Source: Nanobdellota archaeon
GTDB taxonomy: Archaea; Nanobdellota; Nanobdellia; Parvarchaeales; Parvarchaeaceae
Direction: 5' to 3'
Assembly: GCA_021807125.1 (NCBI GenBank)
Contig: JAKAPK010000001.1
Location: 118,354-182,353, forward strand
DNA: 64,000 nt
Part shown: in pieces, positions 1-64,000 of the stretch
Position numbering within the stretch: position 1 is the first letter of the stretch
Layout of the letters: each line of letters begins with the position of its first letter
Position numbers and translations under genes: made by a program
The notes under the pieces: model-generated
Told to the model about the DNA's origin: nothing
The model's database searches: none
The model's input: the letters and a program-made list of their open reading frames with translations, nothing else

Positions 1-666
1 TTTCTTGCGTCCGCAATCCAGAAATTAAGATATGGTGGTACGCTTGCGATAACAGCAACGGACTCAGCACCCTTATACGGGAGGGCACCAAAAGCATGCA
101 TTCTTAAGTATGGGGCCGTGTCGCTAAAGACTTCATATTATAATGAGGTCGGGCTCAGGATACTAATAAAACGTGCGGAAGAAATAGCGAATATTTATGG
201 ACGTTCGCTCGAACCGATATTATTTGATGTAAGAAGGCATTATCTAAGAGTTTATCTAAAAGTACGCAAACCAGACAGTTCAAGACCGATAGGGTATATC
301 TTCCAATGCAAGCACTGTCCTTACAGATTAACAGAAGGATACGGCGAAAAATGTCCAGTTTGCGGCTCAAATTTGGTGCGTATAGGGCCATTATGGATGG
401 GAAAGTTATTTTCAAATGAATTAATGCCCAACATTTCAGCGTTTTCAGTGTCTTCTGAAGTAAAGAGTTATGTCGAAAATTTAGCAAATGAAGAACACAT
501 AATCTCGTATTATACTACAAATGAACTGTCTTCTTATCTGAAAACAAAGGAAATACCAATCAATGGTCTCGGCAGCAGGACGGTGTTTGATCCAAAAGGT
601 TTTCGGACTAAAAAAGCACTAAATGAAATAATTGAAGACTGGAAGTCTCTACTTGCTAGATTTTAA
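1..666 (+). CDS. trm1: tRNA (guanine-N2)-dimethyltransferase Trm1, 5'-truncated
   Basis: The reading frame is open from base 1, so the window holds only the C-terminal ~221 residues and the true start lies upstream. A GTG at 118 is internal. Just before it the frame reads TDSAPLYGRAPKACILKYG, the region after the catalytic motif in Trm1, followed by the typical TSYYNEVGLRILIKRA and HYLRVYLKV blocks. A CxxC/CxxC zinc cluster (CKHC, CPVC) leads into GPLWMGKL, the Trm1 C-terminal signature. Trm1 uses S-adenosylmethionine to dimethylate G26 (and G27 in some species) of tRNA. Its 3' end overlaps the convergent eL33 gene by 18 bp. Confidence 0.93.
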   Translation, partial: FLASAIQKLRYGGTLAITATDSAPLYGRAPKACILKYGAVSLKTSYYNEVGLRILIKRAEEIANIYGRSLEPILFDVRRHYLRVYLKVRKPDSSRPIGYIFQCKHCPYRLTEGYGEKCPVCGSNLVRIGPLWMGKLFSNELMPNISAFSVSSEVKSYVENLANEEHIISYYTTNELSSYLKTKEIPINGLGSRTVFDPKGFRTKKALNEIIEDWKSLLARF

Positions 667-903
667 TTCCCGGTTTATAGCTTGACCCGGCAGGCCTCTT
701 CTAAACCTTACGACAACCTTGCCTTTGCTGCCATGCACACGAGTTACAACTCCTTTTATGACTGCTTTTGAAAATTTTATTTCCATACGAGTGCCGATCA
801 TTTTTTTTGCTTCTTCTCGGTTTTTCGCTGTGGTGGAAACTATCGCCTGATTTAGCGTCTGCGTCTTTCTGCCACGTCTAAAAGAGAGAATTTTCTGGTT
901 CAT
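649..903 (-). CDS. rpl35ae: Large ribosomal subunit protein eL33 (L35Ae)
   Basis: This 84-residue basic protein has the L35Ae core: a GTRMEIKF strand, then GVVTRVHGSKGKVVVRFR and a terminal LPGQAINREL. Length is normal for archaeal eL33. Its ATG overlaps the stop of the upstream nucleotidyltransferase by four bases (ATGA), so the two are probably co-transcribed and translationally coupled. The 3' end overlaps the convergent trm1 gene. Confidence 0.93.
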   Translation of the reverse strand: MNQKILSFRRGRKTQTLNQAIVSTTAKNREEAKKMIGTRMEIKFSKAVIKGVVTRVHGSKGKVVVRFRRGLPGQAINRELKSSK

Positions 904-1988
904 ACTTTCTTTTCCGGAGACTTAGGGATGTATTTCTCCTGTTCTTGTGAAGGAGGTCTTAGGTCCTTGTCTATAATCGGTTTCGGAAGCCCCTTCTTTT
1001 CTCTTAGACCATCGATGGTTTTAAGTATTTTATCCACGATTTCCTTTGCTTTTAAGTATTGTTTTGAATATTCGTCACCATTTATGCTCTTAACCTCGCC
1101 ATGCTCTATCCTTTTGAACCATTTCACAACGTCATCCAATTTATCCACATCTTCCTTTGAGAGTAACTTCGTTTTCTCAACAGCAATAGCCATTAGATTC
1201 TTTGATACTTCTTTAGGAACCGGAGGCAAGTAGCCTTCTTCCATTAGGAGCGCCTGTCCGGCAGCAACGACGGACCTAAACAGGTCTTCACTGAGCTTCT
1301 TTGAAAGTGTGTCGTCCGCCCATAAAAGGAGTGCCTCTGCGTTGGCTATGTTTGCATCTATTGATTCCCTCGTAGGTATTATGTTGCCGTTCCTGTATAT
1401 CAGTTGTATAGGCACGAAAAAGCCAGTATCATACACAGCTACACCAGTCTGCAAGAGCGTCATTATTACCGGATCCGGACGTACTATAGCGCTCCAGAAT
1501 TCAGATAGAGGATAAGCTTGTGCGTGTATTTTTTCCGAGAATCCCCGTGCTATCTCGGCCATTTTAGCGAATAATCTTTCTTTTAGCTGTTCAAGTGTGA
1601 ATTTCTGTATATCAGTATCATCAACGATAAATGCTACGTCTATATCAGAAGTGCTTGTGACGCCAGTCTTTGTCTTCGAACTACCGAATACTATTATCGA
1701 CTTTATATATTTTCTAAAAAGACTAAGCACTCTTAGAAAATAAGCCCTTAGTGCATTAGCATCCTTTGCGCTAAGCAGTTTGTTCAGCACATCTAAAGAC
1801 AGTCCTGCAAGCTGACCCGGTGGCTCGGCATGCTCTTTGCCCTCTTCACCAATTTCAAGCCCGACAAACGACGCAAGGTAGTCTATCCTTTCGTCAACTT
1901 CATCCATCTTCGATGAGAGAAGATCTATGTTCGAAAAAAGCTTGTTCAAAGCGCTTTCCGATGGGTCATTATTTTCAGTCTGATGCAT
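900..1988 (-). CDS. Pol-beta-type nucleotidyltransferase with a C-terminal HEPN-like helical domain
   Basis: I start at the ATG at 1988 because a perfect GGAGGT Shine-Dalgarno sits just upstream (1991-1996); a longer frame to 2111 exists but lacks this signal. The product is 362 aa. Residues ~10-45 are a predicted coiled coil. The nucleotidyltransferase motif GSS...SDID lies at ~102-117. The C-terminal half is helical and resembles the 36148-36933 protein, sharing a DTGFF-P-Q block and a motif like SVVAAGQALLMEEG that recalls HEPN domains. A KRIEHG element could be a weak HEPN RxxH motif. The protein is paired with eL33 by an ATGA overlap and is divergent from an orphan gene. The substrate is unknown; tRNA or protein modification is possible. 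Confidence 0.8.
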   Translation of the reverse strand: MHQTENNDPSESALNKLFSNIDLLSSKMDEVDERIDYLASFVGLEIGEEGKEHAEPPGQLAGLSLDVLNKLLSAKDANALRAYFLRVLSLFRKYIKSIIVFGSSKTKTGVTSTSDIDVAFIVDDTDIQKFTLEQLKERLFAKMAEIARGFSEKIHAQAYPLSEFWSAIVRPDPVIMTLLQTGVAVYDTGFFVPIQLIYRNGNIIPTRESIDANIANAEALLLWADDTLSKKLSEDLFRSVVAAGQALLMEEGYLPPVPKEVSKNLMAIAVEKTKLLSKEDVDKLDDVVKWFKRIEHGEVKSINGDEYSKQYLKAKEIVDKILKTIDGLREKKGLPKPIIDKDLRPPSQEQEKYIPKSPEKKV

Positions 1989-2015
1989 ATTTACCTCCGA
2001 TAATTCTAACAGATT

Positions 2016-2046
2016 AATCTTATATATTTCTTCCTGTTTATATACA
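2016..2046. promoter_or_regulatory. Divergent promoter region for the nucleotidyltransferase and the 586-aa orphan
   Basis: Two TATA-like boxes lie back to back. gtttatatac at 2036-2045 is centred 26 bp before the plus-strand ATG at 2067, which fits a leaderless transcript. On the minus strand aaatatataag (about 2020-2030) is ~37 bp before the ATG at 1988, leaving room for the Shine-Dalgarno leader. Confidence 0.6.
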
Positions 2047-2066
2047 TTTATTGCCAAATAGGTTTT

Positions 2067-3827
2067 ATGAGCAAACAAGCACCGCTGCCAATAACATTGA
2101 ACCCCTCTCAACTGCAGGAAGTGAGAAAACGAGTTACTAAGATGGGCGCAGGAGAACTCTCCGCGTTTATAAAGGAACTAAAATTAAGAGCAAGTGGCCT
2201 TAACACACACTACGGTGGACCAGTAAACATGAGATACATAAACGATGAGGAGATACCGGATGTAGGCCTTTTGGGGAAGCCAGATGGATTTGCCGTGTCT
2301 AAAGATATAAAAAAGAGATACGAATTTCAGACGGAATATTATTCGCTTTCACAGCAGTTCGCGTTCTTTGGTTATTCGAGGATGAAAGAGATTGAGTCTA
2401 TCGATCCATCGGCCATGTCACAGATAATGTCCCTCGTTTTCGAAAAAAGAAAGATTTTCGAAGATAGGGTAATGCAGTTGATGGGCAGTATAAATCAGGT
2501 GGTTCAATCAGTATTGAGAATACTGTACGAATTAAAGGAATTGGACAGGAACGTAATATTCTATGAGCAACTTAAATCCAAGGACCCTAAGACCATAGAA
2601 AATGCAGAGATGTCAATAAAGAGAATATTCGTAGATACAGTCGATTCTAGGAAAGGAGGGGCCAGTATGCTTTCTCTTGTAAGGGCTGCCAGTCAATCAG
2701 GCGGCGGAGGCCCCGGTTTCACTACTTTAGTCGCAGCGTTCTACTCACCAAGCATCAAGTCTGCAAAGGACGTGGATAAATTGAGTCTTAATGAGCAGGT
2801 AAAGAACATACTAAAACCAAGGGTAGAAGAATATATCCAGTGGAAGAGCATAAACGAGACGGACCTTAGAAACAGAAAATCCATGCTTTTGCAGTATCTT
2901 ACCAGTCAGGTAGGTTCGTATAAGATGTATGTACAATGGGCATCCCAGTACTTGAACATATTGAAACGAATAAACCAGGCCCCCCCACAGTCTGCTGGAA
3001 AATATATGTCATCCCTTAAGACCCCCGACATATTCAATACTGCTGTGTTTTCTTTGAATATGATGGGCTTTAAAGAGATATTTATGGGAGAGTACGACAT
3101 AGAATGGTCAAGACCTTTTGGAAGTAAAGGAATACAGCTGCCGGAATCGGCGTCTCTTAAGACAAACAGCGGCGATCTTATGACGCGTGGCGGCAGGGAA
3201 ACCCAGAGAAGATTCATATATGACAAGGTAAAAAAATACGGTCCTATAGTCATGAGCGCGATAGAGGCCGAATTTTCATTTAGAGAAAAACCAATACTTT
3301 CGGAAGATGTCCCGCAACAGCCACTGCAGTATGAGGGAACTCTTGATCTGAAACTTACTCCCTACTGTTTTACGTTGGAGGAATGGTACCTTTTCAAAGC
3401 AGCTCTTGAAGAACAGATAAGGAAGACCGTTTTTGCAGACATGGACCAGGTACTAACATCTTCGCTGGAAAGCATGAAATCCGATCTTGACAAATACCTG
3501 GAAGAAGCCTCAAAGTTAAAGTTGAAGGAGGACAAACAGAAAAAACCGAACGAATTCGCACTTATGGACATATTCCAGTCCTTTAAGGAGGATTTCCTTG
3601 GAGTAACTAAGTATATACCTACTAATTTTAAATCGGAATCCCCGGAGAATCCTGAGTTTTATACACTTTATACTATGATAGTGAACAAAAGACAAAGTTT
3701 TCTTAAGATGAAGGATGCGTTAAAACTTGGTTTGTTTACGTCCATTAGCGACTCGTCACTTATATATGAGGAATTCAAGAGAAGGGTAAAGCTTTTGAAC
3801 CCTCTTTCCAAGTTCGATATCTTTTGA
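2067..3827 (+). CDS. Orphan 586-aa cytosolic protein
   Basis: I do not recognise a family. The protein has no signal peptide or membrane segment and is rich in charged helices. A Gly-rich loop (SQSGGGGPGFTTL, ~210-222) divides an N-terminal helical part from a mixed C-terminal part, and residues ~460-495 are a Lys/Glu-rich predicted coiled coil. The ATG is preceded by a TATA-like box at leaderless distance. The gene is divergent from a nucleotidyltransferase and meets the helicase gene tail to tail with no intergenic base. Codon use resembles its neighbours, so it is not obviously acquired. Confidence 0.8.
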   Translation: MSKQAPLPITLNPSQLQEVRKRVTKMGAGELSAFIKELKLRASGLNTHYGGPVNMRYINDEEIPDVGLLGKPDGFAVSKDIKKRYEFQTEYYSLSQQFAFFGYSRMKEIESIDPSAMSQIMSLVFEKRKIFEDRVMQLMGSINQVVQSVLRILYELKELDRNVIFYEQLKSKDPKTIENAEMSIKRIFVDTVDSRKGGASMLSLVRAASQSGGGGPGFTTLVAAFYSPSIKSAKDVDKLSLNEQVKNILKPRVEEYIQWKSINETDLRNRKSMLLQYLTSQVGSYKMYVQWASQYLNILKRINQAPPQSAGKYMSSLKTPDIFNTAVFSLNMMGFKEIFMGEYDIEWSRPFGSKGIQLPESASLKTNSGDLMTRGGRETQRRFIYDKVKKYGPIVMSAIEAEFSFREKPILSEDVPQQPLQYEGTLDLKLTPYCFTLEEWYLFKAALEEQIRKTVFADMDQVLTSSLESMKSDLDKYLEEASKLKLKEDKQKKPNEFALMDIFQSFKEDFLGVTKYIPTNFKSESPENPEFYTLYTMIVNKRQSFLKMKDALKLGLFTSISDSSLIYEEFKRRVKLLNPLSKFDIF

Positions 3828-5357
3828 TTAAGTGAACGGTTTTAAAGTTCCGTCGTTTTTTATTAGCGAAGGGTTTTCCTTTATTTTTTGGACTATATTT
3901 TTCATTCTTTTCTCCTTTCTTTTTGATATCCAGTAATACCCTTCATCGTTCGTATCATTAGTTATAAGAACGTATACTCTACCCACATTGAAGCGCCCTA
4001 CGCGTCCACGTCTCTGTATACTGCGTATTCCACTCGGTATTGTCTCATAAAAGACCGCAAGATCTACACCCTTTATAGAGATGCCCTCTTCGCTTACACT
4101 GGTGGATATCAGCGCATTGTAGACTCCTGCCTCGAAGTCCCTTACCGTAGCTATTTGCTCCTTTTGTGTCAGTCCTTTCTTTCCCTGACCTATGAATTTT
4201 ACCGCATGCACATTCGGACATGAACCAAGCATCTTTTCTATCACATCGGCCGTGTCTCTATACTGTGTGAACACTATAGCGCGTTCTGAGCCCTTTAGTT
4301 GGCTTTCAAGTATATTCTTCAGAAGCGAAAGTTTAGGATGTTCGATTCCATCACTGAGCAGGCTCTTGCTTTTTTCGTATAATTGTATTATTTCCGGATC
4401 CTTTCCGATTTCTTTGTCGGTCTTTGACTTACCCTGCTTTATTATCTTCTCTAAAAACGCTTCGAATGCACGCAAGCTTTGCGTCGAGATCAAGTTTATT
4501 GCATGATAGATTTTTAGTATCTTCGCTGTCGCTATTATACCTCTTATCGTGTAGAACGAGCGCCCGCCCCTTATCATCTGCCCCTGCAATTTTTTCTGCA
4601 AAAGCAGTACGCTCATACGGTTTATACGGCTGTTAAGCGTGTCCTTGAAGAATCCGCTCTGTTTTAGTGAGCTTATATATGAATCTAGCACTTTCTTTGC
4701 CGATTCAGTCAGTGCTCTCAACTCTGGTTGTAAATCGACTCTAAGCTCTTCCACGAGCTTCGCCTTTATGTAAGGCTTAACGTCCGGATCATCCTCTCCG
4801 CGGATTTCAACGTTTGAGATATTCAGGTTCCTGCATATCGTTATTATTTTGTCGTGATCTGAAGCCGGAGAAGCCGTGAGCGCTATTATATTAGGGTGTT
4901 TCGACGTGTGTAAAAAAGAATCAGCTATCCTTACATAGGAATAATTACCTATCGCATGGTGCGCTTCGTCTACGATCAATATGCTGAAATCCTCCAGATT
5001 TAGAACCTCATTTTTCAAATCGTTTTCGATTGTCTGTGGCGTAGCAAACACCACTCGGCTTTCATCGTACACTTTCTTTCTTTTCTCCTTTGATACGGAT
5101 CCGCTCACGATTCCAAGAGGCAGGGACACAAATTCATCGAAAGTCCTGAAATGTTGGTTTATCAGCGGTTTCGTCGGCGCGACGAACAGAGCCTTAGAAT
5201 CAGGATATTCGGATAGCCTGTAGTCTATGAGCATTATGCTTATCATCGTTTTACCGAGGCCCGTCGGTATTACAATCAAACTGTTTTTATCCTTTGCACT
5301 GTCAACGATGCTGAGCTGATATTTTCTCCTTTCAAGATCTCTTTTTATAAAATTCAT
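3828..5357 (-). CDS. Hef/FANCM-type superfamily 2 DNA helicase (helicase part only)
   Basis: 509 residues hold a complete DEAD/H helicase core: motif I PTGLGKTM, motif II VDEAHHAIG, motif III TASPAS, and the C-terminal motifs VFTQYRD, STSVSEEGIS and QRRGRVGR. This pattern matches the helicase part of archaeal Hef and eukaryotic FANCM/Mph1, which process stalled replication forks. Euryarchaeal Hef usually continues into an XPF nuclease and HhH domain of ~200 residues; this protein ends soon after motif VI, so it is helicase only. The ATG overlaps the stop of the upstream GINS gene (ATGA), placing it in a replication/repair operon. Confidence 0.88.
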   Translation of the reverse strand: MNFIKRDLERRKYQLSIVDSAKDKNSLIVIPTGLGKTMISIMLIDYRLSEYPDSKALFVAPTKPLINQHFRTFDEFVSLPLGIVSGSVSKEKRKKVYDESRVVFATPQTIENDLKNEVLNLEDFSILIVDEAHHAIGNYSYVRIADSFLHTSKHPNIIALTASPASDHDKIITICRNLNISNVEIRGEDDPDVKPYIKAKLVEELRVDLQPELRALTESAKKVLDSYISSLKQSGFFKDTLNSRINRMSVLLLQKKLQGQMIRGGRSFYTIRGIIATAKILKIYHAINLISTQSLRAFEAFLEKIIKQGKSKTDKEIGKDPEIIQLYEKSKSLLSDGIEHPKLSLLKNILESQLKGSERAIVFTQYRDTADVIEKMLGSCPNVHAVKFIGQGKKGLTQKEQIATVRDFEAGVYNALISTSVSEEGISIKGVDLAVFYETIPSGIRSIQRRGRVGRFNVGRVYVLITNDTNDEGYYWISKRKEKRMKNIVQKIKENPSLIKNDGTLKPFT

Positions 5358-5932
5358 ACGAACGTTGCTTTTCCGCCCTTTACTAGTATATCAGCAACGT
5401 CCTTGTCTATTTCTATTACATTCGGAAAAGAAAAAGGACCATATGATTTGTTATTTTTCCATATGAATTTCGGCACATCGGACATTATCTTTATTACTGC
5501 CTTTTCGCTTCCGTCATCCTCTGAATCGCTTTTTTGTACCGCCTTAGGTTCAGCTTCCTTTATCTCACGTATTACCTTGCCCTTATACGAATCGATTACT
5601 TCCTTTAATTTATCAAATAGGACCACTTCTTGTGACAGCATGTTCTGTCGCGTCTTTGGATCCAGTCCGCGTCCCTCTATCGCTATTTGCGTCAGCTTGT
5701 TTATGCGTCGATTTATTATTTTGTTCAATTCCTCTAAAGCGTTCTTTATTTTCGTGGATATTTCGGAAGCCCGATTTTCATCGTTCGATTTTTTGCACTC
5801 TTCGAGCGCTTGCTTGTTTATTGCGATGTATTCTTTCATCTCATCCAAAGTCTTGTCACTAAACGGAGTAAGTTCACCTCTGCTTTCATCTTCAGCTCTT
5901 CTTAATCTTATGAATTCGCTGTAAGTTATCAT
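5354..5932 (-). CDS. gins51: GINS complex subunit, Gins51 type
   Basis: 192 residues. The N-terminal ~125 form the helical A domain (EFIRLRRAEDESRGELTPF at the start, then long amphipathic helices). A short acidic linker leads to a C-terminal B domain (VPKFIWKNNKSYGPFSFPN and a final VADILVKGGKATFV). A-then-B order is that of Gins51/Sld5-Psf1. GINS joins MCM and GAN/RecJ in the archaeal replicative helicase. No Gins23 lies in the window; many archaea use a Gins51 homotetramer. The gene is coupled to the Hef-like helicase. Confidence 0.8.
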   Translation of the reverse strand: MITYSEFIRLRRAEDESRGELTPFSDKTLDEMKEYIAINKQALEECKKSNDENRASEISTKIKNALEELNKIINRRINKLTQIAIEGRGLDPKTRQNMLSQEVVLFDKLKEVIDSYKGKVIREIKEAEPKAVQKSDSEDDGSEKAVIKIMSDVPKFIWKNNKSYGPFSFPNVIEIDKDVADILVKGGKATFV

Positions 5933-5966
5933 AGATAATCTCTATATCAATCAAGATATTAACCTT

Positions 5967-6146
5967 TTACACCCCCGCACCAGGGCCGAAAATTCCCTTG
6001 CTAAGTGCAGAGAAAAAGTTAGCAACTGGAGCGACTATAGATGTTGGACCGACAAATATTAAATATGCTATCACTACTATCAATGCGAGAATCAGAAGTA
6101 TTATATAGAATATTAAGGTCTCACTCATGCCTTTTTTATTTTTCAT
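5967..6146 (-). CDS. Small pilin-like exported protein (59 aa)
   Basis: I start at the ATG at 6146, giving MKNKKG followed by a hydrophobic stretch of ~25 residues (METLIFYII-type, with Glu at +4 of the predicted mature end) and a short Ala/Gly-rich tail. A short basic head, Gly, then a long hydrophobic helix with an acidic residue near its start is the class III (type IV pilin) signal layout cleaved by PibD-type peptidases. It is the last gene of a tandem minus-strand array. The function, structural subunit or membrane peptide, is not shown by sequence. Confidence 0.72.
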   Translation of the reverse strand: MKNKKGMSETLIFYIILLILALIVVIAYLIFVGPTSIVAPVANFFSALSKGIFGPGAGV

Positions 6147-6150
6147 AAAG

Positions 6151-6294
6151 TCAAGGCAACCCCGGGATTGACGGCATAAGCTTTCCGATAAAATCCGGTG
6201 CGAACACAACCAGATAAAAAATGACTATTATCAAACATACTATAAGAATTATAATCAAAGTTATTAAGTATTCCGTCATCCCGCGCTTATCCAT
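6151..6294 (-). CDS. Small pilin-like exported protein (47 aa)
   Basis: The protein begins MDKRGMTEYLITLI, continues as one hydrophobic helix, and ends with a Pro-rich tail (MPSIPGLP). It has the same basic head, Gly and Glu+3/4 pattern as its neighbours. Its ATG lies inside the end of the upstream gene: the eight bases ATGGATAA hold both this start and the upstream stop, so translation is probably coupled by reinitiation. Confidence 0.7.
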   Translation of the reverse strand: MDKRGMTEYLITLIIILIVCLIIVIFYLVVFAPDFIGKLMPSIPGLP

Positions 6295-6460
6295 AGTTAC
6301 TGAAGTTCATCCCAAGAGTGTATTTCATAAAGTTGGTTATTATATTAGTTATCTTATAAGGCGTGAAGAATTCCAGCACGGCGATTACTATAATTACACA
6401 TACAACTGCTACCATTATATATTCTAGCAGTTTTCCCTCCACAGCTCCTTTTTTATCCAT
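6287..6460 (-). CDS. Small pilin-like exported protein (57 aa)
   Basis: MDKKGAVEGKLLEYI opens the protein, followed by a Val/Ile-rich membrane helix and a short polar tail ending in NFSNYG. The layout matches a class III signal peptide protein with an almost absent exported domain. Both ends use the 8-nt ATGGATAA overlap: its start overlaps the upstream stop and its stop overlaps the downstream start. Confidence 0.7.
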   Translation of the reverse strand: MDKKGAVEGKLLEYIMVAVVCVIIVIAVLEFFTPYKITNIITNFMKYTLGMNFSNYG

Positions 6461-6623
6461 TGCCGAAAAGCCAGCTGAAAGAGACTACACTCCATAGCTC
6501 TTGGCTTACTGAAAAGCCACCTCCGCTGAAAACGATAAGTATCAGGATTATAGCTACGAGTATTATTATCGCTATGATTATCGCTATTATCTCTGTTAAT
6601 GGAAGTTCTCCCTTTTTATTCAT
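6453..6623 (-). CDS. Small pilin-like exported protein (56 aa)
   Basis: MNKKGELPLTEIIAI is followed by a long Ile-rich helix and a Gly/Ser/Trp-containing tail. The KKG-E head and acidic residue before the hydrophobic core are the class III signal pattern. Its stop overlaps the next gene's start by eight bases (ATGGATAA). It follows the 143-aa gene after a 31-bp gap. Confidence 0.7.
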   Translation of the reverse strand: MNKKGELPLTEIIAIIIAIIILVAIILILIVFSGGGFSVSQELWSVVSFSWLFGNG

Positions 6624-6654
6624 AGTATACCTATTACGTTACTAAATTAAAGGT

Positions 6655-7086
6655 TTAGCAGTACATTGTACCGCCACCTTCTCCTCCACTGTTATAGAAT
6701 GTGCCGCCGCCCGTCTTTCCGCCGCTGGTGTTACACACATACAAATTTTGAGTATTAAGTGCTACGTTCAATATCGTAATATTGCATGATGATGCACCTG
6801 GCACATATTGACACATTTTTCCAGTCGAATTATACAAAGAATAATTAAGTCCGGGAGTGCCCAAGGTTACCGTAACATAAAAAGAACACACGCCGGAATC
6901 TGTTATTGTGTGTGTCACAAGCTGGCATGTCGCAGGGGTATTTCCAGGGCTTACAGTTACTGGTCCTGAGCCGAATATCGCGGCGAAGAATCCGGATATT
7001 GTAAGAATCAATACTATTACTAAGAAGATGATGACGAGCATCAAGCTTACTATTATCTCTATCGTTGATGCAGCTTTGTTTTTCAT
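6655..7086 (-). CDS. Pilin-like exported protein with six cysteines
   Basis: 143 residues. MKNKAASTIEIIVSLM is a good pilin head: basic start, Ala-Ala cleavage-type site and Glu at +5, followed by ~25 hydrophobic residues. The rest (~40-143) is Ser/Thr/Gly-rich with six cysteines and a predicted beta-rich fold ending in a Gly-rich GGGTFYNSGGEGGG segment. It probably sits outside the membrane as a disulfide-bonded pilus or surface subunit. The ATG is only one base after the stop of the upstream 518-aa gene. Confidence 0.72.
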   Translation of the reverse strand: MKNKAASTIEIIVSLMLVIIFLVIVLILTISGFFAAIFGSGPVTVSPGNTPATCQLVTHTITDSGVCSFYVTVTLGTPGLNYSLYNSTGKMCQYVPGASSCNITILNVALNTQNLYVCNTSGGKTGGGTFYNSGGEGGGTMYC

Positions 7087-7087
7087 A

Positions 7088-8644
7088 CTAAGAAACTACA
7101 GCGCACATATACATCTCGTTTTCGCCCAGTACGCCAGGATGGCCAAACGCATTCGATAGATAACCGCTTATGCATGAAACACATTGAGATAGACCACTGG
7201 TAGTGAAAAGTCCAGTACTTATCACATTCGTTAAATCATTATATCCTGGTTGCAGTATGTATTGATTGCATCCGGAATTTGAACTGCAAGCTGCCGTCGT
7301 AGAACCAGCAGCAATACCCGTTACAGCTAATGCAGATACCGTTGTTATACCCAGTTTTCTTCCAGCCCCTTTGTATAAGCCATAATAGAATATTGCTGCC
7401 CTTGCACAGTAATCATAGCAGCTTCCTGGATAATTGTTAAGGTAAGTGAATGGCGCACACTCCGATGGCAGACTTATAGTACTTGGTACAAAGCGTGTCC
7501 CGGAGAGCGAATTAAGGAATAGTATATACAATTGTGCATGACTTATACTCCTATTTATAGCGTCTGGGGAGCTTAAAGTTTTGAAACTGCCATTTGTGTA
7601 GGGTATTTCATCTGTAGCGCCCCCAGGTCTTACATATTCGTAAGCTCCACTTGTTTTATTGACCCAAGTCATGAATAGGTTTATGCCGGGTTGAAGATAA
7701 TTGAAGAAAGTCATGTTGCTGGTTATGCCGGAATTTATGTTCTCAGTCAGAGTGCAGCTAGCAGGTGCGTAAAAAGAGTCTGTGACTGAATTATATACAA
7801 CAGAGCAGTTGTATTTACCAAAGCCCTGCTCAGACGTCGGATTTTGGCTGCAAAAATTAAGGTAATACTGCGTACATGCGTTTATTGAGCCGCTAGCGTT
7901 TTCACACGCCCCCGCGCCCGAATCTGCAGTCGGTACAAATGAGCATCCAACCTGCGAACATAGATATTCAGACATATTGTTAGCTGCTGTAGTAGCTTTG
8001 TTCGGAGTGTTAAGTGGTATGTTAATAACCTGCCCCGGGCCTGCATTGTAATTCACAGAATCCTCACATTGAAAATAATTGTTTGTGGATAATTCGCAAA
8101 GGTTTGGCTGTTGAGTATCGCATGCATATCCTTTTGCGTAATTAGGACAAGCTTGCTCTGCTGTATGTCCTACGCAACTAGGTGTAGAAGAATAAGCCGT
8201 GACGTTTAGATATTTGGTGAAGTTATAGAATGTAACGTTAGAATTAAGGTTAAGGCTTATCTCGCTACAAATTGGCGCTTGATCCTGTATTACCGCCCAC
8301 CCCTGGTCGCCCCCATATTGATACCAGCAACTCGATAATGCAGTAACGATTCCTGAAAAAGCGGTATTTGCGTTGCTTCCAGAATAAGCAGAAGTAGACG
8401 GTGAACAGCCATAAAGAGGAGGTACCAACCCTAACGAATTCAAAGTACTGGAAAGACATGCCACATTGGTTACGCAAAGACCGGTGTTTATGAAGTTTCT
8501 AAGACCAGAACTTGCGAAACAGAGCGAACTATCACTAAAACCGAAACCGAACAGCAGAAAATACGCAAATATAGATATTATTACAAACGCTATTATCGCA
8601 AAAGCTATCCAGAATACGGTGTATTCACCGCCAGTCTCAGCCAT
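7088..8644 (-). CDS. Large Cys-rich membrane-anchored exported protein (518 aa)
   Basis: A single N-terminal membrane helix (residues ~9-33) follows a short MAETGGEYT head. The remaining ~480 residues are predicted extracellular, rich in Asn/Ser/Thr, with N-glycosylation sequons and 26 cysteines by my count. No known domain is recognisable. High even cysteine content suggests a disulfide-stabilised ectodomain. It lies between pilin-like genes on the same strand with near-zero spacing to the gene after it, so it is probably a component of the same surface structure (inference). Confidence 0.75.
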   Translation of the reverse strand: MAETGGEYTVFWIAFAIIAFVIISIFAYFLLFGFGFSDSSLCFASSGLRNFINTGLCVTNVACLSSTLNSLGLVPPLYGCSPSTSAYSGSNANTAFSGIVTALSSCWYQYGGDQGWAVIQDQAPICSEISLNLNSNVTFYNFTKYLNVTAYSSTPSCVGHTAEQACPNYAKGYACDTQQPNLCELSTNNYFQCEDSVNYNAGPGQVINIPLNTPNKATTAANNMSEYLCSQVGCSFVPTADSGAGACENASGSINACTQYYLNFCSQNPTSEQGFGKYNCSVVYNSVTDSFYAPASCTLTENINSGITSNMTFFNYLQPGINLFMTWVNKTSGAYEYVRPGGATDEIPYTNGSFKTLSSPDAINRSISHAQLYILFLNSLSGTRFVPSTISLPSECAPFTYLNNYPGSCYDYCARAAIFYYGLYKGAGRKLGITTVSALAVTGIAAGSTTAACSSNSGCNQYILQPGYNDLTNVISTGLFTTSGLSQCVSCISGYLSNAFGHPGVLGENEMYMCAVVS

Positions 8645-8685
8645 ACAGAATTATTAAACGGGCTAAATATAAGGTTTTTAGACTG

Positions 8686-9672
8686 TTAGCCGGGATTTGT
8701 TATGCAAACGAACACTCTGTTCTGCGCGTTTACCATAGTATTCAAGAGTATGCCGCAGAATGGGACAGTATAATTCTCTGGTGCGCACCCCAAAATTTTC
8801 GTATTTAGAAGACTGTTAAAACCTCCAATCAGTCCGTTGCTAAGTGAACTTACAGGCATTGTTGTTGCGGCTGCAGAATAGTTAGCGTAACTGCATACAG
8901 ACGCTCGTTCAGATGACGTTATGTTCGGTTGTGCGAATTTCGAATCATAGTAACATGAAGAAGCCCAGTTTATAGGGCAGGCAAAAGAGACCACAAGTGT
9001 AGGATTTGGTACCGCACCAGGTGCTGGAAATGATAGCGAAACAGATGCACCGGGATATCTGAAGTATACAATATCATAATACGAACCATTTTCAACGTGC
9101 GCCGATGTATTAGTATAATTAGCCAGTTCTCCGCTGCCATTCGTTATAAGAACTATCTGCAATGGGCTGTTCGGGTTGTAATAATTTTTATCAATGTAAT
9201 TTATTACGTTGCTGAAGTTGCTTATATCGCCGCTTTCATAATTGTATATCTTGCCATAATAGCAATTGAATATGTCATTGAAATTGCCCTTGCTTAAAAG
9301 CGTATTTCCAGTCTGTTGGTTGTTTCCGGCAAACAGATCAAAGCATGATGCAGCCTTTCCATATATTTGAGTCGCAATATCTGCCGTGCTGTATGCGTTT
9401 ATGTTGCTTTCGGTTATGCACGCAGATTGTATTTGTGCAGCGGAAGCACTGCTTGGGGAAAGATAATTGAAACCCACTGCGCTTATAAACGATGTGAACG
9501 GCTCAAGATAACTATTAACAAGGTTGTACTCGACGAAAGCGAAATAACAGTTGAAACCGAAACTGAGAGCACCTGTAGACATCGAGAACACCAATACGAC
9601 TACAAACAAAATAACACCAGCTATGCTTATTATCAATATTTCTATGAATGTGAGCCACATCCCGCTTGCCAT
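8686..9672 (-). CDS. Cys-rich membrane-anchored exported protein (328 aa)
   Basis: MASGMWLTFIEILII starts a single membrane helix (~5-33) with an acidic residue near its front. The ectodomain has about ten cysteines, many Asn/Ser/Thr and glycosylation sequons. No known domain was recognised. Its start overlaps the stop of the 53-aa upstream gene by one base (TGATG). It resembles the 518-aa neighbour in style, with an aromatic and Cys start after the helix, but I see no clear alignment. Confidence 0.75.
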   Translation of the reverse strand: MASGMWLTFIEILIISIAGVILFVVVLVFSMSTGALSFGFNCYFAFVEYNLVNSYLEPFTSFISAVGFNYLSPSSASAAQIQSACITESNINAYSTADIATQIYGKAASCFDLFAGNNQQTGNTLLSKGNFNDIFNCYYGKIYNYESGDISNFSNVINYIDKNYYNPNSPLQIVLITNGSGELANYTNTSAHVENGSYYDIVYFRYPGASVSLSFPAPGAVPNPTLVVSFACPINWASSCYYDSKFAQPNITSSERASVCSYANYSAAATTMPVSSLSNGLIGGFNSLLNTKILGCAPENYTVPFCGILLNTMVNAQNRVFVCITNPG

Positions 9673-9833
9673 CAGCCGCCTCCTCCGAATATATTAGAGA
9701 ATAATGAAAAAGGAGACTGTGTGTTGATCTGGGCATAATACAGTGCAACAATGACTATTGTCATAACTATTAAGCCGGCTATCACCGCGATTAACCATAT
9801 TATTCTCCATTCTATGTCTCCCTTATTATTCAT
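9672..9833 (-). CDS. Small pilin-like exported protein (53 aa)
   Basis: MNNKGDIEWRIIWLIAVIA begins the protein: basic-polar head, Gly, acidic residues, then a hydrophobic helix; the tail ends in FGGGG. It is the same kind of mini-pilin as those at 5967-6623. Its stop and the next start share one base (TGATG), and its ATG lies three bases after the stop of the upstream 166-aa gene. Confidence 0.7.
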   Translation of the reverse strand: MNNKGDIEWRIIWLIAVIAGLIVMTIVIVALYYAQINTQSPFSLFSNIFGGGG

Positions 9834-9836
9834 ATT

Positions 9837-10337
9837 TTACTGTCCTAGGCACGGGGCGCAATACTTACTGTCTCCCGGTATGCATTGCGGATTTGATATG
9901 TCACAACTCTGTATTTGCGTTGCGTTATCTGCCACAATAGTGCTTTTATCGCAGCTTTCCAATGCCGCTGTATTCGAAGGGGACAAGTTGCTGCACGCGG
10001 CAAGTACGCCCGGGGGCGGGTTGCTTATACAGTTAAGAGCAGCATTTTGGTTTCCACTATAATTGTAATAACACCAGTGCGTTATGCACGTGGATTTAGC
10101 AGTCTGTTGGTTATAACAACAATCGGTGAGATAAGACCGGAATAATGCGGTGCCTTCATATCTATTTGGCCACCCGTATTGTGCGGCAGTAAATTGGTTC
10201 TCGCACAGATTGTTTTGGTTAGGCCCTATAAATAGGGCTGCAGAAAAACTCGCTGAGAATTCTAAGAATATTATTACTGCTACTACAATGGCGAACAATA
10301 CCCCTATAAGTATGAATTCTTCAGCGCTCGTCTGCAT
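9837..10337 (-). CDS. Cys-rich pilin-like exported protein (166 aa)
   Basis: MQTSAEEFILIGVLF has the Ala-Glu-Glu front of a pilin-type helix (~5-32). The ectodomain of ~130 residues has 12 cysteines, including a CC pair, and ends CIPGDSKYCAPCLGQ. It is the first gene of the 5967-10337 cluster on the minus strand, so its upstream region probably carries the cluster promoter, although I cannot pick a clear box. Confidence 0.72.
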   Translation of the reverse strand: MQTSAEEFILIGVLFAIVVAVIIFLEFSASFSAALFIGPNQNNLCENQFTAAQYGWPNRYEGTALFRSYLTDCCYNQQTAKSTCITHWCYYNYSGNQNAALNCISNPPPGVLAACSNLSPSNTAALESCDKSTIVADNATQIQSCDISNPQCIPGDSKYCAPCLGQ

Positions 10338-10419
10338 AACCTAATTACACAGCAGTTAATATTTTAACTTTGTTAGGACTAAAACCGCCATCAACCGCCT
10401 TCACTATAGTATTAAGGTA

Positions 10420-10830
10420 TTATTTTACTATTATTGGATCCTTCATCAGGACTTCAAACCATTTGTATTGTCCATTTTCTGTTAAAAAGTAAGACCCGAC
10501 CAATGACATGTTGCGGTAAACCCTTGAAGCGCGTTCCTCGGCTATAATCCTTTTGCTTTTTGATAGATTAAGGTACATTCCCGTCTTACTCGGTTTTCTT
10601 GCGTGATTGATACGGGGCCTTCTAAAACTACCCTTTGATACGCGTACACGAACAACTACAAAGCCGTTCTTGCTTTTGTACCCCAACATTCTTGCTCTTG
10701 CAATTTTTGTCGGCCTATCAACTCTAACCAAGATTGGCTCTTTGGTGACTTGTTGGATTATCTCTGCTTTTCTTTCTTTACTCTTGTTTATAAGTCTCTC
10801 GTTTTGTCTTATGTACTTAAAAGCTCCCAT
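10420..10830 (-). CDS. rpl15e: Large ribosomal subunit protein eL15, C-terminally shortened
   Basis: 136 residues align with the eL15 order: MGAFKYIRQNE, RPTKIARARMLGYKSKNGFVVVRVRV, KGSFRRPR, the AEERASR block, then SYFLTENGQYKWFEVLMKDP. Usual eL15 is ~190 residues and goes on for another ~50 basic residues after the DP motif (the RGLT/GRRxRGL region that threads into 23S rRNA). Here the gene simply stops after DPIIVK. The start and core are intact, so this looks like genuine reduction, not a frameshift. It stands between two exported-protein genes. Confidence 0.9.
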   Translation of the reverse strand: MGAFKYIRQNERLINKSKERKAEIIQQVTKEPILVRVDRPTKIARARMLGYKSKNGFVVVRVRVSKGSFRRPRINHARKPSKTGMYLNLSKSKRIIAEERASRVYRNMSLVGSYFLTENGQYKWFEVLMKDPIIVK

Positions 10831-10928
10831 AAAGCTAAGATATGAATTTTTGAGTATAAATAACTATCAGGGCGAGTAGGCGTATTTTTACGAATATCGA
10901 GACCACATGGAAATGTCACCGAATATAA

Positions 10929-11366
10929 TTAATTGTTTACAGTACCGGTTATGTTTATCTCAACATTGCTGAATGAGATGTTTGTGGGCGTATACTCTAT
11001 GGTTATAGTCGCGGTGAACGGCGACGGCAGAGAAGAAACAGAAAGATTACATTCAGTGTAATTAAGTGCCGGTACGAACGTATTGGTACACAGAATCCCG
11101 TTGGTATTTATGCTGTTCCCGCTAAAGTATATATTGGTAAGATTTATATTCTCATTCAGCAGATTTTGGAATTTTATAATAAAATTGCCATTAAGGTAGC
11201 CCTGCTTTACAACGTTAAGCCCCGGGAATCCGTTGGTATAGGGGTTTGAAGGGCTGCCGAAAGCCTGCGGATAAAATATGTATATGACCGCAAGTGCAAC
11301 TGCTATAGTGGTGAACGCCACACTATAAACCAATAATTGTTCTATAGCTATCTGCCCTTTTCTCAT
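10929..11366 (-). CDS. Pilin-like exported protein (145 aa)
   Basis: MRKGQIAIEQLLVYSVAF is a textbook class III signal: RKGQ with Glu at +5 of the mature chain, then ~25 hydrophobic residues. The ~105-residue exported part is Asn/Thr-rich with several N-glycosylation sequons and looks like an immunoglobulin-type beta sandwich found in archaeal pilins (inference). It contains two cysteines. It is closest in head sequence to the 30853 and 31407 proteins. Confidence 0.78.
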   Translation of the reverse strand: MRKGQIAIEQLLVYSVAFTTIAVALAVIYIFYPQAFGSPSNPYTNGFPGLNVVKQGYLNGNFIIKFQNLLNENINLTNIYFSGNSINTNGILCTNTFVPALNYTECNLSVSSLPSPFTATITIEYTPTNISFSNVEINITGTVNN

Positions 11367-11415
11367 GATTACATTAATGCTTTTTTGCTTATTAAATTGC
11401 AGTGCGTGAAAAGAA

Positions 11416-11487
11416 AGCCTCTGGTGGGGATCGGACCCACGACCTCCCGCTTACGAGGTGGGCGCTCTACCACTGAGCTACAGAGGC
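11416..11487 (-). tRNA. tRNA-Thr (anticodon CGU)
   Basis: The minus strand folds as a 72-nt tRNA: acceptor GCCTCTG/CAGAGGC is perfect, D arm GCTC-AGTGGTA-GAGC, T arm GTGGG-TCCGATC-CCCAC. The anticodon loop CTCGTAA gives CGU (complement at 11453-11455), reading ACG. The discriminator is U73 and no CCA is encoded; U73 is usual for archaeal tRNA-Thr. The anticodon stem (CCCAC/GCGGG) has one A-C mismatch at 30-40. There is no intron. Confidence 0.93.
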
Positions 11488-11493
11488 GTATAT

Positions 11494-11661
11494 TTATTTG
11501 AAAAGAGCCGGTTTATTTATCTCTTTAAGATAGCTGGCCTCTGTGACAGAATTCTTTGCTATTGTCAAAACATGGCCACAACCAAAGCACGCAGCCTTCG
11601 ATTTTGCGCTGGTTCGTCTGAATTTACCGCACTTTGGGCATTTTAATATCAAAGTTTTCAT
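11494..11661 (-). CDS. Small zinc-ribbon protein (55 aa)
   Basis: The protein starts MKTLILKCPKCGKFRR and has a second CFGCGH knuckle, giving a four-cysteine CxxCG...CxxCG zinc ribbon, followed by a short charged helix. It resembles archaeal DUF1922-type ribbons, but the family assignment is not secure. It lies 6 bp from tRNA-Thr and 5 bp after the MinD-like gene, probably in the same transcript as the latter. Confidence 0.75.
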   Translation of the reverse strand: MKTLILKCPKCGKFRRTSAKSKAACFGCGHVLTIAKNSVTEASYLKEINKPALFK

Positions 11662-11666
11662 ATGGT

Positions 11667-12398
11667 TTAATTCCTAATCGACGCTATATTGCTGGCAATT
11701 TGCATGAAAGATGCAGCCGTCTTACTTTTAGTGTTCAAAACAGTTATTGGAGTGCCAGTCATCAGTGCACGCGACATTTTTGGTTCTTCCGGTACCTCAC
11801 CAACTATCTTTGTCCTTACCATATGTTCAATGTCGCTCTTCGACATGTTAGACTCGTTTTTTATGTTGACTTTGTTTATGACTATACCGAGGACTTTAAT
11901 CTTGTTCTCTTCAATTTTTTCTTTAAGTTTTTTAGCTTCTATTACGGATGTTATCTCCGGTAAAGTTACAAGAAGAACGTTAACGTCGTTTATAAGTTTT
12001 ATAAAGTCCAGACTGCTGGATGGTCTCGAATCTAGCACTACAAAATCGTATTTGTCGCGTATCTGATTCAAGTGATGAAAAAGATTTATTAATTTGTAAT
12101 CCGCGTTTCCGTCACCAAGTTTCTTAAATATCCTTGAAGGTATTATATCCAGACTTATCTTATCGTTGTGATATATCGCTTTTTCCATCTGTACAGTCCC
12201 GTTTAGGACGTCTTGAAGTGCGTAGTTGAAGTCGCTAAAACCGTAATGCACAGCTACGTGAGGAGTCTCTAAGTTCGTGTCTATTATCAGTACTTTATGA
12301 TTCAACAAAGCCAAAGCCATCGCGATATTTATCGAAGTAGTAGTCTTGCCGACCCCTCCCTTCGGGCTCATTATAGCGATTACCGTTGCCTTTTTCAT
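11667..12398 (-). CDS. MinD/ParA-family ATPase
   Basis: 243 residues with the deviant Walker A PKGGVGKTT at ~11-19, the DTNLETPH switch region, and a Walker B-like VVLDSRPSSS. MinD/ParA proteins are dimerising ATPases that place division or surface machinery at membranes or nucleoid. The C-terminus (SKTAASFMQIASNIASIRN) could form an amphipathic membrane-binding helix as in MinD. No MinC/MinE or ParB is nearby; the neighbours are a zinc ribbon and, beyond the tRNA, a pilin-like gene. Its client is unknown. Confidence 0.85.
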   Translation of the reverse strand: MKKATVIAIMSPKGGVGKTTTSINIAMALALLNHKVLIIDTNLETPHVAVHYGFSDFNYALQDVLNGTVQMEKAIYHNDKISLDIIPSRIFKKLGDGNADYKLINLFHHLNQIRDKYDFVVLDSRPSSSLDFIKLINDVNVLLVTLPEITSVIEAKKLKEKIEENKIKVLGIVINKVNIKNESNMSKSDIEHMVRTKIVGEVPEEPKMSRALMTGTPITVLNTKSKTAASFMQIASNIASIRN

Positions 12399-12474
12399 AC
12401 TCTAAATTGTTGATATATAATTAAATACATGTCAGTTAAGCTAAGGTCATCGTATCTTCAGAATTCGTTTAAAG

Positions 12475-12657
12475 CTAGTACTTTCTTATACCGTTTATTT
12501 TTTTGCTGTTCCAGGAAAATTGTTTTATCTTTGCAGTTTTTCCATATCCACAATGTGAACAGTAGCCTTTACGTTTAAGAAAGGACTCCTTTCCACATCG
12601 TCTGCACATTACATGGGGCTGTTTTCTGTTATGCAAGCCCATTCCTGCGGTGCTCAT
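12475..12657 (-). CDS. rpl37e: Large ribosomal subunit protein eL37
   Basis: 60 residues with the eL37 zinc-finger layout: GMGLHNRKQPHVMCRRCGKESF, then YCSHCGYG, and a basic tail. The length is normal. It overlaps the Sm gene by ATGA, an archaeal arrangement (Sm-L37e) that is widely conserved. Confidence 0.95.
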   Translation of the reverse strand: MSTAGMGLHNRKQPHVMCRRCGKESFLKRKGYCSHCGYGKTAKIKQFSWNSKKINGIRKY

Positions 12658-12890
12658 AACGTAGGGGATATCATGATTATAGTATCTCCTCTAAGGAAAA
12701 CGTTGCCGAGTTTCCTTACGACTTCACCTTCCTTTTTCTCCTCAGAGTTTTCAAGTACTATATTTATGTGGACATCGAAGGCAATCAATTTGCCAGTTAT
12801 CGTGTGTCCATTCTTTAGCTCAACAAGAACAGTCTTGCCCTTCGAACTATTGAGCAAATCTAAAGGTCTTGCATTGTTTTCCGTAACCAT
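12654..12890 (-). CDS. Sm-like archaeal RNA-binding protein (SmAP)
   Basis: 78 residues with both Sm motifs: Sm1 GKTVLVELKNGHTITGKLIAFD-H-NIVL and Sm2 LGNVFLRGDTIIMI. SmAPs form heptameric rings that bind U-rich RNA. It is placed between thermosome (0 bp gap) and eL37 (ATGA overlap), forming a thermosome-Sm-eL37 operon. Confidence 0.95.
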   Translation of the reverse strand: MVTENNARPLDLLNSSKGKTVLVELKNGHTITGKLIAFDVHINIVLENSEEKKEGEVVRKLGNVFLRGDTIIMISPTL

Positions 12891-14531
12891 TTACTCTTCA
12901 CCGTATCCTCCCATACCAGGCATTCTTGGTTGCCCACCGGCAGCCGATTTGCCAGCGGATATTATGTCATCTATCCTCAATATCATTATCGCAGCCTCGC
13001 TGGCGCTTTTTATAGCCTGTTTCTTTGTTCTCAAAGGCTCCAAAACGCCCTGCTTAAACATATCTGATATCTTCGGTTTGTACACGTCAAGTAAATCTAC
13101 GCCCGCCCATGTCTGTTCTTTTTGATGTGCAGCACGCAAATCTACAATTATATCTATGGGATCCATTCCTGCGTTTTCAGCAAGAGTCTTTGGTACTATT
13201 TCGAGTGCGTCTGAGAAAGCGTTAACAGCAAGTTGTTCTCTGCCTTCAAGTTTAGTAGCAAAGTCGCGCAACTGCTTGGATACTTCCATTTCACATGCTC
13301 CGCCGCCGGCTACTATAGCACCGCCGTCTTCTATCACGGACTTTAAGTCGCCCAAGCTGTCTTCTATCGCACGTTGAATTTCATCTACTACGTGTTCGGT
13401 TCCGCCCCTTACCAGTATAGTCACCGACTTTGGATTCTTGCATTTTTCAATGAATGCCAGAGTCTCACCGGCTATTTTATCAACGTGGACCAATCCTGCG
13501 TCTCCTAGAGACGATTTTTCAAGCTCATCGAGTGTCGACACTATCTTTGCGCCAGTCGCTTTACTTATCTTCTTTATGTCGCTTTCCGATACGCGCCTGA
13601 AGCCAAGTATACCGGCTTTAGCAAGGAAATGCTGTGCAGCATCATCTATCCCTTTTTGACATACAACTACGGTTGCACCGGAATCTTTTATTTTAGTTAC
13701 CATATTCTTAAGCATTTTTTCCTCTTGGTTTAAGAATGCTTCTATTTGCTCGGGTTTTTCTATCCTTATTTGAGCATCGATGTTCGTTTTCTCTATTTCC
13801 AATGCAAGGTTCAAAAGGACTATTTTTGCGTCCTTCATGGTTTCAGGCATATTTGGGTGTACCGGTTCTTTATCTATAACGACACCAGCCACAAGTTTTG
13901 AATCTCTTAATCCACCGCCTATCTTCTTTTCTACTTTTATGTCATCAAGTTCGACGCTTTCATTGTTTCCACTGTGGGATTTCACATGCTGTATAGCATC
14001 GACTATAAGTGATATTACATATTCATCTGCACCAGTACTCTTACCGATTGTTGCGGTCTTGACTATCTTTGATAGGTCCTCCTTACTGTTAACATCAAGC
14101 TTTATTTTTAGTTTATCTAGGACCTCTTGCGCTCTATTGGCTGCTAATCTGTAGCCCCTTGCAATAAGTGTAGGGTGTATGCTTTGGTCAAGCAGCGTTT
14201 CAGCATTCTTTAACAGTTCACCGGATAAAATAACTGCTGTAGTCGTTCCGTCTCCGACTTCTTCTTCCTGTGTCTTCGCTACTTCTACAATCATCTTCGC
14301 AGCAGGATTCTCGACTTCCATGTTCTTTAATACGGTAACACCGTCGTTCGTTATCGTTATGTCACCTATATTGTCCACTAACATCTTGTCCATGCCTCGT
14401 GGACCCAGAGTGGATTTTACGCTATTCGCAACCGCTTTTGCTGCGGCTATATTATTTCTTTGTGCATCTTTGCCCGAAGTCCTTGAGTATCCTTCAGGTA
14501 ATATGAAAATTGGTTGAACTGCGTCTGCCAT
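12891..14531 (-). CDS. thsA: Thermosome subunit (group II chaperonin)
   Basis: 546 residues with all chaperonin landmarks: [14 protein letters not shown], the ATPase loop [10 protein letters not shown], the apical domain, and [13 protein letters not shown] near the C-terminus, followed by a short Gly/Met-rich tail ([10 protein letters not shown]). It folds cytosolic proteins in an ATP-dependent double ring. A GGAGGT Shine-Dalgarno lies 7 nt before the ATG. A TATA-like ctataaatac about 60 bp upstream fits a leadered mRNA. No second subunit gene is in the window. Confidence 0.97.
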
Positions 14532-14689
14532 AATTTACCTCCTAAAATATTCCATTTTTTACAATCCAATATACTATTCTGATTAGTATTTATAGCTTTC
14601 ATTTAAAGGCCTTAAACCATATCTATAATCTAAAAATAGACAAATAACCGCATTTTTAATATTCTAAACCAAAAGATTAATAATTTCAC

Positions 14690-15679
14690 GTGCCATCCAA
14701 TAAGATGGCAGATGAGATTCTTGGCCAGAACGAAATAAGACGTGACTATCGAACTGGCGACTATGCCATAATAGCTCCCGATCGTGGCAAGAGACCGGAG
14801 GACTTTCACAATCCAAAAGTTCCAGAACATTCTACGCCCGAAAATTGCCCCTTTGAAAGGGGAAAGGAGAATACAAATACAGAAATAATGAGAGTCGGAG
14901 ATCCATGGCAGATAAGAGCGGTAGAAAACAAGTTTCCAGAGCTTTATGGGAATATTCCAGTATACCAGCGTGACGGCGTTTTCGCTATGATTAGCGGCTA
15001 TGGCTATAACGAAGTTGTAATAGACACGCCTAGCCACAATGAACCCTTCGAATCTATGGACAATGACAGGTTGTTATTGTGGTTAAATATGATAATAGAA
15101 AGAGAAGATGCGCTATATCTTAAAAAGTACATAAAACATGTGCATATGTTCAAGAATTCGGGAAGAGACGCGGGTGAGAGCTTAGACCACGCCCACACGC
15201 AGATAATGGCGTGGCCAGAACTTATAGGAAGGGTGCGCACAGAGTACGATGCAGCTTCAAAATACACTCAGAAAAATGGCAGCTGTCTTTACGAAAAGAT
15301 TTTGGATGTGGAACGATATAGGCTACTTATCGAAACTAACAACTTCGTCTGTATAGCGCCATTTGCCTCCAGAATGGCTGGTGAATCAATGATATTGCCC
15401 AAAAGACACCTTGCTTACTTAGGAGACCTTACAGATAAGGAAAGAGAGGATCTGGTACAAGTTTTGAAGCAGACATTGCTGGTTAATAGATCAATTTTTG
15501 GTAATCTTTCGTACAATTTTGTTTCGCATGAGATAAAAGCGATGGAAGATTTCCATATGCATATAGAAATATACCCGCGTTTGGCTAAATTTGCGGGCGT
15601 AGAGCTAGGCGAAGGCGTATTCGTTAATCAGCTTCCACCGGAGATTTACTCGGAATCTTTCAGAAAATTGCTTAAGTGA
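14690..15679 (+). CDS. galT: Galactose-1-phosphate uridylyltransferase family (HIT superfamily)
   Basis: The product resembles GalT throughout: RxDYRTGDYAIIAPDRGKRP at the N-terminus, the zinc/active-site region LDHAHTQIMAWP in place of HPHxQ, and the C-terminal FHMHIEIYPRL zinc-ligand block. The usual CPFC near residue 60 is CPFE here, so one N-terminal zinc Cys is lost. The start is GTG 14690 or ATG 14705. GalT-type enzymes move UMP or AMP between sugar phosphates. Sitting just before a glycogen synthase it may supply nucleotide-glucose donor instead of serving the Leloir pathway (inference). Confidence 0.85.
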   Translation: MPSNKMADEILGQNEIRRDYRTGDYAIIAPDRGKRPEDFHNPKVPEHSTPENCPFERGKENTNTEIMRVGDPWQIRAVENKFPELYGNIPVYQRDGVFAMISGYGYNEVVIDTPSHNEPFESMDNDRLLLWLNMIIEREDALYLKKYIKHVHMFKNSGRDAGESLDHAHTQIMAWPELIGRVRTEYDAASKYTQKNGSCLYEKILDVERYRLLIETNNFVCIAPFASRMAGESMILPKRHLAYLGDLTDKEREDLVQVLKQTLLVNRSIFGNLSYNFVSHEIKAMEDFHMHIEIYPRLAKFAGVELGEGVFVNQLPPEIYSESFRKLLK

Positions 15680-15848
15680 GCGTCGTATAATTTAAAATAG
15701 TTTAAGAAGGCAGTAGAATTCCGGAATTAAAGCGCTTAAATTTTACTACTGCAGTAATAAGCTTATATCGATTAATAGTCGACGCAACAAAGCTATCTTT
15801 GTAACATCATATATAGCTTATGTGGCGCTGATATAAAAAAAGAAAGTT
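15680..15848. promoter_or_regulatory. Glycogen synthase upstream region with three inverted repeats
   Basis: This 169-bp gap has no gene. It holds imperfect palindromes at 15725-15742 (centre agcgct, one mismatch pair) and 15743-15760 (centre ctgcag, one mismatch pair), back to back, and a hairpin-type repeat acaaag-ctat-ctttgt at 15787-15802. A tatata run near 15810 may be the TATA element. The palindromes could be operators for a sugar-responsive regulator such as the winged-helix protein at 18842 (speculative). Confidence 0.5.
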
Positions 15849-17615
15849 ATGGATTATTTTCTGACAGAAGTGTCATTTGAGGCAGGCAATAAAGTCGGCG
15901 GGATATGGACAGTGCTTACCTCTAAGTCCAGCAAGATAAAAGACACGTTCGGAACGGATTACCTTGCAATAGGATTTTATAATCCGACGCAGGCGGCAAT
16001 AGAGTTTATAGAATCGGACCCTCCAGACTTGATTAAGGATGCGCTTGCTGCAGTAAAACTTGAAGGAGTAGAATTCCATTTTGGCAGATGGGTATCAGCA
16101 AATGATGTTAATCTGCTTTTGATAGATTCTTCTTCCTTCAAAGACATGCACGTAAATGAAATTAAAAAATCATTTTGGGAAAAATTCGGCATAGATTCAC
16201 TCAATGCACCGGATGACTATAACACACCACTTGCATGGTCATACGTAGCAGGCGCCGTTGTAGCTTCGTTGTCCAATAAACTAAATAAAAAGATAGTATG
16301 TCAGGTCCATGAATGGCTTTCCGGCGGGACAGTACTGTACTTAAAATCTAACGGCATAAAAGTTCCGACGGTTTTTACGGTCCATGCAACCGTCTTAGGC
16401 AGGGCTATGGCAAACGCAGGGATCGATACCCTTGAATTCGTAAACTCAAATACTACTATAGATCAATCGCTAGCATACAAGTATTGGGTGGCGGCGAAGC
16501 ACTTAACGGAAAAGGCATCCGCGAAGGAATCTAACGTGTTCACGGCAGTAAGTGACATAGTCGCAAAAGAAGCGGAGCTCATACTAGAAAGAAAAGCAGA
16601 TGTAATAACTTTAAACGGATTGGATAAAGATGACCTGCCAGATGTAGACGGGTTAACAGAAATGAGATCTTCCGCCCTGACCAAATTTTATAATTTTATA
16701 ACTTCGTATTTTCTTCCTTACTATGATTTTAGCCCGAAGAGCGTACCGATATTCTTTACCAGCGGAAGATATGAATTTTTTAACAAAGGATTTGATCTTT
16801 TCATAGACGCGCTCGGAAAACTTGACAAGATGATGCCCGAAAATAAAAGCGTCATAGCCATGATAACTGTGCCAGCAGGTACGGTGGGTTTGAAGAACGA
16901 GGTGGTTGCAAACTATATAACTTACATGAGCATAAAATCTTCTCTAGATGCAGATCTTAAAAATTTTGATAGAGTAGTATCATCCTACGACTTCACTTCT
17001 CAGACTTCATTGGAGAAAGTGTACAGCAAAATAGTCAACGATTCAAGAATGGTAATAACTCAGTTAAGGAGGCCTAAACCGACGTTCCCACCGCTTTGCC
17101 CATTCAGATTGTCTTACCCAGAAGAGACCGATTCAATAATAAACAAGCTTCAGGACAACGGTTTGATAAATGCACCATCAAACCATGTGAAGGTTATATT
17201 TTATCCAAAGTACCTCACAGTCGGGGAGGAGCTCCTAAATCTGACGTATAATGAGCTTATCGCGGTATCAACAGCGGGTTTCTTCCTTTCAAGATACGAG
17301 CCTTTTGGATATACGCCGATAGAAGCCGCAGCCTTCCTTTCAATTCCGTTTACTACCGATCATAGCGGATTCGGAGTCTGCTTACATAATCTTAAATTGG
17401 CGGAGAATGGAGTGTTTGTAGAAGGACTTCTTAACGTTGAAAGGGAGAGCGCAGTAAATAACATAGCCGACGATATGCTTAGATTAGTTACAATGGACGA
17501 CGACAACATATTAGACCTTAAACTCAAAGCCAGAGAGGTTGCGGAGGTGTTTGACTGGGAACATCTTATATCGACTTATTTCAGAGCTTATGAGACTGCG
17601 CTCGGAAAAGTTTAA
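15849..17615 (+). CDS. Glycogen synthase, eukaryotic-type GT3 family
   Basis: 588 residues. The N-terminus FEAGNKVGGIWTVLTSKS is the GT3 (Gys) donor-loop signature, not the KTGGL of bacterial GlgA. It is followed by HEWLSGGTVLYL and FTVHATVLGRAM. The C-terminal domain has FGYTPIEAAAF and TDHSGFG (~480-510), the GT3 equivalent of the EPWGYTP/NLSGFG block. GT3 enzymes extend alpha-1,4-glucan from UDP-glucose. The Arg-rich regulatory helix of eukaryotic enzymes is not evident. The 3' end overlaps the convergent GH57 gene by 35 bp; both act on the same polymer. Confidence 0.88.
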   Translation: MDYFLTEVSFEAGNKVGGIWTVLTSKSSKIKDTFGTDYLAIGFYNPTQAAIEFIESDPPDLIKDALAAVKLEGVEFHFGRWVSANDVNLLLIDSSSFKDMHVNEIKKSFWEKFGIDSLNAPDDYNTPLAWSYVAGAVVASLSNKLNKKIVCQVHEWLSGGTVLYLKSNGIKVPTVFTVHATVLGRAMANAGIDTLEFVNSNTTIDQSLAYKYWVAAKHLTEKASAKESNVFTAVSDIVAKEAELILERKADVITLNGLDKDDLPDVDGLTEMRSSALTKFYNFITSYFLPYYDFSPKSVPIFFTSGRYEFFNKGFDLFIDALGKLDKMMPENKSVIAMITVPAGTVGLKNEVVANYITYMSIKSSLDADLKNFDRVVSSYDFTSQTSLEKVYSKIVNDSRMVITQLRRPKPTFPPLCPFRLSYPEETDSIINKLQDNGLINAPSNHVKVIFYPKYLTVGEELLNLTYNELIAVSTAGFFLSRYEPFGYTPIEAAAFLSIPFTTDHSGFGVCLHNLKLAENGVFVEGLLNVERESAVNNIADDMLRLVTMDDDNILDLKLKAREVAEVFDWEHLISTYFRAYETALGKV

Positions 17616-18762
17616 TGCGGTCTTCAAGGCCGGAAACGATGTTCATATAGTTTACATATGCTGTGTATGGTGAATCGTACGCATTGAAATACTTGTGTAT
17701 GTCTCCGTCAGCGAACCACTTCGTGCACATATAATAAAAATTATCAGATGTTTGCAGTATTCTCCAGTCTCTTATAAGTTCCTCATTGTTAGAAGACAAT
17801 ACATCATTTCTCATTTTCTTTATCTTTTCGAAAGCGGCATCTTGCATCTTATTACCTAACCATGCCGACACGTCGCGATCTACGTCTGCCCACGAAAGAA
17901 GATAAGGAACATCTACGATACCGACGCTTTTTAGCGAAGCGGTTTCGGATATTTTATTGAATCCGACGCCTCTTTTGATAAGCTCCGATGGCAGGTGTTT
18001 TAGGAATTCCAGTATGCCCGTCTCACGCCATTGATGTTCGCCGAAAGTTTCATAATCCATGAAAAGATTCACCGTTTCACCGTCAGAGCGAGATATCCAA
18101 TCTGAATACTTGTCCGCAGTAAGAGGGAACTCTTTCCACTCTCTTGAGGAGAATCTAAATGATATATCGTCGCTTAGTCTGTAATTCCTTAATAGGACGT
18201 TTATCCCGCCGCTTGGCGGTGAATAAACATAATTAGGCGATCTCCAGTCAAGTATCCTGTCCCACCCTTCCGCTATTATCCCTTTATAACCGAGTTTGGA
18301 TACTACGTTCGCTATATCATTAGAATACATCGCTTCGGTGTTTCTGAATATTTTTGGCACAAAATTAAACTCTTTTTTTATCATATCCCTGTGCATTTTT
18401 ATCTGCTCTGTAAATTCTTCTTTGTCTATAAGGTACGCCAACGAATGATAGTAAGTCTCTTCAAGGATGTCTATGTTACCCGTGTCGAACAGTTCTTTGA
18501 ACACATTAAGCGCATCTTCGTCGAACATCTTTGCCTGTTCTACGAAAGTACCAGTAAAGGAGAAACTTAATTTTAATTCCGGGTGTTTCTTAACGAGTTC
18601 TATTAAGAGTTTTGTTGTCGGTAAATAACATTTGTTTTTTACTCTATCAAATATTTCCCTATTTTTATGTATGTCTATTATCCCGTTTTTTTCACCAAAG
18701 CCAAAAGATCTTTTTAATCTAAAAGGTTGATGCACTTGAAAATAAAGCGTTACATTAAGCAT
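17581..18762 (-). CDS. GH57-family alpha-amylase-like glycoside hydrolase
   Basis: 393 residues start with LYFQVHQPFRLKR, the GH57 N-terminal His motif. The predicted nucleophile Glu is E143 in FRNTEAMYSND, and the acid/base Asp is D236 in FMDYETFGEHQW. No signal peptide is seen, so the enzyme should act in the cytosol on stored alpha-glucan. It is convergent with glycogen synthase, forming a synthesis/degradation pair. GH57 also includes branching enzymes and 4-alpha-glucanotransferases, but the length fits an alpha-amylase. Confidence 0.9.
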   Translation of the reverse strand: MLNVTLYFQVHQPFRLKRSFGFGEKNGIIDIHKNREIFDRVKNKCYLPTTKLLIELVKKHPELKLSFSFTGTFVEQAKMFDEDALNVFKELFDTGNIDILEETYYHSLAYLIDKEEFTEQIKMHRDMIKKEFNFVPKIFRNTEAMYSNDIANVVSKLGYKGIIAEGWDRILDWRSPNYVYSPPSGGINVLLRNYRLSDDISFRFSSREWKEFPLTADKYSDWISRSDGETVNLFMDYETFGEHQWRETGILEFLKHLPSELIKRGVGFNKISETASLKSVGIVDVPYLLSWADVDRDVSAWLGNKMQDAAFEKIKKMRNDVLSSNNEELIRDWRILQTSDNFYYMCTKWFADGDIHKYFNAYDSPYTAYVNYMNIVSGLEDRIKLFRAQSHKL

Positions 18763-18841
18763 AAAATCGCATAGTCAGCGCAGCATTATAAATTTTAATA
18801 GTATAAAAGAGCATGATTAATAATCAATTAGAAAAGATATT

Positions 18842-19120
18842 ATGAAAGATCAACAAAAAAATCAAGTCACAAAAATCTTTTTTAGGGATAAACCTTTCAT
18901 GCTGCTTCAGATAATATACTATAACAATGGCAAAGTCTATTCAGCTATGATATCAAAAAAGATAGACTGCAGCTATGCCTATATAGTTAAACTACTAAAA
19001 ATAATGAATCGGTTGGGAATCACGTATTTCGAAGGTTCGAGGCACAAGAAGATGGTGTGCCTGTCAAACAAGGGAAAACGTCTTTTTAAGTATTTGGAAG
19101 AAGCATCCGCTGTAAAATAA
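18842..19120 (+). CDS. Winged-helix DNA-binding protein (92 aa)
   Basis: The sequence fits a single wHTH: KPFMLLQIIYYNNGKVYSA (helix 1), MISKKIDCSYAYIVKLLKIM (recognition helices), LGITYFEGSRHKKMVCLSNKG (wing), then a C-terminal helix. It is probably a dimeric transcription regulator. It is divergent from GH57 with a 79-bp shared region, so autoregulation or control of glucan genes is plausible but unproven. Confidence 0.75.
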   Translation: MKDQQKNQVTKIFFRDKPFMLLQIIYYNNGKVYSAMISKKIDCSYAYIVKLLKIMNRLGITYFEGSRHKKMVCLSNKGKRLFKYLEEASAVK

Positions 19121-19172
19121 TTTTTGAATAAGCGGTCTTTGTAAATGCTTTTAAAAACTTATTGTTTTTCGC

Positions 19173-19637
19173 TCATTCCGATTCTATTGAGTGTGCGTAT
19201 TCGACTATCCTGTTCAGTATTCTTTCTATTATGTAAGGTTTTATGAAGTTTCGTAGTATGTCTTCAAGGTTACCATTTTCCTTTACTCTGTAACCGCCAT
19301 TTATCTTTTCCACAAGCCCGACACGTACTAGTTTTCGTAGGTCCCTCAATATATTAGCGTATACTATCTTAACATCGTGCTGATACAATTCCTTTACTAT
19401 AGCATAACTATCGAGGCCATTTGGGTTAGATTTTCTGGCTTTAAGCAAGATATCCAGTATATGGACTATCGCTATTCTGCTCTCGCCCGGACTTATCAGA
19501 CCTAGAGATATGCAGAACCTCCTTAGGTTAGTGAAACGATCCGTCCCAGGTTTTTCAAATTCACTAAGTTCTATCACTGCGAGAGGCTTATCCTTAAATA
19601 GCCTAGTCCTAACCTTTTCTTCTTGCTCTTGAGCCAT
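19173..19637 (-). CDS. Predicted winged-helix protein (154 aa)
   Basis: Residues ~50-120 look like a winged helix (IAIVHILDILLKARKS, LDSYAIVKELYQHDVK, then LRDLRKLVRVGLVEKINGGYRV). The N-terminal ~45 residues hold RTRLFKDKPLAVIELSEFEKPG, similar in opening to the 18842 protein (FFRDKPFMLLQI). The C-terminus is helical. It lies 4 bp after the coiled-coil gene and is probably co-transcribed with it. Confidence 0.65.
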   Translation of the reverse strand: MAQEQEEKVRTRLFKDKPLAVIELSEFEKPGTDRFTNLRRFCISLGLISPGESRIAIVHILDILLKARKSNPNGLDSYAIVKELYQHDVKIVYANILRDLRKLVRVGLVEKINGGYRVKENGNLEDILRNFIKPYIIERILNRIVEYAHSIESE

Positions 19638-19641
19638 AGGT

Positions 19642-21252
19642 TTACGTTTCTTTAGTCATTGTCAACAGTTTATCCATTTTGTTGCTTAACTCAATGAATT
19701 CATCCCGTGTAGCAAAAAGAGGAAGATTTGCCTTCACTCTTTCTATCTCATTAAATTGATCAAGCACCCTCTTGTTCATTTCGCTTATGCTCTTATTTAT
19801 CTCTAGCAATTTTCCCATCGAAGCATTCATCTGGTTGTACATCACTTCAACCCTGGAACTTTCGGCATTTATCTTGTTTTCAGAGTTTTCTACCGAGCGT
19901 GCTATTATCTGGACTTCTTCGAAAAGCTTATTAGCATTTCTTACGACGTTCAGGCCAGAAAGTTTGTTGTTTATTTCCGAAATCTGTTTTGTGGCAGTGT
20001 TGTAATTTTCGAGCGATTTAGCTATTTCTTTCTCCGCCGAGTCTATCCTGTCAGATGTCTTGTCAAGTGTACTTTTTACCGTCTCAGGGTTGTAAGTATT
20101 TATTGTAGCCGTAGCACCCCTTGCCATTTTTATGAATTCCATCAGATGAGTTTGTGTGTCAGTAACGCTTTTTTCGATAGTTTCGAATTCCTTTCCTATA
20201 GAGTCTATTTTGAGCTGCATGCCATTGTTTTGTACGTTTACGGAATTTACGGTATTGCTTACGGTCTTCAGTTTCTCCATCATGTCGCCGTATATTTTCT
20301 TTAGATCGTTTACCTGTGAGATAGTTTCATTTAGGGGCGGAAGACCATTATAAACCGTTTCACTTAACTTGTTTATCTTTTCCGATAGCTCGTTTAACGT
20401 CGCATTTACCATGTTGTTCGACATGTTCAAATCGTCGTTAAGCCTCTTCATCTCCTCATTTATCTTTACCCTAGCTTCTTCGTCAGAAACATATTGTTGA
20501 TTTACCTTTTCTATTATACTGTTAAGATTCGAAACTGTAGTGTTTATATCCAGTGTTAATTGAGTCATCCTATCGTTTGATTTGGACACCGCAATCGCAC
20601 CTTCTGCGTATTGCGAGTTTAGTTTTTCAACGGTAGAATTAAAGCCGAGCGTTATACTGTTCAGGTCGGCCGCGACTTTGGTTATCCTTTCGTTTAGCCC
20701 TTCTAGGACATTACCTTGGTCTGCGTACTTCGTATTCATCTTATCGACTGCGGAATTGAATCCAGACACAGCAGAGCTGAGATCAGCCGACACCCTGTTT
20801 ATATTGCCTTGTATATGGCCCAGTTCCTCTTCTTGAGCGTTATATCTCTTATTTACTCTTTCTACGGTAGAATTGAAAGCTGAAACAACCGATGCTACGT
20901 CAGCAGTAACCTTATTTACGTTATCGGTTATCTTGTTTATGGCAGTTGCATTAGTCGCATTTTGGTCCTTTAAGCTGCTTATGGAATTGTCCACAGAGGT
21001 AGATAGAAACGATATGCCATTCGCCGTCTTCTTTATCCCGTCGTTCAAATCCTGAAGTTTATCAGAAGTGACGAATTTTGACGACATTGACGATATAACT
21101 GCAGAAATATCGTTTATATTCTCTGTTAGATCGTTCATTTTCTTGTTAAGGTAAGAGACTGTGTAATTTATGTAGTTGTTGAAGTCTTCAAGGCTCTGTC
21201 TATACTTTTTGTAATCGTCAGACAGTTCAATTTTAGGCGGATTCTCCAGCAT
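19642..21252 (-). CDS. Long coiled-coil protein with 39-residue repeats (536 aa)
   Basis: Almost the whole protein is predicted coiled coil without membrane segments. Residues 113-268 contain four tandem 39-residue repeats, each beginning near N/T-K-V-x-A-D-L and containing a conserved FNSxVEKxN-x-xY core; weaker copies flank them. The length suggests a filament or spacer tens of nanometres long. The ectodomains of chemoreceptors have similar heptads, but no HAMP or signalling tip is visible. It is followed by a winged-helix gene at 4 bp. Function unknown. Confidence 0.78.
   Translation of the reverse strand: MLENPPKIELSDDYKKYRQSLEDFNNYINYTVSYLNKKMNDLTENINDISAVISSMSSKFVTSDKLQDLNDGIKKTANGISFLSTSVDNSISSLKDQNATNATAINKITDNVNKVTADVASVVSAFNSTVERVNKRYNAQEEELGHIQGNINRVSADLSSAVSGFNSAVDKMNTKYADQGNVLEGLNERITKVAADLNSITLGFNSTVEKLNSQYAEGAIAVSKSNDRMTQLTLDINTTVSNLNSIIEKVNQQYVSDEEARVKINEEMKRLNDDLNMSNNMVNATLNELSEKINKLSETVYNGLPPLNETISQVNDLKKIYGDMMEKLKTVSNTVNSVNVQNNGMQLKIDSIGKEFETIEKSVTDTQTHLMEFIKMARGATATINTYNPETVKSTLDKTSDRIDSAEKEIAKSLENYNTATKQISEINNKLSGLNVVRNANKLFEEVQIIARSVENSENKINAESSRVEVMYNQMNASMGKLLEINKSISEMNKRVLDQFNEIERVKANLPLFATRDEFIELSNKMDKLLTMTKET
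20449..20916 (-). repeat. Four tandem 117-bp coding repeats
   Basis: These bases encode residues 113-151, 152-190, 191-229 and 230-268 of the coiled-coil protein, each exactly 39 codons. Conservation is clear at protein level (ADL, FNS, VEK, Y at equal spacing) and weaker in DNA, so the duplications are old and kept by selection. Confidence 0.75.
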
Positions 21253-21316
21253 GTATAATAATCAAATTTGTGATATTTAAGTGTTTAATATAAATTACGC
21301 TTCAATGGCATTATTG

Positions 21317-22216
21317 TTAAGTTCCGGCCAATTCGTTCTTCGTAATACAGTAACTGCACATATTTTCGGAGGACGGTGCGCCACACGAAGAACAATGCAT
21401 TAGATTCGTGACTTTTTCGGTTTTAAACGTTGATTTTATCTTTAAGAGAACATCCACGACATTTCGTTTAGAACCCGGCATTATATCTTCCATTTCCTTC
21501 ACTTTTCTGGACACAAGACCCCTAAAACCTAGCCCGGCGTACGGACAGGGTGTGTGAAGCGCGTTTATCCCATTTAATATCGCATACATCATCGTTTCCT
21601 TTTCGCTAAGGAGCAAGAACGGTTTTATCCTTGGAACAAAGCCGTCGTCATCCATTATTCCCGATCTAGGGCCCAATCGTACTGTCTTTTCAAGATCATT
21701 TTGAAAAACGTTCATTAACACACTTTCGCACTCGTCGTCAAGATTATGGGCAGTTGCTATCTTGTCCAATGAGTTTTCCTTTGCCGCAAGATTCAACAAA
21801 TACCTCCTTATTATTCCACAGGTGCCACACGGTATGCCTTTCTTTATTTTTACTATTTTATCCATATCCGCGCCGGCAAAATCTTTGTAAGAATATATTT
21901 TGTACTTTATACCCCACAAATCACAGTATTTCTTCATTATGGCGATTGTTTTATCGCGGTATCCTTCTATGCCTTCATCAATAGTTATGGAAACTATTTT
22001 TGATTTATCGAAATTATCAGCAATTATCTTTAGCAGCGAAAGTGAATCCTTACCCCCGGAGTTTGCTATGCCGATTCTTTCACCGGGAGCTATCAGATTG
22101 AACTTTTTTATTGTGCCAAGAGCCGTCCTTTCAAATGTAGAAATGAAGTGACTCCTGCAGAATGTGCCATTCCAGCATGATATAACAGCTTCGGACGTGC
22201 AACTTTCGCATTTCAT
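21317..22216 (-). CDS. ttuA: tRNA 2-thiouridine synthetase, TtuA/Ncs6 family
   Basis: 299 residues. N-terminal zinc knuckle (CESC), PP-loop NSGGKDSLSLL at ~53-63, the CGTCGIIRRYLL and ATAHNLDDECESV motifs, and a C-terminal zinc finger CSSC...CSYC. TtuA/Ctu1 adenylates U54 or U34 of tRNA and inserts sulfur supplied by a ubiquitin-like carrier. Just such a carrier is encoded 3 bp upstream, so the pair is functionally coherent. The two CxxC and the central Cys that hold the Fe-S cluster of TtuA appear present. Confidence 0.92.
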   Translation of the reverse strand: MKCESCTSEAVISCWNGTFCRSHFISTFERTALGTIKKFNLIAPGERIGIANSGGKDSLSLLKIIADNFDKSKIVSITIDEGIEGYRDKTIAIMKKYCDLWGIKYKIYSYKDFAGADMDKIVKIKKGIPCGTCGIIRRYLLNLAAKENSLDKIATAHNLDDECESVLMNVFQNDLEKTVRLGPRSGIMDDDGFVPRIKPFLLLSEKETMMYAILNGINALHTPCPYAGLGFRGLVSRKVKEMEDIMPGSKRNVVDVLLKIKSTFKTEKVTNLMHCSSCGAPSSENMCSYCITKNELAGT

Positions 22217-22219
22217 ATT

Positions 22220-22426
22220 TCAACCACCTGAAAATACTTCTATGATATTCACGTGCATGCCATCCTTTAGCTTTCGGTCTTTAGTATATATATCACCGCT
22301 ATCGTCAACCACTATTACGCCGTCATCAGGTAATTTTAAGTGGTCAAATATCTCTGAGACCAGCCCCTTCTTCAGATTAAATTCTTTATCTCCAAAATTT
22401 ATGTTGCTGACTCTGATTTTTACCAT
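22220..22426 (-). CDS. Ubiquitin-like sulfur carrier (TtuB/SAMP/MoaD type)
   Basis: 68 residues with a beta-grasp pattern and a C-terminal Gly-Gly (EVFSGG), the site that becomes a thiocarboxylate. It lies between valS (0 bp) and ttuA (3 bp). The direct adjacency supports a role as sulfur donor for tRNA thiolation; a second role in protein conjugation, as for SAMPs, is possible. No E1-like activating enzyme is in the window. Confidence 0.88.
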   Translation of the reverse strand: MVKIRVSNINFGDKEFNLKKGLVSEIFDHLKLPDDGVIVVDDSGDIYTKDRKLKDGMHVNIIEVFSGG

Positions 22427-24802
22427 CTAAATTTTTAGTTTGTGAGCTTTAATAAGCACTTCCTTGAAAGGTTCAAGGTCCGCAGGTATATCCACCTCAG
22501 ATATCTCTGCGTTCAAGGCGATTCCTTTAGATTTCTTTTTTGTCCATACCATGCTATCGAACTCCATTAAACGAGATAGACGCTCAACACAGTATTTGGT
22601 TCGTAAATCCGCATTTAGAAACTCCATCGCTCCAGGTCTTGTTTTCTCCAACGAAAGTATCAAGTGAGACGCCTCTTTTTTGGTTGCAAGTCTTGCAGTA
22701 TTTATATTGGCATTATTCATTTCGCCATAGACATACTCTGTAACAAAGGGGATTACCGGATTTAAAAGTTCAAGGCAGTTTTTAAACACATAATTAAGCG
22801 TAAACAACGTCGACTTATCACCTGCGTAAGCGTATGGTTTTTTGAGCTCAAGATAATGGTCTGCAAATACATTTATCATGAAATCTTTTAATTCCTTTAC
22901 TCCTTTGAAAAAATTATATTTCAGATAATTTTTAAGCACCGAATTATAAACTGAATCAAACGCATTCATAATCACCGCGTCCATATCGTCGATGACCTGC
23001 TGTTCGCCGTCTTTTTCGTATTTGAATTGTCTGATAAAATTCGCCATATTTCTTAGTTTAGTTATTATTCTCTTTGCTTCGTTGAGTTTGTCCTTAGAAT
23101 ATCTTATGTCCCCGTCCAAAAGATCGCCACTAAGATACACCCATAGTCTTACTATATCCGCGCCGTGCTCTTTTATGGCGTCTTCCATGAATACGCCGTT
23201 ACCCTTGCTTTTCGACATTTTTTCACCTTTCTCATCGGTCACGTGATAGTGTACCAATACCGATTCGAACGGTACGTCTTTTTTCATTAGATATGATTTT
23301 AGAAGGCTATAGAAAAGCCACGTCCTTATAATCTCCTTTCCCTGTACTCTGACAGAAGCAGGGAAGTGCCCTTCAAAGAATTTTTTATCCATGTTATAAC
23401 CAAGTACGAACATATTGGATACGCTAGAATCCATCCAAGTATCAAGCACACGCGTCTCTCCTTTTATGTCTTTTGAACCGCACGTGCAGCTTTCTCCAGG
23501 ATATTGTTCTTTCCACGGCTGATAATACTTGCCAGGTTTAGGTACGAGATATCTGCTGCACTTGTTGCACGACCAAAGCGGTATTTCAGTTCCGTAGAAT
23601 CGCGTGCGTGAGATAGGCCAGTCTTGGTCCACGGAATTTATCCAGTTATCAAGTATCTGTCTTGATTTCTCCGATACAACGCGCATTTTTTTGGATATGC
23701 TAAAGAGCTCATCTTTGAACTCTTTTTGTTTAAGATAAAATTCCTTTTCGGGCAAGAACTCTATGGGAGTATGTGATCTCCAGCATGTAGGTTTTTGTGC
23801 TTTAGTAAGACTGCTTTTTGTCAGAACGCCGGCTGATTTTAAGTCCTCGATTATTTTTTCACGTGCCTTTGACACGCTGAGCCCATCATACTTCACCGTG
23901 TCTTTAATTTTGCCATTGTTACTTATAATTATTTTCTCTTTTAGGCCGAATTTTTTGAATAATACTACGTCATTTTTGTCTCCAAATGAGCATATCATCA
24001 TCAGGCCGGTACCGAAATCTTTGTCTATGGATGTATCGTACACAAGAGGTATTATCGCATTCGTGATCGGCATCACTGCTTTTTTCAATCCCGAGTATCT
24101 TTCATCCGATGGATTTGCTGCTATCGCAGCACAAGCTGGAATAAGCTCCGGTCTTGTAGTAGCTATTTCGAACGTCTTCCCGTCTATATCCAGTTTTATG
24201 AAATTTAGACTGGTTTCTTTTTCTTCATATTCAACTTCAGCGTCCGCAACAGTGGTGTGGCATGCTGAGCAGTAATTTACTATCTTTGTGTCTTCATATA
24301 TCAGCCCCCCGTTCCAAAGCTCAATGAAACTATCTTGTGTCATGCTTCGGTATAGGCTGCTATCAGTCTCGTACATTGTTCCAAGTTTATTAGTGACCTC
24401 TAGTTCATTAAAGGACATTCCGAGCCTTTCCAGTGATTCCTTGTTTTTATTTTCGTATTTGTCAAGTACAAGTTTGCATGCCTTTAGGAACTCCTCGCGC
24501 GGCGTCTTTCTTATGTCTACCCCATATTCTTTTTCTGCCTGTATCTCTATTGGTAAGCCGTTCCTGTCCAGACCAAGTGAGAATAATACATTTCTTCCAG
24601 AGAGTCTCATAAGCCTGGCGATAGTATCCGTGTATGTATTGCTCGCTAGATGTCCAACGTGCAGACGCTCGTTAATGTAAGGCGGAGCGTGATCTATAGA
24701 GAAAATTTCACCGCCTGTGGTTTTATCAAAACGAAAAGGCTTCTCCTTTTTCCAGCGCTCTAATATTGTGTTTTCTACCTGCTCAAATCCAACTTTCTCC
24801 AT
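22427..24802 (-). CDS. valS: Valyl-tRNA synthetase
   Basis: Class I synthetase with HVGH in PYINERLHVGHLAS, KMSKS in GEKMSKSKGN, and the editing (CP1) domain (IATTRPELIPACAAI). WPISRTRFYGTEIPLW and ASVRVQGKEIIRTW are ValRS-type. I prefer the ATG at 24802, one base after the RNase J stop; an in-frame ATG at 24829 would overlap RNase J by 26 bp. At ~791 residues it is compact, apparently lacking the long C-terminal coiled coil of bacterial ValRS. Confidence 0.93.
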   Translation of the reverse strand: MEKVGFEQVENTILERWKKEKPFRFDKTTGGEIFSIDHAPPYINERLHVGHLASNTYTDTIARLMRLSGRNVLFSLGLDRNGLPIEIQAEKEYGVDIRKTPREEFLKACKLVLDKYENKNKESLERLGMSFNELEVTNKLGTMYETDSSLYRSMTQDSFIELWNGGLIYEDTKIVNYCSACHTTVADAEVEYEEKETSLNFIKLDIDGKTFEIATTRPELIPACAAIAANPSDERYSGLKKAVMPITNAIIPLVYDTSIDKDFGTGLMMICSFGDKNDVVLFKKFGLKEKIIISNNGKIKDTVKYDGLSVSKAREKIIEDLKSAGVLTKSSLTKAQKPTCWRSHTPIEFLPEKEFYLKQKEFKDELFSISKKMRVVSEKSRQILDNWINSVDQDWPISRTRFYGTEIPLWSCNKCSRYLVPKPGKYYQPWKEQYPGESCTCGSKDIKGETRVLDTWMDSSVSNMFVLGYNMDKKFFEGHFPASVRVQGKEIIRTWLFYSLLKSYLMKKDVPFESVLVHYHVTDEKGEKMSKSKGNGVFMEDAIKEHGADIVRLWVYLSGDLLDGDIRYSKDKLNEAKRIITKLRNMANFIRQFKYEKDGEQQVIDDMDAVIMNAFDSVYNSVLKNYLKYNFFKGVKELKDFMINVFADHYLELKKPYAYAGDKSTLFTLNYVFKNCLELLNPVIPFVTEYVYGEMNNANINTARLATKKEASHLILSLEKTRPGAMEFLNADLRTKYCVERLSRLMEFDSMVWTKKKSKGIALNAEISEVDIPADLEPFKEVLIKAHKLKI

Positions 24803-24803
24803 A

Positions 24804-26126
24804 TCATAGGTTAAGTTCCTGGTTATCAAGCAGAATGTGCGAGGTTTTGTTAAGCTCGTAGCCTAGCTCCTTTCCTAATTCTATTCCGGCGCTTATCTTG
24901 TCTATTCCCCCGTGAGAAGGGATATAATGCTCGGGCTTAAGCATTTTTAGGAACATACGATGGTCATTCTTTGATGCATGCCCCGATGCATGCACTTCAT
25001 CCGCTATATTCACACCATACTCTTCAAGTGCTTTTTGAAGCATGCTCCTGTTGGCCATGTTTATCTTTGTTGGTATAGTTCTTGACGAGAATATAACACC
25101 GTCATCGCTAGATAATCTATAATCGAATCTCCCAGTTGCTAATTTGTCTAAGAAGGCGCCCTTTTCGCCCTGGTGGCCGGTGCATATAACTACATATTTC
25201 CCAGGCCTATCCTTTACCATTCTCAATGCGTGGTTTATCTGTACACCCTTTGTGAGTATGTGCGGCATGTTTTTTCCAACTATTTTGCAGTCTATAGCGC
25301 TTCTCAAGTACATATCCATGCTCCTTCCAAACACCAAAACTTCTCTGCCAAGTCTTCTGCTGATGTCTATTATATTTTTTATGCGTGCTATGTGCGAAGA
25401 GAAAGTCGTTATAAACACAGTTTTGTTTGTCATGCTCTTAGTCATAACGTCCTGCAGCATCGTTCTAACAACACTTTCAGAGAAGGTATAACCATCGACA
25501 TCTACATTTGTAGAGTCCGATATTACCGAATGAATGCCTTTCTTGCTTATCTCTTCCATTCTTTTATAATCCGGTTTTCTGCCGAGAGTAGGCTCATTGT
25601 CAAATTTCCAATCGTTTGCGTAAACTGCAGCACCGTAACGCGTGTGCAGGACTGAAAGCACGGTCTGAGGTATAGAGTGCGTTATGTGAACAAATTCAAG
25701 ATTTATTTTATCCGATATATTGTACGTGCTACCTCCATTTAGTCTTATCAGTTTTGGGTTTCTCTCCTTAAAATTGTGCAATAGTTTCTCTATTATCTTT
25801 ATAGTAAAAGGTGTAGCTATCACAGGACAATGATACTTGTTTGCAAGGAAAGGGACTGCCCATACGTGGTCAAGATGACCGTGAGTCAGGACTATGGCTT
25901 TGACTTTGTCCGCATATTTTGCGAAGAAATTTCTGTCATCAGGTATTATTCCATTATCCATTAATGTGTTAGTGTCGTTTGTTGATATTGAGGAATTCTC
26001 ATCCTCATAGTCGACAAGTCGTTCTATGTCTGCACCCATGTCATTTATTACGAATTCACCGTCAACTTCTGTGACAGTCATATTCTTCCCTATTTTGCTG
26101 TATCCGCCAAATGTCATTATTTTCAT
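24804..26126 (-). CDS. Ribonuclease J, archaeal beta-CASP family
   Basis: 440 residues. Metallo-beta-lactamase motif HGHLDH near ~80, with further MBL/beta-CASP motifs HSIPQ, AVYANDWKFD, TDSTN-like SDSTNVD, GHQGEKGAF and a C-terminal ASGHASKND plus PSHGG. This is the RNase J type of 5'-3' exonuclease/endonuclease in archaeal mRNA decay. The start overlaps the stop of the AsnB-like gene by four bases (ATGA), and valS follows directly. Confidence 0.92.
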   Translation of the reverse strand: MKIMTFGGYSKIGKNMTVTEVDGEFVINDMGADIERLVDYEDENSSISTNDTNTLMDNGIIPDDRNFFAKYADKVKAIVLTHGHLDHVWAVPFLANKYHCPVIATPFTIKIIEKLLHNFKERNPKLIRLNGGSTYNISDKINLEFVHITHSIPQTVLSVLHTRYGAAVYANDWKFDNEPTLGRKPDYKRMEEISKKGIHSVISDSTNVDVDGYTFSESVVRTMLQDVMTKSMTNKTVFITTFSSHIARIKNIIDISRRLGREVLVFGRSMDMYLRSAIDCKIVGKNMPHILTKGVQINHALRMVKDRPGKYVVICTGHQGEKGAFLDKLATGRFDYRLSSDDGVIFSSRTIPTKINMANRSMLQKALEEYGVNIADEVHASGHASKNDHRMFLKMLKPEHYIPSHGGIDKISAGIELGKELGYELNKTSHILLDNQELNL

Positions 26127-27085
26127 ATATTTCTTATAAGTCCCTCCACGTTTTTAAAGTGATTCTCTGTGGCAATGCGCCTAAGAGCCTCCACTACTCC
26201 GCTGCCATACTGCATCGCCTTCTTTTTTCGTTCGGCTATCGCATTCGGAAGCCCAGCTTCCCTGGCAACGTCTCTAAGCATCTTTTTGTCAAGAACTGCA
26301 TCATATTCCTCTTCTGTATCATGGCAAAGAGCAAAGTCTATAACCTTATCGTCAAGATACGGAAGGCTAAAATCTATCTTTTCCATAGTCGCTATTCGTT
26401 TTAGTCTTAGAAGATCATAAGCATGCATATAATACAGCTTATTCTCGACAAACGAATTTATACTGTGGCGCGCTATTGTACGGTGCACGTCAAAACCCAA
26501 AAATAGTTCGTCGCTTCCGAGACCGGTCATAAAGTTTTTAGACCCTGCTGATTTCAAAGCCTTTACGCACAGCAGTTCTACTACGCCCATTATACAGTTG
26601 TATCCGTCTAATCCGCACGCCTTTAGCTCTTTAATTGCCATAATTAGAGAGGAGTCCGTTATACTAACCCGGTTTACCTTTATACCAAGTGCGTCCTCTA
26701 AAATGTCGATTGAAACCATATCATTCGACCCAACGAATCCACAAGAAACGAATTTTACATTGCCGCCCAAATCGATTATTATTTTAGCAAGTAATGACGA
26801 ATCCAACCCGCCAGATACCAGTAGAGCATCAGAGAAAAGCCTTTTTTTAACGGAAGCGTAAAGAAGCTTCTTTAAGCTCGTTTCTGCCCTTAATATACTG
26901 GCTGTTTTTCTGTTTATTGTTACTGAATTATCGGTCGCAAAAAATTCGCTCCTCGGCGGAATTATCAGGTTAAATTTACCGAGACTGTTTTGTATTATAT
27001 CGCTATTTGTGCGATTTGTACCGTATTTTGTGTAGTTTTTTGGACTCCAGTTTATGTCAGCGAAATATTCTTTTTCCTTTTCCAT
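26123..27085 (-). CDS. Asparagine synthase-like PP-loop protein without glutaminase domain
   Basis: 320 residues. The ATP-pyrophosphatase loop VSGGLDSSLLAKI at ~89-101 and GLGSDELFLGFD match the synthetase half of AsnB, as does the C-terminal SLPYLDDKVIDFAL. The N-terminal Cys-2 glutamine amidotransferase domain is absent; instead ~80 unassigned residues precede the PP-loop. It may use free ammonia, or amidate or modify another substrate. It overlaps the DUF192 gene by 29 bp and RNase J by 4 bp. Confidence 0.85.
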   Translation of the reverse strand: MEKEKEYFADINWSPKNYTKYGTNRTNSDIIQNSLGKFNLIIPPRSEFFATDNSVTINRKTASILRAETSLKKLLYASVKKRLFSDALLVSGGLDSSLLAKIIIDLGGNVKFVSCGFVGSNDMVSIDILEDALGIKVNRVSITDSSLIMAIKELKACGLDGYNCIMGVVELLCVKALKSAGSKNFMTGLGSDELFLGFDVHRTIARHSINSFVENKLYYMHAYDLLRLKRIATMEKIDFSLPYLDDKVIDFALCHDTEEEYDAVLDKKMLRDVAREAGLPNAIAERKKKAMQYGSGVVEALRRIATENHFKNVEGLIRNI

Positions 27086-27422
27086 TTCCTTGATTTGTTA
27101 TTATGCTAATTTTGTCACCCTCTTTTATTTTAGAGCGATTTGTAGTCGGTAATTCTAGAACGTGCCTTGCATTATAAGGACCATAATATAAACGCCACGG
27201 TTTTGCATCGGCTATTTTTACCACCTTTCTCTTTTCGTCGAGCCAGATTACCCTTAAACCAAACCTTACAAAATTCATGTGTATATCCTTGACACCGGGA
27301 AGAAAAGCACCGTTTCCAGGCGACGAAACAAACATTAGCCCGAGCACTTTAGACGACATAGTACTACAGAATTTCACGTTTTTAGCTATGCGTCTGCCAC
27401 TTATATAAAAATCAGCAAACAT
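27057..27422 (-). CDS. DUF192 family protein
   Basis: 121 residues with the DUF192 pattern: KVLGLMFVSSPGNGAFLP, then HMNFVRFGLRVIWLDEKRKVVKI and the closing ARHVLELP. Family members are small beta-barrel proteins of unknown function, often exported in bacteria; no signal peptide is seen here. It lies 10 bp after uS2 and overlaps the AsnB-like gene. Confidence 0.8.
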   Translation of the reverse strand: MFADFYISGRRIAKNVKFCSTMSSKVLGLMFVSSPGNGAFLPGVKDIHMNFVRFGLRVIWLDEKRKVVKIADAKPWRLYYGPYNARHVLELPTTNRSKIKEGDKISIITNQGNGKGKRIFR

Positions 27423-27432
27423 ATTCTAATTT

Positions 27433-28035
27433 CTAGAACTCCAGTTCTTTGGACACGAAGTCTTCTAGTTCTATTTTATCTATACTTTCCTTTTCTTCTT
27501 TACTCACTGCCATCTCTCTTGCAAGAAGATATAATATCAGCCCTATGCTCTTGCCATTCTTGTTGTTTCCAGGTATTATTAGATCAAGATAGGATACCGC
27601 ACTATCGGTGTTAGCTATGCCTATTATCGGGATGTTTATCTTTTTTGCATCGTTTATTGCCCTTTTGTTTGCACTCGGGTCCGTTACAACTATCACCTTT
27701 GGCTCGAAGAAATTCTTATAGTTAAGGTTCGTTAGCGATCCGGATAGATATCTACCAAAATTAACGCTTATTTTCATTAGTCTTGCAAAGTTGTAAACAG
27801 GATAATAAGCAGCATCCAGAGTGCATACAAGCAGTATGTCCTTTCTGCCGTAATTCTGGAGCATTTTCGCCGCGAGTTTTATTCTTTCATCTATGAGCTT
27901 TATGTTAAATATAGTAAATTTGTTTGCTACGCGCTTGAATACAAAGCCCTCTAGTGCTTTGTTTACCATTTTTGTACCTATCCTAGTGCCATAGGTCTTG
28001 TAGGCTTCCAATTTTTCTATCTTTTTAAATACCAT
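27433..28035 (-). CDS. rps2: Small ribosomal subunit protein uS2
   Basis: 200 residues: YGTRIGTKMV, FTIFNIKLIDERIKLAAKML, the FARLMKISVNFGRYLSGSLTN block, VVTDPSANKRAINDAKKINIPIIGIANTDS, and a helical C-terminus. This is the archaeal uS2 order. The gene directly follows enolase with no spacer, the eno-rps2 pairing seen across archaea. Confidence 0.95.
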   Translation of the reverse strand: MVFKKIEKLEAYKTYGTRIGTKMVNKALEGFVFKRVANKFTIFNIKLIDERIKLAAKMLQNYGRKDILLVCTLDAAYYPVYNFARLMKISVNFGRYLSGSLTNLNYKNFFEPKVIVVTDPSANKRAINDAKKINIPIIGIANTDSAVSYLDLIIPGNNKNGKSIGLILYLLAREMAVSKEEKESIDKIELEDFVSKELEF

Positions 28036-29199
28036 TTAATTTAACTCCATTAGCCTATTTATCTTTTCCGTCCTTTCTCCTCTATTAATTCCAACTTTTA
28101 AATACTTTGCGGCTAGGCCGACTCCGATATCCGTTATGATCGATATCGGCGTTTCCTCCGACCTGTGTGACATTACTTTGATAAGACCATACTTATCCGC
28201 AAGCTTTGAATATTCAACGACCTTTTCCAAGGTACCTACCTGGTTTGGTTTTATGAGTGTAGAATTAATAGAAGAATAAGCTTTCTCTAGGCGTTCTGTC
28301 ACCGTTGCCGTCATATCGTCTCCTACGACCAAAGCCTTTGTGTGATCTTTAACATATTTGTAGCCTTCCGGGAAATCCTCATCAACCGGGTCTTCTATAT
28401 AATAGATATCAAATTCATCCGCCAATTTTACGATTAAATCGGACTGCTCTTCGCGCGTTATCGATCTTTTGCCATAGATGGGTTTTTTATAATTATATTT
28501 TCCATCCTTAAAAAAGGTGGAAGCGGCAACGTCAACCCCTATTCTTATATCAAGCCCGCGTTCCTTCGATATCTTTCCCACGCTTTTTTTGACTAGTGCA
28601 AGAGACTCATAATTATCCAGGCCAGTTACAAACCCCCCTTCAGGATCAACGCCACCGAGGAATCCGGCGCTCTTGCTTTTAAGCTCTTCTTTTACATCTT
28701 TGTATACCGCCAGTGTGCCTTCAACGCTTTCATTTATGTTTTCTGCCATTGTCGTTACAAGTATCTCCTGGATGTCCATTGACAGACCTGATGCGTGCAC
28801 TCCGCCGCCAAGCACTTTGCAGATAGGCATCATATGGTTTTTTCCGCCAAATAATTCATAAGGCTCTATTCCGAGGTCATTACTTAATCCGTAAATCAAA
28901 GCGTACGATAGCGACAATGACGGGCCGCCAATAAATTCCTGAGAAATGTTCCTTTCTATTTCGAAGATATCGTTTATAGTATCAACTTTTTTGCTTTTTA
29001 ATCTTGACAGAAATTCGTTGAATTTAATTATAACAGAATCCAGACCACCGCTAAACTGTGATACCTCATATTTGCTTGTGCTTTCTCCAGCAGGGGAAGA
29101 ACCCCGAAACGAGCCCCTTTCAGTATCTAGTTTGACTTCTATGGTAAAGTTCGAATTAGAGTTGAGTATCTTTCTTGAAGTTAAGCGCTTTATCTGCAT
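28036..29199 (-). CDS. eno: Enolase, divergent and short
   Basis: 387 residues against ~420-430 normally. Catalytic elements remain: QEI (proton-shuttle Glu), GVDPEGGF, metal ligands in GVDVAAS, YYIEDPVDEDF and GDDMTATV, the Lys in TLIKPNQVGTLEK, and SHRSEETP. The usually invariant start NSRGNPT reads NSNSNFT, and the mobile loop SGASTG reads AGESTS. It converts 2-phosphoglycerate to phosphoenolpyruvate and should work with the phosphoglycerate mutase at 53585. It probably heads the eno-rps2 operon. Confidence 0.92.
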   Translation of the reverse strand: MQIKRLTSRKILNSNSNFTIEVKLDTERGSFRGSSPAGESTSKYEVSQFSGGLDSVIIKFNEFLSRLKSKKVDTINDIFEIERNISQEFIGGPSLSLSYALIYGLSNDLGIEPYELFGGKNHMMPICKVLGGGVHASGLSMDIQEILVTTMAENINESVEGTLAVYKDVKEELKSKSAGFLGGVDPEGGFVTGLDNYESLALVKKSVGKISKERGLDIRIGVDVAASTFFKDGKYNYKKPIYGKRSITREEQSDLIVKLADEFDIYYIEDPVDEDFPEGYKYVKDHTKALVVGDDMTATVTERLEKAYSSINSTLIKPNQVGTLEKVVEYSKLADKYGLIKVMSHRSEETPISIITDIGVGLAAKYLKVGINRGERTEKINRLMELN

Positions 29200-29233
29200 A
29201 AAATTTATATCATTCGCATGTTTTTAAGCACAC

Positions 29234-29977
29234 TTATTCAGAGACTTTCCTCACAAATAACAGAAATGCAGTGTGCATTATGCCGCTGCTTTCCGGCCTT
29301 AATATATTTCTGTCCATATCAACTTTCCAGTCGGTTTCTAAGTTCTGTATAAGACGGCTTATTTTCATACATGCGGGCAGAGATTTTATTGTTTTTTGTA
29401 TCTGTATAATCGATGGGAGATAACAGCACACCGTAGCTCCAACTTTAAGATTTTTGCTTATCCCTGGGAGAACCTCATCCGGATCAGGCAAGTCAAGCAA
29501 AGCAAAGTCGAAGTTCTTTTCCTTAACACCACTCTTTATATCCGAATTTACTATCTTAAGATTGTCCGCTCCAAAAAACGTTTTGTTTTTTTCCGCGACT
29601 CTTGCGAAATCTTTTCTTTGTTCATAGGATATGACTTTGCCAGCAGAAGCTATTCCAGATAATATGCAGGCCGCGAATCCGGACCCGGTACCGGCGTCTA
29701 AAATCTTACTGTTTGATTTTACCCCGCCGTACATTATTATACTGCCCATGTCCTTAGGGGTTATTATCTGCGGCAATCTTATCATTTTTTTTAGTAGATC
29801 TATATTATTCGGCTCACACACATAGAAAACACTGCCTTTATGCGTCTTTATTGATTTACCCGGTTTGGCATTTTTTAGGTCAGAGGCGCTTATTATGCCG
29901 AATTCAGTATTGAAATCTTTTTCCGGGTCTACAAATATATATCCTCCTTCCCCAACAAGAAACAATTTTCTTTCCAT
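29234..29977 (-). CDS. trmI: tRNA (adenine-N1)-methyltransferase TrmI
   Basis: 247 residues. A small N-terminal beta domain precedes a Rossmann methyltransferase: PQIITPKDMGSIIMY, the SAM loop ILDAGTGSGFAA, ISYEQRKDFARVAEKN and the LLDLPDP motif. TrmI makes m1A58 (and m1A57 in archaea) in tRNA. Its start shares one base with the stop of the upstream gene (TAATG), so the two are coupled. Confidence 0.92.
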   Translation of the reverse strand: MERKLFLVGEGGYIFVDPEKDFNTEFGIISASDLKNAKPGKSIKTHKGSVFYVCEPNNIDLLKKMIRLPQIITPKDMGSIIMYGGVKSNSKILDAGTGSGFAACILSGIASAGKVISYEQRKDFARVAEKNKTFFGADNLKIVNSDIKSGVKEKNFDFALLDLPDPDEVLPGISKNLKVGATVCCYLPSIIQIQKTIKSLPACMKISRLIQNLETDWKVDMDRNILRPESSGIMHTAFLLFVRKVSE

Positions 29978-30768
29978 TATTGCATTTTTATTATGTTAAC
30001 AAGATTGCCTTGAGCGCCACGCTCAGCGACCTTTTTGGCAGTTGTTATTATAAATGAGACCGTTTTGTGCTCTGTTGCGTATCCGACCGCTTTCACGATT
30101 TCGCTCTTCGATAAACTGGTTTTGTATATTATAAGTACGACTACGTTAAGACCGTAATCACCATACTTGGCAAGATACACGGATTTATCAAGTTTGCTTG
30201 GTTCCTTGAAGCCGAAACGCAATAGAAGTTCAATGTCTTGTTGTGGGTTCGACTGCTTTGCGGTTCTAACAGAATGCGTTTTAGCCTGGACCTGTTCAGG
30301 TGCAGAAGGTTTTATATGTCGCGTGTTCTGGCCAGAAATTATAGTTTTTACTTCTTCGCCAGAAAGTTTATAGTAAAATACAATTTCAAATTGCTGGTTA
30401 GATTCCGAGTCTTTTACTACCGCTTTTTTTATGAAATCGTCCAATCCGCCCAGAATATACCTTTCAACAGGAGATAGGTCCGCACTTTTTACCACTTTGA
30501 GCGTTTTAATTTTGTCAACCAGCGTTTTTTCTTTGCCATTAAGCGTAGAAAATAATCTGTTGAGAGCGATGTCTCTGTCCTTTTCGATAAAATATATTGG
30601 AGATGATCCCAGTTTTCTCGCAGTCCTACTTATGTCGTTTCTGCTCACGTAATAATCAAGTATCGCTGAAGCTTGCGATGTATCTCTGCCTATCGATTCG
30701 GACACATCTATCGTAAGTGCTGGTCCACGGGCTAGAATCGTCATTATCTGACTCAATAACTGATCCAT
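29977..30768 (-). CDS. Winged-helix protein of unknown function (263 aa)
   Basis: Residues ~1-60 read as a winged helix (LSQIMTILARGPALTIDVSE, then SQASAILDYYVSRNDISRTA, then SPIYFIEKD). The middle is a Ser/Gln/Pro linker, and the last ~90 residues form an alpha/beta domain (LDKSVYLAKYGDYGLNVVVL). Similar archaeal proteins pair a wHTH with a restriction-endonuclease-like fold, but I cannot point to catalytic residues. It is coupled to trmI by a 1-base overlap, suggesting a nucleic-acid role. Confidence 0.68.
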   Translation of the reverse strand: MDQLLSQIMTILARGPALTIDVSESIGRDTSQASAILDYYVSRNDISRTARKLGSSPIYFIEKDRDIALNRLFSTLNGKEKTLVDKIKTLKVVKSADLSPVERYILGGLDDFIKKAVVKDSESNQQFEIVFYYKLSGEEVKTIISGQNTRHIKPSAPEQVQAKTHSVRTAKQSNPQQDIELLLRFGFKEPSKLDKSVYLAKYGDYGLNVVVLIIYKTSLSKSEIVKAVGYATEHKTVSFIITTAKKVAERGAQGNLVNIIKMQ

Positions 30769-30852
30769 AAAGTTTGCGTTATATACTGTTACAATTTTTA
30801 ATCTCTTTTTGTCGTATTAAACTTTAATATCCCACTATGTATTCTAAAATTT

Positions 30853-31410
30853 ATGTCAATACTCGGGATGGGAAAACGCGGACAGATATTCACTTTTGAT
30901 TTAATGGTCGCGATATTTGTGTTCTTGTTAATATTCACCTCAATGATACTGTTTATATACTCCGTAGTGGATTCAAGCAACCCATATTCTGCATATTCGA
31001 TTATAACGCTGTCAAACTATGTCAATAATCTTGCTACACAAGGCATAAACACAATCGTCGGCTCCCAAGGATACCCCCAGAATTGGACAAGCGTAGCGTG
31101 CGCATCGATATCCAGACTGGGAATAATGTACAATTATTATGAGGCATCGCCGCAAAAGCTATACAATTTAACTACGCTTCCTTTGGGCTGCATGTCACAG
31201 CTGCTCAGATCTGGCAGTTCCTTCAATATTACGGCGTCATACCTAAATTATTCAACGATAAAGATAACAGAGGGGCTTTCTACACGTGCAATTTCAGTTG
31301 GATTCCAACCGCCTAAGAATCCGAGCTATCTCGTTTCATTACAGAGATACGTAATACTATATCCCGGAAATTCGATAATACGCATAACCTACAAGGTGTG
31401 GTTAACATGA
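30853..31410 (+). CDS. Pilin-like exported protein (185 aa)
   Basis: The head GKRGQIFTFDLMVAIFVFLLI is a class III-type signal (KRGQ, acidic residue, hydrophobic helix); the real start may be the inner ATG at 30868 (MGKRGQ). The exported part has several N-glycosylation sequons and two cysteines. It forms a two-gene unit with the next protein, which has the same RKGQIFTID head. Confidence 0.78.
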   Translation: MSILGMGKRGQIFTFDLMVAIFVFLLIFTSMILFIYSVVDSSNPYSAYSIITLSNYVNNLATQGINTIVGSQGYPQNWTSVACASISRLGIMYNYYEASPQKLYNLTTLPLGCMSQLLRSGSSFNITASYLNYSTIKITEGLSTRAISVGFQPPKNPSYLVSLQRYVILYPGNSIIRITYKVWLT

Positions 31411-32132
31411 GAAAAGGCCAGATATTCACAATAGATACCATAGTTGGCATAATAATAGTAATATCGGTGCTTTCGACTGCGTACGGGTTCTCCTCATATT
31501 ATTCTACACTGAACGCGCTTTCTTCATCAAACAATAATATTGTAGCGACGGTTTCTTCGGCCGCATTTGCATTTATTTCGCTAAATAAGACAACTGCGAT
31601 GCTCGATAATTTTCAGAATGGGGCGATAACCAGTGCGGAATTTTCATCTTATGTCTCGTCTCATCTTGGTAGAGAGCTTACTCTTCCTTATTATGTTTTC
31701 GTCAATACAAAAGAGAACTATTCTAACGGCAGCTCGTATCTTGTTGATACATTCAATAATAGCTATGCGAATTTCAATAGTCAAAACAGTTTCATATCGA
31801 TACCAGAGGTCGTTTTGGTATCAAATTTTAGTAGCCTATGCGGCAATACCTGTAGCACGCAGTTCTCCGCAGGCAGTATCTTTCCTACACAGTCTACAGA
31901 GGTGGCGGCCACCAACTGTACGGTATTTAACAATGTAGGGGTGCATGTAACGGGTTGGACCGTCCGGAACAATACTCCGGCAGGAAGCTGTACGATAACC
32001 GCAGGAACTTATTCTTCGGCGTTGCCGAATAATTATCTTATAAAGGCATATACGTCCGCAGGCTCATTCTTGGGTAACACTACTCTGCACATCTTAGGCC
32101 TCGACGTGGTGTCCATCGAGGCCCAAAGCTAG
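31407..32132 (+). CDS. Pilin-like exported protein (241 aa)
   Basis: I choose ATG 31407 because it overlaps the upstream stop as ATGA and gives MRKGQIFTIDTIVGIII, matching the preceding protein. A longer GTG start at 31398 is less likely. After the membrane helix come ~205 residues rich in Ser/Asn/Thr, with four cysteines and a probable C-terminal beta domain. The pair resembles major/minor pilin pairs. Confidence 0.78.
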   Translation: MRKGQIFTIDTIVGIIIVISVLSTAYGFSSYYSTLNALSSSNNNIVATVSSAAFAFISLNKTTAMLDNFQNGAITSAEFSSYVSSHLGRELTLPYYVFVNTKENYSNGSSYLVDTFNNSYANFNSQNSFISIPEVVLVSNFSSLCGNTCSTQFSAGSIFPTQSTEVAATNCTVFNNVGVHVTGWTVRNNTPAGSCTITAGTYSSALPNNYLIKAYTSAGSFLGNTTLHILGLDVVSIEAQS

Positions 32133-32375
32133 CTAAATAAAGTATATAGGTTTGTTGTTTTCGTCCGATTTTAGTTTGTTTTCTATGTTGTCTAATACAG
32201 AGCTTATGTCACCCTTATATTTGCCCTGTTTCACAGCAAGATCATTTATCCTGACCAAAGATTCGCTGAGAGCCACAGCTTTGTCGAAAGAAAGCTCATT
32301 TCTATACTGGTTATACAATGTAAAGTTTTCCAGTATCCTCCTGTAAATAAGCTCCGCCTCCTCCAGTTTCCTCAT
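32133..32375 (-). CDS. Small helical protein (80 aa)
   Basis: No family recognised. The sequence (EEAELIYRRILENFTLYNQY and KAVALSESLVRINDLAVKQG) looks like three or four helices, TPR-like in spacing. A GGGGAGG Shine-Dalgarno just before the ATG supports a real gene. It ends tail to tail with the pilin-like gene at 32132. Confidence 0.65.
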   Translation of the reverse strand: MRKLEEAELIYRRILENFTLYNQYRNELSFDKAVALSESLVRINDLAVKQGKYKGDISSVLDNIENKLKSDENNKPIYFI

Positions 32376-32478
32376 TTTTCCTCCCCTCCATACCTTTATT
32401 TATCGGAACTTATTAAAAAGAACTAGTTTTATATTACGTAAATATTACTTACACATTTCCAATGGAAACGAAAAATCA

Positions 32479-34200
32479 TCAGTCTTCTTGGAAAAATTCT
32501 CCTCTTGCTTTTTGCTCAACGTCCATTCTGCTTTTTGGCTGATTTATGCGAGGCCTACCGGTGTCTATGTCACGTCTCATAGTTATATCCACAGTTTTCA
32601 GAAACGCATTTATTGCAGCCTGAGTATGCAGTATATTTTCAGCAGTGCCAAGCTTCGCTTTTTTCCCTGTAAAAATCATTGTCCTAGAAGTTATAGAATC
32701 TATGAACATCACATCATGGTCTATAACCATAGCACATTTTTTAGTAGATGAAATAAAATTAGATATTGCGTTCATACTCTCTAAACGGTCTTCTATATCA
32801 AGATTCGCAGACGGTTCATCAAAAAGATATAGGTCGGCATCTGTTATTAGAGTGGATACTATAGCAACCTTCTGAAGTTCTCCTCCGGATAAGTTTCTAA
32901 CGTTCTTGTTAAGCAGCTTGTCTACACCAAGTTTGTGAATTGTGTCAGTTATCGCTTGGTTGTCAGTATACGACGGCTTCACGCTGGCAAACGCGTCCTG
33001 CACAAGCATATCCACTTTTTTAAGGAATTGCGGTTTGTATGAGATTTTAATGCCCAAATCCATTTTTCCCGCAGCAGTATCAATGAGCCCAACAAGGGCG
33101 CGCATGAACGTGCTCTTGCCTATCCCGTTTGGACCTATTATCCCGATTATTTCGCCGCGGTTTATGCGGCCAGCGTTCACTTTAAGCTTGAAATCACCGA
33201 CTTCTACATCGAAATTCGACCAGGATACGGCCGGTACAGAATCATATTCCGAAAGGGATTTTTTTATCTTTATTTCATATGGCCGAAACATAACGTTCTC
33301 GGTTGGAAGGTATCCTTTTATATAATTGTTTATACCGTTTCTAGTCTGCATTATTCTTGAGACTACCCCATAATTTGCATCCGAGCCGTAAAGGATTTGT
33401 ATGAAGTCTGTCATATAATCCAACATTATAAGGTCGTGTTCCACAATTACTATAGTTTTATCTGTAAGTGAACTTCTAATAAGCTCGGCTACCTTTATCC
33501 TCTCAGTCACGTCTAAATAATTCATAGGCTCGTCCAGTATGTATACGGCCGCGTCTTCGTCTAAAACGGAAGCTAGTTCTACGAGTTGTGACTCGCCGCC
33601 AGAAAGAGTGCTAGCGTCCCTATCATAAAGTTCTGGATCTACAAGAGCGTACCTGTTCGTTTTAACGAGATCCGACACTTTTCCGTGCAATTCAAATTCT
33701 TGAGGTTTTTTAGAGATCTTCAGCCCGTTTCTGTACAGAGACGTAAGAAATGGTTGTATGTCCTTTCCGCGGAATCTCTTTATTATCTCGTCATCCGATA
33801 TAGTGGATTCTATCGAACCAAAATTCGGCTTTAAGATGTTCGATATTAAATTGAGGTTTGTAGTTTTGCCTATTCCATTTCTTCCTATTAGACCAAGGAT
33901 CTTGCCGTTTACCGGCGTAGCTATATTGTATATCCTGAATGTGTTTATGCCGTATTGAAAGACTATCTCCTTCATCATTTCATCGGGTAAATTTATCACA
34001 CGTATAGCATCGAAAGGACAGCGATTAACGCATATTCCACACGAGATACAAAGCGATTCATTTATAGCGGCCTTGCCGTTTGCCTTGGGATAGACGGTCT
34101 CCTTAAGACCTTCCCTGACACGTGGGCAGACTTCAGCGCATATATAATTGCAACTTTCCGGCGCCTGACATTCCTGCTCTTTTATAACTGCAATTCTCAT
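32479..34200 (-). CDS. abce1: Ribosome recycling ATPase ABCE1 (Rli1)
   Basis: I start at ATG 34200 (MRIAVIKEQEC); the open frame reaches 34278 but that part is not ABCE1-like. The order is typical: N-terminal Fe-S domain with eight cysteines (CQAPESCNYICAEVC and CISCGICVNRCPF), ABC domain 1 (GRNGIGKTT, STLSGGESQ), hinge, ABC domain 2 (GPNGIGKST, NLSGGELQK). ABCE1 splits ribosomes after termination. Length of 573 residues is normal to slightly short. Confidence 0.96.
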   Translation of the reverse strand: MRIAVIKEQECQAPESCNYICAEVCPRVREGLKETVYPKANGKAAINESLCISCGICVNRCPFDAIRVINLPDEMMKEIVFQYGINTFRIYNIATPVNGKILGLIGRNGIGKTTNLNLISNILKPNFGSIESTISDDEIIKRFRGKDIQPFLTSLYRNGLKISKKPQEFELHGKVSDLVKTNRYALVDPELYDRDASTLSGGESQLVELASVLDEDAAVYILDEPMNYLDVTERIKVAELIRSSLTDKTIVIVEHDLIMLDYMTDFIQILYGSDANYGVVSRIMQTRNGINNYIKGYLPTENVMFRPYEIKIKKSLSEYDSVPAVSWSNFDVEVGDFKLKVNAGRINRGEIIGIIGPNGIGKSTFMRALVGLIDTAAGKMDLGIKISYKPQFLKKVDMLVQDAFASVKPSYTDNQAITDTIHKLGVDKLLNKNVRNLSGGELQKVAIVSTLITDADLYLFDEPSANLDIEDRLESMNAISNFISSTKKCAMVIDHDVMFIDSITSRTMIFTGKKAKLGTAENILHTQAAINAFLKTVDITMRRDIDTGRPRINQPKSRMDVEQKARGEFFQED

Positions 34201-34369
34201 TTTGTTAATCTCATATTTACACTTATTCTCAGAAACGTTATATTTAAAAGCTTTTAGTAGCCAATGTGCAAGAAACAAGAAATTTTTGTGCAGTTTAAGG
34301 GATAATAGAGACAGGTTCCTTACAAGTTAAAAATGTATTAATTATGGCGGTTTCAAAGGCATTATATAG

Positions 34370-36145
34370 ATGAATATGGCGGATTACACACTCGATAGTG
34401 AATTTAATGATGCATTCAAGCAGCAAGTGCTGGGAATGTCAACCCCTGCACAGAACCAGTTGGAAGAATTTTCAAAGCTTTTAAGGAATGGTTCTAAACT
34501 CGTTGAAATCAACATAGCCACGCTTTACGGTGTTCCAGGTGGTGGACATGAAGGAACATCTTCTGAAAACATAAGTCGAGCGGAACGAGAGGCTATAGGA
34601 AACCTGGCTAAACTCAACGAGGTGGATTTGAGCGTTCATGCTCCGTGGGGCGTAAATCTTACTGGAATAAACCCACAGAACGGTGAACTGGATCCCTCCT
34701 ATAAAGACATGGCAAAAAGAGAGATAGCTGCGTCTTTAAAATTCGCTGACGACGTAGCAAAGTCCGCCGGGAAAGAGAACATGCCGGTCATCTTTCACGC
34801 ATCCTATGAGAGAGGGTTCGGTAGCCCGGAACCCAAGAACATGATTGTAGCATTCAATACAGAAGAAGGCAAGGTGGTTCCGATAAGACAAGAAGTCATA
34901 AACAACATGGATGAAAGGCAGTTTATGAACACTTATGGAGAACTGATAAGAAAAGCTTACAAAAATACGAAAACTGATCCCGAGCAGATAATATCAGATA
35001 TAAAATCCGGTTTAAAAAGCGAGGTTTCTGAAGGTACAAAACGAGTGATTCTTTCACCAGAAGCAAACATGAAACTCTTCAACGCGGTGCAGATATCAAA
35101 ACTTTCGCAGGAAAGAGCTTCCCTTGAAACGAATAGGTATAATCTTGAGCTTCAGCGCATGGATTATCTAAGGCGAGAAGCCGAAGCAAAGCGAAGGCAG
35201 GATGCATCCGAGCTGAAATCATCAGTCGAGCAGCTGGAAGCGATAAATGAAATGGAAGCATCCATTAACTTAAGACAAAAAATGCTTGAAAGTCAAATAG
35301 AAGGGTTGAAAAACAAGCAGACCCTCGTCAGATACGATGAAAAAGCACCGGAGCTAGCAGCGAAAGGCATAGCTGAAGCTGCTCTTTACTCAGCATTCGA
35401 GACAAACACCAAACCTATGATATTGATAGAAAACACCATGGATCCTTCAATGTCTTTGAGTAAACCAGAGGACGTTGTAAAATCTGTACAGAAAGCAAGG
35501 GAAGATTTTATAAGGGTAGCGACCAAGGAGGGTTATATGACCCATGACGGAAAGAAAGTCTTGATGTCGGATGAGGAAGCAGCAAGATTGAGCAATGACC
35601 TTATAGGCATAAACTTGGACGTGGCGCACCTCAACGTATTCAAAGGTTTCATAAACCCAGCGACTGGAAAGAACTACACTGATAAGGACATAGTAAAGAT
35701 GGCTGAAGCCACTAAAGATTATTTGAGAAGGTATCACTTAAGCGACAACATGGGAAATACCGACGCACATATACCGCTAGGGCAGGGGACGACACCAATA
35801 AAGCAGATACTTGATACTTTGAAATCACAGGGAGTCGAGGTACCGGCAATAATGGAAACGTTCGGCGGTCTTGGTGGTATGGATCTCGGAATTGTGCAGT
35901 CTTATCAATATCTCGGCCAACCTTGGTCAGAGAATGCGCCTTACCAAAGCATGGCATCGTTTGCAGCTCACCCGTATTCATCGCTTGTCGGTAATTATTC
36001 GGCATATTCGAATTTAGGTCTAAAGTACGATCCTTTCTCTTACGCTTCTGCTGGTTTCACTGGTTTAATGCCGGGAGCCGGCGGTGGTTACATAGGTCAA
36101 AAAGGAGGGGACAGCGAAGGCTTTAGCGGCCTACCGATGGGATAA
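34370..36145 (+). CDS. Endonuclease IV-like TIM-barrel protein with a large helical insert
   Basis: 591 residues. The endonuclease IV/xylose-isomerase barrel is recognisable, and the metal ligands of endonuclease IV can be matched in order: H90 (SVHAPWG), H143 (IFHAS), E354 (LIENT), D417 and H420 (NLDVAHL), H456 (RYHLSD), D465 and H467 (TDAHIPLG), E496 (IMETFGG). Residues ~150-345 are an extra Glu/Arg/Lys-rich region with a long predicted coiled coil, and ~505-591 a Gly/Ser/Tyr-rich tail. Typical Nfo is ~280 residues. AP endonuclease activity is a good guess. A nucleotidyltransferase follows after 2 bp. Confidence 0.72.
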   Translation: MNMADYTLDSEFNDAFKQQVLGMSTPAQNQLEEFSKLLRNGSKLVEINIATLYGVPGGGHEGTSSENISRAEREAIGNLAKLNEVDLSVHAPWGVNLTGINPQNGELDPSYKDMAKREIAASLKFADDVAKSAGKENMPVIFHASYERGFGSPEPKNMIVAFNTEEGKVVPIRQEVINNMDERQFMNTYGELIRKAYKNTKTDPEQIISDIKSGLKSEVSEGTKRVILSPEANMKLFNAVQISKLSQERASLETNRYNLELQRMDYLRREAEAKRRQDASELKSSVEQLEAINEMEASINLRQKMLESQIEGLKNKQTLVRYDEKAPELAAKGIAEAALYSAFETNTKPMILIENTMDPSMSLSKPEDVVKSVQKAREDFIRVATKEGYMTHDGKKVLMSDEEAARLSNDLIGINLDVAHLNVFKGFINPATGKNYTDKDIVKMAEATKDYLRRYHLSDNMGNTDAHIPLGQGTTPIKQILDTLKSQGVEVPAIMETFGGLGGMDLGIVQSYQYLGQPWSENAPYQSMASFAAHPYSSLVGNYSAYSNLGLKYDPFSYASAGFTGLMPGAGGGYIGQKGGDSEGFSGLPMG

Positions 36146-36147
36146 AT

Positions 36148-36933
36148 ATGGATGAAAACACTGAGAAGGGGAGACTCGAATTAAAGGGATATGATGCGGC
36201 TTATAAGTTCTCCAAGGATATATTTAAAGATTATCCCAAAATAATAAAGACACTTATCCTGTTTGGCTCTTACAGCAAGGGCAAGCAAACAGAAAGCAGC
36301 GATGTCGATATAATGATAATAATGGACGATCTTCTTAACAATCTCGATGAGAAATTTCTCGGTCCATTCTATGCCGATGTCGATAAACTTGTAAAACTAG
36401 AAAAGTCAGTAAAATTCCATATGAACTTTGTAACGCTGACGGCTTTCTGGAGAGGAGTCATAGCAGCGGATCCAGTTTCGGTAAATGTGTTAAAATACGG
36501 CGTTCCGCTTATAGATACCGGGTTTTTCGAACCTTTGCAGGCACTTCTTCAAAAAGGGGAAATAAAGCCCACTGAAGAGTCGATTTATGCATCGCTTACA
36601 AGAAGCGAGATACTTGCAAACTCGGCGAAAGCAAGGTTCAACGGCACACTGTTAGATTTGTACTGGTCCGTAGTCAACTCGGCGCAGGCGGTAATCATGA
36701 GAAACGGTGAAGTTCCTCCTTCTCCTGAGATAATAGGAGGTTTGCTTGAATCTCTTTCAAGAATGAGTGTTATTAGCACAGAGGACGCGAAGACGTTCTC
36801 GGAGATATACTCCCTGGGTAAAAAGATAATGCACAATGAAAAACTGGAACTTTCAGGTGAAAAAATAGAGCAGTTAATATCGAAAACGCTTGAATTCAAT
36901 GAGAAAATGTACAGTCTGGCTTCAAACAAATAA
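36148..36933 (+). CDS. Pol-beta-type nucleotidyltransferase with HEPN-like tail
   Basis: 261 residues. LFGSYSKGKQTESSDVDIMI gives the GS...DxD motif at 40-54. The C-terminal half (DTGFFEPLQALLQKGEIKPTEESI, YWSVVNSAQAVIMRNGEVPPSP) aligns with the 900-1988 protein, so the two are paralogs; the helical part resembles HEPN and includes GKKIMHNEK. It is 2 bp from the endonuclease IV-like gene. Its last 14 codons are duplicated at 38070. Confidence 0.8.
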   Translation: MDENTEKGRLELKGYDAAYKFSKDIFKDYPKIIKTLILFGSYSKGKQTESSDVDIMIIMDDLLNNLDEKFLGPFYADVDKLVKLEKSVKFHMNFVTLTAFWRGVIAADPVSVNVLKYGVPLIDTGFFEPLQALLQKGEIKPTEESIYASLTRSEILANSAKARFNGTLLDLYWSVVNSAQAVIMRNGEVPPSPEIIGGLLESLSRMSVISTEDAKTFSEIYSLGKKIMHNEKLELSGEKIEQLISKTLEFNEKMYSLASNK

Positions 36934-36941
36934 AACCTATA
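36892..36941 (+). repeat. 50-bp direct repeat, left copy (3' end of the nucleotidyltransferase gene)
   Basis: The repeat starts at gaattcaa and runs through the stop codon into ctata. It matches 38070-38119 at 45 of 50 positions (40 of the first 43). It encodes EFNEKMYSLASNK-stop. Confidence 0.8.
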
Positions 36942-36990
36942 AACAATGACGCATGCAAAGGCTTATTAATATGTGCCGAATACTGTACAT

Positions 36991-37581
36991 ATGTACAATA
37001 AATTGAACATAAGCGAAAATACCCTTTTTACGTTGTCATTGTTTTCCGGGGGATTTAATAAAGAGTATCACGTACGTGAGATTCAAAGGATCCTTGGTAT
37101 AGGATTAGGTACGGTACAATTCTCACTGAGAGCGCTGGAAAAAAGGACGGTACTAAGATCTAAAAAGATAGGGAGGAGCCGAGTATACTTTATAAATAAA
37201 ACGGAAATAAGCCGTTTCTATTTTGTAATGGCAGAAGCATATAAAACCACGGCATTCCTTGCAGGAAAAGGCCTGCTCAGGGAAGTGATCGAAGCAATTA
37301 ACCCATATATCGGGGAGATCGGTCTTATTTTCGGCAGCTATGCAAAGGGACTGGAAAAGGAAGGATCGGATCTTGATGTATTTGCAGTAGGCGAATATGC
37401 CAAAGACGAGATAAATAAGATAGGGAAACAATACAATTTAGACATAAGCGTTAAATCTTATCCGCCAAAAGTTTTTTATGAGTACATGAGAAAAGACGTT
37501 CTAATAACAGAGGTATTGGATAATCACCTAGCTTTCAAAGGCATAGATAGATTTGTGAATGCGGTATTTGATTATGGATAG
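36991..37581 (+). CDS. HTH-MNT nucleotidyltransferase, probable antitoxin
   Basis: 196 residues from ATG 36991; a GTG at 36973 is also in frame. A TATA-like cttattaatat about 25-30 bp upstream favours the ATG. Residues ~10-75 are a winged helix (YHVREIQRILGIGLGTVQFSL, LRSKKIGRSRVYFINKTE). The MNT domain follows with FGSYAKGLEKEGSDLDVF at ~114-131. MNT proteins neutralise HEPN RNases, often by AMPylating them. The HEPN gene overlaps its end by 8 bases. Confidence 0.85.
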   Translation: MYNKLNISENTLFTLSLFSGGFNKEYHVREIQRILGIGLGTVQFSLRALEKRTVLRSKKIGRSRVYFINKTEISRFYFVMAEAYKTTAFLAGKGLLREVIEAINPYIGEIGLIFGSYAKGLEKEGSDLDVFAVGEYAKDEINKIGKQYNLDISVKSYPPKVFYEYMRKDVLITEVLDNHLAFKGIDRFVNAVFDYG

Positions 37582-38044
37582 ATTCCTATGGTGCATAAAG
37601 AAAAACGCATTCGAAATGGTAACACCCAACGAGAATCTTTCTCTGGCTTACTTGACAAAAGCAAGAGATGCACTCGCAGCTGCAAGTGCCGAAATATCAA
37701 GAGAGTGGCGGATATCCGCAGCGTATTACTCAATGTATTTTTCTCTTTATTCTATTTTAATGAGGGTAGGGATAAAATGTGAAAACCATTCGTGTACTTT
37801 AGCCTTTGCAGGCCGCTTATTAAAGAAACACTTTTCCATGGAGGATATAGACTTTTTGAATGAATCGCTAAAAGCGAGGGTCGATGCACAGTACTATGTG
37901 AACAGAAAAGTCACTGATAAACAATATGAGGATATGCTAAAACGAGCACCGCAAATGCTGGTAAAATGTAAATCGCTTCTCGAGCAATTGACCGAAGAGG
38001 AAATAAACTCCATAAGAAGCAATACCTTCAAAATGATAAGATAG
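37574..38044 (+). CDS. HEPN-domain protein, probable toxin of the MNT pair
   Basis: I choose ATG 37574, which overlaps the MNT stop as ATGGATAG; another ATG at 37559 is in frame. The 156-residue product fits HEPN: ISREWRISAAYYSMYFSLYSILMRVG, a conserved H-S after it, then LKARVDAQYYVNRKV with the Arg and Tyr typical of the second half. HEPN proteins are RNases or RNA binders, toxic when free. A clear RxxxxH motif is not seen, so catalysis is uncertain. Confidence 0.82.
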   Translation: MDRFLWCIKKNAFEMVTPNENLSLAYLTKARDALAAASAEISREWRISAAYYSMYFSLYSILMRVGIKCENHSCTLAFAGRLLKKHFSMEDIDFLNESLKARVDAQYYVNRKVTDKQYEDMLKRAPQMLVKCKSLLEQLTEEEINSIRSNTFKMIR

Positions 38045-38069
38045 CGACAATTTTCGATGCAAAATATAG

Positions 38070-38119
38070 GAATTCAACGAGAAAATGTACAGGCTGGCTT
38101 CAAACAAGTAAATTCTATA
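38070..38119 (+). repeat. 50-bp direct repeat, right copy (orphan nucleotidyltransferase gene end)
   Basis: This copy lies 25 bp after the HEPN stop and encodes EFNEKMYRLASNK-stop with no gene body in front; an in-frame TAG at 38067 precedes it. Of three changes in the coding part two are silent, so it descends from a functional gene end. Its end runs into the stop of the convergent VIT1-like gene. Confidence 0.8.
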
Positions 38120-38666
38120 TAAGTACGCTGAAAGCATAGCCTATGACTGCACTCAGCAGAGAGATGACCAAACCAACACTTATCGATTTAGCCGCGTTTT
38201 TTATCCGTTCTCCAGTGTTTTCGCTGTTATAAGCACCTATTGCACCCAAAAGAAGCAACGCCAGCGTAAGCGAGAAGACGCTCGATTCTCTCATCTGTGA
38301 AGCTGAATAACCATAAGACACTAGATAAGGCAGAAGTATTATGAGGCTCCCTATTAAAGTAGCTAGGAATATCGTGGCAGCATATATTATGCTTTTTCTG
38401 TGCCTGAGCTCCGTAAGTTTGTTGGGCTTGTATTCCCTGACAAAAAGAGCTTCTTTATACTCCTTCATGCGCTGGCCGGTAACAAAGTTCTCCGCATTAT
38501 ATACACTGAAAAAATTTGACAGCGCACCAGTTATGCCCACAAGAGCCACGGATATAAAGGTAAAATTGTAGCTGTTAAGAAACGAAACACCCAAGGAAAG
38601 GCCTAAACCTAGAAAAAGACCGTCGCTTATCCCGAATACGAAATACCTTGAACTAGCCCTTTCCAT
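38115..38666 (-). CDS. VIT1/CCC1-family membrane transporter
   Basis: 183 residues with about five membrane helices: FVFGISDGLFLGLGLSLG, SVALVGITGALSNFFSVYNAE, a cytosolic loop with RMKEYKEALF and ELRHRK, then three more helices. The order matches the Fe/Mn transporter family (VIT1/CCC1, formerly DUF125), which moves divalent metal out of the cytosol. The metal-binding loop is short, so specificity is unclear. The start overlaps the DUF211 stop by 14 bp. Confidence 0.8.
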   Translation of the reverse strand: MERASSRYFVFGISDGLFLGLGLSLGVSFLNSYNFTFISVALVGITGALSNFFSVYNAENFVTGQRMKEYKEALFVREYKPNKLTELRHRKSIIYAATIFLATLIGSLIILLPYLVSYGYSASQMRESSVFSLTLALLLLGAIGAYNSENTGERIKNAAKSISVGLVISLLSAVIGYAFSVLI

Positions 38667-38919
38667 CTGTGCTGTTCACGGTAGCCTCGTCAAGGCTTCT
38701 TATGACTGCGCCCCTCTCCGTGAGGGCCATTTTAACACCTTCAAAGTCTATTTTGCCTTCTATGGTGATTTTTAAACCTTCAGTCTGTATGTCCACTTCC
38801 TCTACTTTTATAGAAACATTCCCTTTCTTTACATGTTTTGCTATGTCGGAAGCGAGTTCTATTATATCGTATTCACCGACCGGTTTGGCTGCGTCTATAA
38901 CCAATCTACTCAAAAACAT
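38653..38919 (-). CDS. DUF211 family protein
   Basis: 88 residues from ATG 38919 (MFLSRLVIDAAKP); the frame continues 21 bases upstream but this start matches the family. DUF211 pattern: RLVIDAAKPVGEYDIIELAS, VSIKVEEVDIQTEGLKITIEG, and GAVIRSLDEA. Members are ferredoxin-fold (ACT-like) oligomers of unknown role in archaea. It overlaps the VIT1-like gene and is probably co-transcribed. Confidence 0.85.
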   Translation of the reverse strand: MFLSRLVIDAAKPVGEYDIIELASDIAKHVKKGNVSIKVEEVDIQTEGLKITIEGKIDFEGVKMALTERGAVIRSLDEATVNSTDGKG

Positions 38920-38982
38920 AGTCAAAATACCCTTTCTCACTATTTATAGATTATACCGATATTAAAGCTTTGGATATAAACT

Positions 38983-39381
38983 CTAGAAACGTATTTTCGC
39001 GAAATCTTCCTTTGACACAATAAAAGTGTCTTTTTTATCTGGCTCTACGAGCGGCGCATGCTTGATGTAGCAGACATCTGAAATCGCCGTTGTCGCATGC
39101 CATATGCGAGGTGCTATATCTACCTCTGCCGGCGCTTTAACCCTGAATTTTTCATCGTATTTGCCGTCAAACACTTCGAATTCTATCTCACCGGATACGA
39201 TGAAGAATTTTTCGGGGTTTTTCGACGGATCCGAACCCATATGATATTCCCGTCCTGCCACTTCACCAGCCTTTCTGTAGAAGATACGAGTGCCCTTAAT
39301 TTCTTTGTCGTACCAACCGTACACGATGTTCTTATCGTCACGTGATTCCTTTTCAGGTTGTTTTATAGTTATCCCAAGCAT
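38983..39381 (-). CDS. Cupin-fold protein
   Basis: 132 residues from ATG 39381 (an ATG at 39396 is also in frame). The central part GREYHMGSDPSKNPEKFFIVSGEIEFEV and a later PRIWHATTAI correspond to the two cupin motifs, with possible metal ligands H, E and H. WxcM/FdtA-type sugar isomerases and other cupins share this form. No substrate can be assigned. Confidence 0.72.
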   Translation of the reverse strand: MLGITIKQPEKESRDDKNIVYGWYDKEIKGTRIFYRKAGEVAGREYHMGSDPSKNPEKFFIVSGEIEFEVFDGKYDEKFRVKAPAEVDIAPRIWHATTAISDVCYIKHAPLVEPDKKDTFIVSKEDFAKIRF

Positions 39382-39444
39382 AGTTAGATTTAACAATAAA
39401 TCTATAAAATGATTCAGACTTAAAATACCTGCTTTATAGTAAGG

Positions 39445-39453
39445 TTTAAATAT
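39445..39453 (+). promoter_or_regulatory. TATA-like box (tttaaatat)
   Basis: The box is centred 25 bp before ATG 39474, the distance expected when transcription starts at or next to the start codon. Confidence 0.55.
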
Positions 39454-39473
39454 GTGTATCTTTTAGCATTATT

Positions 39474-39833
39474 ATGTTCAATAAAAGAGCACAAGGATTG
39501 CCGATTAACACAATAATATTGATAGCAGTCGGATTGCTAATATTGGTTCTTTTTATAGTATTTCTTCTTGGAGGTTTTGGCAGCTTGGGTGGAGCAAAAT
39601 CAAATCCTTATGCATCCTTTAGCTCGTCATGTCAAAGCGCTTGTTCTACAGATCAACTTAGTGGAGGTTCAGGCGAGCCAGCTAGTTTTTGTTCATTGAA
39701 TACTACGATAAATGGCGCAACAACCTATTGTGATAGCCCTTCCATGTCAACTTATCCTGGCGGCCATTGTACTGTTGGTTCCACGACTTATGGTGGTGCT
39801 TCAGGTCAGACCACGTGTACGGGCCATCCGTAA
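39474..39833 (+). CDS. Pilin-like exported protein (119 aa)
   Basis: MFNKRAQGLPINTIILIAVGLL is a DPANN-style pilin head: basic start, RAQG, then a long hydrophobic helix. The ~85-residue exported tail is Ser/Gly/Thr-rich with seven cysteines, suggesting a small disulfide-bonded domain. A TATA-like box at leaderless distance gives it its own promoter. Confidence 0.75.
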   Translation: MFNKRAQGLPINTIILIAVGLLILVLFIVFLLGGFGSLGGAKSNPYASFSSSCQSACSTDQLSGGSGEPASFCSLNTTINGATTYCDSPSMSTYPGGHCTVGSTTYGGASGQTTCTGHP

Positions 39834-39908
39834 ATAATTTTTGTTGCAGACAGCCAAATTAAGCTTTAATAAGAAGTGTTTATTAGTCTTTAATAGGAAT
39901 TTAAGAAT

Positions 39909-40523
39909 ATGCTAAACAGAATAGGTGCTGCGGGGGCAGTTGTAAGCGTCGTCGGAATGACGCTTCTTGCGATAGCTGTAATGTATCTGTTTTACACGCA
40001 CACTTTCATAGTGAATCTATGCCCTACAGGGAAAAATCTTATTGATACGGCAATCGGTCCGATGTGTTATCCCAGTCTCAATAATACGATAATAGTGGAT
40101 GGAAAACCGTATTACAACAATGTCACGGTAGTGAACGGCAGCACGCAGATAAACTTTGAAGTTGTTGGTAAAGAGCCCCTCCTATCAATATGGAATCAGA
40201 ACATAAGTGAGCCGCCGAAGTCATATATTTTCCTTACGATACCCGATACTTTTAGCGTGCACATGCAGTACGTCTCAAACGTAACCACAGATATAATAAT
40301 TATGGACAATAAAAATTATATTGCTTGGGCGAACAAACAGCCGTACACCGCTGTCGCGACTTACACAGGAACTGGCATATCCTTCTGGTTCAACGAAAGT
40401 GACGGCTGTGCAGGTTATGTCGCTGTAATAACGCAGCCGAATAATGGCGCTTTTTCATTGACCCCGCACGAGACGGCCTTGTACGCTCCAAGTAACCATT
40501 CCACAGGCGCATGTGTTCCTTGA
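39909..40523 (+). CDS. Membrane-anchored exported protein (204 aa)
   Basis: MLNRIGAAGAVVSVVGMTLLAIAVMYLF forms one N-terminal helix with a class III-like Ile-Gly-Ala start. The ~170-residue ectodomain has many N-glycosylation sequons and four cysteines and looks beta-rich. No family recognised. It precedes the KaiC/GTPase operon but is separated from it by a promoter, so it is probably a separate unit. Confidence 0.72.
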   Translation: MLNRIGAAGAVVSVVGMTLLAIAVMYLFYTHTFIVNLCPTGKNLIDTAIGPMCYPSLNNTIIVDGKPYYNNVTVVNGSTQINFEVVGKEPLLSIWNQNISEPPKSYIFLTIPDTFSVHMQYVSNVTTDIIIMDNKNYIAWANKQPYTAVATYTGTGISFWFNESDGCAGYVAVITQPNNGAFSLTPHETALYAPSNHSTGACVP

Positions 40524-40557
40524 AACCGATAATTAAACCTACCGAGGCACAAAATTC

Positions 40558-40566
40558 TTTAAATAT
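40558..40566 (+). promoter_or_regulatory. TATA-like box of the KaiC/GTPase/Roadblock operon
   Basis: tttaaatat is centred 25 bp before ATG 40587, implying a leaderless first gene. Confidence 0.6.
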
Positions 40567-40586
40567 TATCAGATTTTAGATAGGTT

Positions 40587-41201
40587 ATGGATTTAAACGC
40601 GTTTGAAGCAGTATCGGCATTAAAAAAATTTTATTCTGATGAAGAAATGTCACCTAAATTAACAAAGCTTTTCGTATCAGGCACTAAAGTAGGCGTTTCT
40701 TTGGAAAATCAGAATGGCGTTCTAAACCTGAAAGCAGTCCACCCGCTTAGACTTTACGCGAGAGACGTCTATAATATACTCCTTAGGCTGTACTTCGTAC
40801 GAAGCACGAATCTTACCATAAATTTCCAGGACAACGGAAAACAGAAGAGCGTTTCCAAGACTTTTGGCCCGGAAGAGGATATAGACGAAATAATAAATGA
40901 TCTTCTCGGTCTGCCCCACGAAAGTATAACCGATGTCGTTATAGAAACCGAATATTTCACGCTCAGGGAAACACAAAACGTAAGCGACAACATAAACGTA
41001 GTATTAAAGAAGGAATCACCCAAGATGCTTTTTAAGAGTCTTGTGAATTATCTTTTCCCGTTTGTAAACATGACAGTTGAAAACTCGGCAAAAGAAGACC
41101 TGTCTTTCTTAAAGAAGGACGATGAAGTCACAGTAGAACTTGATATAAATGTAGACGGTACTCCCCTTGGAATAAAATCAAAGAAAGTAAGGCTCGTCTG
41201 A
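40587..41201 (+). CDS. Orphan protein, first gene of the KaiC-GTPase operon (204 aa)
   Basis: No family recognised. The protein is soluble and mixed alpha/beta, with an acidic middle (FGPEEDIDEIINDLLGLPHE) and a C-terminal part rich in beta strands (VTVELDINVDG). Five bases separate it from the KaiC-like gene, so it should act with that operon. It could be an adaptor or regulator; nothing in the sequence decides this. Confidence 0.75.
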   Translation: MDLNAFEAVSALKKFYSDEEMSPKLTKLFVSGTKVGVSLENQNGVLNLKAVHPLRLYARDVYNILLRLYFVRSTNLTINFQDNGKQKSVSKTFGPEEDIDEIINDLLGLPHESITDVVIETEYFTLRETQNVSDNINVVLKKESPKMLFKSLVNYLFPFVNMTVENSAKEDLSFLKKDDEVTVELDINVDGTPLGIKSKKVRLV

Positions 41202-41206
41202 AATTT

Positions 41207-41875
41207 ATGGGGTTTTTGTCCACAGGTTTTAAATCTTTCGATACTAAGACACAGGGTCTAGAGACTAAGAGCACGTACTTGATAGTGGGCTCAAAAGATA
41301 GCGGAAAAGAAATGTTCGTATACAAGCTAGTTTCATCGCTCTTGGCGAATAAAGCGGACGTAGTGTATGTTTTAACCCGAAAAAGTTCGACTGATCTCGT
41401 TACAGACATTAATAAAACAGGATTCAATCTTGGCCAGTATCTTGGTGAATCGTTCAAAGTCTTGGACGATTTCAGCAGGACAATATCACCGACTATGGTA
41501 GACAATGCCTTCACCAAAGTATTGAATGGACCGGTGGACCTTACCGGACTTAACGTTGCGGTGTCTTCCGTAAGCAACGAATTCTTAAGGAATGGAGGGG
41601 AAGTAGTCGACGTATTCGATTCTCTGTCACAACTGCTGATATATAATAACAGCCCTACGCTTTTCAGATTCCTTCAGTTTGTCTGTGGAAAATCAAAATT
41701 AAGCGGTGTGACTTCGATTTTTCTTTTGGACGAAGAGATGCACACTCCAGAAATAAACGAGACTATACGCTCTCTTATCGACGTAGTGATCTCACTGAAG
41801 CTTGAGAACGGCAAACGGTATTTTACGATGTCCGGCGGGCAGAAAGAGGTGCTAGATTGGAGTCTGCTTGAGTGA
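41207..41875 (+). CDS. KaiC-like protein with degenerate P-loop (222 aa)
   Basis: The fold resembles RecA/KaiC: STGFKSFDTKTQGL (usual GIxxLD start), then Walker A position GSKDSGKEM, where the final Ser/Thr is Glu, VVYVLTRKS, a Walker B-like VVDVFDSLSQLLIY, and the FLQFVCGKSKLSGVTSIFLL strand. The changed P-loop predicts weak or no ATP hydrolysis. Its paralog forms the N-terminal half of the next gene. It may be a scaffold or a regulatory partner. Confidence 0.8.
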   Translation: MGFLSTGFKSFDTKTQGLETKSTYLIVGSKDSGKEMFVYKLVSSLLANKADVVYVLTRKSSTDLVTDINKTGFNLGQYLGESFKVLDDFSRTISPTMVDNAFTKVLNGPVDLTGLNVAVSSVSNEFLRNGGEVVDVFDSLSQLLIYNNSPTLFRFLQFVCGKSKLSGVTSIFLLDEEMHTPEINETIRSLIDVVISLKLENGKRYFTMSGGQKEVLDWSLLE

Positions 41876-41885
41876 TATGGAAGTT

Positions 41886-41896
41886 ACAGTTATAAA
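41886..41896 (+). promoter_or_regulatory. Possible internal TATA-like box
   Basis: cagttataaac lies 26 bp (centre) before ATG 41918 in a 42-bp gap, so the fused GTPase gene may also have its own promoter. Confidence 0.4.
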
Positions 41897-41917
41897 CAGA
41901 AAGGTGTTAATTTAAAT

Positions 41918-43117
41918 ATGAGTGATCCTTTTTTTGGTGTGGGCAAACTTGACGGTGATCTGGATGGCTTTCCACCTCAAAAGACCGTAGTCATAAACGC
42001 GTCTCCGGACGTAGGCAACGAAGTGTTCGGTTACCAGATATCTCATGCAAACTTGTCGAACGACAAGAAAGTGCTTCTATTCTTAAACAGGATGTCCCCT
42101 GCTGCGTATCTAGCGGAAATGAAAGAATACAACCTCCCTGCAAATGACAACTTGAAGATAATAGACGCATACAGCAACATAACGGGGATAAAATCTCAAC
42201 CCACTAAAAACATCGTAGCCGTAGATAACCCTTACAATAAAGAGGAAATCTCAAAAAAATTGAGCGCCGAATTGGATGCCGGATACGACTTGGTGATATT
42301 CGACTCTCTTTCACTTTTTTCTGACATATTCGATATAGATTTCATGTTTTCCATAATAGACCTTGTCAACAGTAAAATAAAAGATTCAAAACTTTCATCA
42401 GTAATGTTATTCACCGACTGGGGTTACGGCGAAGACGTAGTTTCAAGACTTTACAAGAGTGCAAATGCGACGATAGAAGTCAAAGGCATAGAGAAAAGAG
42501 TCATATTCGGCCAGTACTTTGCCGTTGTAAAATGCGATTGGATAGAAAAAAGTATGCCTAGGACTGCACTTTTTAAAGCAGTTAAGCCGGGCGGAATAAA
42601 AATATACATACCGAAAATACTTGTTACCGGACCAACGGATGCTGGTAAGAGTTCATTCATACATAGTGCTTCGAAAACGGCCGTTAGCGTCGATAAGCTC
42701 GGCGGTACTATCGCTTTAGACCATGGACATATAGATTTTGACGGATACTCTGCCGATCTTTTCGGGACTCCTGGACAGGAGAGATTTGACCCGCTTCTTG
42801 AACTACTCGGCGGAGAAGCAATAGGTGTCTTGCTAGTCGTTGACTCGACTAAACCGGATCAATTCCCCAGAGCATTAGAAATGCTGCGAAAAACAGAGAC
42901 TTTCGGACTGCCGATAGTCGTAGTCGCAAACAAAGCGGATTTGAATGGCGCTTTGGAAACAGACGACATAAGAAAAAGATTGCATTTAGAGGACAGCGTT
43001 CCAGTCATAAAAACCGTTGCGGAGGATCCTTCGAGCATAGATCCAAACCAACCGACAAAATTGAAGAGCGAAGGGGTAGACAGTGCACTCAGATCGCTTT
43101 TTAGTCAATTAACTTAA
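41918..43117 (+). CDS. KaiC-like pseudo-ATPase fused to a COG2229/MglA-type small GTPase
   Basis: 399 residues. Residues 1-~225 are KaiC-like, but the Walker A position reads NASPDVGNEVF, lacking Lys and Ser/Thr; a Walker B-like DLVIFDSLSLFSD is kept. Residues ~230-399 are a GTPase: G1 GPTDAGKSS (~237), switch region TIALDHGHIDFDG, G3 DLFGTPGQERF (~281), G4 ANKADL (~337). LFGTPGQERF is diagnostic of COG2229-type GTPases, known in bacteria to work with Roadblock/LC7 proteins (Streptomyces conservons; MglA-MglB is related). A Roadblock gene follows directly. The GTPase part looks active. Confidence 0.88.
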   Translation: MSDPFFGVGKLDGDLDGFPPQKTVVINASPDVGNEVFGYQISHANLSNDKKVLLFLNRMSPAAYLAEMKEYNLPANDNLKIIDAYSNITGIKSQPTKNIVAVDNPYNKEEISKKLSAELDAGYDLVIFDSLSLFSDIFDIDFMFSIIDLVNSKIKDSKLSSVMLFTDWGYGEDVVSRLYKSANATIEVKGIEKRVIFGQYFAVVKCDWIEKSMPRTALFKAVKPGGIKIYIPKILVTGPTDAGKSSFIHSASKTAVSVDKLGGTIALDHGHIDFDGYSADLFGTPGQERFDPLLELLGGEAIGVLLVVDSTKPDQFPRALEMLRKTETFGLPIVVVANKADLNGALETDDIRKRLHLEDSVPVIKTVAEDPSSIDPNQPTKLKSEGVDSALRSLFSQLT

Positions 43118-43120
43118 AAG

Positions 43121-43130
43121 ATATTTAAAT
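43121..43130 (+). promoter_or_regulatory. TATA-like box before the Roadblock gene
   Basis: atatttaaat is centred 27 bp before ATG 43153. The Roadblock protein may therefore be made from an extra leaderless transcript, giving it higher levels than the GTPase. Confidence 0.5.
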
Positions 43131-43152
43131 GGTGAGGGATAAATAATCAATT

Positions 43153-43527
43153 ATGACGACAAAATCCGAACTTATAAAGCAGGTCCTAGATCATCTCAAT
43201 AATGTCGGAGGTATAAGAGCTTCTGCGGTAATTTCAGCGGATGGCCTTCCAATGGTCTCATCTATGCCGGAAGATGTTAACCCAAACACGTTTGCAGCTA
43301 TGTTAGCTTCCATGGTAGGATCTGCAGAGACCGCGCTTAAATCGATAGGTTCAAGAAACGTGCTCGAAAGGGTAGTCGCAGAATCAAAGGATGTTCGCGT
43401 TGTCGCGGTTCAAGCCGGACCGGATGCAATACTTACGATAATGATAGACCCAAGCACCAATTACGGTCTTATACTTCTTGAAGCAAAAAAAGCTTCTGAT
43501 GACATAGAAAAAGTGATGAAGCAATAA
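43153..43527 (+). CDS. Roadblock/LC7 domain protein
   Basis: 124 residues form one Roadblock domain: helix LIKQVLDHLNNVGGIRASAV, the ISADGLPMVSSMP strand-turn, AAMLASMVGSAETALKSIG helix, then the VVAVQAGPDAILTIMID sheet and a C-terminal helix. Roadblock proteins form dimers that bind small GTPases, acting as GAP (MglB), scaffold (Ragulator) or anchor. It is directly downstream of the fused KaiC-GTPase, so it is its likely partner. Confidence 0.9.
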   Translation: MTTKSELIKQVLDHLNNVGGIRASAVISADGLPMVSSMPEDVNPNTFAAMLASMVGSAETALKSIGSRNVLERVVAESKDVRVVAVQAGPDAILTIMIDPSTNYGLILLEAKKASDDIEKVMKQ

Positions 43528-43579
43528 ATTCTAATTCAGATCCAGCTTCAGATATTCGTAAAATGTGTAATCATAATAA

Positions 43580-43600
43580 TGGGGGCATATAATGCCCCCA
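43580..43600 (+). terminator. GC-rich hairpin after the Roadblock gene
   Basis: Perfect 9-bp stem tgggggcat/atgccccca with a 3-nt loop (ata). It lies 53 bp after the Roadblock stop and could end that transcript, although no long T run follows. Confidence 0.6.
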
Positions 43601-43652
43601 TCAGAGTGGAGGAAATTGAAGATCGAAATACAAAAATAATAAAAATCGAAAA

Positions 43653-43671
43653 GGGCCATAGATAATGGCCC
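43653..43671 (-). terminator. Hairpin after ftsZ
   Basis: Perfect 7-bp stem gggccat/atggccc with a 5-nt loop, 10 bp beyond the ftsZ stop. On the minus strand it is followed by a T-rich run (complement of the a-rich bases at about 43631-43651), fitting a terminator for ftsZ. Confidence 0.6.
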
Positions 43672-43680
43672 CATATCGAT

Positions 43681-44763
43681 TTACCTCAGTACTTCTATGC
43701 CAAGTTCTTGGCTTATTGCACCAGTGGTCTTGGACAGAGTGGTCACATCCTCAGGACCAAGAAGATAAGGCGAGCTTACGCCCGTTATTATCGTCATGAC
43801 CCTAAGTTTACCGCTCATGTTTTCATCTATCCTAGCACCCCAGATAACTACTGCATCTGGATCTAGCGCTTCGGTAGCCTGTCTTCCTATCTGATCGACT
43901 TCAGATAGTGTAAGATCTGGACCGCCAGTTATGTGTATAAGTGCACCTTTAGCACCCTTGTAGCTTACATCAAGAAGAGGGTTGCTGAGCGCACGTTTCA
44001 CGACCTCATTAACACGAGAGTCTGAAGCATCCGTCTCACCAATTCCTATCACAGATACGCCACCTTTGTTCATTATCGCTTTTATGTCAGCGAAGTCAAG
44101 GTTGACAAGGGAAGGTATGGCTATAGTTTCGACTATTCCTTTTATCATAGTAGCGACTACTTCATTCGCAACGTTGAAAGCCTGGTCCAGTGGAAGGTTT
44201 CCCGCTATGGACACAAGTTTGTTGTTGTCAATTACTATGACGGTATCGGAAGAGCCCCTGAGTTCCTGCAGTCCGAGTTCTGCATGCTCGACTCTCTTCC
44301 TCTCCGTCTTGAAAGGCATAGTAACTGTGCTTATAACTATAGCACCGAGTTCTTTGGCCATTTTTGCGACTACTGGAGCACCGCCAGTACCTGTTCCGCC
44401 TCCGAGTCCAGCGCAAACGAACACCAAGTCCGCACCTCTTAGCGAATCCTTTAGTTCTCTCGCAGATTCTTCAGCTGCCTGTTTTCCCTTCTCCGGAAAA
44501 CCACCAGCACCGAGTCCTCTTGTAGTCTCCTTTCCAATCAATATTTTTTTGTCAGCACTTCTTGCATTAAGATGTACCTGATCAGTGTTTGCTATTATGA
44601 CTTCTGCACCCTTGACACCCTTCTTGTAAAGCCAGTGTGCCATGTTGCAACCGCCACCTCCTACGCCGACCACTTTTATCAGGGCCTGACTGAACAACGT
44701 TTCATCAACTGCGTTGTTCTTCGCTGCCTTTAATGCGCTTTCCATTAAAAGGTCCATTACCAT
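43681..44763 (-). CDS. ftsZ: Cell division protein FtsZ
   Basis: 360 residues. GTP-binding signature GLGGGTGTGGAP, N-terminal GVGGGGCNM, and the T7 catalytic loop with NLDFADIK are present. The C-terminal domain (IHITGGPDLTLSEVDQ, VIWGARIDENMSGKLRVM) is complete; a long acidic C-terminal linker is absent. A GGAGGT Shine-Dalgarno lies 5 nt before the ATG at 44763. The gene converges on the KaiC/GTPase/Roadblock operon. Confidence 0.97.
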   Translation of the reverse strand: MVMDLLMESALKAAKNNAVDETLFSQALIKVVGVGGGGCNMAHWLYKKGVKGAEVIIANTDQVHLNARSADKKILIGKETTRGLGAGGFPEKGKQAAEESARELKDSLRGADLVFVCAGLGGGTGTGGAPVVAKMAKELGAIVISTVTMPFKTERKRVEHAELGLQELRGSSDTVIVIDNNKLVSIAGNLPLDQAFNVANEVVATMIKGIVETIAIPSLVNLDFADIKAIMNKGGVSVIGIGETDASDSRVNEVVKRALSNPLLDVSYKGAKGALIHITGGPDLTLSEVDQIGRQATEALDPDAVVIWGARIDENMSGKLRVMTIITGVSSPYLLGPEDVTTLSKTTGAISQELGIEVLR

Positions 44764-45046
44764 TTTTACCTCCTTTGAGTTAATAAATATAAAAGCTTAA
44801 AGCTTTATATTTACTCTCCTCCTCTTATTTTTATAAAGAACAGTGTAAGTCTCCCAACTTACGATAAATACAACAAATTTGGATGTTACCAGCATTCAAA
44901 TTTGTATTCTCTTTTTATTGATTGTCAATACTAATAATATTATAATCTTCTCTCTTTAAAAATGTTATTGAACTGCAGTTCAATATTACTAAATATACAC
45001 ATGCAATGAGAAAAGCCTTTAATCTTTAGCCGTTAACATATAGCTT
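44764..45046. promoter_or_regulatory. ftsZ upstream region with several inverted repeats
   Basis: No gene is seen in these 283 bp. Repeats: gtaagt-ctccca-acttac at 44845-44862; 13-bp arms (12 matching) acaaatttggatg/cattcaaatttgt with a 7-nt spacer at 44873-44905; a perfect 20-bp palindrome centred on ctgcag at 44966-44985. A TATA-like element for ftsZ lies near 44786-44797 within another near-palindromic run (aaagctt). On the plus strand a weak tttaat box at 45018 is 26 bp before ATG 45047. Confidence 0.6.
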
Positions 45047-45496
45047 ATGCCCAGCGGAAGTGCAGCGTCTTATTTTTTGATAACAGTTTTGATATTGCTG
45101 CCGATAATAATACTGTACCTGTTATTCACTTATCCGCAAGTATTCTCTTTTTTGGAAGGGACACAAATAAACGGATTCCTCGACATCTCGGTTACGTCGG
45201 CATCGGTTAACTCGACCATGATATCGCTCACACTTAAAAACGGGCTGGCATTTCCAGTGAGCATACAGAACATAACGGCCTACTCCAACGGAACGCTTTA
45301 TTCAAAATTCAAATGTTATGGTCAATTGCAGATAGTATCAGGTAATGAGTTATTCCAATGTTATGTGAACGGGACATTCAATCCAAACAATTTTTTTGCG
45401 AAAATAAACATAACTTATGAATTGAATAATCAAGCCAGTAAGATTGGGGTATCCAGCGGTACAATATCCATAAATAACCCCCTTATTAAGATTTGA
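45047..45496 (+). CDS. Pilin-like exported protein (149 aa)
   Basis: MPSGSAASYFLITVLILLPIIILYLLF forms one N-terminal helix preceded by a Gly/Ser/Ala head. The ectodomain (~110 residues) is beta-rich with glycosylation sequons and two cysteines. The repeated pattern SASVNSTMISLTLKNG resembles archaeal pilin beta sandwiches and the front of the 57363 protein. No family name can be given. Confidence 0.72.
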   Translation: MPSGSAASYFLITVLILLPIIILYLLFTYPQVFSFLEGTQINGFLDISVTSASVNSTMISLTLKNGLAFPVSIQNITAYSNGTLYSKFKCYGQLQIVSGNELFQCYVNGTFNPNNFFAKINITYELNNQASKIGVSSGTISINNPLIKI

Positions 45497-45519
45497 TTGT
45501 CGGGTTGCTCAACATTAAA

Positions 45520-45545
45520 ATACTATGGCTAATGAGTCATAGTAT
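45520..45545 (+). promoter_or_regulatory. Inverted repeat just before gatD
   Basis: Perfect 8-bp arms atactatg/catagtat with a 10-nt spacer, ending 11 bp before ATG 45557. If gatD is leaderless the repeat covers the promoter and could be an operator; if leadered it would form an RNA hairpin hiding the start region. Confidence 0.5.
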
Positions 45546-45556
45546 CGACTGCCCAT

Positions 45557-46858
45557 ATGTCAAAAAAAACTGCCTCCCTTTCAAGGTTCGTTCAGGGCGA
45601 CATCCTGGAAGTGGACATTAAAGGGAGTAAACTGCACGGTTCATTTATAAATTTTGACGAATCCGACGGTATTCTGGTGCTTAAGTTGAAATCAGGTTAT
45701 GATGTGGCTTTGTCAAAGAAAGAGGTAAATTCCATTTCGCTTTTAGAGCACAATGAGGTTAAAAAACAACCCGAAACTGCAACAAAAAAGCCAGAACAGG
45801 ATTTTGACATAGAGTTAATAGCTACAGGAGGCACGATCGCGTCAAAAATAGATTATCGCACGGGAGGGACATCTCCTTCCTTTTCCGGGGATCACTATAT
45901 CGAGTTGGCACCGGAAATGTCAAAATACGGCAGAATTAATGTAAAGGTTCTGATGAACATATGGTCAGAGAACATGCTTCCTTCTGACTGGGTAAAAATA
46001 GCAAAAGAAGCATATTCAGCGATAAACAAAGGGGGGGCGAAAGGCGTAATAGTGACTATGGGCACAGATGCTATGCATTTTGCAGCGTCGGCATTATCGT
46101 TTCTGTTAAATCCACTGTCTGTTCCGGTAGTTATAACCGGTGCACAAAGGAGTTCTGATAGAGGTTCGTCCGACGCCTCCTCAAACCTATTGCTGTCGTC
46201 TATTGTCGCATCAAAGTGGTCCGGCGGCGAATCTGTAGTCTGCATGCACGCGACGGTAAATGACGATTATAATTTCATATTAAGAGGTAATAGGGTTAGA
46301 AAGATGCACACCGAAAGGAGAGATGCATTCAGACCGATAAATACGCCACCGCTGGGAAAAGTATTTCTGGATGGTAAGATAGAAGACATAGGCGAGCACA
46401 TAACTAAATCGGATAAAACGGCAATAGACACAAAATTGGATGCGAATGTTAAGCTTTTAGCAAGTTACCCAGGTATGGGCGGAGAAGCGATAAAATATTA
46501 TCTTGGCAGGAAAGTGCACGGTCTTGTAATAGCAGGTACTGGCTTTGGGAATCTGCCTATAGCAGATAAGTCGTTGATGTCAGCCCTAAAAGAGGCTAAT
46601 AAGAAAGAAGTACCTATAGTAATAACTTCCCAAACGGTATATGGCTCAACAAACAAGTTCGTATATAGCGCGCTAAGAGAGCTTTCTTCATTGGAAAACA
46701 TAATATACGTAAACGACATGCTCACCGAAACCGCATTCACGAAGCTTATGTTCGTACTCGGTCACACCCGAGATATAAAACGAATAAAAGAGACAATGCA
46801 GACACCACTGGCCGGAGAACTAAGTACGCGCAGTGCGATAACGGACTACCTTATATGA
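45557..46858 (+). CDS. gatD: Glu-tRNA(Gln) amidotransferase subunit D
   Basis: 433 residues. A small N-terminal beta domain (~1-75), typical of GatD, precedes an L-asparaginase fold with IATGGTIASKIDYRTGG (~90) and VTMGTDAMHFAASALSF, then GAQRSSDRGSSD. GatD releases ammonia from Asn/Gln for GatE. The usual GTDT is GTDA here, leaving the Thr-Asp of the catalytic pair. It overlaps gatE by four bases (ATGA). Confidence 0.93.
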   Translation: MSKKTASLSRFVQGDILEVDIKGSKLHGSFINFDESDGILVLKLKSGYDVALSKKEVNSISLLEHNEVKKQPETATKKPEQDFDIELIATGGTIASKIDYRTGGTSPSFSGDHYIELAPEMSKYGRINVKVLMNIWSENMLPSDWVKIAKEAYSAINKGGAKGVIVTMGTDAMHFAASALSFLLNPLSVPVVITGAQRSSDRGSSDASSNLLLSSIVASKWSGGESVVCMHATVNDDYNFILRGNRVRKMHTERRDAFRPINTPPLGKVFLDGKIEDIGEHITKSDKTAIDTKLDANVKLLASYPGMGGEAIKYYLGRKVHGLVIAGTGFGNLPIADKSLMSALKEANKKEVPIVITSQTVYGSTNKFVYSALRELSSLENIIYVNDMLTETAFTKLMFVLGHTRDIKRIKETMQTPLAGELSTRSAITDYLI

Positions 46859-48702
46859 ATATAAAGTGTGGTTTTGAGTGGCACATCCAATTAAATACAG
46901 GAAAGCTTTTCTGCAGGTGTAATTCGAACATAAAAGAAAGTGAAAAGGAAGACGCGGATATAAAAAGGACACTAAAGCCTTCATCCGGCGAGAGCGGCAC
47001 AGTAGATAGAAGCGCTTCGTTCGAAGCACAGAGGGAAAAGGCTGCCATTTATAGAGCGTTTTTCGATTCTGACTGCCTGGTAGACATAGACGAGGAACCG
47101 CCTCATGACGTGGATCAGGAAGCGCTCAAGGTCGCATACCAAATGGCATCTGCCCTTAAATGTGCCTCGTTGGATAACATAATCTTCATGAGAAAAGTTA
47201 TAGTCGACGGCTCAAACACAAGCGCTTTCCAAAGGACTGGGCTCATAGGATTTAGCGGAAAATTCGATGCGCCGACAAAAACGATCAGCATAGATTCGGT
47301 TACTTTAGAAGAGGATTCAGCCAGGAAAGAGAAGGAGGATCAGTCATTCATATACTATAAACTAGACAGGCTCGGTATCCCGTTAGTGGAGATCGCCACG
47401 GGTATAATAGAAACGGATGAAAACGAGGCCAAAGGGATAGCACTTGCCTTTGGCAAATTCACGCGATTGTTCAATGTCAGAAGGGGGATCGGAACCATAA
47501 GACAAGACGTAAATCTTTCAATAGAAGGCGGGAGTAGAGTTGAGCTGAAAGGCTTCCAAAATATAAGGGAGATGGACAGAGTAATAATGAACGAATACAA
47601 ACGGCAGTCTTCTCTTCTTCAAATACAGAAGGAAAAGAATTATCTTCTAAAAGAAATGAAGGCGCTTGAATACAAGGAAATAAACGATGTTTTTGCAGCG
47701 ACCGAATCCAATATAATAAAGAAAAGCAATTCAGAGGGCAAGATTATAATAGGCGTAAGATTAACGAGCATGAAAGGATTGCTCGGTACAGAGCTTTTTG
47801 AAGGCAAGAGATTCGGCACGGAAGTAAGTGACTATCTAAAGATAAAGGACGGTGCAGGCATAATACATTCCGATGAACTACCAGCGTACGGCATATCCGA
47901 AGCGGAAAAGAACGGCATAGCAAAGCACTTAGAGTGTGGCGAAAATGATGCATTCGCAATATCAATAATAAATAAGAATAGATCGGACCCAGCAGTAAAA
48001 ACGTTTTTAGAGAAGGTATTAACGGATATGTACAACAGGATTTCATCGCTGCTTTCCACAGTCCCATCTGAAGTTAGACTTGTTTTGGAAGATAATTCTA
48101 CCATGTTCATGCGGCCAATGGGCGGAAAAGACAGGATGTACGTGGAAACGGACCTGCCGATAGTAAAAGTCAGCAAAGAGATAATGGACAGTGCGGCTTC
48201 GTATTCGGACTTGAGTCTAGAAAAGATAGAGAAGCAATACGGTTTAAGCGAGGAATTCTTGAATATGCTGATATCCTCAAACAAGCTCGAGAAAGCCATC
48301 GATCTTCATAAAAAATTCTCAGTGCCTTTCAGCGTGCTCGTTTCAATTATGGTAGATGACTACAGATACGTAAAAAGAAAATTCGGTTACTTGGTAGGCG
48401 ACAGAGACATAGAGGAAATAATAAGACTTATATCAAACGGAACAGTAGCGAGGGATTCAGCGAGATTCATAATGGAAAGCATTGCTATGGGGAGATCACA
48501 CTCGGTAAAGGAAACAATAGAGAAGTTTTCTTTAAAGAAAATATCCCGCAAAGAACTTGAAAACGCAATAAATAAATTGATGACTTCAAACAAGGAAATG
48601 CGGGTGGACACGATCATAACTAACTTGAGAGACATACTGGGTCACTCATTCGATGCAAAGGACGCGTATGAGATAGCGTCGAAGCTTGTAAAACATGGAT
48701 AG
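46855..48702 (+). CDS. gatE: Glu-tRNA(Gln) amidotransferase subunit E
   Basis: 615 residues in GatE order: GFEWHIQLNTGKLFCRC at the N-terminus, the GatB-like kinase core (GIPLVEIATGII, GIGTIRQDVNLSIEGGSRVELKG), a DTD/AspRS-like insert region, and a C-terminal YqeY-like helical tail. With GatD it converts Glu-tRNA(Gln) to Gln-tRNA(Gln), the archaeal route. It overlaps the methyltransferase gene by 8 bases. Confidence 0.95.
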   Translation: MNIKCGFEWHIQLNTGKLFCRCNSNIKESEKEDADIKRTLKPSSGESGTVDRSASFEAQREKAAIYRAFFDSDCLVDIDEEPPHDVDQEALKVAYQMASALKCASLDNIIFMRKVIVDGSNTSAFQRTGLIGFSGKFDAPTKTISIDSVTLEEDSARKEKEDQSFIYYKLDRLGIPLVEIATGIIETDENEAKGIALAFGKFTRLFNVRRGIGTIRQDVNLSIEGGSRVELKGFQNIREMDRVIMNEYKRQSSLLQIQKEKNYLLKEMKALEYKEINDVFAATESNIIKKSNSEGKIIIGVRLTSMKGLLGTELFEGKRFGTEVSDYLKIKDGAGIIHSDELPAYGISEAEKNGIAKHLECGENDAFAISIINKNRSDPAVKTFLEKVLTDMYNRISSLLSTVPSEVRLVLEDNSTMFMRPMGGKDRMYVETDLPIVKVSKEIMDSAASYSDLSLEKIEKQYGLSEEFLNMLISSNKLEKAIDLHKKFSVPFSVLVSIMVDDYRYVKRKFGYLVGDRDIEEIIRLISNGTVARDSARFIMESIAMGRSHSVKETIEKFSLKKISRKELENAINKLMTSNKEMRVDTIITNLRDILGHSFDAKDAYEIASKLVKHG

Positions 48703-49288
48703 ACTAAATCTTTCCAGAAAATTGTCTTCTCTTAAGCCCATAGATACGCCAAAAATAAAATTTGAACAATATCAAACTGATATAAAGACAGCAGTCTCGT
48801 TTCTATTTTTTATCAATTCAATTGTCGGACTAAAGTCTATGAAAGTCGCGGACCTGGGCTGCGGAAATGGGATACTCGGGATAGGCGCTGCCCTTTTAGG
48901 TGCTGAAAAAGTGGATATGTACGATATAGACCCGAAAACGGTAGAGATAGCATCCGACAATGTAAACGCACTAAATCTTACTGAATGTGCTTCGTTTTGC
49001 GCGGATTTTTTCGATGTCCATGGTAATTATGATGTTGTTTTGTCGAATCCGCCGTTCGGTTTTCAAACGAATTTCAGCATTGAGACATTTCTAGAAAAAG
49101 CATATGAAATGTCTAAAAACGTCTTTGTATTGTATAAACATAACAACTTTGCAGAATCGCTTGCTGAAAAGAAAGGCTTCAAGATATATGAGCTCGGCGA
49201 CATAAGATTAAAGAGAACCGCAAGATTCCACAAAAAAGAGGCAGTTGATTTACCTATTTGTATAGTTTATAGGACAAGCAACGATTAA
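48695..49288 (+). CDS. METTL5-like N6-adenine methyltransferase
   Basis: 197 residues. N-terminal KIKFEQYQTDIKTAVSFLF, SAM motif VADLGCGNGILGIGAALLG, DIDPKTVEIASDN, and catalytic SNPPFGFQTN. NPPF is used for N6-adenine methylation. METTL5 in eukaryotes modifies 18S rRNA near the decoding centre; the archaeal protein probably modifies 16S rRNA. Its start and the gatE stop share ATGGATAG. Confidence 0.88.
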   Translation: MDRLNLSRKLSSLKPIDTPKIKFEQYQTDIKTAVSFLFFINSIVGLKSMKVADLGCGNGILGIGAALLGAEKVDMYDIDPKTVEIASDNVNALNLTECASFCADFFDVHGNYDVVLSNPPFGFQTNFSIETFLEKAYEMSKNVFVLYKHNNFAESLAEKKGFKIYELGDIRLKRTARFHKKEAVDLPICIVYRTSND

Positions 49289-49314
49289 AAGTAATGCTGC
49301 TATAAAAGAAATAT

Positions 49315-51246
49315 ATGCCTTTGAATTCCAAAAAGGGAATAACCGCTCTTGCGCTGGTGGTTTTAATAGTTATAATCCTCGCGATAATAATACTGATAGC
49401 TTTCATAACCCCTATAAATTCAGTAATAATAAACGAGCTAGCTCATATAGGAAAGAGTATAGGGTTAGTACAAAACGGTACTCAAACTGGCGGTGGTGGC
49501 AACGGAAGCAACAACGAGCTCCTTTTTCAGTCTGTTAATTTTACCTTGTTTAATTGTTCCACGCCAACGTCGTGCTCGCGATTCAGCAATTCTACCCTAT
49601 TATTGTACGTTAACTACAATGGACAGAATCTTTCGAACAATGCAACCAAAAACATAACTTTTCCCTATGTACATCCCGGACAGTATATATACAAAACGTA
49701 TAACTTCACCTCCGGCAATGCGTTTTATTACGCTAACCTATCTCTAGCTAAGTTATCCGCAGGAGAAACATACGGCATTTATTATTTCTTTTCCTCCTTC
49801 TTTACGGTATTCAAGAGATCTGTCGTACCTTATAATTCTTCAGGATATTGGTGGAGCGTTACTTATAACGGGATTACCGAACAGGCGAAAGGACAGGCTC
49901 CAATAAGCTTCAATAACCCCTTTAGCAGCGGTTCAGTGCCAGGTTATACTTTTTCTGTGCAGACACTGTCAAATACAACTGGGCAGTGCACTACCACTTT
50001 CACTCCCTCTCCTGCATCTGGTTTTGCAAACGTGGGCTCAACCGCTAGCATAGCATTCTCACCTTCAACCGTTTGCACGACAATGTTTACTGAATCAGGT
50101 CTTCCGACGGGCTATACCTGGAATATCACGTACGACGGCGTAACAAAAGTGAGTTCTGGTATTTCTATATCCTTTACGGGCAGCTCTGGAGGACCGTTTA
50201 TATACAGTGTACCCTTGCAGATGAATTCTACATCAGGTTACTGTCGTTTGGAGAGTGCTTATGTACCTAACCAGACTTCAAGTAGTGTCACGGCAGGACA
50301 TAATACCCCAGTACCTTTCTTTGCGTCTACAGGATGCCGTATCGGATATTCGCCAGAGACCGAACCATGGTCTGTAGAAGCCATAAATACCAGCAACAAT
50401 ACTGCCTTTCCGGCTTCTATTAGTGCGTCTTATCCGCTAAACGCGGTAATGTCTCCTAATGGCAAGGTTTTATACATGATTAATCACGCTGGAGACGAGG
50501 TCACGGTTGTAAACACTTCCAGCTATTCCGCGATAACTAATATAGTATTTCCTTCTCCCATCGGTGCAGCATCCGGATTGACCACTTCTGCAGATGGCAG
50601 GTTCGTATACATCGATGTAAATGGACCTAAGGGCAATTTGTCTGTAATAGACACGTCTACATACAAAATCATAAAGAACATTACCGTAGGCGCCGGCACT
50701 GACGGAGTAGCAGTGACACCGAATGGAATGTCCGTCTATGTTGCAAATTATGGTGATAATACGGTCTCAGTTGTAGATACCTCCACTTTTTCTACCATTG
50801 CGACCATTCCTGTCGGCATAGAACCAGAAGGAATAGCGATAACTCCGAACGGTAAACTTGCTTACGTTGCGGATTATGGCGCAAAGGCAGTCTCTGTAAT
50901 CAATACATCCAGCAATAAGGTACTATACACTGTAACTTCATTGGGCGGGAACCCGGAAGGAATAGCGATAACTCCGAACGGTAAACTTGCGTATGTATCT
51001 ATAAGTGGCAGTGTCATTGTCGTTATAAATACGACAACGAATTCGATAATAACAACTATAGGAACTTCGGGAGCGGGTGTTATAGCGATAACTCCCGATG
51101 GTAAGTTCGTTTACACCATCACTCTTGGCGGAAGCGCTTTTTCCGTGATAAACACGAGTAGTAATCAAGTTATAAGCACCTTCGGTTCTGTTCCATTTGG
51201 CGGCGATATTGGCGATTTAGCGATTAATACCAAAGAATCCATATGA
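49315..51246 (+). CDS. Surface protein with pilin-type anchor and YVTN beta-propeller
   Basis: 643 residues. LNSKKGITALALVVLIVIIL gives a class III-like signal and membrane helix. Middle part contains FTESGLPTGYTWNITYDG, a repeat seen in archaeal thermopsin-like and other exported proteins. Residues ~360-640 form a YVTN-type beta-propeller (xxVTPNGMSVYVANYGDNTVSVVDTS and later copies). Such propellers serve in cell-surface adhesion. Two blades share an exact 35-bp DNA match (50827-50861 and 50956-50990). Confidence 0.85.
   Translation: MPLNSKKGITALALVVLIVIILAIIILIAFITPINSVIINELAHIGKSIGLVQNGTQTGGGGNGSNNELLFQSVNFTLFNCSTPTSCSRFSNSTLLLYVNYNGQNLSNNATKNITFPYVHPGQYIYKTYNFTSGNAFYYANLSLAKLSAGETYGIYYFFSSFFTVFKRSVVPYNSSGYWWSVTYNGITEQAKGQAPISFNNPFSSGSVPGYTFSVQTLSNTTGQCTTTFTPSPASGFANVGSTASIAFSPSTVCTTMFTESGLPTGYTWNITYDGVTKVSSGISISFTGSSGGPFIYSVPLQMNSTSGYCRLESAYVPNQTSSSVTAGHNTPVPFFASTGCRIGYSPETEPWSVEAINTSNNTAFPASISASYPLNAVMSPNGKVLYMINHAGDEVTVVNTSSYSAITNIVFPSPIGAASGLTTSADGRFVYIDVNGPKGNLSVIDTSTYKIIKNITVGAGTDGVAVTPNGMSVYVANYGDNTVSVVDTSTFSTIATIPVGIEPEGIAITPNGKLAYVADYGAKAVSVINTSSNKVLYTVTSLGGNPEGIAITPNGKLAYVSISGSVIVVINTTTNSIITTIGTSGAGVIAITPDGKFVYTITLGGSAFSVINTSSNQVISTFGSVPFGGDIGDLAINTKESI
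50827..50990 (+). repeat. Propeller-blade repeat with identical 35-bp DNA segments
   Basis: 50827-50861 and 50956-50990 are identical over 35 bases, offset by exactly 129 bp (43 codons), coding EGIAITPNGKLA in both. The identity implies recent blade duplication or gene conversion. Confidence 0.8.
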
Positions 51247-51335
51247 ATCGTTAGTAAAGTACATACTAAAAAAGATATTAAAGCAATCGCTGTTGGTTAA
51301 TCATTATAAATGCAACAGCCTTAGCCCTGCTTTAT

Positions 51336-52094
51336 TTGCAGTCATTTGATACAATGGAAGAAACGAAAAGGAAAAATTCAGATTATATAGAGAGAGCCGG
51401 TAAGGAAGTAAAAAATAGACTCTCAGTAAACGATCTAATCTCGAGGTTAGTCAATCTCGTCGACGGTCTGGAAAAGGCGGAGAACAATGCGTTCGAGGCG
51501 CTTTTTGATGCCTATTTTCTGTATTTTCCAGAAGGCGCATCGCTGCTGAAGGAACGGGACAGGTTCATAGAGTCCATCAGGGGAAACATAACAAGAGAAA
51601 AACTAGCATCATTTCTAAGCATAACCAGTTCAAGCATGGGATATGACATGTCAGATGCAGATTTAAAGTTGTTAGAAGACGTGATAAAACAGATATCTAA
51701 TCTAAAAGAACTTTCAAAATCGATAAATTCACACATGGACGCCGTTGTTCGGACAAATTATCCAAATCTGCACGCAGTTGCAGGTACACTCGTTGCTGCA
51801 AGACTGATACTCCTTTGCGGAGGCGTAAAGCAACTTTCATTTATGCCGAGCTCAAAGATACAAGTATTAGGCGCGGAAAAAGGGCTGTTTACAAAGAGCA
51901 AGAGAACGCCGAAGTATGGCGTTATCTACCATCACGCGGCGCTGGAAAGCGCTAATCAGAAAAAGCGCGGCAAAATAGCAAGAATAGTCGCATCCTTTAT
52001 AAGTCTTGCTGCAAAAGTAGATTATTTTTCGAAAAAGGACGAGTCGAAGATTCTACTCGATAAAATGAATTCAAAAATAAGGTCATTAAAGTGA
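51336..52094 (+). CDS. Nop5-type C/D RNP core protein, N-terminally shortened
   Basis: The C-terminal part is clear Nop domain: VRTNYPNLHAVAGTLVAARLI, SSKIQVLGAEKGLFTKSK, PKYGVIYHHAAL and RGKIARIVASF. The frame has no ATG before 51354; a TTG at 51336 is possible. Nop5 usually has ~100-120 residues ahead of the NOSIC coiled coil to bind fibrillarin; here only ~40 come before it. The fibrillarin gene follows with TGATG overlap, so the pair is kept. It positions fibrillarin on box C/D guide RNAs. Confidence 0.88.
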   Translation: MQSFDTMEETKRKNSDYIERAGKEVKNRLSVNDLISRLVNLVDGLEKAENNAFEALFDAYFLYFPEGASLLKERDRFIESIRGNITREKLASFLSITSSSMGYDMSDADLKLLEDVIKQISNLKELSKSINSHMDAVVRTNYPNLHAVAGTLVAARLILLCGGVKQLSFMPSSKIQVLGAEKGLFTKSKRTPKYGVIYHHAALESANQKKRGKIARIVASFISLAAKVDYFSKKDESKILLDKMNSKIRSLK

Positions 52095-52765
52095 TGGAAC
52101 TCAACAAGGTGATGGATAACGTTTATTGGGTGGGGAATAACAGGCGAATGCTCGTTTCTTTAAACCTTGTTAAGGAGCAGAGTGTTTACGGTGAACGCCT
52201 TGTCGATGTAAAGGGAACACAGTATAGGGAATGGATACCTTTTAGAAGTAAGCTTGCCGCTGCAATATACAAAGGAGTACGGGGAATCGAGCTTCATAGC
52301 GGTTCAAGAGTCCTTTATTTGGGTGCGTCTTCAGGAACGACGGTTTCCCATGTGTCTGACATAATAGGACACAACGGCCAGGTATACGCAGTTGAGATAG
52401 CAGAAGAAATGGGAGTGCATCTTATACTTCTGGCAAAAACAAGGGATAACTTGTTTCCCATAATCGCCGATGCCTCAAGAATCTCAGAATATAAAGACAT
52501 AGTACCAAAATGCGATTTTTTATATCAAGACATAGCCCAAAAAGATCAAATAGGCATATTCATAGAAAATGCGAATGCCTTTTTGAAGAGAGGAGGATTC
52601 GGTGCTATAGCTATAAAATCGAGAAGTATAGACGTAACTGAGTCACCGTATAAGGTTATAGCAGCAGCCAAATCCCAGCTTCAAAAAAGGTTTATCATAA
52701 CGAATTCGGTTCCCCTTTCCCCGTTCCAAAAGGACCATGAGCTGATATTTATAAGAAACGGGTAA
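52094..52765 (+). CDS. flpA: Fibrillarin-like rRNA/tRNA 2'-O-methyltransferase
   Basis: 223 residues: YREWIPFRSKLAAAIYKG, SAM motif VLYLGASSGTTVSHVSD, AVEIAEEMG, and FLYQDIAQKDQ. All are typical fibrillarin blocks. ATG 52094 shares a base with the Nop5 stop (TGATG); a GTG one codon earlier is an alternative. It uses guide RNAs to place 2'-O-methyl groups. Confidence 0.96.
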   Translation: MELNKVMDNVYWVGNNRRMLVSLNLVKEQSVYGERLVDVKGTQYREWIPFRSKLAAAIYKGVRGIELHSGSRVLYLGASSGTTVSHVSDIIGHNGQVYAVEIAEEMGVHLILLAKTRDNLFPIIADASRISEYKDIVPKCDFLYQDIAQKDQIGIFIENANAFLKRGGFGAIAIKSRSIDVTESPYKVIAAAKSQLQKRFIITNSVPLSPFQKDHELIFIRNG

Positions 52766-52809
52766 TTCTACCGGGAAAGGATAAATACGATAAATTGGTA
52801 TCTTAAGAT

Positions 52810-53592
52810 ATGCCAGACTACATACCGCAAATAAGCTTGGACCAACAGAATCTCGAACTTAAAATAATTGAAGCAAAGCGTCTTATAGATAAGATAGAGC
52901 ATGAGCTTGGAATTTTTGCATGGGAGCCATCCGAGGAACTGCCTAAAACAGTTATATCCCAAACGAAACCATTAGAAAAGACGACCATCCCCAGTATGAT
53001 TAAGATACCAATAGCCCCCGCATTTTACCAAGCACCTAAAAACGCCAATGTACAGCCTACTTTCACACGCAGTACTACGCCTATGACAAAACAAGAGAAA
53101 GTGATAGAGGAAACGGATAGTATACCTTCGAACTCTATGCCCGTTCAGGCAGTAGAAGTAAAGAAACCTAATGCAGAAACCGCGCAGGTACAAACAAGCC
53201 AGATTGCAGTTGCAAATAGGCCTGTGTCAGGTACAGAAAACGATTACTCTAGCATCAAAGAGAAATTTAGGCAATTAGAAGAAATGAAATCGACAATCGA
53301 AATGCTTCGTCAAAGCGTCGAAGGCATGAAATCTCCGCAGGCGCAGGCCGGACAACAGCAGATTCCCGTTTCAAAGCCGCAGCAATACGTTCAAAAGCAG
53401 CAGCCGCAGGTAACACAGGCAGAAATAGAGAATTTAAACGCACTCATAAGAAAACTCAATGAACTCGTAAATAGCAATTTCATGGTTGCAAATGAACTTA
53501 AAGAAATAATAAATGAAACAAGAAACGCAAGTAAATCCTCAAGAATTTCCGAACTAATGAGAAGATTAGCGGAAGCAAGCACAAATGGGTAA
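52810..53592 (+). CDS. Orphan protein with Pro/Gln-rich linkers and coiled coil (260 aa)
   Basis: No family recognised. Order: short N-terminal helix (QNLELKIIEAKRLIDKIE), a long low-complexity linker rich in Pro, Thr and Gln (~40-150), a coiled coil (KEKFRQLEEMKSTIEMLRQS), a Gln-rich patch (QAGQQQIPVSKPQQ), and a second coiled coil at the C-terminus. It looks like a scaffold. The stop overlaps the apgM start by 8 bases (ATGGGTAA). Confidence 0.72.
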   Translation: MPDYIPQISLDQQNLELKIIEAKRLIDKIEHELGIFAWEPSEELPKTVISQTKPLEKTTIPSMIKIPIAPAFYQAPKNANVQPTFTRSTTPMTKQEKVIEETDSIPSNSMPVQAVEVKKPNAETAQVQTSQIAVANRPVSGTENDYSSIKEKFRQLEEMKSTIEMLRQSVEGMKSPQAQAGQQQIPVSKPQQYVQKQQPQVTQAEIENLNALIRKLNELVNSNFMVANELKEIINETRNASKSSRISELMRRLAEASTNG

Positions 53593-54838
53593 GACAGTCT
53601 TTATAATCGTCGATGGTATGGGCGATAGGCGCATCAATCAGCTTAATAACAATACTCCTTTAGGATACGTACTTAAACCGAACATCGCCACCTTACTTAA
53701 AGAAGCGGCATGCGCTTATCCCTCAGTTTTAGGCAAACTTGCACCGGAGAGCGATGCCGGCGTCTTGGCAGATTTAGGCTATGACCCAGTCCGATTTTCT
53801 ACTGGCAGAGGGTGGTTCGAGTGCCTTGGTTTGGACATGCATCCCCGGGAAGGAGATATAAGTCTGAGAGTTAACATAGGTGAGTCAACAAGAGGAAAGC
53901 TAAAATCGGTAAGGACTTACCTTTCCATAGACGAATTCAGGACATTGGAAAAGGAAATAAATAACAAAGTCTCCTTACCAGTGGAATTTGAATTTAAAGC
54001 CGGAGAAGGCTACCGCGCCGGTCTTATAATAAGGGCGAAGTCAAAGACTTTTTCAGCCTTCATTTCAAATACGCAACCGGGCTATGCCGTTAAATTCTTT
54101 GGAGAAAATAAGTTAGGGTTTGCAAGACAGGTTAAAATAAATATAGTCCCAAAAGTAAAAGCACTTAAATCCACTGCAGACTATACCGCCAAAATACTCA
54201 ATATTTTCGTAAGCGAGGCAAATAAGGTTTTAGCAGCTTCTCAAGTAAACAAAGAACGCGAGAAAGAGGGCAAAAATCTAGCTAACTGCATAATGTTAAG
54301 AGACGGTGCGGTTAAAGATCCCAGGCTTTTTGATATAAACAAAAGATTTAATAAGAAGTGGTCTGCCGTGCTCGGAATGCCTTTGGAAAAAGGAATAGCA
54401 ATCGCTTCTGGAATGAAGGTTTTTGATACTGGAGAATCTGAAAACGTGGAGAAGGACTTAAAAAAGAAGACAGAAGCTGCAATACGGGCGCTTCAACAGT
54501 CGGACTGCGTTTATCTGCACATAAAACAGACAGACGCCGCATCACATCTTGGCAATTTTGTGGAGAAATGCAGGGTGATAATGCTTATAGATGAAATAGT
54601 GATAGGGAACTTGTTACACTCGCTGGATATACCTTCAGGAGACCGGCTGGTGCTAACGTGTGATCATGTAACTTCTTCTTCGCTGAAGATGCATGTTAAT
54701 GACAGGATCCCCGTGTTACTTGCAAGCAGAAAGTTTGGAAGATGTGGGGAATTCGGCGAGACTTACTGTTCAAAGCATGCTTTAAAGAACATAAAGAAAG
54801 CAACGGACATAATGCCGTTCGTAATGGATAAGCTATGA
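53585..54838 (+). CDS. apgM: 2,3-bisphosphoglycerate-independent phosphoglycerate mutase, archaeal type
   Basis: 417 residues: IIVDGMGDRRI metal-binding start, APESDAGVLADLGYDP with the catalytic Ser, GRGWFECLGLDM, LRDGAVKDPRLF and VYLHIKQTDAASHLGN, then the C-terminal LTCDHVTSSSLKMH. It interconverts 3- and 2-phosphoglycerate. Usual ApgM has PGSDTA; the ESDAG variant is minor. With enolase it marks lower glycolysis or gluconeogenesis. Confidence 0.93.
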   Translation: MGKTVFIIVDGMGDRRINQLNNNTPLGYVLKPNIATLLKEAACAYPSVLGKLAPESDAGVLADLGYDPVRFSTGRGWFECLGLDMHPREGDISLRVNIGESTRGKLKSVRTYLSIDEFRTLEKEINNKVSLPVEFEFKAGEGYRAGLIIRAKSKTFSAFISNTQPGYAVKFFGENKLGFARQVKINIVPKVKALKSTADYTAKILNIFVSEANKVLAASQVNKEREKEGKNLANCIMLRDGAVKDPRLFDINKRFNKKWSAVLGMPLEKGIAIASGMKVFDTGESENVEKDLKKKTEAAIRALQQSDCVYLHIKQTDAASHLGNFVEKCRVIMLIDEIVIGNLLHSLDIPSGDRLVLTCDHVTSSSLKMHVNDRIPVLLASRKFGRCGEFGETYCSKHALKNIKKATDIMPFVMDKL

Positions 54839-56547
54839 GTAATCAGGAGCTAGCGAACCTATTCTATGATATAGCCGATATGCTTGATATACAGGGCATA
54901 AAATGGAAGCCATTAGCTTATAGAAAGGCCGCGCTTACCATATCCACGCTTTCTACTGATATAACCGAAGTGTACAATCAGGGGAAGCTAAGAGAACTTG
55001 AAGGAGTCGGCGAAGCGATATGCAAAAAGACAGAGGAATACATAAAGACAGGTAAAATAGCAAAGCATGAGCAGCTTAAAAAGAGGTATCCGATAGACTT
55101 CTCCACATTTCGCTTAATAAGGGGCCTGGGCCCACGGACAGCATATACGCTGTACCTAAAATTGAAGATAAAAAATTTAGAAGACCTGAAAGACGCTCTT
55201 GCAAACAATAAAATACGCGGTTTGGAAGGCTTCGGTGTAAAGAGCGAGAACGAGCTAATAAACAGTGTAAACGCTTTTTTAAAGATGGGAGAGCAGGGAA
55301 GAAAACCGCTCGGTTTCGTTATAGAATACATTAACGGAATTATCAAGGAACTTCGCGATTCCGGAATTTTTTACCAGGTCGAAATCGCGGGATCAACAAG
55401 GCGAATGAAAGAAACTGTTGGAGATTTTGATATACTGTCCTCTGCCGCAGATGCAAGAAAAGCGACGGCCCTTTTTATAAAGTTGAAGGAGGTCAAAGAA
55501 GTTCTTGTAAGCGGAGAAACGAAGACATCCGTTAAACTCGATAATGATATGAACTGCGATTTGCGCGTTATAGACAAGAATTCTTTTGGTGCCGCCATGC
55601 AGTATTTCACAGGAAATAAGGACCACAATGTTAAACTTAGAAAGATAGCAATATCTAAAGGGCTAAAACTCAACGAATATGGCTTATTTAAAGGTAAAAA
55701 ATCGATAGCGGGAAAGACGGAGGAAAGCGTATACTCTTCTTTGGGAATGAAAGTCATGCCGCCGGAACTTCGAGAAAACATGGGTGAAATAGAAGCTTCG
55801 CAGGAAGGGAGGCTGCCGAAATTGGTCGAATACACCGAAATTATTGGCGATCTGCACGCTCATACAAACGACAGTGACGGAGCAAATTCTCTTGATGAGA
55901 TGGTAAGAGGGGCAAAAAAACAGGGTTTGCGTTATATAGCAATAACAAATCACAGTAAGAGTCTTAAAGTAGCAAAGGGACTTGATGAAAAGAGATTCAT
56001 AGAGTTGTTCAATAGAATAGACAGAATAAACGAAACTGAAAACGACGTGCATGTCCTTAAAGGTGTAGAACTAGAAATTCTTAAGGATGGGAGCCTGGAT
56101 CTGCCGAGTAAACTTCTTAAACAGATGGATTTCGTAGTCGCAGCAGTACATCAAAATACGAACCAGGACAGGACCGAACTTACAAATCGTGCATTATCCG
56201 CTATAAACAGCGGTTTAATAACCTCCTTTGCACATCCAACTGGCAGAATAATAGGCCAAAGAGAAGGAATGAACATAGACTTAAATAAAGTTTTCGAAGC
56301 ATGCGAGAAAAATTCTGTCTGTGTGGAGATAAACGGATATCCTGAACGTTCAGACCTCCCTTTTGACATCGTCAAAACAGCAAACGAATCCCATAAGTTG
56401 TTATTCAGTTTAGGGAGCGATTCACACAGGGTCGATCACTTGAGGTTCATACACATGGCAACGGCGATAGCCAGGCGCGGATGGCTCGAAAAAAGGAACG
56501 TTATAAACGCGTTCGATTGCAAACAGGTAATCTCCCTGAAACGCTGA
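54835..56547 (+). CDS. polX: DNA polymerase X family with PHP domain
   Basis: 570 residues. HhH/8-kDa part at ~5-140 (LEGVGEAICKKTEEYI, IRGLGPRTAYTLYLKLK), polymerase palm with AGSTRRMKETVGDFDIL (~183), and a C-terminal PHP phosphoesterase domain with DLHAHTNDSDGAN (~338), HQN and SDSHR. This is the PolX plan of bacteria and some archaea, used in base-excision repair: gap filling plus 3'-end processing. ATG overlaps the apgM stop (ATGA). Confidence 0.95.
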   Translation: MSNQELANLFYDIADMLDIQGIKWKPLAYRKAALTISTLSTDITEVYNQGKLRELEGVGEAICKKTEEYIKTGKIAKHEQLKKRYPIDFSTFRLIRGLGPRTAYTLYLKLKIKNLEDLKDALANNKIRGLEGFGVKSENELINSVNAFLKMGEQGRKPLGFVIEYINGIIKELRDSGIFYQVEIAGSTRRMKETVGDFDILSSAADARKATALFIKLKEVKEVLVSGETKTSVKLDNDMNCDLRVIDKNSFGAAMQYFTGNKDHNVKLRKIAISKGLKLNEYGLFKGKKSIAGKTEESVYSSLGMKVMPPELRENMGEIEASQEGRLPKLVEYTEIIGDLHAHTNDSDGANSLDEMVRGAKKQGLRYIAITNHSKSLKVAKGLDEKRFIELFNRIDRINETENDVHVLKGVELEILKDGSLDLPSKLLKQMDFVVAAVHQNTNQDRTELTNRALSAINSGLITSFAHPTGRIIGQREGMNIDLNKVFEACEKNSVCVEINGYPERSDLPFDIVKTANESHKLLFSLGSDSHRVDHLRFIHMATAIARRGWLEKRNVINAFDCKQVISLKR

Positions 56548-56620
56548 TCTATGTAATCATCGTTAAAAAATAATCAAAAGATTTCGTATCAATATAGCTG
56601 TCGAGAAGACTCACGTAAAG

Positions 56621-56628
56621 TTTAAATC
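56621..56628 (+). promoter_or_regulatory. TATA-like box before the KaiC-like gene
   Basis: tttaaatc is centred ~33 bp before ATG 56658, leaving a leader of only a few bases. Confidence 0.45.
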
Positions 56629-56657
56629 AGTCTGTAAAGTATAATTATTATGCCGTT

Positions 56658-57353
56658 ATGGTCGAAAAAATAAAAAGCGGAATACCCGGACTGGATCCTT
56701 TGATAAACAACGGTTTTGTTAAAAATAGCGTAGCGTCGGTTTACGGTTCTCCAGGTGCAGGTAAAAGCGTTTTTTGCATGGAGTTTCTGAGAGAGGGTAT
56801 AAACAACGATGAAAAAGTGTTTTACATAAGCATGGAGCAGGACCTGGATTCCTTTTTGAAAGGCGCAGAAGCGTTTGGCTTTATGGAATTTAGAAAAGAA
56901 CTCAATAGAAATTTCGTTTTCTTGAAAATGAGCGGCCATGACTTCAAGAATTTTTTATCCGTGGAATTGCCTAAGATACTTCAGGCACGTGAAGGCAAAC
57001 ATTCAAGAATAGTGATAGATCCGCTTACGCCGTTCTTGTGGGAGATAAAGGATCCATCATTGCAAAGGACGATATTAGGGGATACTTATTCCATGTTAAG
57101 GTCATTCGGTACGGTGATAGTCACTATAGAAAAATACGGAGACATCAATAAGCTTGAACTTTCAGAGGAATTAGCAATACCATTGTATCTTTCGGACATG
57201 GTTATTTTAATGTCTATGATACAGAACCAAAATTTCTATCAGAAAGCCATATCAATAATAAAGATGCGTTTCTCGTCACACAGCACAGGCATGCACCCGT
57301 TCGATATAACAGAGAAAGGCATACAGATATTTCAGGATCAGCCCGTATTCTAA
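56658..57353 (+). CDS. KaiC/RAD55-like ATPase (231 aa)
   Basis: An intact P-loop YGSPGAGKSVFCMEFL (~30-45) follows the typical KIKSGIPGLDPLI. Walker B-like RIVIDPLTPFLW and later IITI-type strands complete a single RecA/KaiC domain. Among the KaiC-like proteins in the window this is the only one with a complete P-loop. It is 9 bp before a large surface-protein gene, recalling ArlH, a KaiC relative that helps drive pilus/archaellum assembly, but the assignment is open. Confidence 0.85.
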   Translation: MVEKIKSGIPGLDPLINNGFVKNSVASVYGSPGAGKSVFCMEFLREGINNDEKVFYISMEQDLDSFLKGAEAFGFMEFRKELNRNFVFLKMSGHDFKNFLSVELPKILQAREGKHSRIVIDPLTPFLWEIKDPSLQRTILGDTYSMLRSFGTVIVTIEKYGDINKLELSEELAIPLYLSDMVILMSMIQNQNFYQKAISIIKMRFSSHSTGMHPFDITEKGIQIFQDQPVF

Positions 57354-57362
57354 TACGTATTT

Positions 57363-59684
57363 ATGCGACTTTACGGCGGAATAACGAAACTAAGCAGACT
57401 TTACAAAACTGGTCAATCATCTGTAGAGTTCATGATATCATATGGCTGGGTATTCCTTATCGTAGGTCTGGTCCTTGCGCTTCTTTTTTATACAGGCATT
57501 CTTAATTTCAATTTTTTCGTGTCTAAAAACACGCAGATATCCGGTTTTTCCTCCAATATGGAAGTTACGTCCGCGTATGCAAATTCCACCGAGATGGCAA
57601 TAGTGGTCGTTAACAACGGAAACAGCAAAGCGAACCTATCCTCCGTGATTTTTAATATAAATTCGGCGAACAATTCTATGTCATGTGCTTATACTTCATT
57701 ATATCCTGGCCAACAGACTGTATGCTACGCGTCCGTATCTTTATCTTCTCCTGTTTATACGAACGTTTATATAGACTATTCATATTTTAACGGTCTTGCC
57801 GCAGAAACGGCAGTATCTTATGGCAGTATATTTTTGACGCTTACACAGGGGAATATACCGCTAGAATCATCAGAGCTTATAACAGTAATCACTGAAAGCG
57901 GTCTGCCATCCGGCACGAGGTGGTACGCGACGCTCGGTTCGAACTATGAGAATTCGACTTCTGACCAAATAGTGTTTTATAACAGCGTCGGAAATTATGG
58001 CTATTCAGTTAAAAAGATATACAATGTTTCCGGATCTTGCAATACCACAAAGGCCCCCTCATCGCAGTCTGGAAATCTTAATGCGGGCTCGGTGCTTAAG
58101 GTAGTATTCTCAAAGGCCCAGACCCTCTGCATGCTCAACATGACCATTTCCAATAAACAATCAAAACCAACGGCATCTCCTTTTCAACAACTTCTTGTCT
58201 TTAATGCTTCCAACTACCAAAACTGGGAAGCTTCTAATCTAAACAATATAGTATTTCTTTTTAAGAACTATTCAATTGTACCTTCTTGGCTTGAGAGTGG
58301 CAACAGCAAGACATCGCAGCGCACTTTATATTGGCTAAAAATACCCCCTATACCTGCAAACAGCAACCTAACCGTATATATGGCGTTCAACATGAGCCTT
58401 GTAAATAGTATGAACAACGTAAATACGGGCGAAGCGCCTTCACTTTCAGGTACATATGGACAATACGATGATGGTGCGAATATCTTCAACTTCTATGACA
58501 ACTTTGCGGGTTCGTCGCTTAATGCGACAAAATGGGCTTCTTACGGAAGCAACGGTTCATCGGGAAGTCTTTCGGACATAATCGTCAACAATGGTTTGTC
58601 GTTGACAGGCGGCGGCTATGATTTAGGCACGAAATTTGCGACATGGCTTTATTCGAATGTGCCCTCATCAGAACTAACGTCAAATTTTACCGCAGATACT
58701 TACGAGAAGGGATTAACATCTTCAGGCATCTATATTCCAGTCTCCCACTCTTCGACAAGCACGTCTATCTCCATGTCTATATCAAATCAATACGGCTATG
58801 ACTTGTATCTGTGCGCCGGAGGTGCGGGTAACGCGGCGCTTACGTCTGTTTCCTGGACAGTGGATGCACAGGATTTTGAGCCATTTTCAGCGATAGGGCA
58901 TCAGACGGGGCAGTCGTGTTCTGAAAGTACTTCAAGCGGCGGAAACGATCTTGCTTTGGCAGGTATTGGGATCGACAACGCTACAAGTTACACTAAGTAT
59001 ACTTCCGCATCCACAGGTTATACTTCTTCGCAGTCTTTAACTTATACCGTATCAGTACCTAACTCCTTTGTAATTATAATGGTCAGCAGTGGATGGTATG
59101 GGATCTCAAGTGTAAGTATACCAGCAGGATGTACTAAAGAACAGTTTGTCACAGGGCCAGACACCTATGAAAGTGCGTATATAGCGGTTTGTCCGAATCA
59201 GGCCGCAAACAATTACGGCGTAACTGCAAGTCTCAGCGGAAGCGGTTCGGCCAGCATAGTCGCTTATGTTTTCCAGCCGGGCAATCCAAATACATTCAGA
59301 TGGGGCTTTACAGATACAGCACCAACAACATGGCTGAACACTGGAAACGGCGTAGGACTGGCAGATTTAAGTAATTCAAGCATGTGCGCATCTTCAGAAA
59401 AAGTAGGCTCAACATCTTCATCATGTATCGGAAGCTATACCGGAAACTCTTATAATAATTATTCAATCGGCTTCTCCACAGCACAGGCAGACTATTATCT
59501 TAACAATTATACCTCGAAAGTTTCATCAATACTTACGAATCTTCCTTCATTGTCGTCTTCTATAGGTTTTAGCCTATCCAACGAGATGAACAGCCAAGTT
59601 AATATAAGCTGGACTAGATTAAGGAACACACCCCCGAATGGGATCATGCCATCAGTGAAATTCGCTTACGCAGCATTTCCTTAA
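57363..59684 (+). CDS. Large pilin-anchored surface protein with DUF2341-like domain (773 aa)
   Basis: TGQSSVEFMISYGWVFLIVG at ~18-37 is a class III signal (GQSSVEF) with helix. Residues ~45-150 resemble a pilin beta domain (NGNSKANLSSVIFNI). A thermopsin-type repeat (ITESGLPSGTRWYATL) follows at ~178, then a DUF2341-like region (FNASNYQNWEASNLNNIVFLF, WLKIPPIPANSNLTVYMAFN) and a lectin-like ~250-residue stretch. It probably acts in adhesion to a host or surface. Tight link with the KaiC-like gene is unusual. Confidence 0.82.
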   Translation: MRLYGGITKLSRLYKTGQSSVEFMISYGWVFLIVGLVLALLFYTGILNFNFFVSKNTQISGFSSNMEVTSAYANSTEMAIVVVNNGNSKANLSSVIFNINSANNSMSCAYTSLYPGQQTVCYASVSLSSPVYTNVYIDYSYFNGLAAETAVSYGSIFLTLTQGNIPLESSELITVITESGLPSGTRWYATLGSNYENSTSDQIVFYNSVGNYGYSVKKIYNVSGSCNTTKAPSSQSGNLNAGSVLKVVFSKAQTLCMLNMTISNKQSKPTASPFQQLLVFNASNYQNWEASNLNNIVFLFKNYSIVPSWLESGNSKTSQRTLYWLKIPPIPANSNLTVYMAFNMSLVNSMNNVNTGEAPSLSGTYGQYDDGANIFNFYDNFAGSSLNATKWASYGSNGSSGSLSDIIVNNGLSLTGGGYDLGTKFATWLYSNVPSSELTSNFTADTYEKGLTSSGIYIPVSHSSTSTSISMSISNQYGYDLYLCAGGAGNAALTSVSWTVDAQDFEPFSAIGHQTGQSCSESTSSGGNDLALAGIGIDNATSYTKYTSASTGYTSSQSLTYTVSVPNSFVIIMVSSGWYGISSVSIPAGCTKEQFVTGPDTYESAYIAVCPNQAANNYGVTASLSGSGSASIVAYVFQPGNPNTFRWGFTDTAPTTWLNTGNGVGLADLSNSSMCASSEKVGSTSSSCIGSYTGNSYNNYSIGFSTAQADYYLNNYTSKVSSILTNLPSLSSSIGFSLSNEMNSQVNISWTRLRNTPPNGIMPSVKFAYAAFP

Positions 59685-59734
59685 ATTTTTTACATTTAAG
59701 ATCAATGACTGTCCGACAATTTCCGTACAGAAGT

Positions 59735-59744
59735 TTTATATATT
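59735..59744 (+). promoter_or_regulatory. TATA-like box (tttatatatt)
   Basis: Centred 26 bp before ATG 59765, implying a leaderless mRNA for the frameshifted regulator gene. Confidence 0.55.
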
Positions 59745-59764
59745 AACTCCATCTATAACGTGCT

Positions 59765-60173
59765 ATGAAATCAGAATATCTCGTTAAAATTGGATCCGTA
59801 AGCCTGTCGGGCGAGATAGCTGCACTTAGTCCCGACTACATATTAAGTATGCAGCGTTTACCCACAATCCGTAAAAGCCAATAAAGAACGTCTGTTAAAT
59901 TCTTTAATACTAGTCTCAAGCAATAGCTTGTCAGCAGGTCAAAAGATGATGCTTTTTGATGTCTTATACTACGGAGAAGCAGACAGTCCGAACAGGTTTG
60001 TAGACATTTTCAGCATGAATCGCGGTTTATCAAGGTCCGCTGCCTGGGACAGGCTTAATAGCCTAAAAAGACTTGGCATGGTTGAATACCGCTATATCGA
60101 AGAAAAAGTCAGCATGCTGAGGTTAACTGATGCCGGCTTTATAGTTCTAAGGGGTATTTATGCGGAAGAATAA
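59765..60173 (+). pseudogene. Winged-helix regulator interrupted by a frameshift
   Basis: ATG 59765 opens a 39-codon frame (MKSEYLVKIGSVSLSG...) that stops at 59882. A second frame is open from 59847 to 60173 without an ATG upstream of its conserved part; it reads SVKANKERLLNSLILVSSN and then a full winged helix (SAGQKMMLFDVLYYG, LSRSAAWDRLNSLKRLGMVEY, SMLRLTDAG). Joining them needs removal of one base between about 59847 and 59882 and gives a ~136-residue protein with promoter and ATG. If not joined, TTG 59928 would start an 81-residue wHTH. An assembly error, a pseudogene or programmed shifting are all possible. Confidence 0.6.
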
Positions 60174-60450
60174 GCATTTGGAGATAGTGCTGCCAGACAG
60201 TATGGACAGTAAAATACTTTTCAATGGCAATTATAAAAGAGATTCTCTTGGAAGGGCGGATAGGTCACGAAAATACGACGGGCTATGGAGCGCATACAGT
60301 ATAGCAGCAATGCTAAATCCAGATATGATCGAAATATTAGCTGAGCTACCGCGTATTGCCAGTAACGAAGCATTTGAACCTATTTTAAGTTTTAAACCGA
60401 ATAATCGTGAATATAAATTACAAAAACCAATTAAAATTCTATGGAAATAG
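60160..60450 (+). CDS. Small orphan protein (96 aa)
   Basis: No family recognised. The sequence is soluble, basic and mixed alpha/beta (LEIVLPDSMDSKILFNGNYK, LWSAYSIAAMLNPDMIEILA). Its start overlaps the upstream wHTH by 14 bases and its end overlaps thrS by 10, so it is part of that transcript. Confidence 0.65.
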   Translation: MRKNKHLEIVLPDSMDSKILFNGNYKRDSLGRADRSRKYDGLWSAYSIAAMLNPDMIEILAELPRIASNEAFEPILSFKPNNREYKLQKPIKILWK

Positions 60451-62348
60451 ATTTCGAGGGCAAGAAGAAACGCTTTGAGGAGCCGAAGTCTCCTATAGAA
60501 TTAGCTAAAGAGTTCAATGCGGACTTAAAGGGTAAACTCGTTGCTAAAGTAAACGACGAACTTTTTGATCTCGGTCGGAAGATAGATTTTGACGCCAAAG
60601 TGCAACTGTTGGATTTTGATTCAAAGGAAGGAAAATCCGTTCTATGGCATTCGAGCGCGCATATCATGGCCGCAGCAGTGTTAAGATTGTATCCCCATGC
60701 GCTTCTCGGTATTGGACCGGCTATAGATGATGGATTTTATTATGATTTCTACAATCTTAAGATAGGTGACAATGACCTACAGAATATAGAAAAGGAAATG
60801 AAGAAGATAGTCGATGAGGACAGCAAGTTCGTTAGAAAAGAATTGTCAAAACGTGAGGCGGAGGAGTTGTTCTCTAAAAACAAGTTCAAAATCGAGATTC
60901 TTAAGGATGTTGAAGGTAAAATAACCGCTTATCAGACTGGCGATTTTTTAGATCTTTGTAAAGGACCGCACATTCCTTCAACCAGGTATGTTAAGGCTTT
61001 AAGACTTCTGAAAGTCGCAGGCGCATACTGGAAGGGAGACAGCAAGAAAGAAGTGATGACTAGAGTATACGGCGTATCTTTTCCATCAAAGGCACAGCTA
61101 GACGAATACTTGAAGTTTGAGGAAGAACGTTCAAAACATGACCATAAAAAGATAGGCAAAGAACTGGAGCTTTTCATGGTTCCAGAGCTTTCGCCCGGCT
61201 GTCCGATATTTACCCCGCATGGCGCATCCGTATACAATGAGCTCATAAGACTTGCACGGGAGCTTGACAGAAAATACGGCTATCAAGAGATAATATCTCC
61301 GATGATAGCCAAGATAGACATGTGGAAGGTAAGCGGGCATTTTGAAAAATATAAAGATAACATGTATAAGGTAACTCCATTTTCAAAAGGGGAAGAAGAA
61401 TATGCGCTCAAACCCATGAGCTGTCCTTTCTCCATACTTATTTTCAAGTCGAAGGTAAGAAGTTATAAGGACCTCCCGCTTAGATTCTCCGATTACGGAT
61501 TAGTACACAGATACGAACTTGAGGGTGCGTTGGATGGGCTATTAAGGACTAGACTTATACATCAACAGGACGCACACGTCTATGTAATGCAGGAACAGAT
61601 AGAGAGCGAGATACTGCGGCTGTTCGATATGGCCAAAGACATATACGCGCTTTTCGATCTTAAACCAATAATGGTGCTTGCAACCAGACCTAAGGACAGA
61701 ATAGGCACTGAGGAGATGTGGGATGCTGCAGAATCCGCTTTAAAGAACTCTCTTGAGAAAAGTGGATATAAATACAGCATAAAGGAGGGCGACGGTGCGT
61801 TCTATGGGCCGAAAATAGACATATACGTGCTCGATTTCACCGGCAGACCAGAGACTGCATATGCCGTATCGACTATACAGGTAGATTTCAACCTGGCCGT
61901 CAGGTTTGACGCAAAATACATAGGCAGCGACAATAAAGAGCACAATCCAGTGGTCATACACAGGTCCATAATGGGATCTTATGGCAGATTTATGGGTATA
62001 ATATTGGAAAACACCAGTGGTGACCTGCCGCTATGGATAATGCCAGTGCATGCTAGGGTCCTTTCGCTTACCGAGAGGAACAACAAATACGCAGAGAAAG
62101 TATTCGGCATGATAAACGATGCAGGAATAAGAGTAGAACTAGATAGTAGTAGTTCAACTCTGGAATACAAAGTAAGGGATGCGCAACTTAAAAAGATACC
62201 TTACATGATAATAGTTGGCGACAAGGAAGAAAAGGCAGGTAAGATAGCCGTCAGATCCAGAGACGGAAAGACCAGCTATGCTATAGATTTGATGGAGTTT
62301 ATAGATTCAATGAAAGATGTGATATCCAAGAGAAAATTTAAAGTTTGA
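60441..62348 (+). CDS. thrS: Threonyl-tRNA synthetase, bacterial/eukaryotic type
   Basis: 635 residues in the order TGS domain (~1-60), editing domain with HSSAH (HxxxH) and LCKGPH (~70-220), class II catalytic core (motif 1 region, FRYEL-like HRYELEGALDGLLRTR, motif 3 IHRSIMGSYGRFMGI), and anticodon-binding domain. Many archaeal ThrRS instead have a D-aminoacyl-tRNA deacylase-like N-terminus; this one has the bacterial/eukaryotic HxxxH editing domain. A tRNA-Thr gene is in the same window at 11416. Confidence 0.93.
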   Translation: MEIDFEGKKKRFEEPKSPIELAKEFNADLKGKLVAKVNDELFDLGRKIDFDAKVQLLDFDSKEGKSVLWHSSAHIMAAAVLRLYPHALLGIGPAIDDGFYYDFYNLKIGDNDLQNIEKEMKKIVDEDSKFVRKELSKREAEELFSKNKFKIEILKDVEGKITAYQTGDFLDLCKGPHIPSTRYVKALRLLKVAGAYWKGDSKKEVMTRVYGVSFPSKAQLDEYLKFEEERSKHDHKKIGKELELFMVPELSPGCPIFTPHGASVYNELIRLARELDRKYGYQEIISPMIAKIDMWKVSGHFEKYKDNMYKVTPFSKGEEEYALKPMSCPFSILIFKSKVRSYKDLPLRFSDYGLVHRYELEGALDGLLRTRLIHQQDAHVYVMQEQIESEILRLFDMAKDIYALFDLKPIMVLATRPKDRIGTEEMWDAAESALKNSLEKSGYKYSIKEGDGAFYGPKIDIYVLDFTGRPETAYAVSTIQVDFNLAVRFDAKYIGSDNKEHNPVVIHRSIMGSYGRFMGIILENTSGDLPLWIMPVHARVLSLTERNNKYAEKVFGMINDAGIRVELDSSSSTLEYKVRDAQLKKIPYMIIVGDKEEKAGKIAVRSRDGKTSYAIDLMEFIDSMKDVISKRKFKV

Positions 62349-62889
62349 ACGTTCTGTCGGTTAGGCCCTGCAAGTCCTCAAAGAACTTTTCATTGGTCCT
62401 ATTTGTCTGCATCATGAAGAAAACTGCCTTCGTGGATTTTTCTCTGACGAGGGATGCAAGTGAATGTATAAACCTTAACATTGAGTTTTGTGAATTGTAA
62501 ATAAGAAAGGTAGTTATTGAATCCAAAACAACCAGCGTGTTTTCGCCACCGTTTATGGCCGAAGATATTTGCATATGTAAAGACGTGAGGTCCTCGGGCG
62601 AATTGCAGAATATACAATCCGTAACCGCTTTTGGTTCTTCCGTGCCAGAAAGAGATCTGCTGATAGTGTCTATTATAGTGGTGCACTTCAGCTTATTTTT
62701 TTCACAAGTTTCCCTTATGTTTGAACCTGGAACAGTATTAGATATGTAAATAGATCTAAAACCTTTGCTTTCAGCAAGCGACAGCAATTTATACACACCT
62801 TCTTCAAGTTTCCCCCTGTCCTGAGCCATCACTAAACTTATGTGAGTATCAAATATGTCCTGGATCATATTATTTTTAGTTTGTTCCAC
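62338..62889 (-). CDS. KaiC-like protein without P-loop (183 aa)
   Basis: The sequence keeps the RecA/KaiC strand pattern (GFRSIYISNT, TLVVLDSITTFLIYNSQNS, STKAVFFMMQ) but the Walker A position reads MAQDRGKLEEGVYKLL and cannot bind ATP in the usual way. It resembles the two degenerate KaiC-like units at 41207 and 41918, especially in the DSITTFLIYN segment. It probably serves as a scaffold or ligand sensor. The end overlaps thrS by 11 bp, convergently. Confidence 0.75.
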   Translation of the reverse strand: MEQTKNNMIQDIFDTHISLVMAQDRGKLEEGVYKLLSLAESKGFRSIYISNTVPGSNIRETCEKNKLKCTTIIDTISRSLSGTEEPKAVTDCIFCNSPEDLTSLHMQISSAINGGENTLVVLDSITTFLIYNSQNSMLRFIHSLASLVREKSTKAVFFMMQTNRTNEKFFEDLQGLTDRTFKL

Positions 62890-62948
62890 GAAGTCTTATA
62901 GGATTTGATGTACATAAACGTTTAAAAGCTTTAAACAGGATAATTCAC

Positions 62949-63326
62949 TTATAGTTTTTTTAGTGCTATCTGGCCGGATTGACCCGGGCGATTAACAACT
63001 ACAGCCTTTCCCGCAGAGGTTTCAACAATGCTTCCTTTTGTTACTATGTTTCGACGGGCATATTCTCGGTTAGCCTTGTTCTCTAGTACCCTTATAACTT
63101 CAACCTTTGCAGATTTCTTTGTCGACGGATCGAACATATTTGCCGATTTTAATTTTAGTGATCTAACTTTATACGAACCGCCGCGTCCTCTTATGAGTTT
63201 AACTTTATTGTCCCCTACTTGGAGGCTTGCCGCCGGCGTTATGCTTTCACTCCTGCGTTTGTCGCGTCTCTTCCCCTTTACGCCCCCGCCTTTTTTCCTC
63301 AAAGTCGAAGAAGCCGTTTTTGACAT
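62949..63326 (-). CDS. rps8e: Small ribosomal subunit protein eS8
   Basis: 125 residues: GGGVKGKRRDKRRSES, VKLIRGRGGSYKVRSLKL, VIRVLENKANREYARRNIVTKGSIVET and RPGQSGQIALKKL. This is archaeal eS8 at full length. Confidence 0.95.
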   Translation of the reverse strand: MSKTASSTLRKKGGGVKGKRRDKRRSESITPAASLQVGDNKVKLIRGRGGSYKVRSLKLKSANMFDPSTKKSAKVEVIRVLENKANREYARRNIVTKGSIVETSAGKAVVVNRPGQSGQIALKKL

Positions 63327-63375
63327 ATCAGAATGGTATGCGACTGGTAGTATTTAAAACTTTTTACGCAGTACG

Positions 63376-64000
63376 CTAATCTATAGAATTTAAAATATCA
63401 ACATTTATTTTACCTTTTAATAAATTCTTAAATCGCCGCGCATCCTCTTCGGTACCTATTCCCGAACCATAATGTGCAGGTATGGTCAAATCAGCCTTTA
63501 TTTTTATAGCAGCTTCTGCCCCTTCCTCCGCAGTCATGACGTATATTCCGCTTATCGGTAACAGTGCTATATCGACCTTTACATCGGCCATTTCTGGGAT
63601 TAAGTCAGTGTCTCCTGCTATGTATATGCGCACGTCGTCAACTATAAACACATACCCGACGTTACCGTATTCTTTTGGATGAAAGACCTCATTTTTTGTC
63701 TTGAATTTATTCGTATTATAAGAATGGACCGTCTTTATCGGTACGTCCCCGACTATCTTAAATTCATTCGGTTTGACCAGCACAAGCTTATTCTTAATCC
63801 CGTCAAATTTATCCGAACAGTTCTGCGGAGCAACAATCACACCAGTGTCCTTTATTACCTTTTTTATGCTCTGTAATTCTAAATGGTCGTAATGGTCGTG
63901 GGTTATTAGAACGACATCCGCCTCGTGGTATTCCTTCTGTATCATGTAAGGATCGGTGAAAACAGTCGTTTTTTTACCTTTTATCCTGAAACAATTATGC
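63376..64000 (-). CDS. Metallo-beta-lactamase-fold hydrolase (UPF0173 type), 5'-truncated
   Basis: The frame is open to the window edge; an ATG at 63945 is internal, because HNCFRIKGKKTTVFTDPY before it fits the family start. The metal motif ITHDHYDHLE, then AGDTDLIPEM and IPAHYGSGIG, place it with UPF0173/UlaG-like metal-dependent hydrolases. The upstream part lies outside the window. Substrate unknown. Confidence 0.88.
   Translation of the reverse strand, partial: HNCFRIKGKKTTVFTDPYMIQKEYHEADVVLITHDHYDHLELQSIKKVIKDTGVIVAPQNCSDKFDGIKNKLVLVKPNEFKIVGDVPIKTVHSYNTNKFKTKNEVFHPKEYGNVGYVFIVDDVRIYIAGDTDLIPEMADVKVDIALLPISGIYVMTAEEGAEAAIKIKADLTIPAHYGSGIGTEEDARRFKNLLKGKINVDILNSID

Follow-up and report, generated by a model that had tools for sequence, protein, structure and literature searches.

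Pilin-like mini proteins and cysteine-rich proteins in a conserved nine-gene array of a Nanobdellota archaeon: probable subunits of a type IV filament machine

Nine neighbouring genes in a 64,000-nucleotide stretch of a Nanobdellota genome (the window) probably encode the pilin-like subunit set of a DPANN type IV filament machine, whose motor would be a VirB11/GspE-type ATPase of ~750 aa and whose platform would be a TadC-like protein of ~690 aa. Judging from sequence comparison, we give this reading a probability of about 0.68. The five smallest genes are real and conserved and code mostly for class III-like single-helix proteins. The assignment to type IV filaments is well founded on homologous arrays that, in related families, form one operon with genes for a platform and a pilus-type ATPase. 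Because many distant relatives have a similar row of genes behind a pilus motor, the array is probably the working part of a little-studied surface filament, which may be used across the class in cell contact.

Layout of the array

The array runs on the minus strand from 10337 to 5967 and comprises five genes for proteins of 47-59 aa (the minis) and four for larger, N-anchored proteins (Table 1). All nine open reading frames reported by an earlier, sequence-only reading were found on that strand at the same coordinates, and its approximate cysteine counts of 6, 26, 10 and 12 for the proteins of 143, 518, 328 and 166 aa proved exact when the translations were recounted. Spacing is operon-like: neighbouring genes are 1-41 bp apart or overlap, by 1 bp (m53/328) or 8 bp (m56/m57 and m57/m47). 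Two cassettes make up the array: a core of the 166-aa, m53, 328-aa, 518-aa and 143-aa genes, and a second of m56, m57, m47 and m59, which is inverted in most congeners. The earlier description of minis interleaved with large genes is correct for the one mini inside the core cassette; the other four form a tail, and there is no strict alternation.

Table 1. Genes of the array and associated genes, with positions in the window
Feature	Position	Strand	Basis
166-aa N-anchored Cys-rich protein, 12 Cys, first in core cassette	9837..10337	-	ORF + orthologs
m53, mini-pilin-like, 53 aa; consensus KKGSVEWR..W..., C-terminal SPFxxFxNLFGGG	9672..9833	-	ORF + orthologs
328-aa N-anchored ectodomain protein, 10 Cys	8686..9672	-	ORF + family alignment
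518-aa N-anchored ectodomain protein, 26 Cys	7088..8644	-	ORF + family alignment
143-aa pilin-like protein, N-terminus K-A-[AS]-S-T-I-E (Glu +5 type), 6 Cys	6655..7086	-	ORF + positional orthologs
m56, mini-pilin-like, 56 aa; KKGxMPITEIIAI..., C-terminal SFSWLFG	6453..6623	-	ORF + orthologs
m57, mini-pilin-like, 57 aa; C-terminal FTPYKIT motif	6287..6460	-	ORF + orthologs
m47, mini-pilin-like, 47 aa; KKGVx[ED]Y..., C-terminal LIPxxP	6151..6294	-	ORF + orthologs
m59, mini-pilin-like, 59 aa; KKGxxEAxxFYIIA..GPS; ATG within longer TTG ORF	5967..6146	-	ORF + orthologs
Associated 145-aa class III pilin, RKG/QIAIEQLL, Glu +5; candidate major pilin	10929..11366	-	genus conservation
Associated MinD/ParA-type ATPase, possible FleN/MinD regulator	11667..12398	-	Pfam AAA_31/CbiA/ParA

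Two further genes accompany the array. Among genus members whose flanks are assembled, most keep the 145-aa pilin upstream of the array, and we infer that it belongs to the same machine. The MinD/ParA-type ATPase is a conserved neighbour across the genus; archaeal type IV pilus loci are accompanied by FleN/MinD ATPases (PMC4858521).

Conservation and N-termini of the encoded proteins

We examined 31 loci, the window and 30 from other genomes. The minis form five separate ortholog families, each single-copy, with members at 26 (m53), 28 (m56), 27 (m57), 27 (m47) and 28 (m59) of these loci, the window included (E 1e-15 to 1e-31). Nearly all of the 26 m53 orthologs lie directly upstream of the 328-aa gene, the position of m57 between m56 and m47 is fixed across its 27 orthologs, and the m56 orthologs include one in the genome G052 (4e-18); m56-like minis also come after a 518-like gene in other families. 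The pN/pS ratios of the minis, pooled over disjoint pairs, are 0.42-0.58 (Fisher p 2.6e-20 to 1e-41), and median omega in close pairs is 0.164 for m53, 0.070 for m56, 0.127 for m57, 0.153 for m47 and 0.050 for m59. The conservation of the minis is far beyond chance, and they are under strong purifying selection. The proposal of the sequence-only reading that the minis are real genes is borne out both by their conservation in relatives and by codon-level selection, and a search of relatives for the same gene order found them recurring at 26-28 of the 31 loci in fixed order.

Conservation extends to the large proteins. Same-family orthologs of the 166-aa protein are 49-62% identical, the 518-aa protein is present in 30 of 31 same-family genomes (its own included), and its profile (A1) matches 45 of 378 class genomes. 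Most invariant columns in the 518-aa family alignment are cysteines. The 166-, 328- and 518-aa families have no match in Pfam or NCBIfam, and a PDB sequence search with their profiles returned nothing credible. We rejected an identity as photosystem or transporter subunits, Pfam/NCBIfam matches such as PsbJ or EmrB being far below cut-off. A viral or mobile origin was also rejected: the 518-aa profile has no relative in viral contigs, and the array is surrounded by housekeeping genes (L15e, GINS, Hef-like helicase).

A class III-like motif is present in 26/26 orthologs of m53, 28/28 of m56, 25/27 of m57 (with the acidic residue in 18), 26/27 of m47 (acidic residue in 24) and 13/28 of m59. The 143-aa protein carries it too, and its positional orthologs have a [KR]x[GA]SxxxE-type start in most loci of the family. 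In m53 a Glu lies at +3 past the putative cleavage Gly/Ala (Glu/Asp at +3 in 24/26); Glu/Asp is likewise at +3 in all 13 leadered m59 orthologs, and in m56 the acidic residue is at +6 in 25/28. Class III-like signals, as first read from the DNA, occur in most minis and the 143-aa protein, mostly with an acidic residue close to where the helix begins; m59 lacks the leader in about half of the species. Most of the other m59 orthologs start leaderless (M-E-...) with the helix conserved, which suggests that pilin-style processing is dispensable for some parts. The existence of both leadered and leaderless m59 orthologs amounts to a natural experiment on which part of a type IV pilin is indispensable. 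The 166-, 328- and 518-aa proteins do not fit that description: their N-termini are acidic and leaderless, and the motif occurs in 0/24, 0/26 and 2/29 of their orthologs, so not all array members are class III substrates. The A24 prepilin peptidase is single-copy and found in 26 of 28 genus genomes, including that of the window.

Linkage to motor and platform genes

Elsewhere in the class, in distant families, array homologues stand directly behind genes for a VirB11/GspE-type ATPase of 750 aa and a TadC-like platform of 680 aa, with the order kept. The run in G052 (locus L046) reads ATPase (751 aa), platform (682 aa), 166-homolog, a mini of 42 aa, 328-homolog, 518-homolog and a mini of 51 aa ending SWLF. 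G056 (L093) has the large genes in the G052 order with a mini directly behind the 518-homolog, G035 (L089) and G042 (L142 plus L091) are consistent with that order where homology is detectable, and in all four genomes the ATPase and pilin genes are linked in one operon. Homologs of the 166-aa protein in G052 (136 aa, 1e-40), G056 (159 aa, 1e-24) and G042 (137 aa, 2e-22) each lie directly 3' of the ATPase and platform genes, and those of the 328-aa protein occupy the same operon position in G052 (7e-60) and G056 (2e-10). Across the class, minis occur in 25 of the 28 loci that have an adjoining pilin-like run, at a density of 2.4 per 10 kb at these loci compared with 0.57 elsewhere, and a mini adjoins a 518-like gene in 16 of 18 loci against a background of 0.195 per gene.

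In the genome of the window, the ATPase and platform pair (G000:C7:1699-6008, with the ATPase at 1699-3939) lies ~120 kb from the array. The array is thus not beside its presumed motor in this family, and the motor link rests on relatives. The 746-aa ATPase and 696-aa protein are 51% and 35% identical, respectively, to the G052 pair over 97-99% of their length. The ATPase, found in 135 of 139 class genomes, matches by profile the A. fulgidus-type GspE 2oap (1.7e-34), CpaF 8rkd (3.8e-28) and FlaI 4ii7 (1.7e-20) in the PDB. Directly after it, the 696-aa platform has ~10 TM segments and is homologous to the 682-aa protein of G052; it has no Pfam match, the T2SSF match of the G052 protein is sub-threshold, and genus-wide T2SSF matches to ~706-aa frames are weak. 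None of the ten proteins matched the archaellin Pfam models, and the ATPase is only distantly related to FlaI.

Proposed assembly and alternatives

In the assembly that we propose, all array proteins would be inserted N-in/C-out. The single A24-type prepilin peptidase would cut the leaders off the minis and the 143-aa protein, while leaderless minis and the large Cys-rich subunits would go in uncut. The N-terminal helices, most of which have an acidic residue close to where they begin, would pack into one heteromeric helical bundle extruded by the motor. The minis would act as ectodomain-free, Flp-like linkers or adapters between two parts: the large subunits rich in disulfides, serving as tip or adhesin, and a filament built from ordinary pilins, for which the 145-aa neighbour is a candidate. 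Such a machine would probably serve to contact a host or another archaeal cell nearby. The adapter or tip role, argued by analogy, we hold only tentatively and at somewhat below even odds; the sequences are compatible with a filament core or a membrane platform as well.

The analogy is with bacterial Tad/Flp pili, including the Kil system, which likewise have very short bare-helix pilins with an N-terminal Glu and a CpaF-type ATPase (PMC12075869, PMC11067988). The Caulobacter Tad pilin is a bare 45-aa helix whose N-terminal Glu is essential (PMC11067988), and in Myxococcus Kil the 59-aa Flp minor pilins KilO and KilK serve as adapters that couple tip complexes to the pilus, paralleling the proposed assembly also in having large minor pilins at the tip (PMC12075869). 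Unlike these systems, the array places five different minis next to one another, its large subunits are Cys-rich and have no prepilin leaders, and the acidic residue is mostly at +3 or +6 in place of the Tad/Flp hallmark Glu-Tyr at +5/+6. None of the five minis matched Flp (PF04964) and none of the ten proteins matched Class_IIIsignal (PF04021), both at E up to 1. Minis working like Flp pilins are possible; we do not claim that they are Flp pilins.

Among archaeal systems, the array resembles the type IV pili of ATPase subclade 4E (Pyrobaculum and relatives) in its multiple small pilins, large Cys-rich components and MinD-type ATPase, and differs in its ectodomain-free mini-pilins, undescribed in the available text, and in 166-, 328- and 518-aa families without database match (PMC4858521). 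It also resembles the DPANN 'dark matter' islands of Makarova, Wolf and Koonin (2019; PMC6393860, Fig. 2A), which combine a pilus-type ATPase (FlaI), a TadC-like protein and many uncharacterised exported proteins read there as diverse pilins. Compared by description of the loci, the available text of that study leaves mini-pilins, ortholog families, gene order, selection and wide distribution undescribed. We consider it possible, though doubtful, that the array belongs to a distinct type IV machine whose motor is near-universal in the class and which is a defined heteromer: several mini-pilins without ectodomains together with disulfide-rich subunits, some leaderless. This machine would be the symbiont's host-contact apparatus.

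Dependence on other cells is assumed for most DPANN archaea, and we know of no machine established as the one by which they hold or enter a host. The near-universal motor of one large DPANN class is now tied to a specific, ordered set of subunits that includes easily missed tiny genes, which makes the host-contact question testable in the few cultivated co-cultures.

Alternatively, one or more minis could polymerise as the major, Flp-like pilin of a filament core that the large Cys-rich proteins decorate or cap. Mature minis of ~42-53 aa would be similar in length to the mature Tad pilin of 45 aa, which forms polymers although it lacks a globular domain (PMC11067988), and CpaF of the Tad pilus is among the PDB relatives of the ATPase. 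However, five single-copy families with distinct conserved C-terminal motifs argue more for a defined hetero-complex than for a homopolymer core, and the canonical Glu +5 pilins (143 aa in the array, 145 aa adjoining) could form the filament; we regard a mini core as unlikely. A static envelope-spanning assembly for secretion or attachment, pseudopilus- or channel-like and borrowing a type IV motor, would suit the leaderless acidic N-termini of the large subunits and the m59 helix that outlasts its leader. Bridges other than pili have been reported between DPANN archaea and hosts, those tubes being attributed to the host (PMC11329633). Such a complex is rather improbable, since class III-like signals are kept in most minis and the 143-aa protein and the genome retains its prepilin peptidase.

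A different motor for the array is very improbable. A second system, a 507-aa ATPase with two separate T2SSF proteins, is found in most genus genomes, and archaeal pilin sets and motors can be reshuffled (PMC4858521), but homologous arrays directly follow the 750-aa-type ATPase in the four genomes described above, and none lies next to the 507-aa system at its two mapped loci (L072, L075). A reading of the minis as spurious ORFs, or as peptides that turn over fast and have no conserved role, would suit short, hydrophobic sequences without Pfam or NCBIfam families; it has a negligible chance and is ruled out by their orthology in fixed order and by median omega of 0.05-0.16. Common gene callers accept genes down to ~90 nt, so that minis of 144-180 nt are callable, though easily missed.

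Mini-pilin-like genes in two conserved cassettes

The nine ORFs of the array lie on the minus strand where the sequence-only reading had placed them, with the sizes and cysteine counts that it gave, and are densely packed, neighbours being 1–41 bp apart or, in three cases, overlapping by 1, 8 and 8 bp. Pfam and NCBIfam searches with all nine proteins returned no credible match. We retrieved and gene-mapped 30 loci carrying the gene for the 518-aa protein. Across these, a core cassette encoding the 166-aa protein, mini53 (the mini-pilin-like proteins, or minis, are named by length in amino acids), and the 328-, 518- and 143-aa proteins is conserved, as is a second cassette of mini56, mini57, mini47 and mini59. 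In most genus members (e.g. loci L024, L028 and L031), the second cassette runs opposite to the core cassette, and genes for GINS51 and a Hef-like helicase are inverted along with it, whereas the window and sister-genus loci have the two cassettes colinear. The proposed array of nine therefore holds as a run of adjoining genes in the window, but consists of two conserved units joined there. Upstream of the array, most genus members encode a MinD-type ATPase, a small zinc-ribbon protein, a 145-aa class III pilin and ribosomal protein L15e.

The minis, whose reality the earlier reading had tied to conservation and codon-level constraint, are genes. Iterated profiles resolve five families, which among 31 loci (the window counted) have 26 (mini53), 28 (mini56), 27 (mini57), 27 (mini47) and 28 (mini59) members. 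Each mini of the window scores 74–93 bits against its own family and at most 29 bits against any other. Purifying selection is evident from median omega values in close pairs (Nei–Gojobori) of 0.164, 0.070, 0.127, 0.153 and 0.050, respectively, with pooled Fisher tests on disjoint pairs giving p from 2.6e-20 to 1e-41. The families also have specific C-terminal motifs: SPFxxFxNLFGGG (mini53), SFSWLFG (mini56), FTPYKIT (mini57), LIPxxP (mini47) and GPS (mini59).

The compared relatives are metagenome assemblies, and the genome containing the window is 653 kb and 79% complete. Its nearest named record is JAKBJF010000009.1 (Nanoarchaeota archaeon isolate DBS2-5.bin35), with 99.78% identity over 10 kb. 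The family contains three genera, matching the published picture of Parvarchaeales with Parvarchaeum, Acidifodinimicrobium and Rehaiarchaeum (PMC10134863), and we infer a putative Parvarchaeum-type acidophile.

Genetic linkage to a type IV motor and platform

The 518-aa protein is present in 30 of 31 same-family genomes, counting its own, and in a single more distant one, and a profile search found relatives in 45 of 378 class genomes, well beyond the family. Around the distant relatives, genes for a ~750-aa ATPase and a ~680-aa polytopic, TadC-like platform protein precede the homologs of the array within one operon. Gene order is clearest in G052, a genome of another family: ATPase (751 aa), platform (682 aa), 166-homolog (1e-40), a 42-aa mini, 328-homolog (7e-60), 518-homolog (5e-115) and a 51-aa mini that ends in SWLF and matches mini56 at 5e-19. 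In G056, also from another family, the ATPase and platform are followed by homologs of the 166- (1e-24), 328- (2e-10) and 518-aa (5e-49) proteins and a mini56-like mini (6e-7). Profile relatives of the ATPase are GspE (2oap), CpaF and FlaI, and of the 139 class genomes that were complete enough, 135 have it.

We compared 40 further ATPase regions, mostly from different families, and took as a class-wide set the 28 loci in which four or more N-anchored genes other than minis lie downstream of the ATPase. At least one mini occurs in 25 of these and at least two in 24, minis in distant loci being called by a simple length and hydrophobicity rule with a home-made gene caller, and weak profile matches among hydrophobic helices being no proof of orthology. 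Mini density is 2.39 per 10 kb in pilin-like runs versus 0.57 elsewhere in the same loci (~4-fold), and a mini is one of the two neighbours of the 518-like gene in 16 of 18 loci (one of these minis being a gene truncated at a contig end), against a background of 0.195 per gene. The helical minis and Cys-rich anchored proteins form a conserved set whose genes are linked to those of a type IV motor and platform.

Signals, location and possible assembly

The class III-type signals proposed for the minis are found in them, with a K/R-x-G/A cleavage-like motif in 26/26 mini53, 28/28 mini56, 25/27 mini57 and 26/27 mini47 sequences and in only 13/28 for mini59, but not in the 166- (0/24) or 328-aa (0/26) proteins and rarely in the 518-aa family (2/29); the N-termini of these three are acidic. 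The acidic residue of motif-bearing minis is usually at +3, and at +6 in mini56. In several species (those of L028, L030, L040 and L041 and related ones), mini59 has no in-frame leader and starts with ATG-Glu directly after the mini47 stop, keeping its helix and Glu. Its orthologs from other species carry leaders with KKG; this looks like evolutionary loss of the prepilin leader. N-glycosylation sequons are mildly enriched in the 518- and 328-aa proteins (observed/expected 1.25 and 1.15) and depleted in cytosolic controls (0.81 and 0.59), which weakly suggests that both proteins are located outside the cell. Strict cysteine conservation, with Cys accounting for most invariant columns of the 518 family alignment, gives equally weak support.

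The N-terminal helices would pack together, to be extruded or held by the motor. The Myxococcus Kil pilus has a tip made of large minor pilins, and its filament is not primed without the adapters KilO (59 aa) and KilK, which are minor pilins of the short Flp kind (PMC12075869). A tip or initiation complex with mini adapters is modestly favoured here, since the minis are five distinct single-copy proteins, one of which adjoins the large subunit in most loci, and since the 143- and 145-aa proteins in or near the array are canonical Glu+5 pilins. The filament core suggested by the sequence-only reading appears less probable on both counts: although Tad pilins consist of just a 45-aa helix and need its N-terminal Glu to assemble (PMC11067988), the minis look more like adapters than like subunits of a homopolymer. 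In acid mine drainage samples, cryo-EM has revealed ARMAN cells joined to Thermoplasmatales cells by pili-like and filamentous connections, some of which reach out from the partner (PMC4110969); these may serve as a comparison only.

Makarova et al. (PMC6393860) had already proposed that diverse pilins are encoded in DPANN islands that combine FlaI and TadC with exported dark-matter proteins, and other archaea are known to have minor pilins rich in Cys (PMC4858521). The searched open-licence literature held no description of such a set of mini-pilins, of the orthology and order of its members, of leaderless versions among them, or of a coupling of the set to one ATPase that is near-universal in the class.

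Other genes near the motors

A distinct ATPase of 507 aa, accompanied by two T2SSF proteins, exists in the genus as well, and a single A24 prepilin peptidase occurs in 26 of 28 genomes. Near the peptidase, the window's own genome encodes three tandem pilin-like proteins, which the 507-aa ATPase system may use as substrates. Parvarchaeum-type genomes encode, immediately upstream of the 746-aa ATPase, a large secreted protein that contains the stretch SGTSxAAP and appears sedolisin-like by eye; a Pfam search with a fragment of it gave no match. Class-wide, a divergent coiled-coil gene pair (~120–135 and 200–230 aa) adjoins the 750-aa ATPase upstream (L046, L089, L093–L096, L098, L100, L105), possibly encoding its cytosolic partners. 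Cys-bearing pilins of K[AS]QGLP type are present in many class loci. Most distant arrays (L089, L090, L095, L097, L105 and others) carry several tandem paralogs of 85–160 aa that begin with K[AS]QGLP or KKAQIS and have ~6–10 cysteines; none were seen in the window's family, and they are candidate major pilins.

Coordinates of the second cassette and of other genes discussed
Feature	Location	Remarks
Second cassette	window:5967-6623	Colinear with core cassette
ATPase and platform pair	G000:C7:1699-6008	Window's own genome; 51% and 35% identity to G052 pair
SGTSxAAP protein	L073:61-1674	
SGTSxAAP protein	L077:11888-14329	
Three tandem pilin-like proteins	L074:9606-12469	~300 aa each; KKGQ..., SGQ...

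Follow-up and report, generated by a model that had tools for sequence, protein, structure and literature searches.

The window, meaning the whole 64,000-nucleotide stretch of DNA that was analyzed, encodes on its forward strand a 399-amino-acid protein in which a KaiC-type domain is followed, in the same chain, by a small GTPase domain. The open reading frame lies exactly where the earlier note on this DNA had placed it, with every motif quoted there, and the features at the locus are as follows:

39474–39833, forward: short protein with a class-III-signal-peptide-like N terminus, KRAQGLPINTIILIAVGLLIL; conserved upstream gene (cluster of 21 members).
39909–40523, forward: protein judged pilin-like by eye, whose one hydrophobic segment is N-terminal; its gene is a conserved upstream neighbor in most of the genomes of this genus (cluster of 25 members).
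40587–41201, forward: 204-amino-acid protein in which no membrane segment is obvious; the fourth member of the Parvarchaeota core cluster.
41207–41875, forward: K2, a second KaiC-like protein of 222 amino acids (PF06745, 1.7e-11; PF24336 (DUF7504), 1.5e-11).
41918–43117, forward: fusion open reading frame, with ATG at 41918 and a stop codon that ends at 43117; 399 amino acids.
41918–42595, forward: N-terminal domain of the fusion (residues 1–226), by its motifs an inactivated KaiC (iKaiC) domain.
42596–43114, forward: C-terminal domain of the fusion (residues 227–399), by its motifs an MglA-type small GTPase.
43153–43527, forward: Roadblock/LC7 (MglB-like) protein of 124 amino acids (PF03259, E 1.2e-15).

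The 204-amino-acid gene, K2, the fusion and the Roadblock gene look like one operon because the gaps between them are short (5, 42 and 35 bp, respectively), and the same core order is found in Parvarchaeota and in Rehaiarchaeum fermentans. In most genomes of the main genus, two pilin-like genes directly precede the core cluster; neither of the products encoded here (39909–40523 and 39474–39833) matched a Pfam family above cut-off. An ftsZ gene (43681–44763) lies convergently just downstream of the Roadblock gene, an arrangement also present at one other locus (L048) and not in most genomes of the genus.

The fusion was found in 20 of the 23 genomes of one Parvarchaeota genus, that of the window among them, without internal stops; it was not found in the other three (G011, G018 and G020). 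An identical protein (100%) is encoded by a public record of a Nanoarchaeota/Parvarchaeota MAG (L031). A scan of GTDB contigs with patterns drawn from conservation at the genus level, which therefore reaches close relatives only, yielded 28 loci, each of them labelled Nanoarchaeota or Parvarchaeota, and these included R. fermentans, whose fusion is 49% identical. When a profile for the GTPase subfamily was applied to 371 genomes of the phylum, 19 reached E 1e-12; these strong matches came from five families (f1, f17, f39, f91 and f14), and all 19 were fused in frame to a KaiC domain. The same domain pair, for which the earlier note had proposed a database scan, therefore recurs in one genus and five GTDB families of the phylum. 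The chance that a sequencing or binning error joined two separate genes is practically nil, and we regard an assembly artifact as ruled out by a stop-free two-domain frame that is conserved across over 20 assemblies and across five families.

The two halves have diverged to different extents, with GTPase domains of other families 56–61% identical to that of the window and N-terminal domains only 26–27% identical. In one genome of a further family (G033, f12), the N-terminal domain occurs alone as a protein of 238 amino acids. A tree of N-terminal domains placed all fusions in one group (100/100), with this stand-alone domain among or next to them, the K2 proteins in another (94/95) and motif-intact KaiC proteins in a third (100/99). 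This grouping is consistent with a single old fusion.

AlphaFold2, supplied with 19 orthologues, modelled the whole chain with a mean pLDDT of 78; the low-confidence parts are residues 191–214 and 260–265 (switch I). The N-terminal domain adopts a KaiC fold, with VIA-align Z scores of 20–21.5 across about 200 residues: 21.5 against PH0284 of the RecA superfamily (rmsd 3.2, 223 aligned), 20.2 against FlaH/ArlH and about 20 against KaiC. A profile of 12 N-terminal domains matched PH0284 at 5.8e-15, followed by KaiC, PH0186 and FlaH, in line with the KaiC/RecA relationship that the earlier note had read from the sequence. The FlaH subfamily model PRK06067 also matched the domain (5e-7), and more distant fusions matched TIGR03877 at about 1e-18 to 1e-22. 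The window's domain gave no match to the Pfam KaiC family, PF06745, above its gathering score, and falls far under the cut-offs of the NCBIfam KaiC models. A different fold for this half is ruled out by the AlphaFold2 model, VIA-align and the profile match to PH0284.

At the P-loop position the domain reads NASPDVGNEVF, without Lys or Ser, and the Walker B-like sequence DLVIFDSLSLFSD, which includes Asp129, is retained, both as previously described. The account given earlier was right that the P-loop Lys and Ser/Thr are gone but stopped short of the full loss, since the catalytic Glu pair has gone as well. Aligned with PH0284, the GxPGTGKT-F loop becomes AxPAVENEVF, with the Walker A Lys and Thr both replaced, and the catalytic LEE-P becomes LNR-SP. 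No fusion examined keeps the Walker A Lys (the P-loop positions read VGNEV, VESGV, VESIP, VEDLQ, VTNQE or LESEP), and in place of the catalytic EE they have NR or NN, apart from one degenerate copy (TD, in G337). Because Walker A and the Glu pair are both replaced, we classify the domain, on sequence grounds, as an inactivated KaiC rather than a KaiC ATPase, which is more than a P-loop-less one.

The pseudo-P-loop, ASPxVGNEVFGYQ (residues 28–40 of the fusion), is invariant in 12 of its 13 columns, compared with 75 of 226 for the N-terminal domain as a whole (19 orthologues of the genus; hypergeometric p about 9e-6). It is thus among the most conserved stretches of the domain, and we therefore infer that it may have been reused as a binding surface. 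The earlier suggestion that this domain could itself feed its nucleotide state to the GTPase switch is unlikely, given that the ATP-binding and the catalytic residues have both gone; a scaffold or partner-binding role would fit better. The earlier note had also suggested that the domain might order GTPases in a hexamer.

The C-terminal half matches the Arf, Ras and small_GTP models. Its motifs are intact, as had been reported: G1 is GPTDAGKS (within GPTDAGKSSF), the G2 Thr is present, G3 is GTPGQ (within GTPGQERF) and G4 is NKAD. The G3 motif GTPGQERF is found in every fusion except that of G337 (GAPGDD), and the G2 Thr and the residue beside it read TT in G039, G183 and G317, GT in Parvarchaeota and ET in R. 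fermentans, with Arg nowhere. In MglA Groups 2–5, G3 is GTPGQ instead of DxxGQ, and the residue beside the G2 Thr is Thr, not Arg (PMC4316618). Coupling to a Roadblock gene, by which the MglA family is also recognized (PMC4316618), is seen in Parvarchaeota, G183 and G317. At 399 amino acids and with a KaiC domain, the fusion lies outside the single-domain limit of the MglA census (<=240 amino acids). Searched by sequence against the PDB, the GTPase half returned Arf and Rab at the top, with no MglA chain among the best 60 matches listed. Homologues of this half on plasmids are small GTPases, mostly annotated as "ATP/GTP-binding protein", and those examined from Deinococcus and Streptomyces adjoin Roadblock genes; no relatives of the N-terminal domain were found on plasmids. 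From its G3 motif and the coupling to Roadblock genes, the GTPase half appears to be of MglA type.

The G337 copy (L159, contig C53, 1687–2799, reverse strand) lacks the G3 Gln and Arg and also NKxD, and looks like a pseudo-KaiC joined to an apparent pseudo-GTPase. As this copy is damaged in both G3 and G4, GTPase activity is presumably not kept in every lineage. At the junction of the window's protein, the end strand of the KaiC-type domain reads GIKIYIP, and the P-loop strand of the GTPase, ILVTG, follows directly; the corresponding strands in the AlphaFold2 model span residues 226–230 and 233–237, with nearly no linker. With no long linker between them, the two domains are probably rigidly coupled in the folded protein.

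Fold, motifs and conserved architecture thus agree with the original description of a P-loop-less KaiC domain and a small GTPase in a single chain. The architecture is real, conserved and coherent, its parts are of two known kinds, and it is without a name in the sources searched: the databases and literature searched gave no named family of KaiC–GTPase architecture, as the earlier note had supposed. A literature search, including one that combined KaiC, roadblock and GTPase, yielded no description of such a fusion within its reach, which extended to sources other than the main survey of KaiC hubs.

Among the neighbors, K2 has the P-loop-like sequence GSKDSGKE, in which the Lys is retained, Glu stands instead of Ser/Thr, and the catalytic EE is gone from the protein. 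In each of the five families, the fusion has a K2-type KaiC adjoining it or in the neighborhood: next to it in f1 and in G337, at a distance of about 2.6 kb in G317 and of about 9 kb in G183, and, if the single contig is circular, within a few kb in G039. In R. fermentans and at the loci of Parvarchaeota, a Roadblock gene follows the fusion directly, and Roadblock genes are beside or near it in f1, R. fermentans, f39 (G183) and f91 (G317); none was seen in the stretches examined of G039 and G337 (the G337 contig is 4.6 kb). The Roadblock/LC7 protein is a candidate regulator of the GTPase. The 204-amino-acid protein matched no Pfam or NCBIfam family above cut-off and is confined to the fusion's own family, bar one weak partial match. 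It was modelled confidently by AlphaFold2 (pLDDT 87), and no known fold could be assigned to it: Foldseek returned nothing with E <0.001, and VIA-align gave Z <=4.5 among Foldseek's PDB candidates, which include Roadblock and Mediator chains as weak matches only. Beyond Parvarchaeota and R. fermentans, the genes around the fusion encode pilin-type proteins together with a secretion ATPase and proteins of TadC type (in G183), sensor proteins (PAS, FIST, V4R and HAMP domains) and TrmB-type regulators.

The locus resembles several known systems in part. With MglA and its MglB/Roadblock partners (Groups 2–5; actinobacterial CvnD and archaeal Group 4) it shares GTPGQ at G3, NKxD at G4 and, in most fusion loci, a Roadblock gene next door; Arg is likewise absent beside the G2 Thr, although only some of the fusions have Thr there. 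The MglA proteins of the census, by contrast, are free and of at most 240 amino acids, longer ones having been excluded (PMC4316618), whereas in the loci described here an inactivated KaiC always shares the chain of the GTPase. The bacterial conservons (CvnA–D) are likewise small conserved clusters, which combine an MglA-type GTPase with a Roadblock protein and a protein of unknown function, but they carry a histidine kinase and a DUF742-type protein, whereas the fusion cluster has two inactivated KaiC domains and no kinase. ArlH/FlaH of the archaellum has a KaiC-like fold without ATP hydrolysis, as is predicted for the fusion from its motif loss; unlike the fusion, it binds ATP, has no GTPase domain and belongs to the arl operon. 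The fusion is not an ArlH orthologue (21 bits for the NCBIfam ArlH equivalog model, against a cut-off of 215 bits). Finally, the iKaiC domains of archaeal signalling proteins also have a KaiC fold, have lost ATPase residues and are joined to other signalling domains, but the partners named for them in one survey are of the REC, PAS and HalOD1 kind (PMC5847659), whereas here the partner is a GTPase. Elsewhere, in G217 (L088, 3720–5519, reverse strand), two short P-loop-less KaiC-like proteins alternate with two response-regulator-receiver-like proteins, possibly a separate iKaiC signalling cluster.

The reading that we favor, with moderate confidence, is that the fusion works as a GTPase switch of the MglA type held in cis on a catalytically dead KaiC scaffold, docked on a KaiC-type assembly that contains K2, controlled by the Roadblock protein and with an output at the envelope or cell surface. 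The dead KaiC domain would serve as a protein-binding scaffold and would dock the GTPase on an assembly that includes K2, with the GTPase occupying the position that the second KaiC domain (CII) holds in a two-domain KaiC. The Roadblock protein would be its GAP or GEF, in the role that MglB has towards MglA, and an envelope or surface-filament machine would read GTP loading as on or off. In bacteria, GTPases of the MglA type govern cell polarity and pili. Bacterial MglA in its GTP form promotes the assembly of type IV pili, and MglB is its GAP (PMC9481161); KaiC-family and Roadblock genes have been reported from the type IV pilus loci of archaea (PMC4858521). Gene order is what suggests that the fusion may interact with K2 or with the Roadblock protein.

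One alternative would give the contact with K2 a part in ATP binding: the fusion and K2 would form a hetero-ring with ATP-binding sites at their interfaces, and ATP binding by K2 would gate the GTPase. The pair in the window is complementary in this respect, in that the fusion has a Lys (K205) at what we take to be the place of the KaiC trans-acting finger, and K2, with GKE, has no such finger but retains the Lys of the P-loop. We nevertheless consider such composite sites improbable: K205 is replaced by Ser or Asn in 3 of the 19 orthologues, an acidic residue takes the place of the Mg-binding Ser/Thr in K2, and the K2 proteins of G337 and G183 have no proper GK. An equally speculative possibility is a hetero-oligomeric KaiC-type ring made of inactivated KaiC domains only (the fusion and K2), with the cis-fused MglA-type GTPases as its second tier. 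At the other extreme, the fusion could be a plain lineage-specific one, monomeric or dimeric, whose iKaiC domain only tethers or localizes the GTPase and which forms no ring and serves no dedicated output. Archaeal signalling proteins do often fuse inactivated KaiC to domains such as REC and HalOD1, usually with a narrow phyletic spread (PMC5847659), but the gene cluster is fixed in Parvarchaeota, K2 accompanies the fusion in all five families and the pseudo-P-loop is strongly conserved, all of which make this simpler account unlikely.

The envelope output of the favored reading could be narrowed to a pilus or archaellum, with the iKaiC half docking, like ArlH, on a type IV pilus ATPase of the ArlI/TadA type and the GTPase setting when or where a filament is built. 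Among named proteins, FlaH/ArlH is one of the closest relatives of the N-terminal domain, and ArlH, itself a non-hydrolyzing relative of KaiC, acts on ArlI (PMC8978795). Genomic context points the same way: besides the two pilin-like genes upstream of the cluster in most of the genus, the G183 fusion lies between pilus-ATPase/TadC-type genes and Roadblock genes, and the fusion follows pilin-type genes in G039 and is close to two in G337. Against this, ArlH keeps ATP binding, which the fusion's N-terminal domain should not. We took a strong PF00437 match in a frame of about 390–670 amino acids as a pilus-type ATPase, and weaker PF00437 matches in frames of about 750–790 amino acids, judging by score and frame length, as probable CDC48-like AAA proteins. 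By this definition, the type IV pilus-type ATPase is absent from the fusion-bearing genomes G117 (98% complete) and G317 (90%) and from the window's own, incomplete genome (79%); the three genomes in which no fusion was found, G011, G018 and G020, do have it. A strict link to type IV pili is therefore not upheld, a pilus output is only weakly suggested, and a dedicated pilus regulator seems to us a possible but doubtful identity for the fusion.

The fusion joins two regulatory families that are usually kept apart, the GTPase switches of the MglA/MglB kind and the KaiC-type signalling hubs, and their permanent covalent linkage leads us to predict that the KaiC half provides the switch with its address or scaffold. 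If the ring of inactivated KaiC domains exists, GTP switching would have replaced ATP-driven phosphorylation as the signal on a KaiC-like platform. Our analysis suggests a pre-assembled signalling switch in Parvarchaeota and a few related families, which, if true, would offer a concrete handle on regulation in Parvarchaeota, whose genomes are very small.
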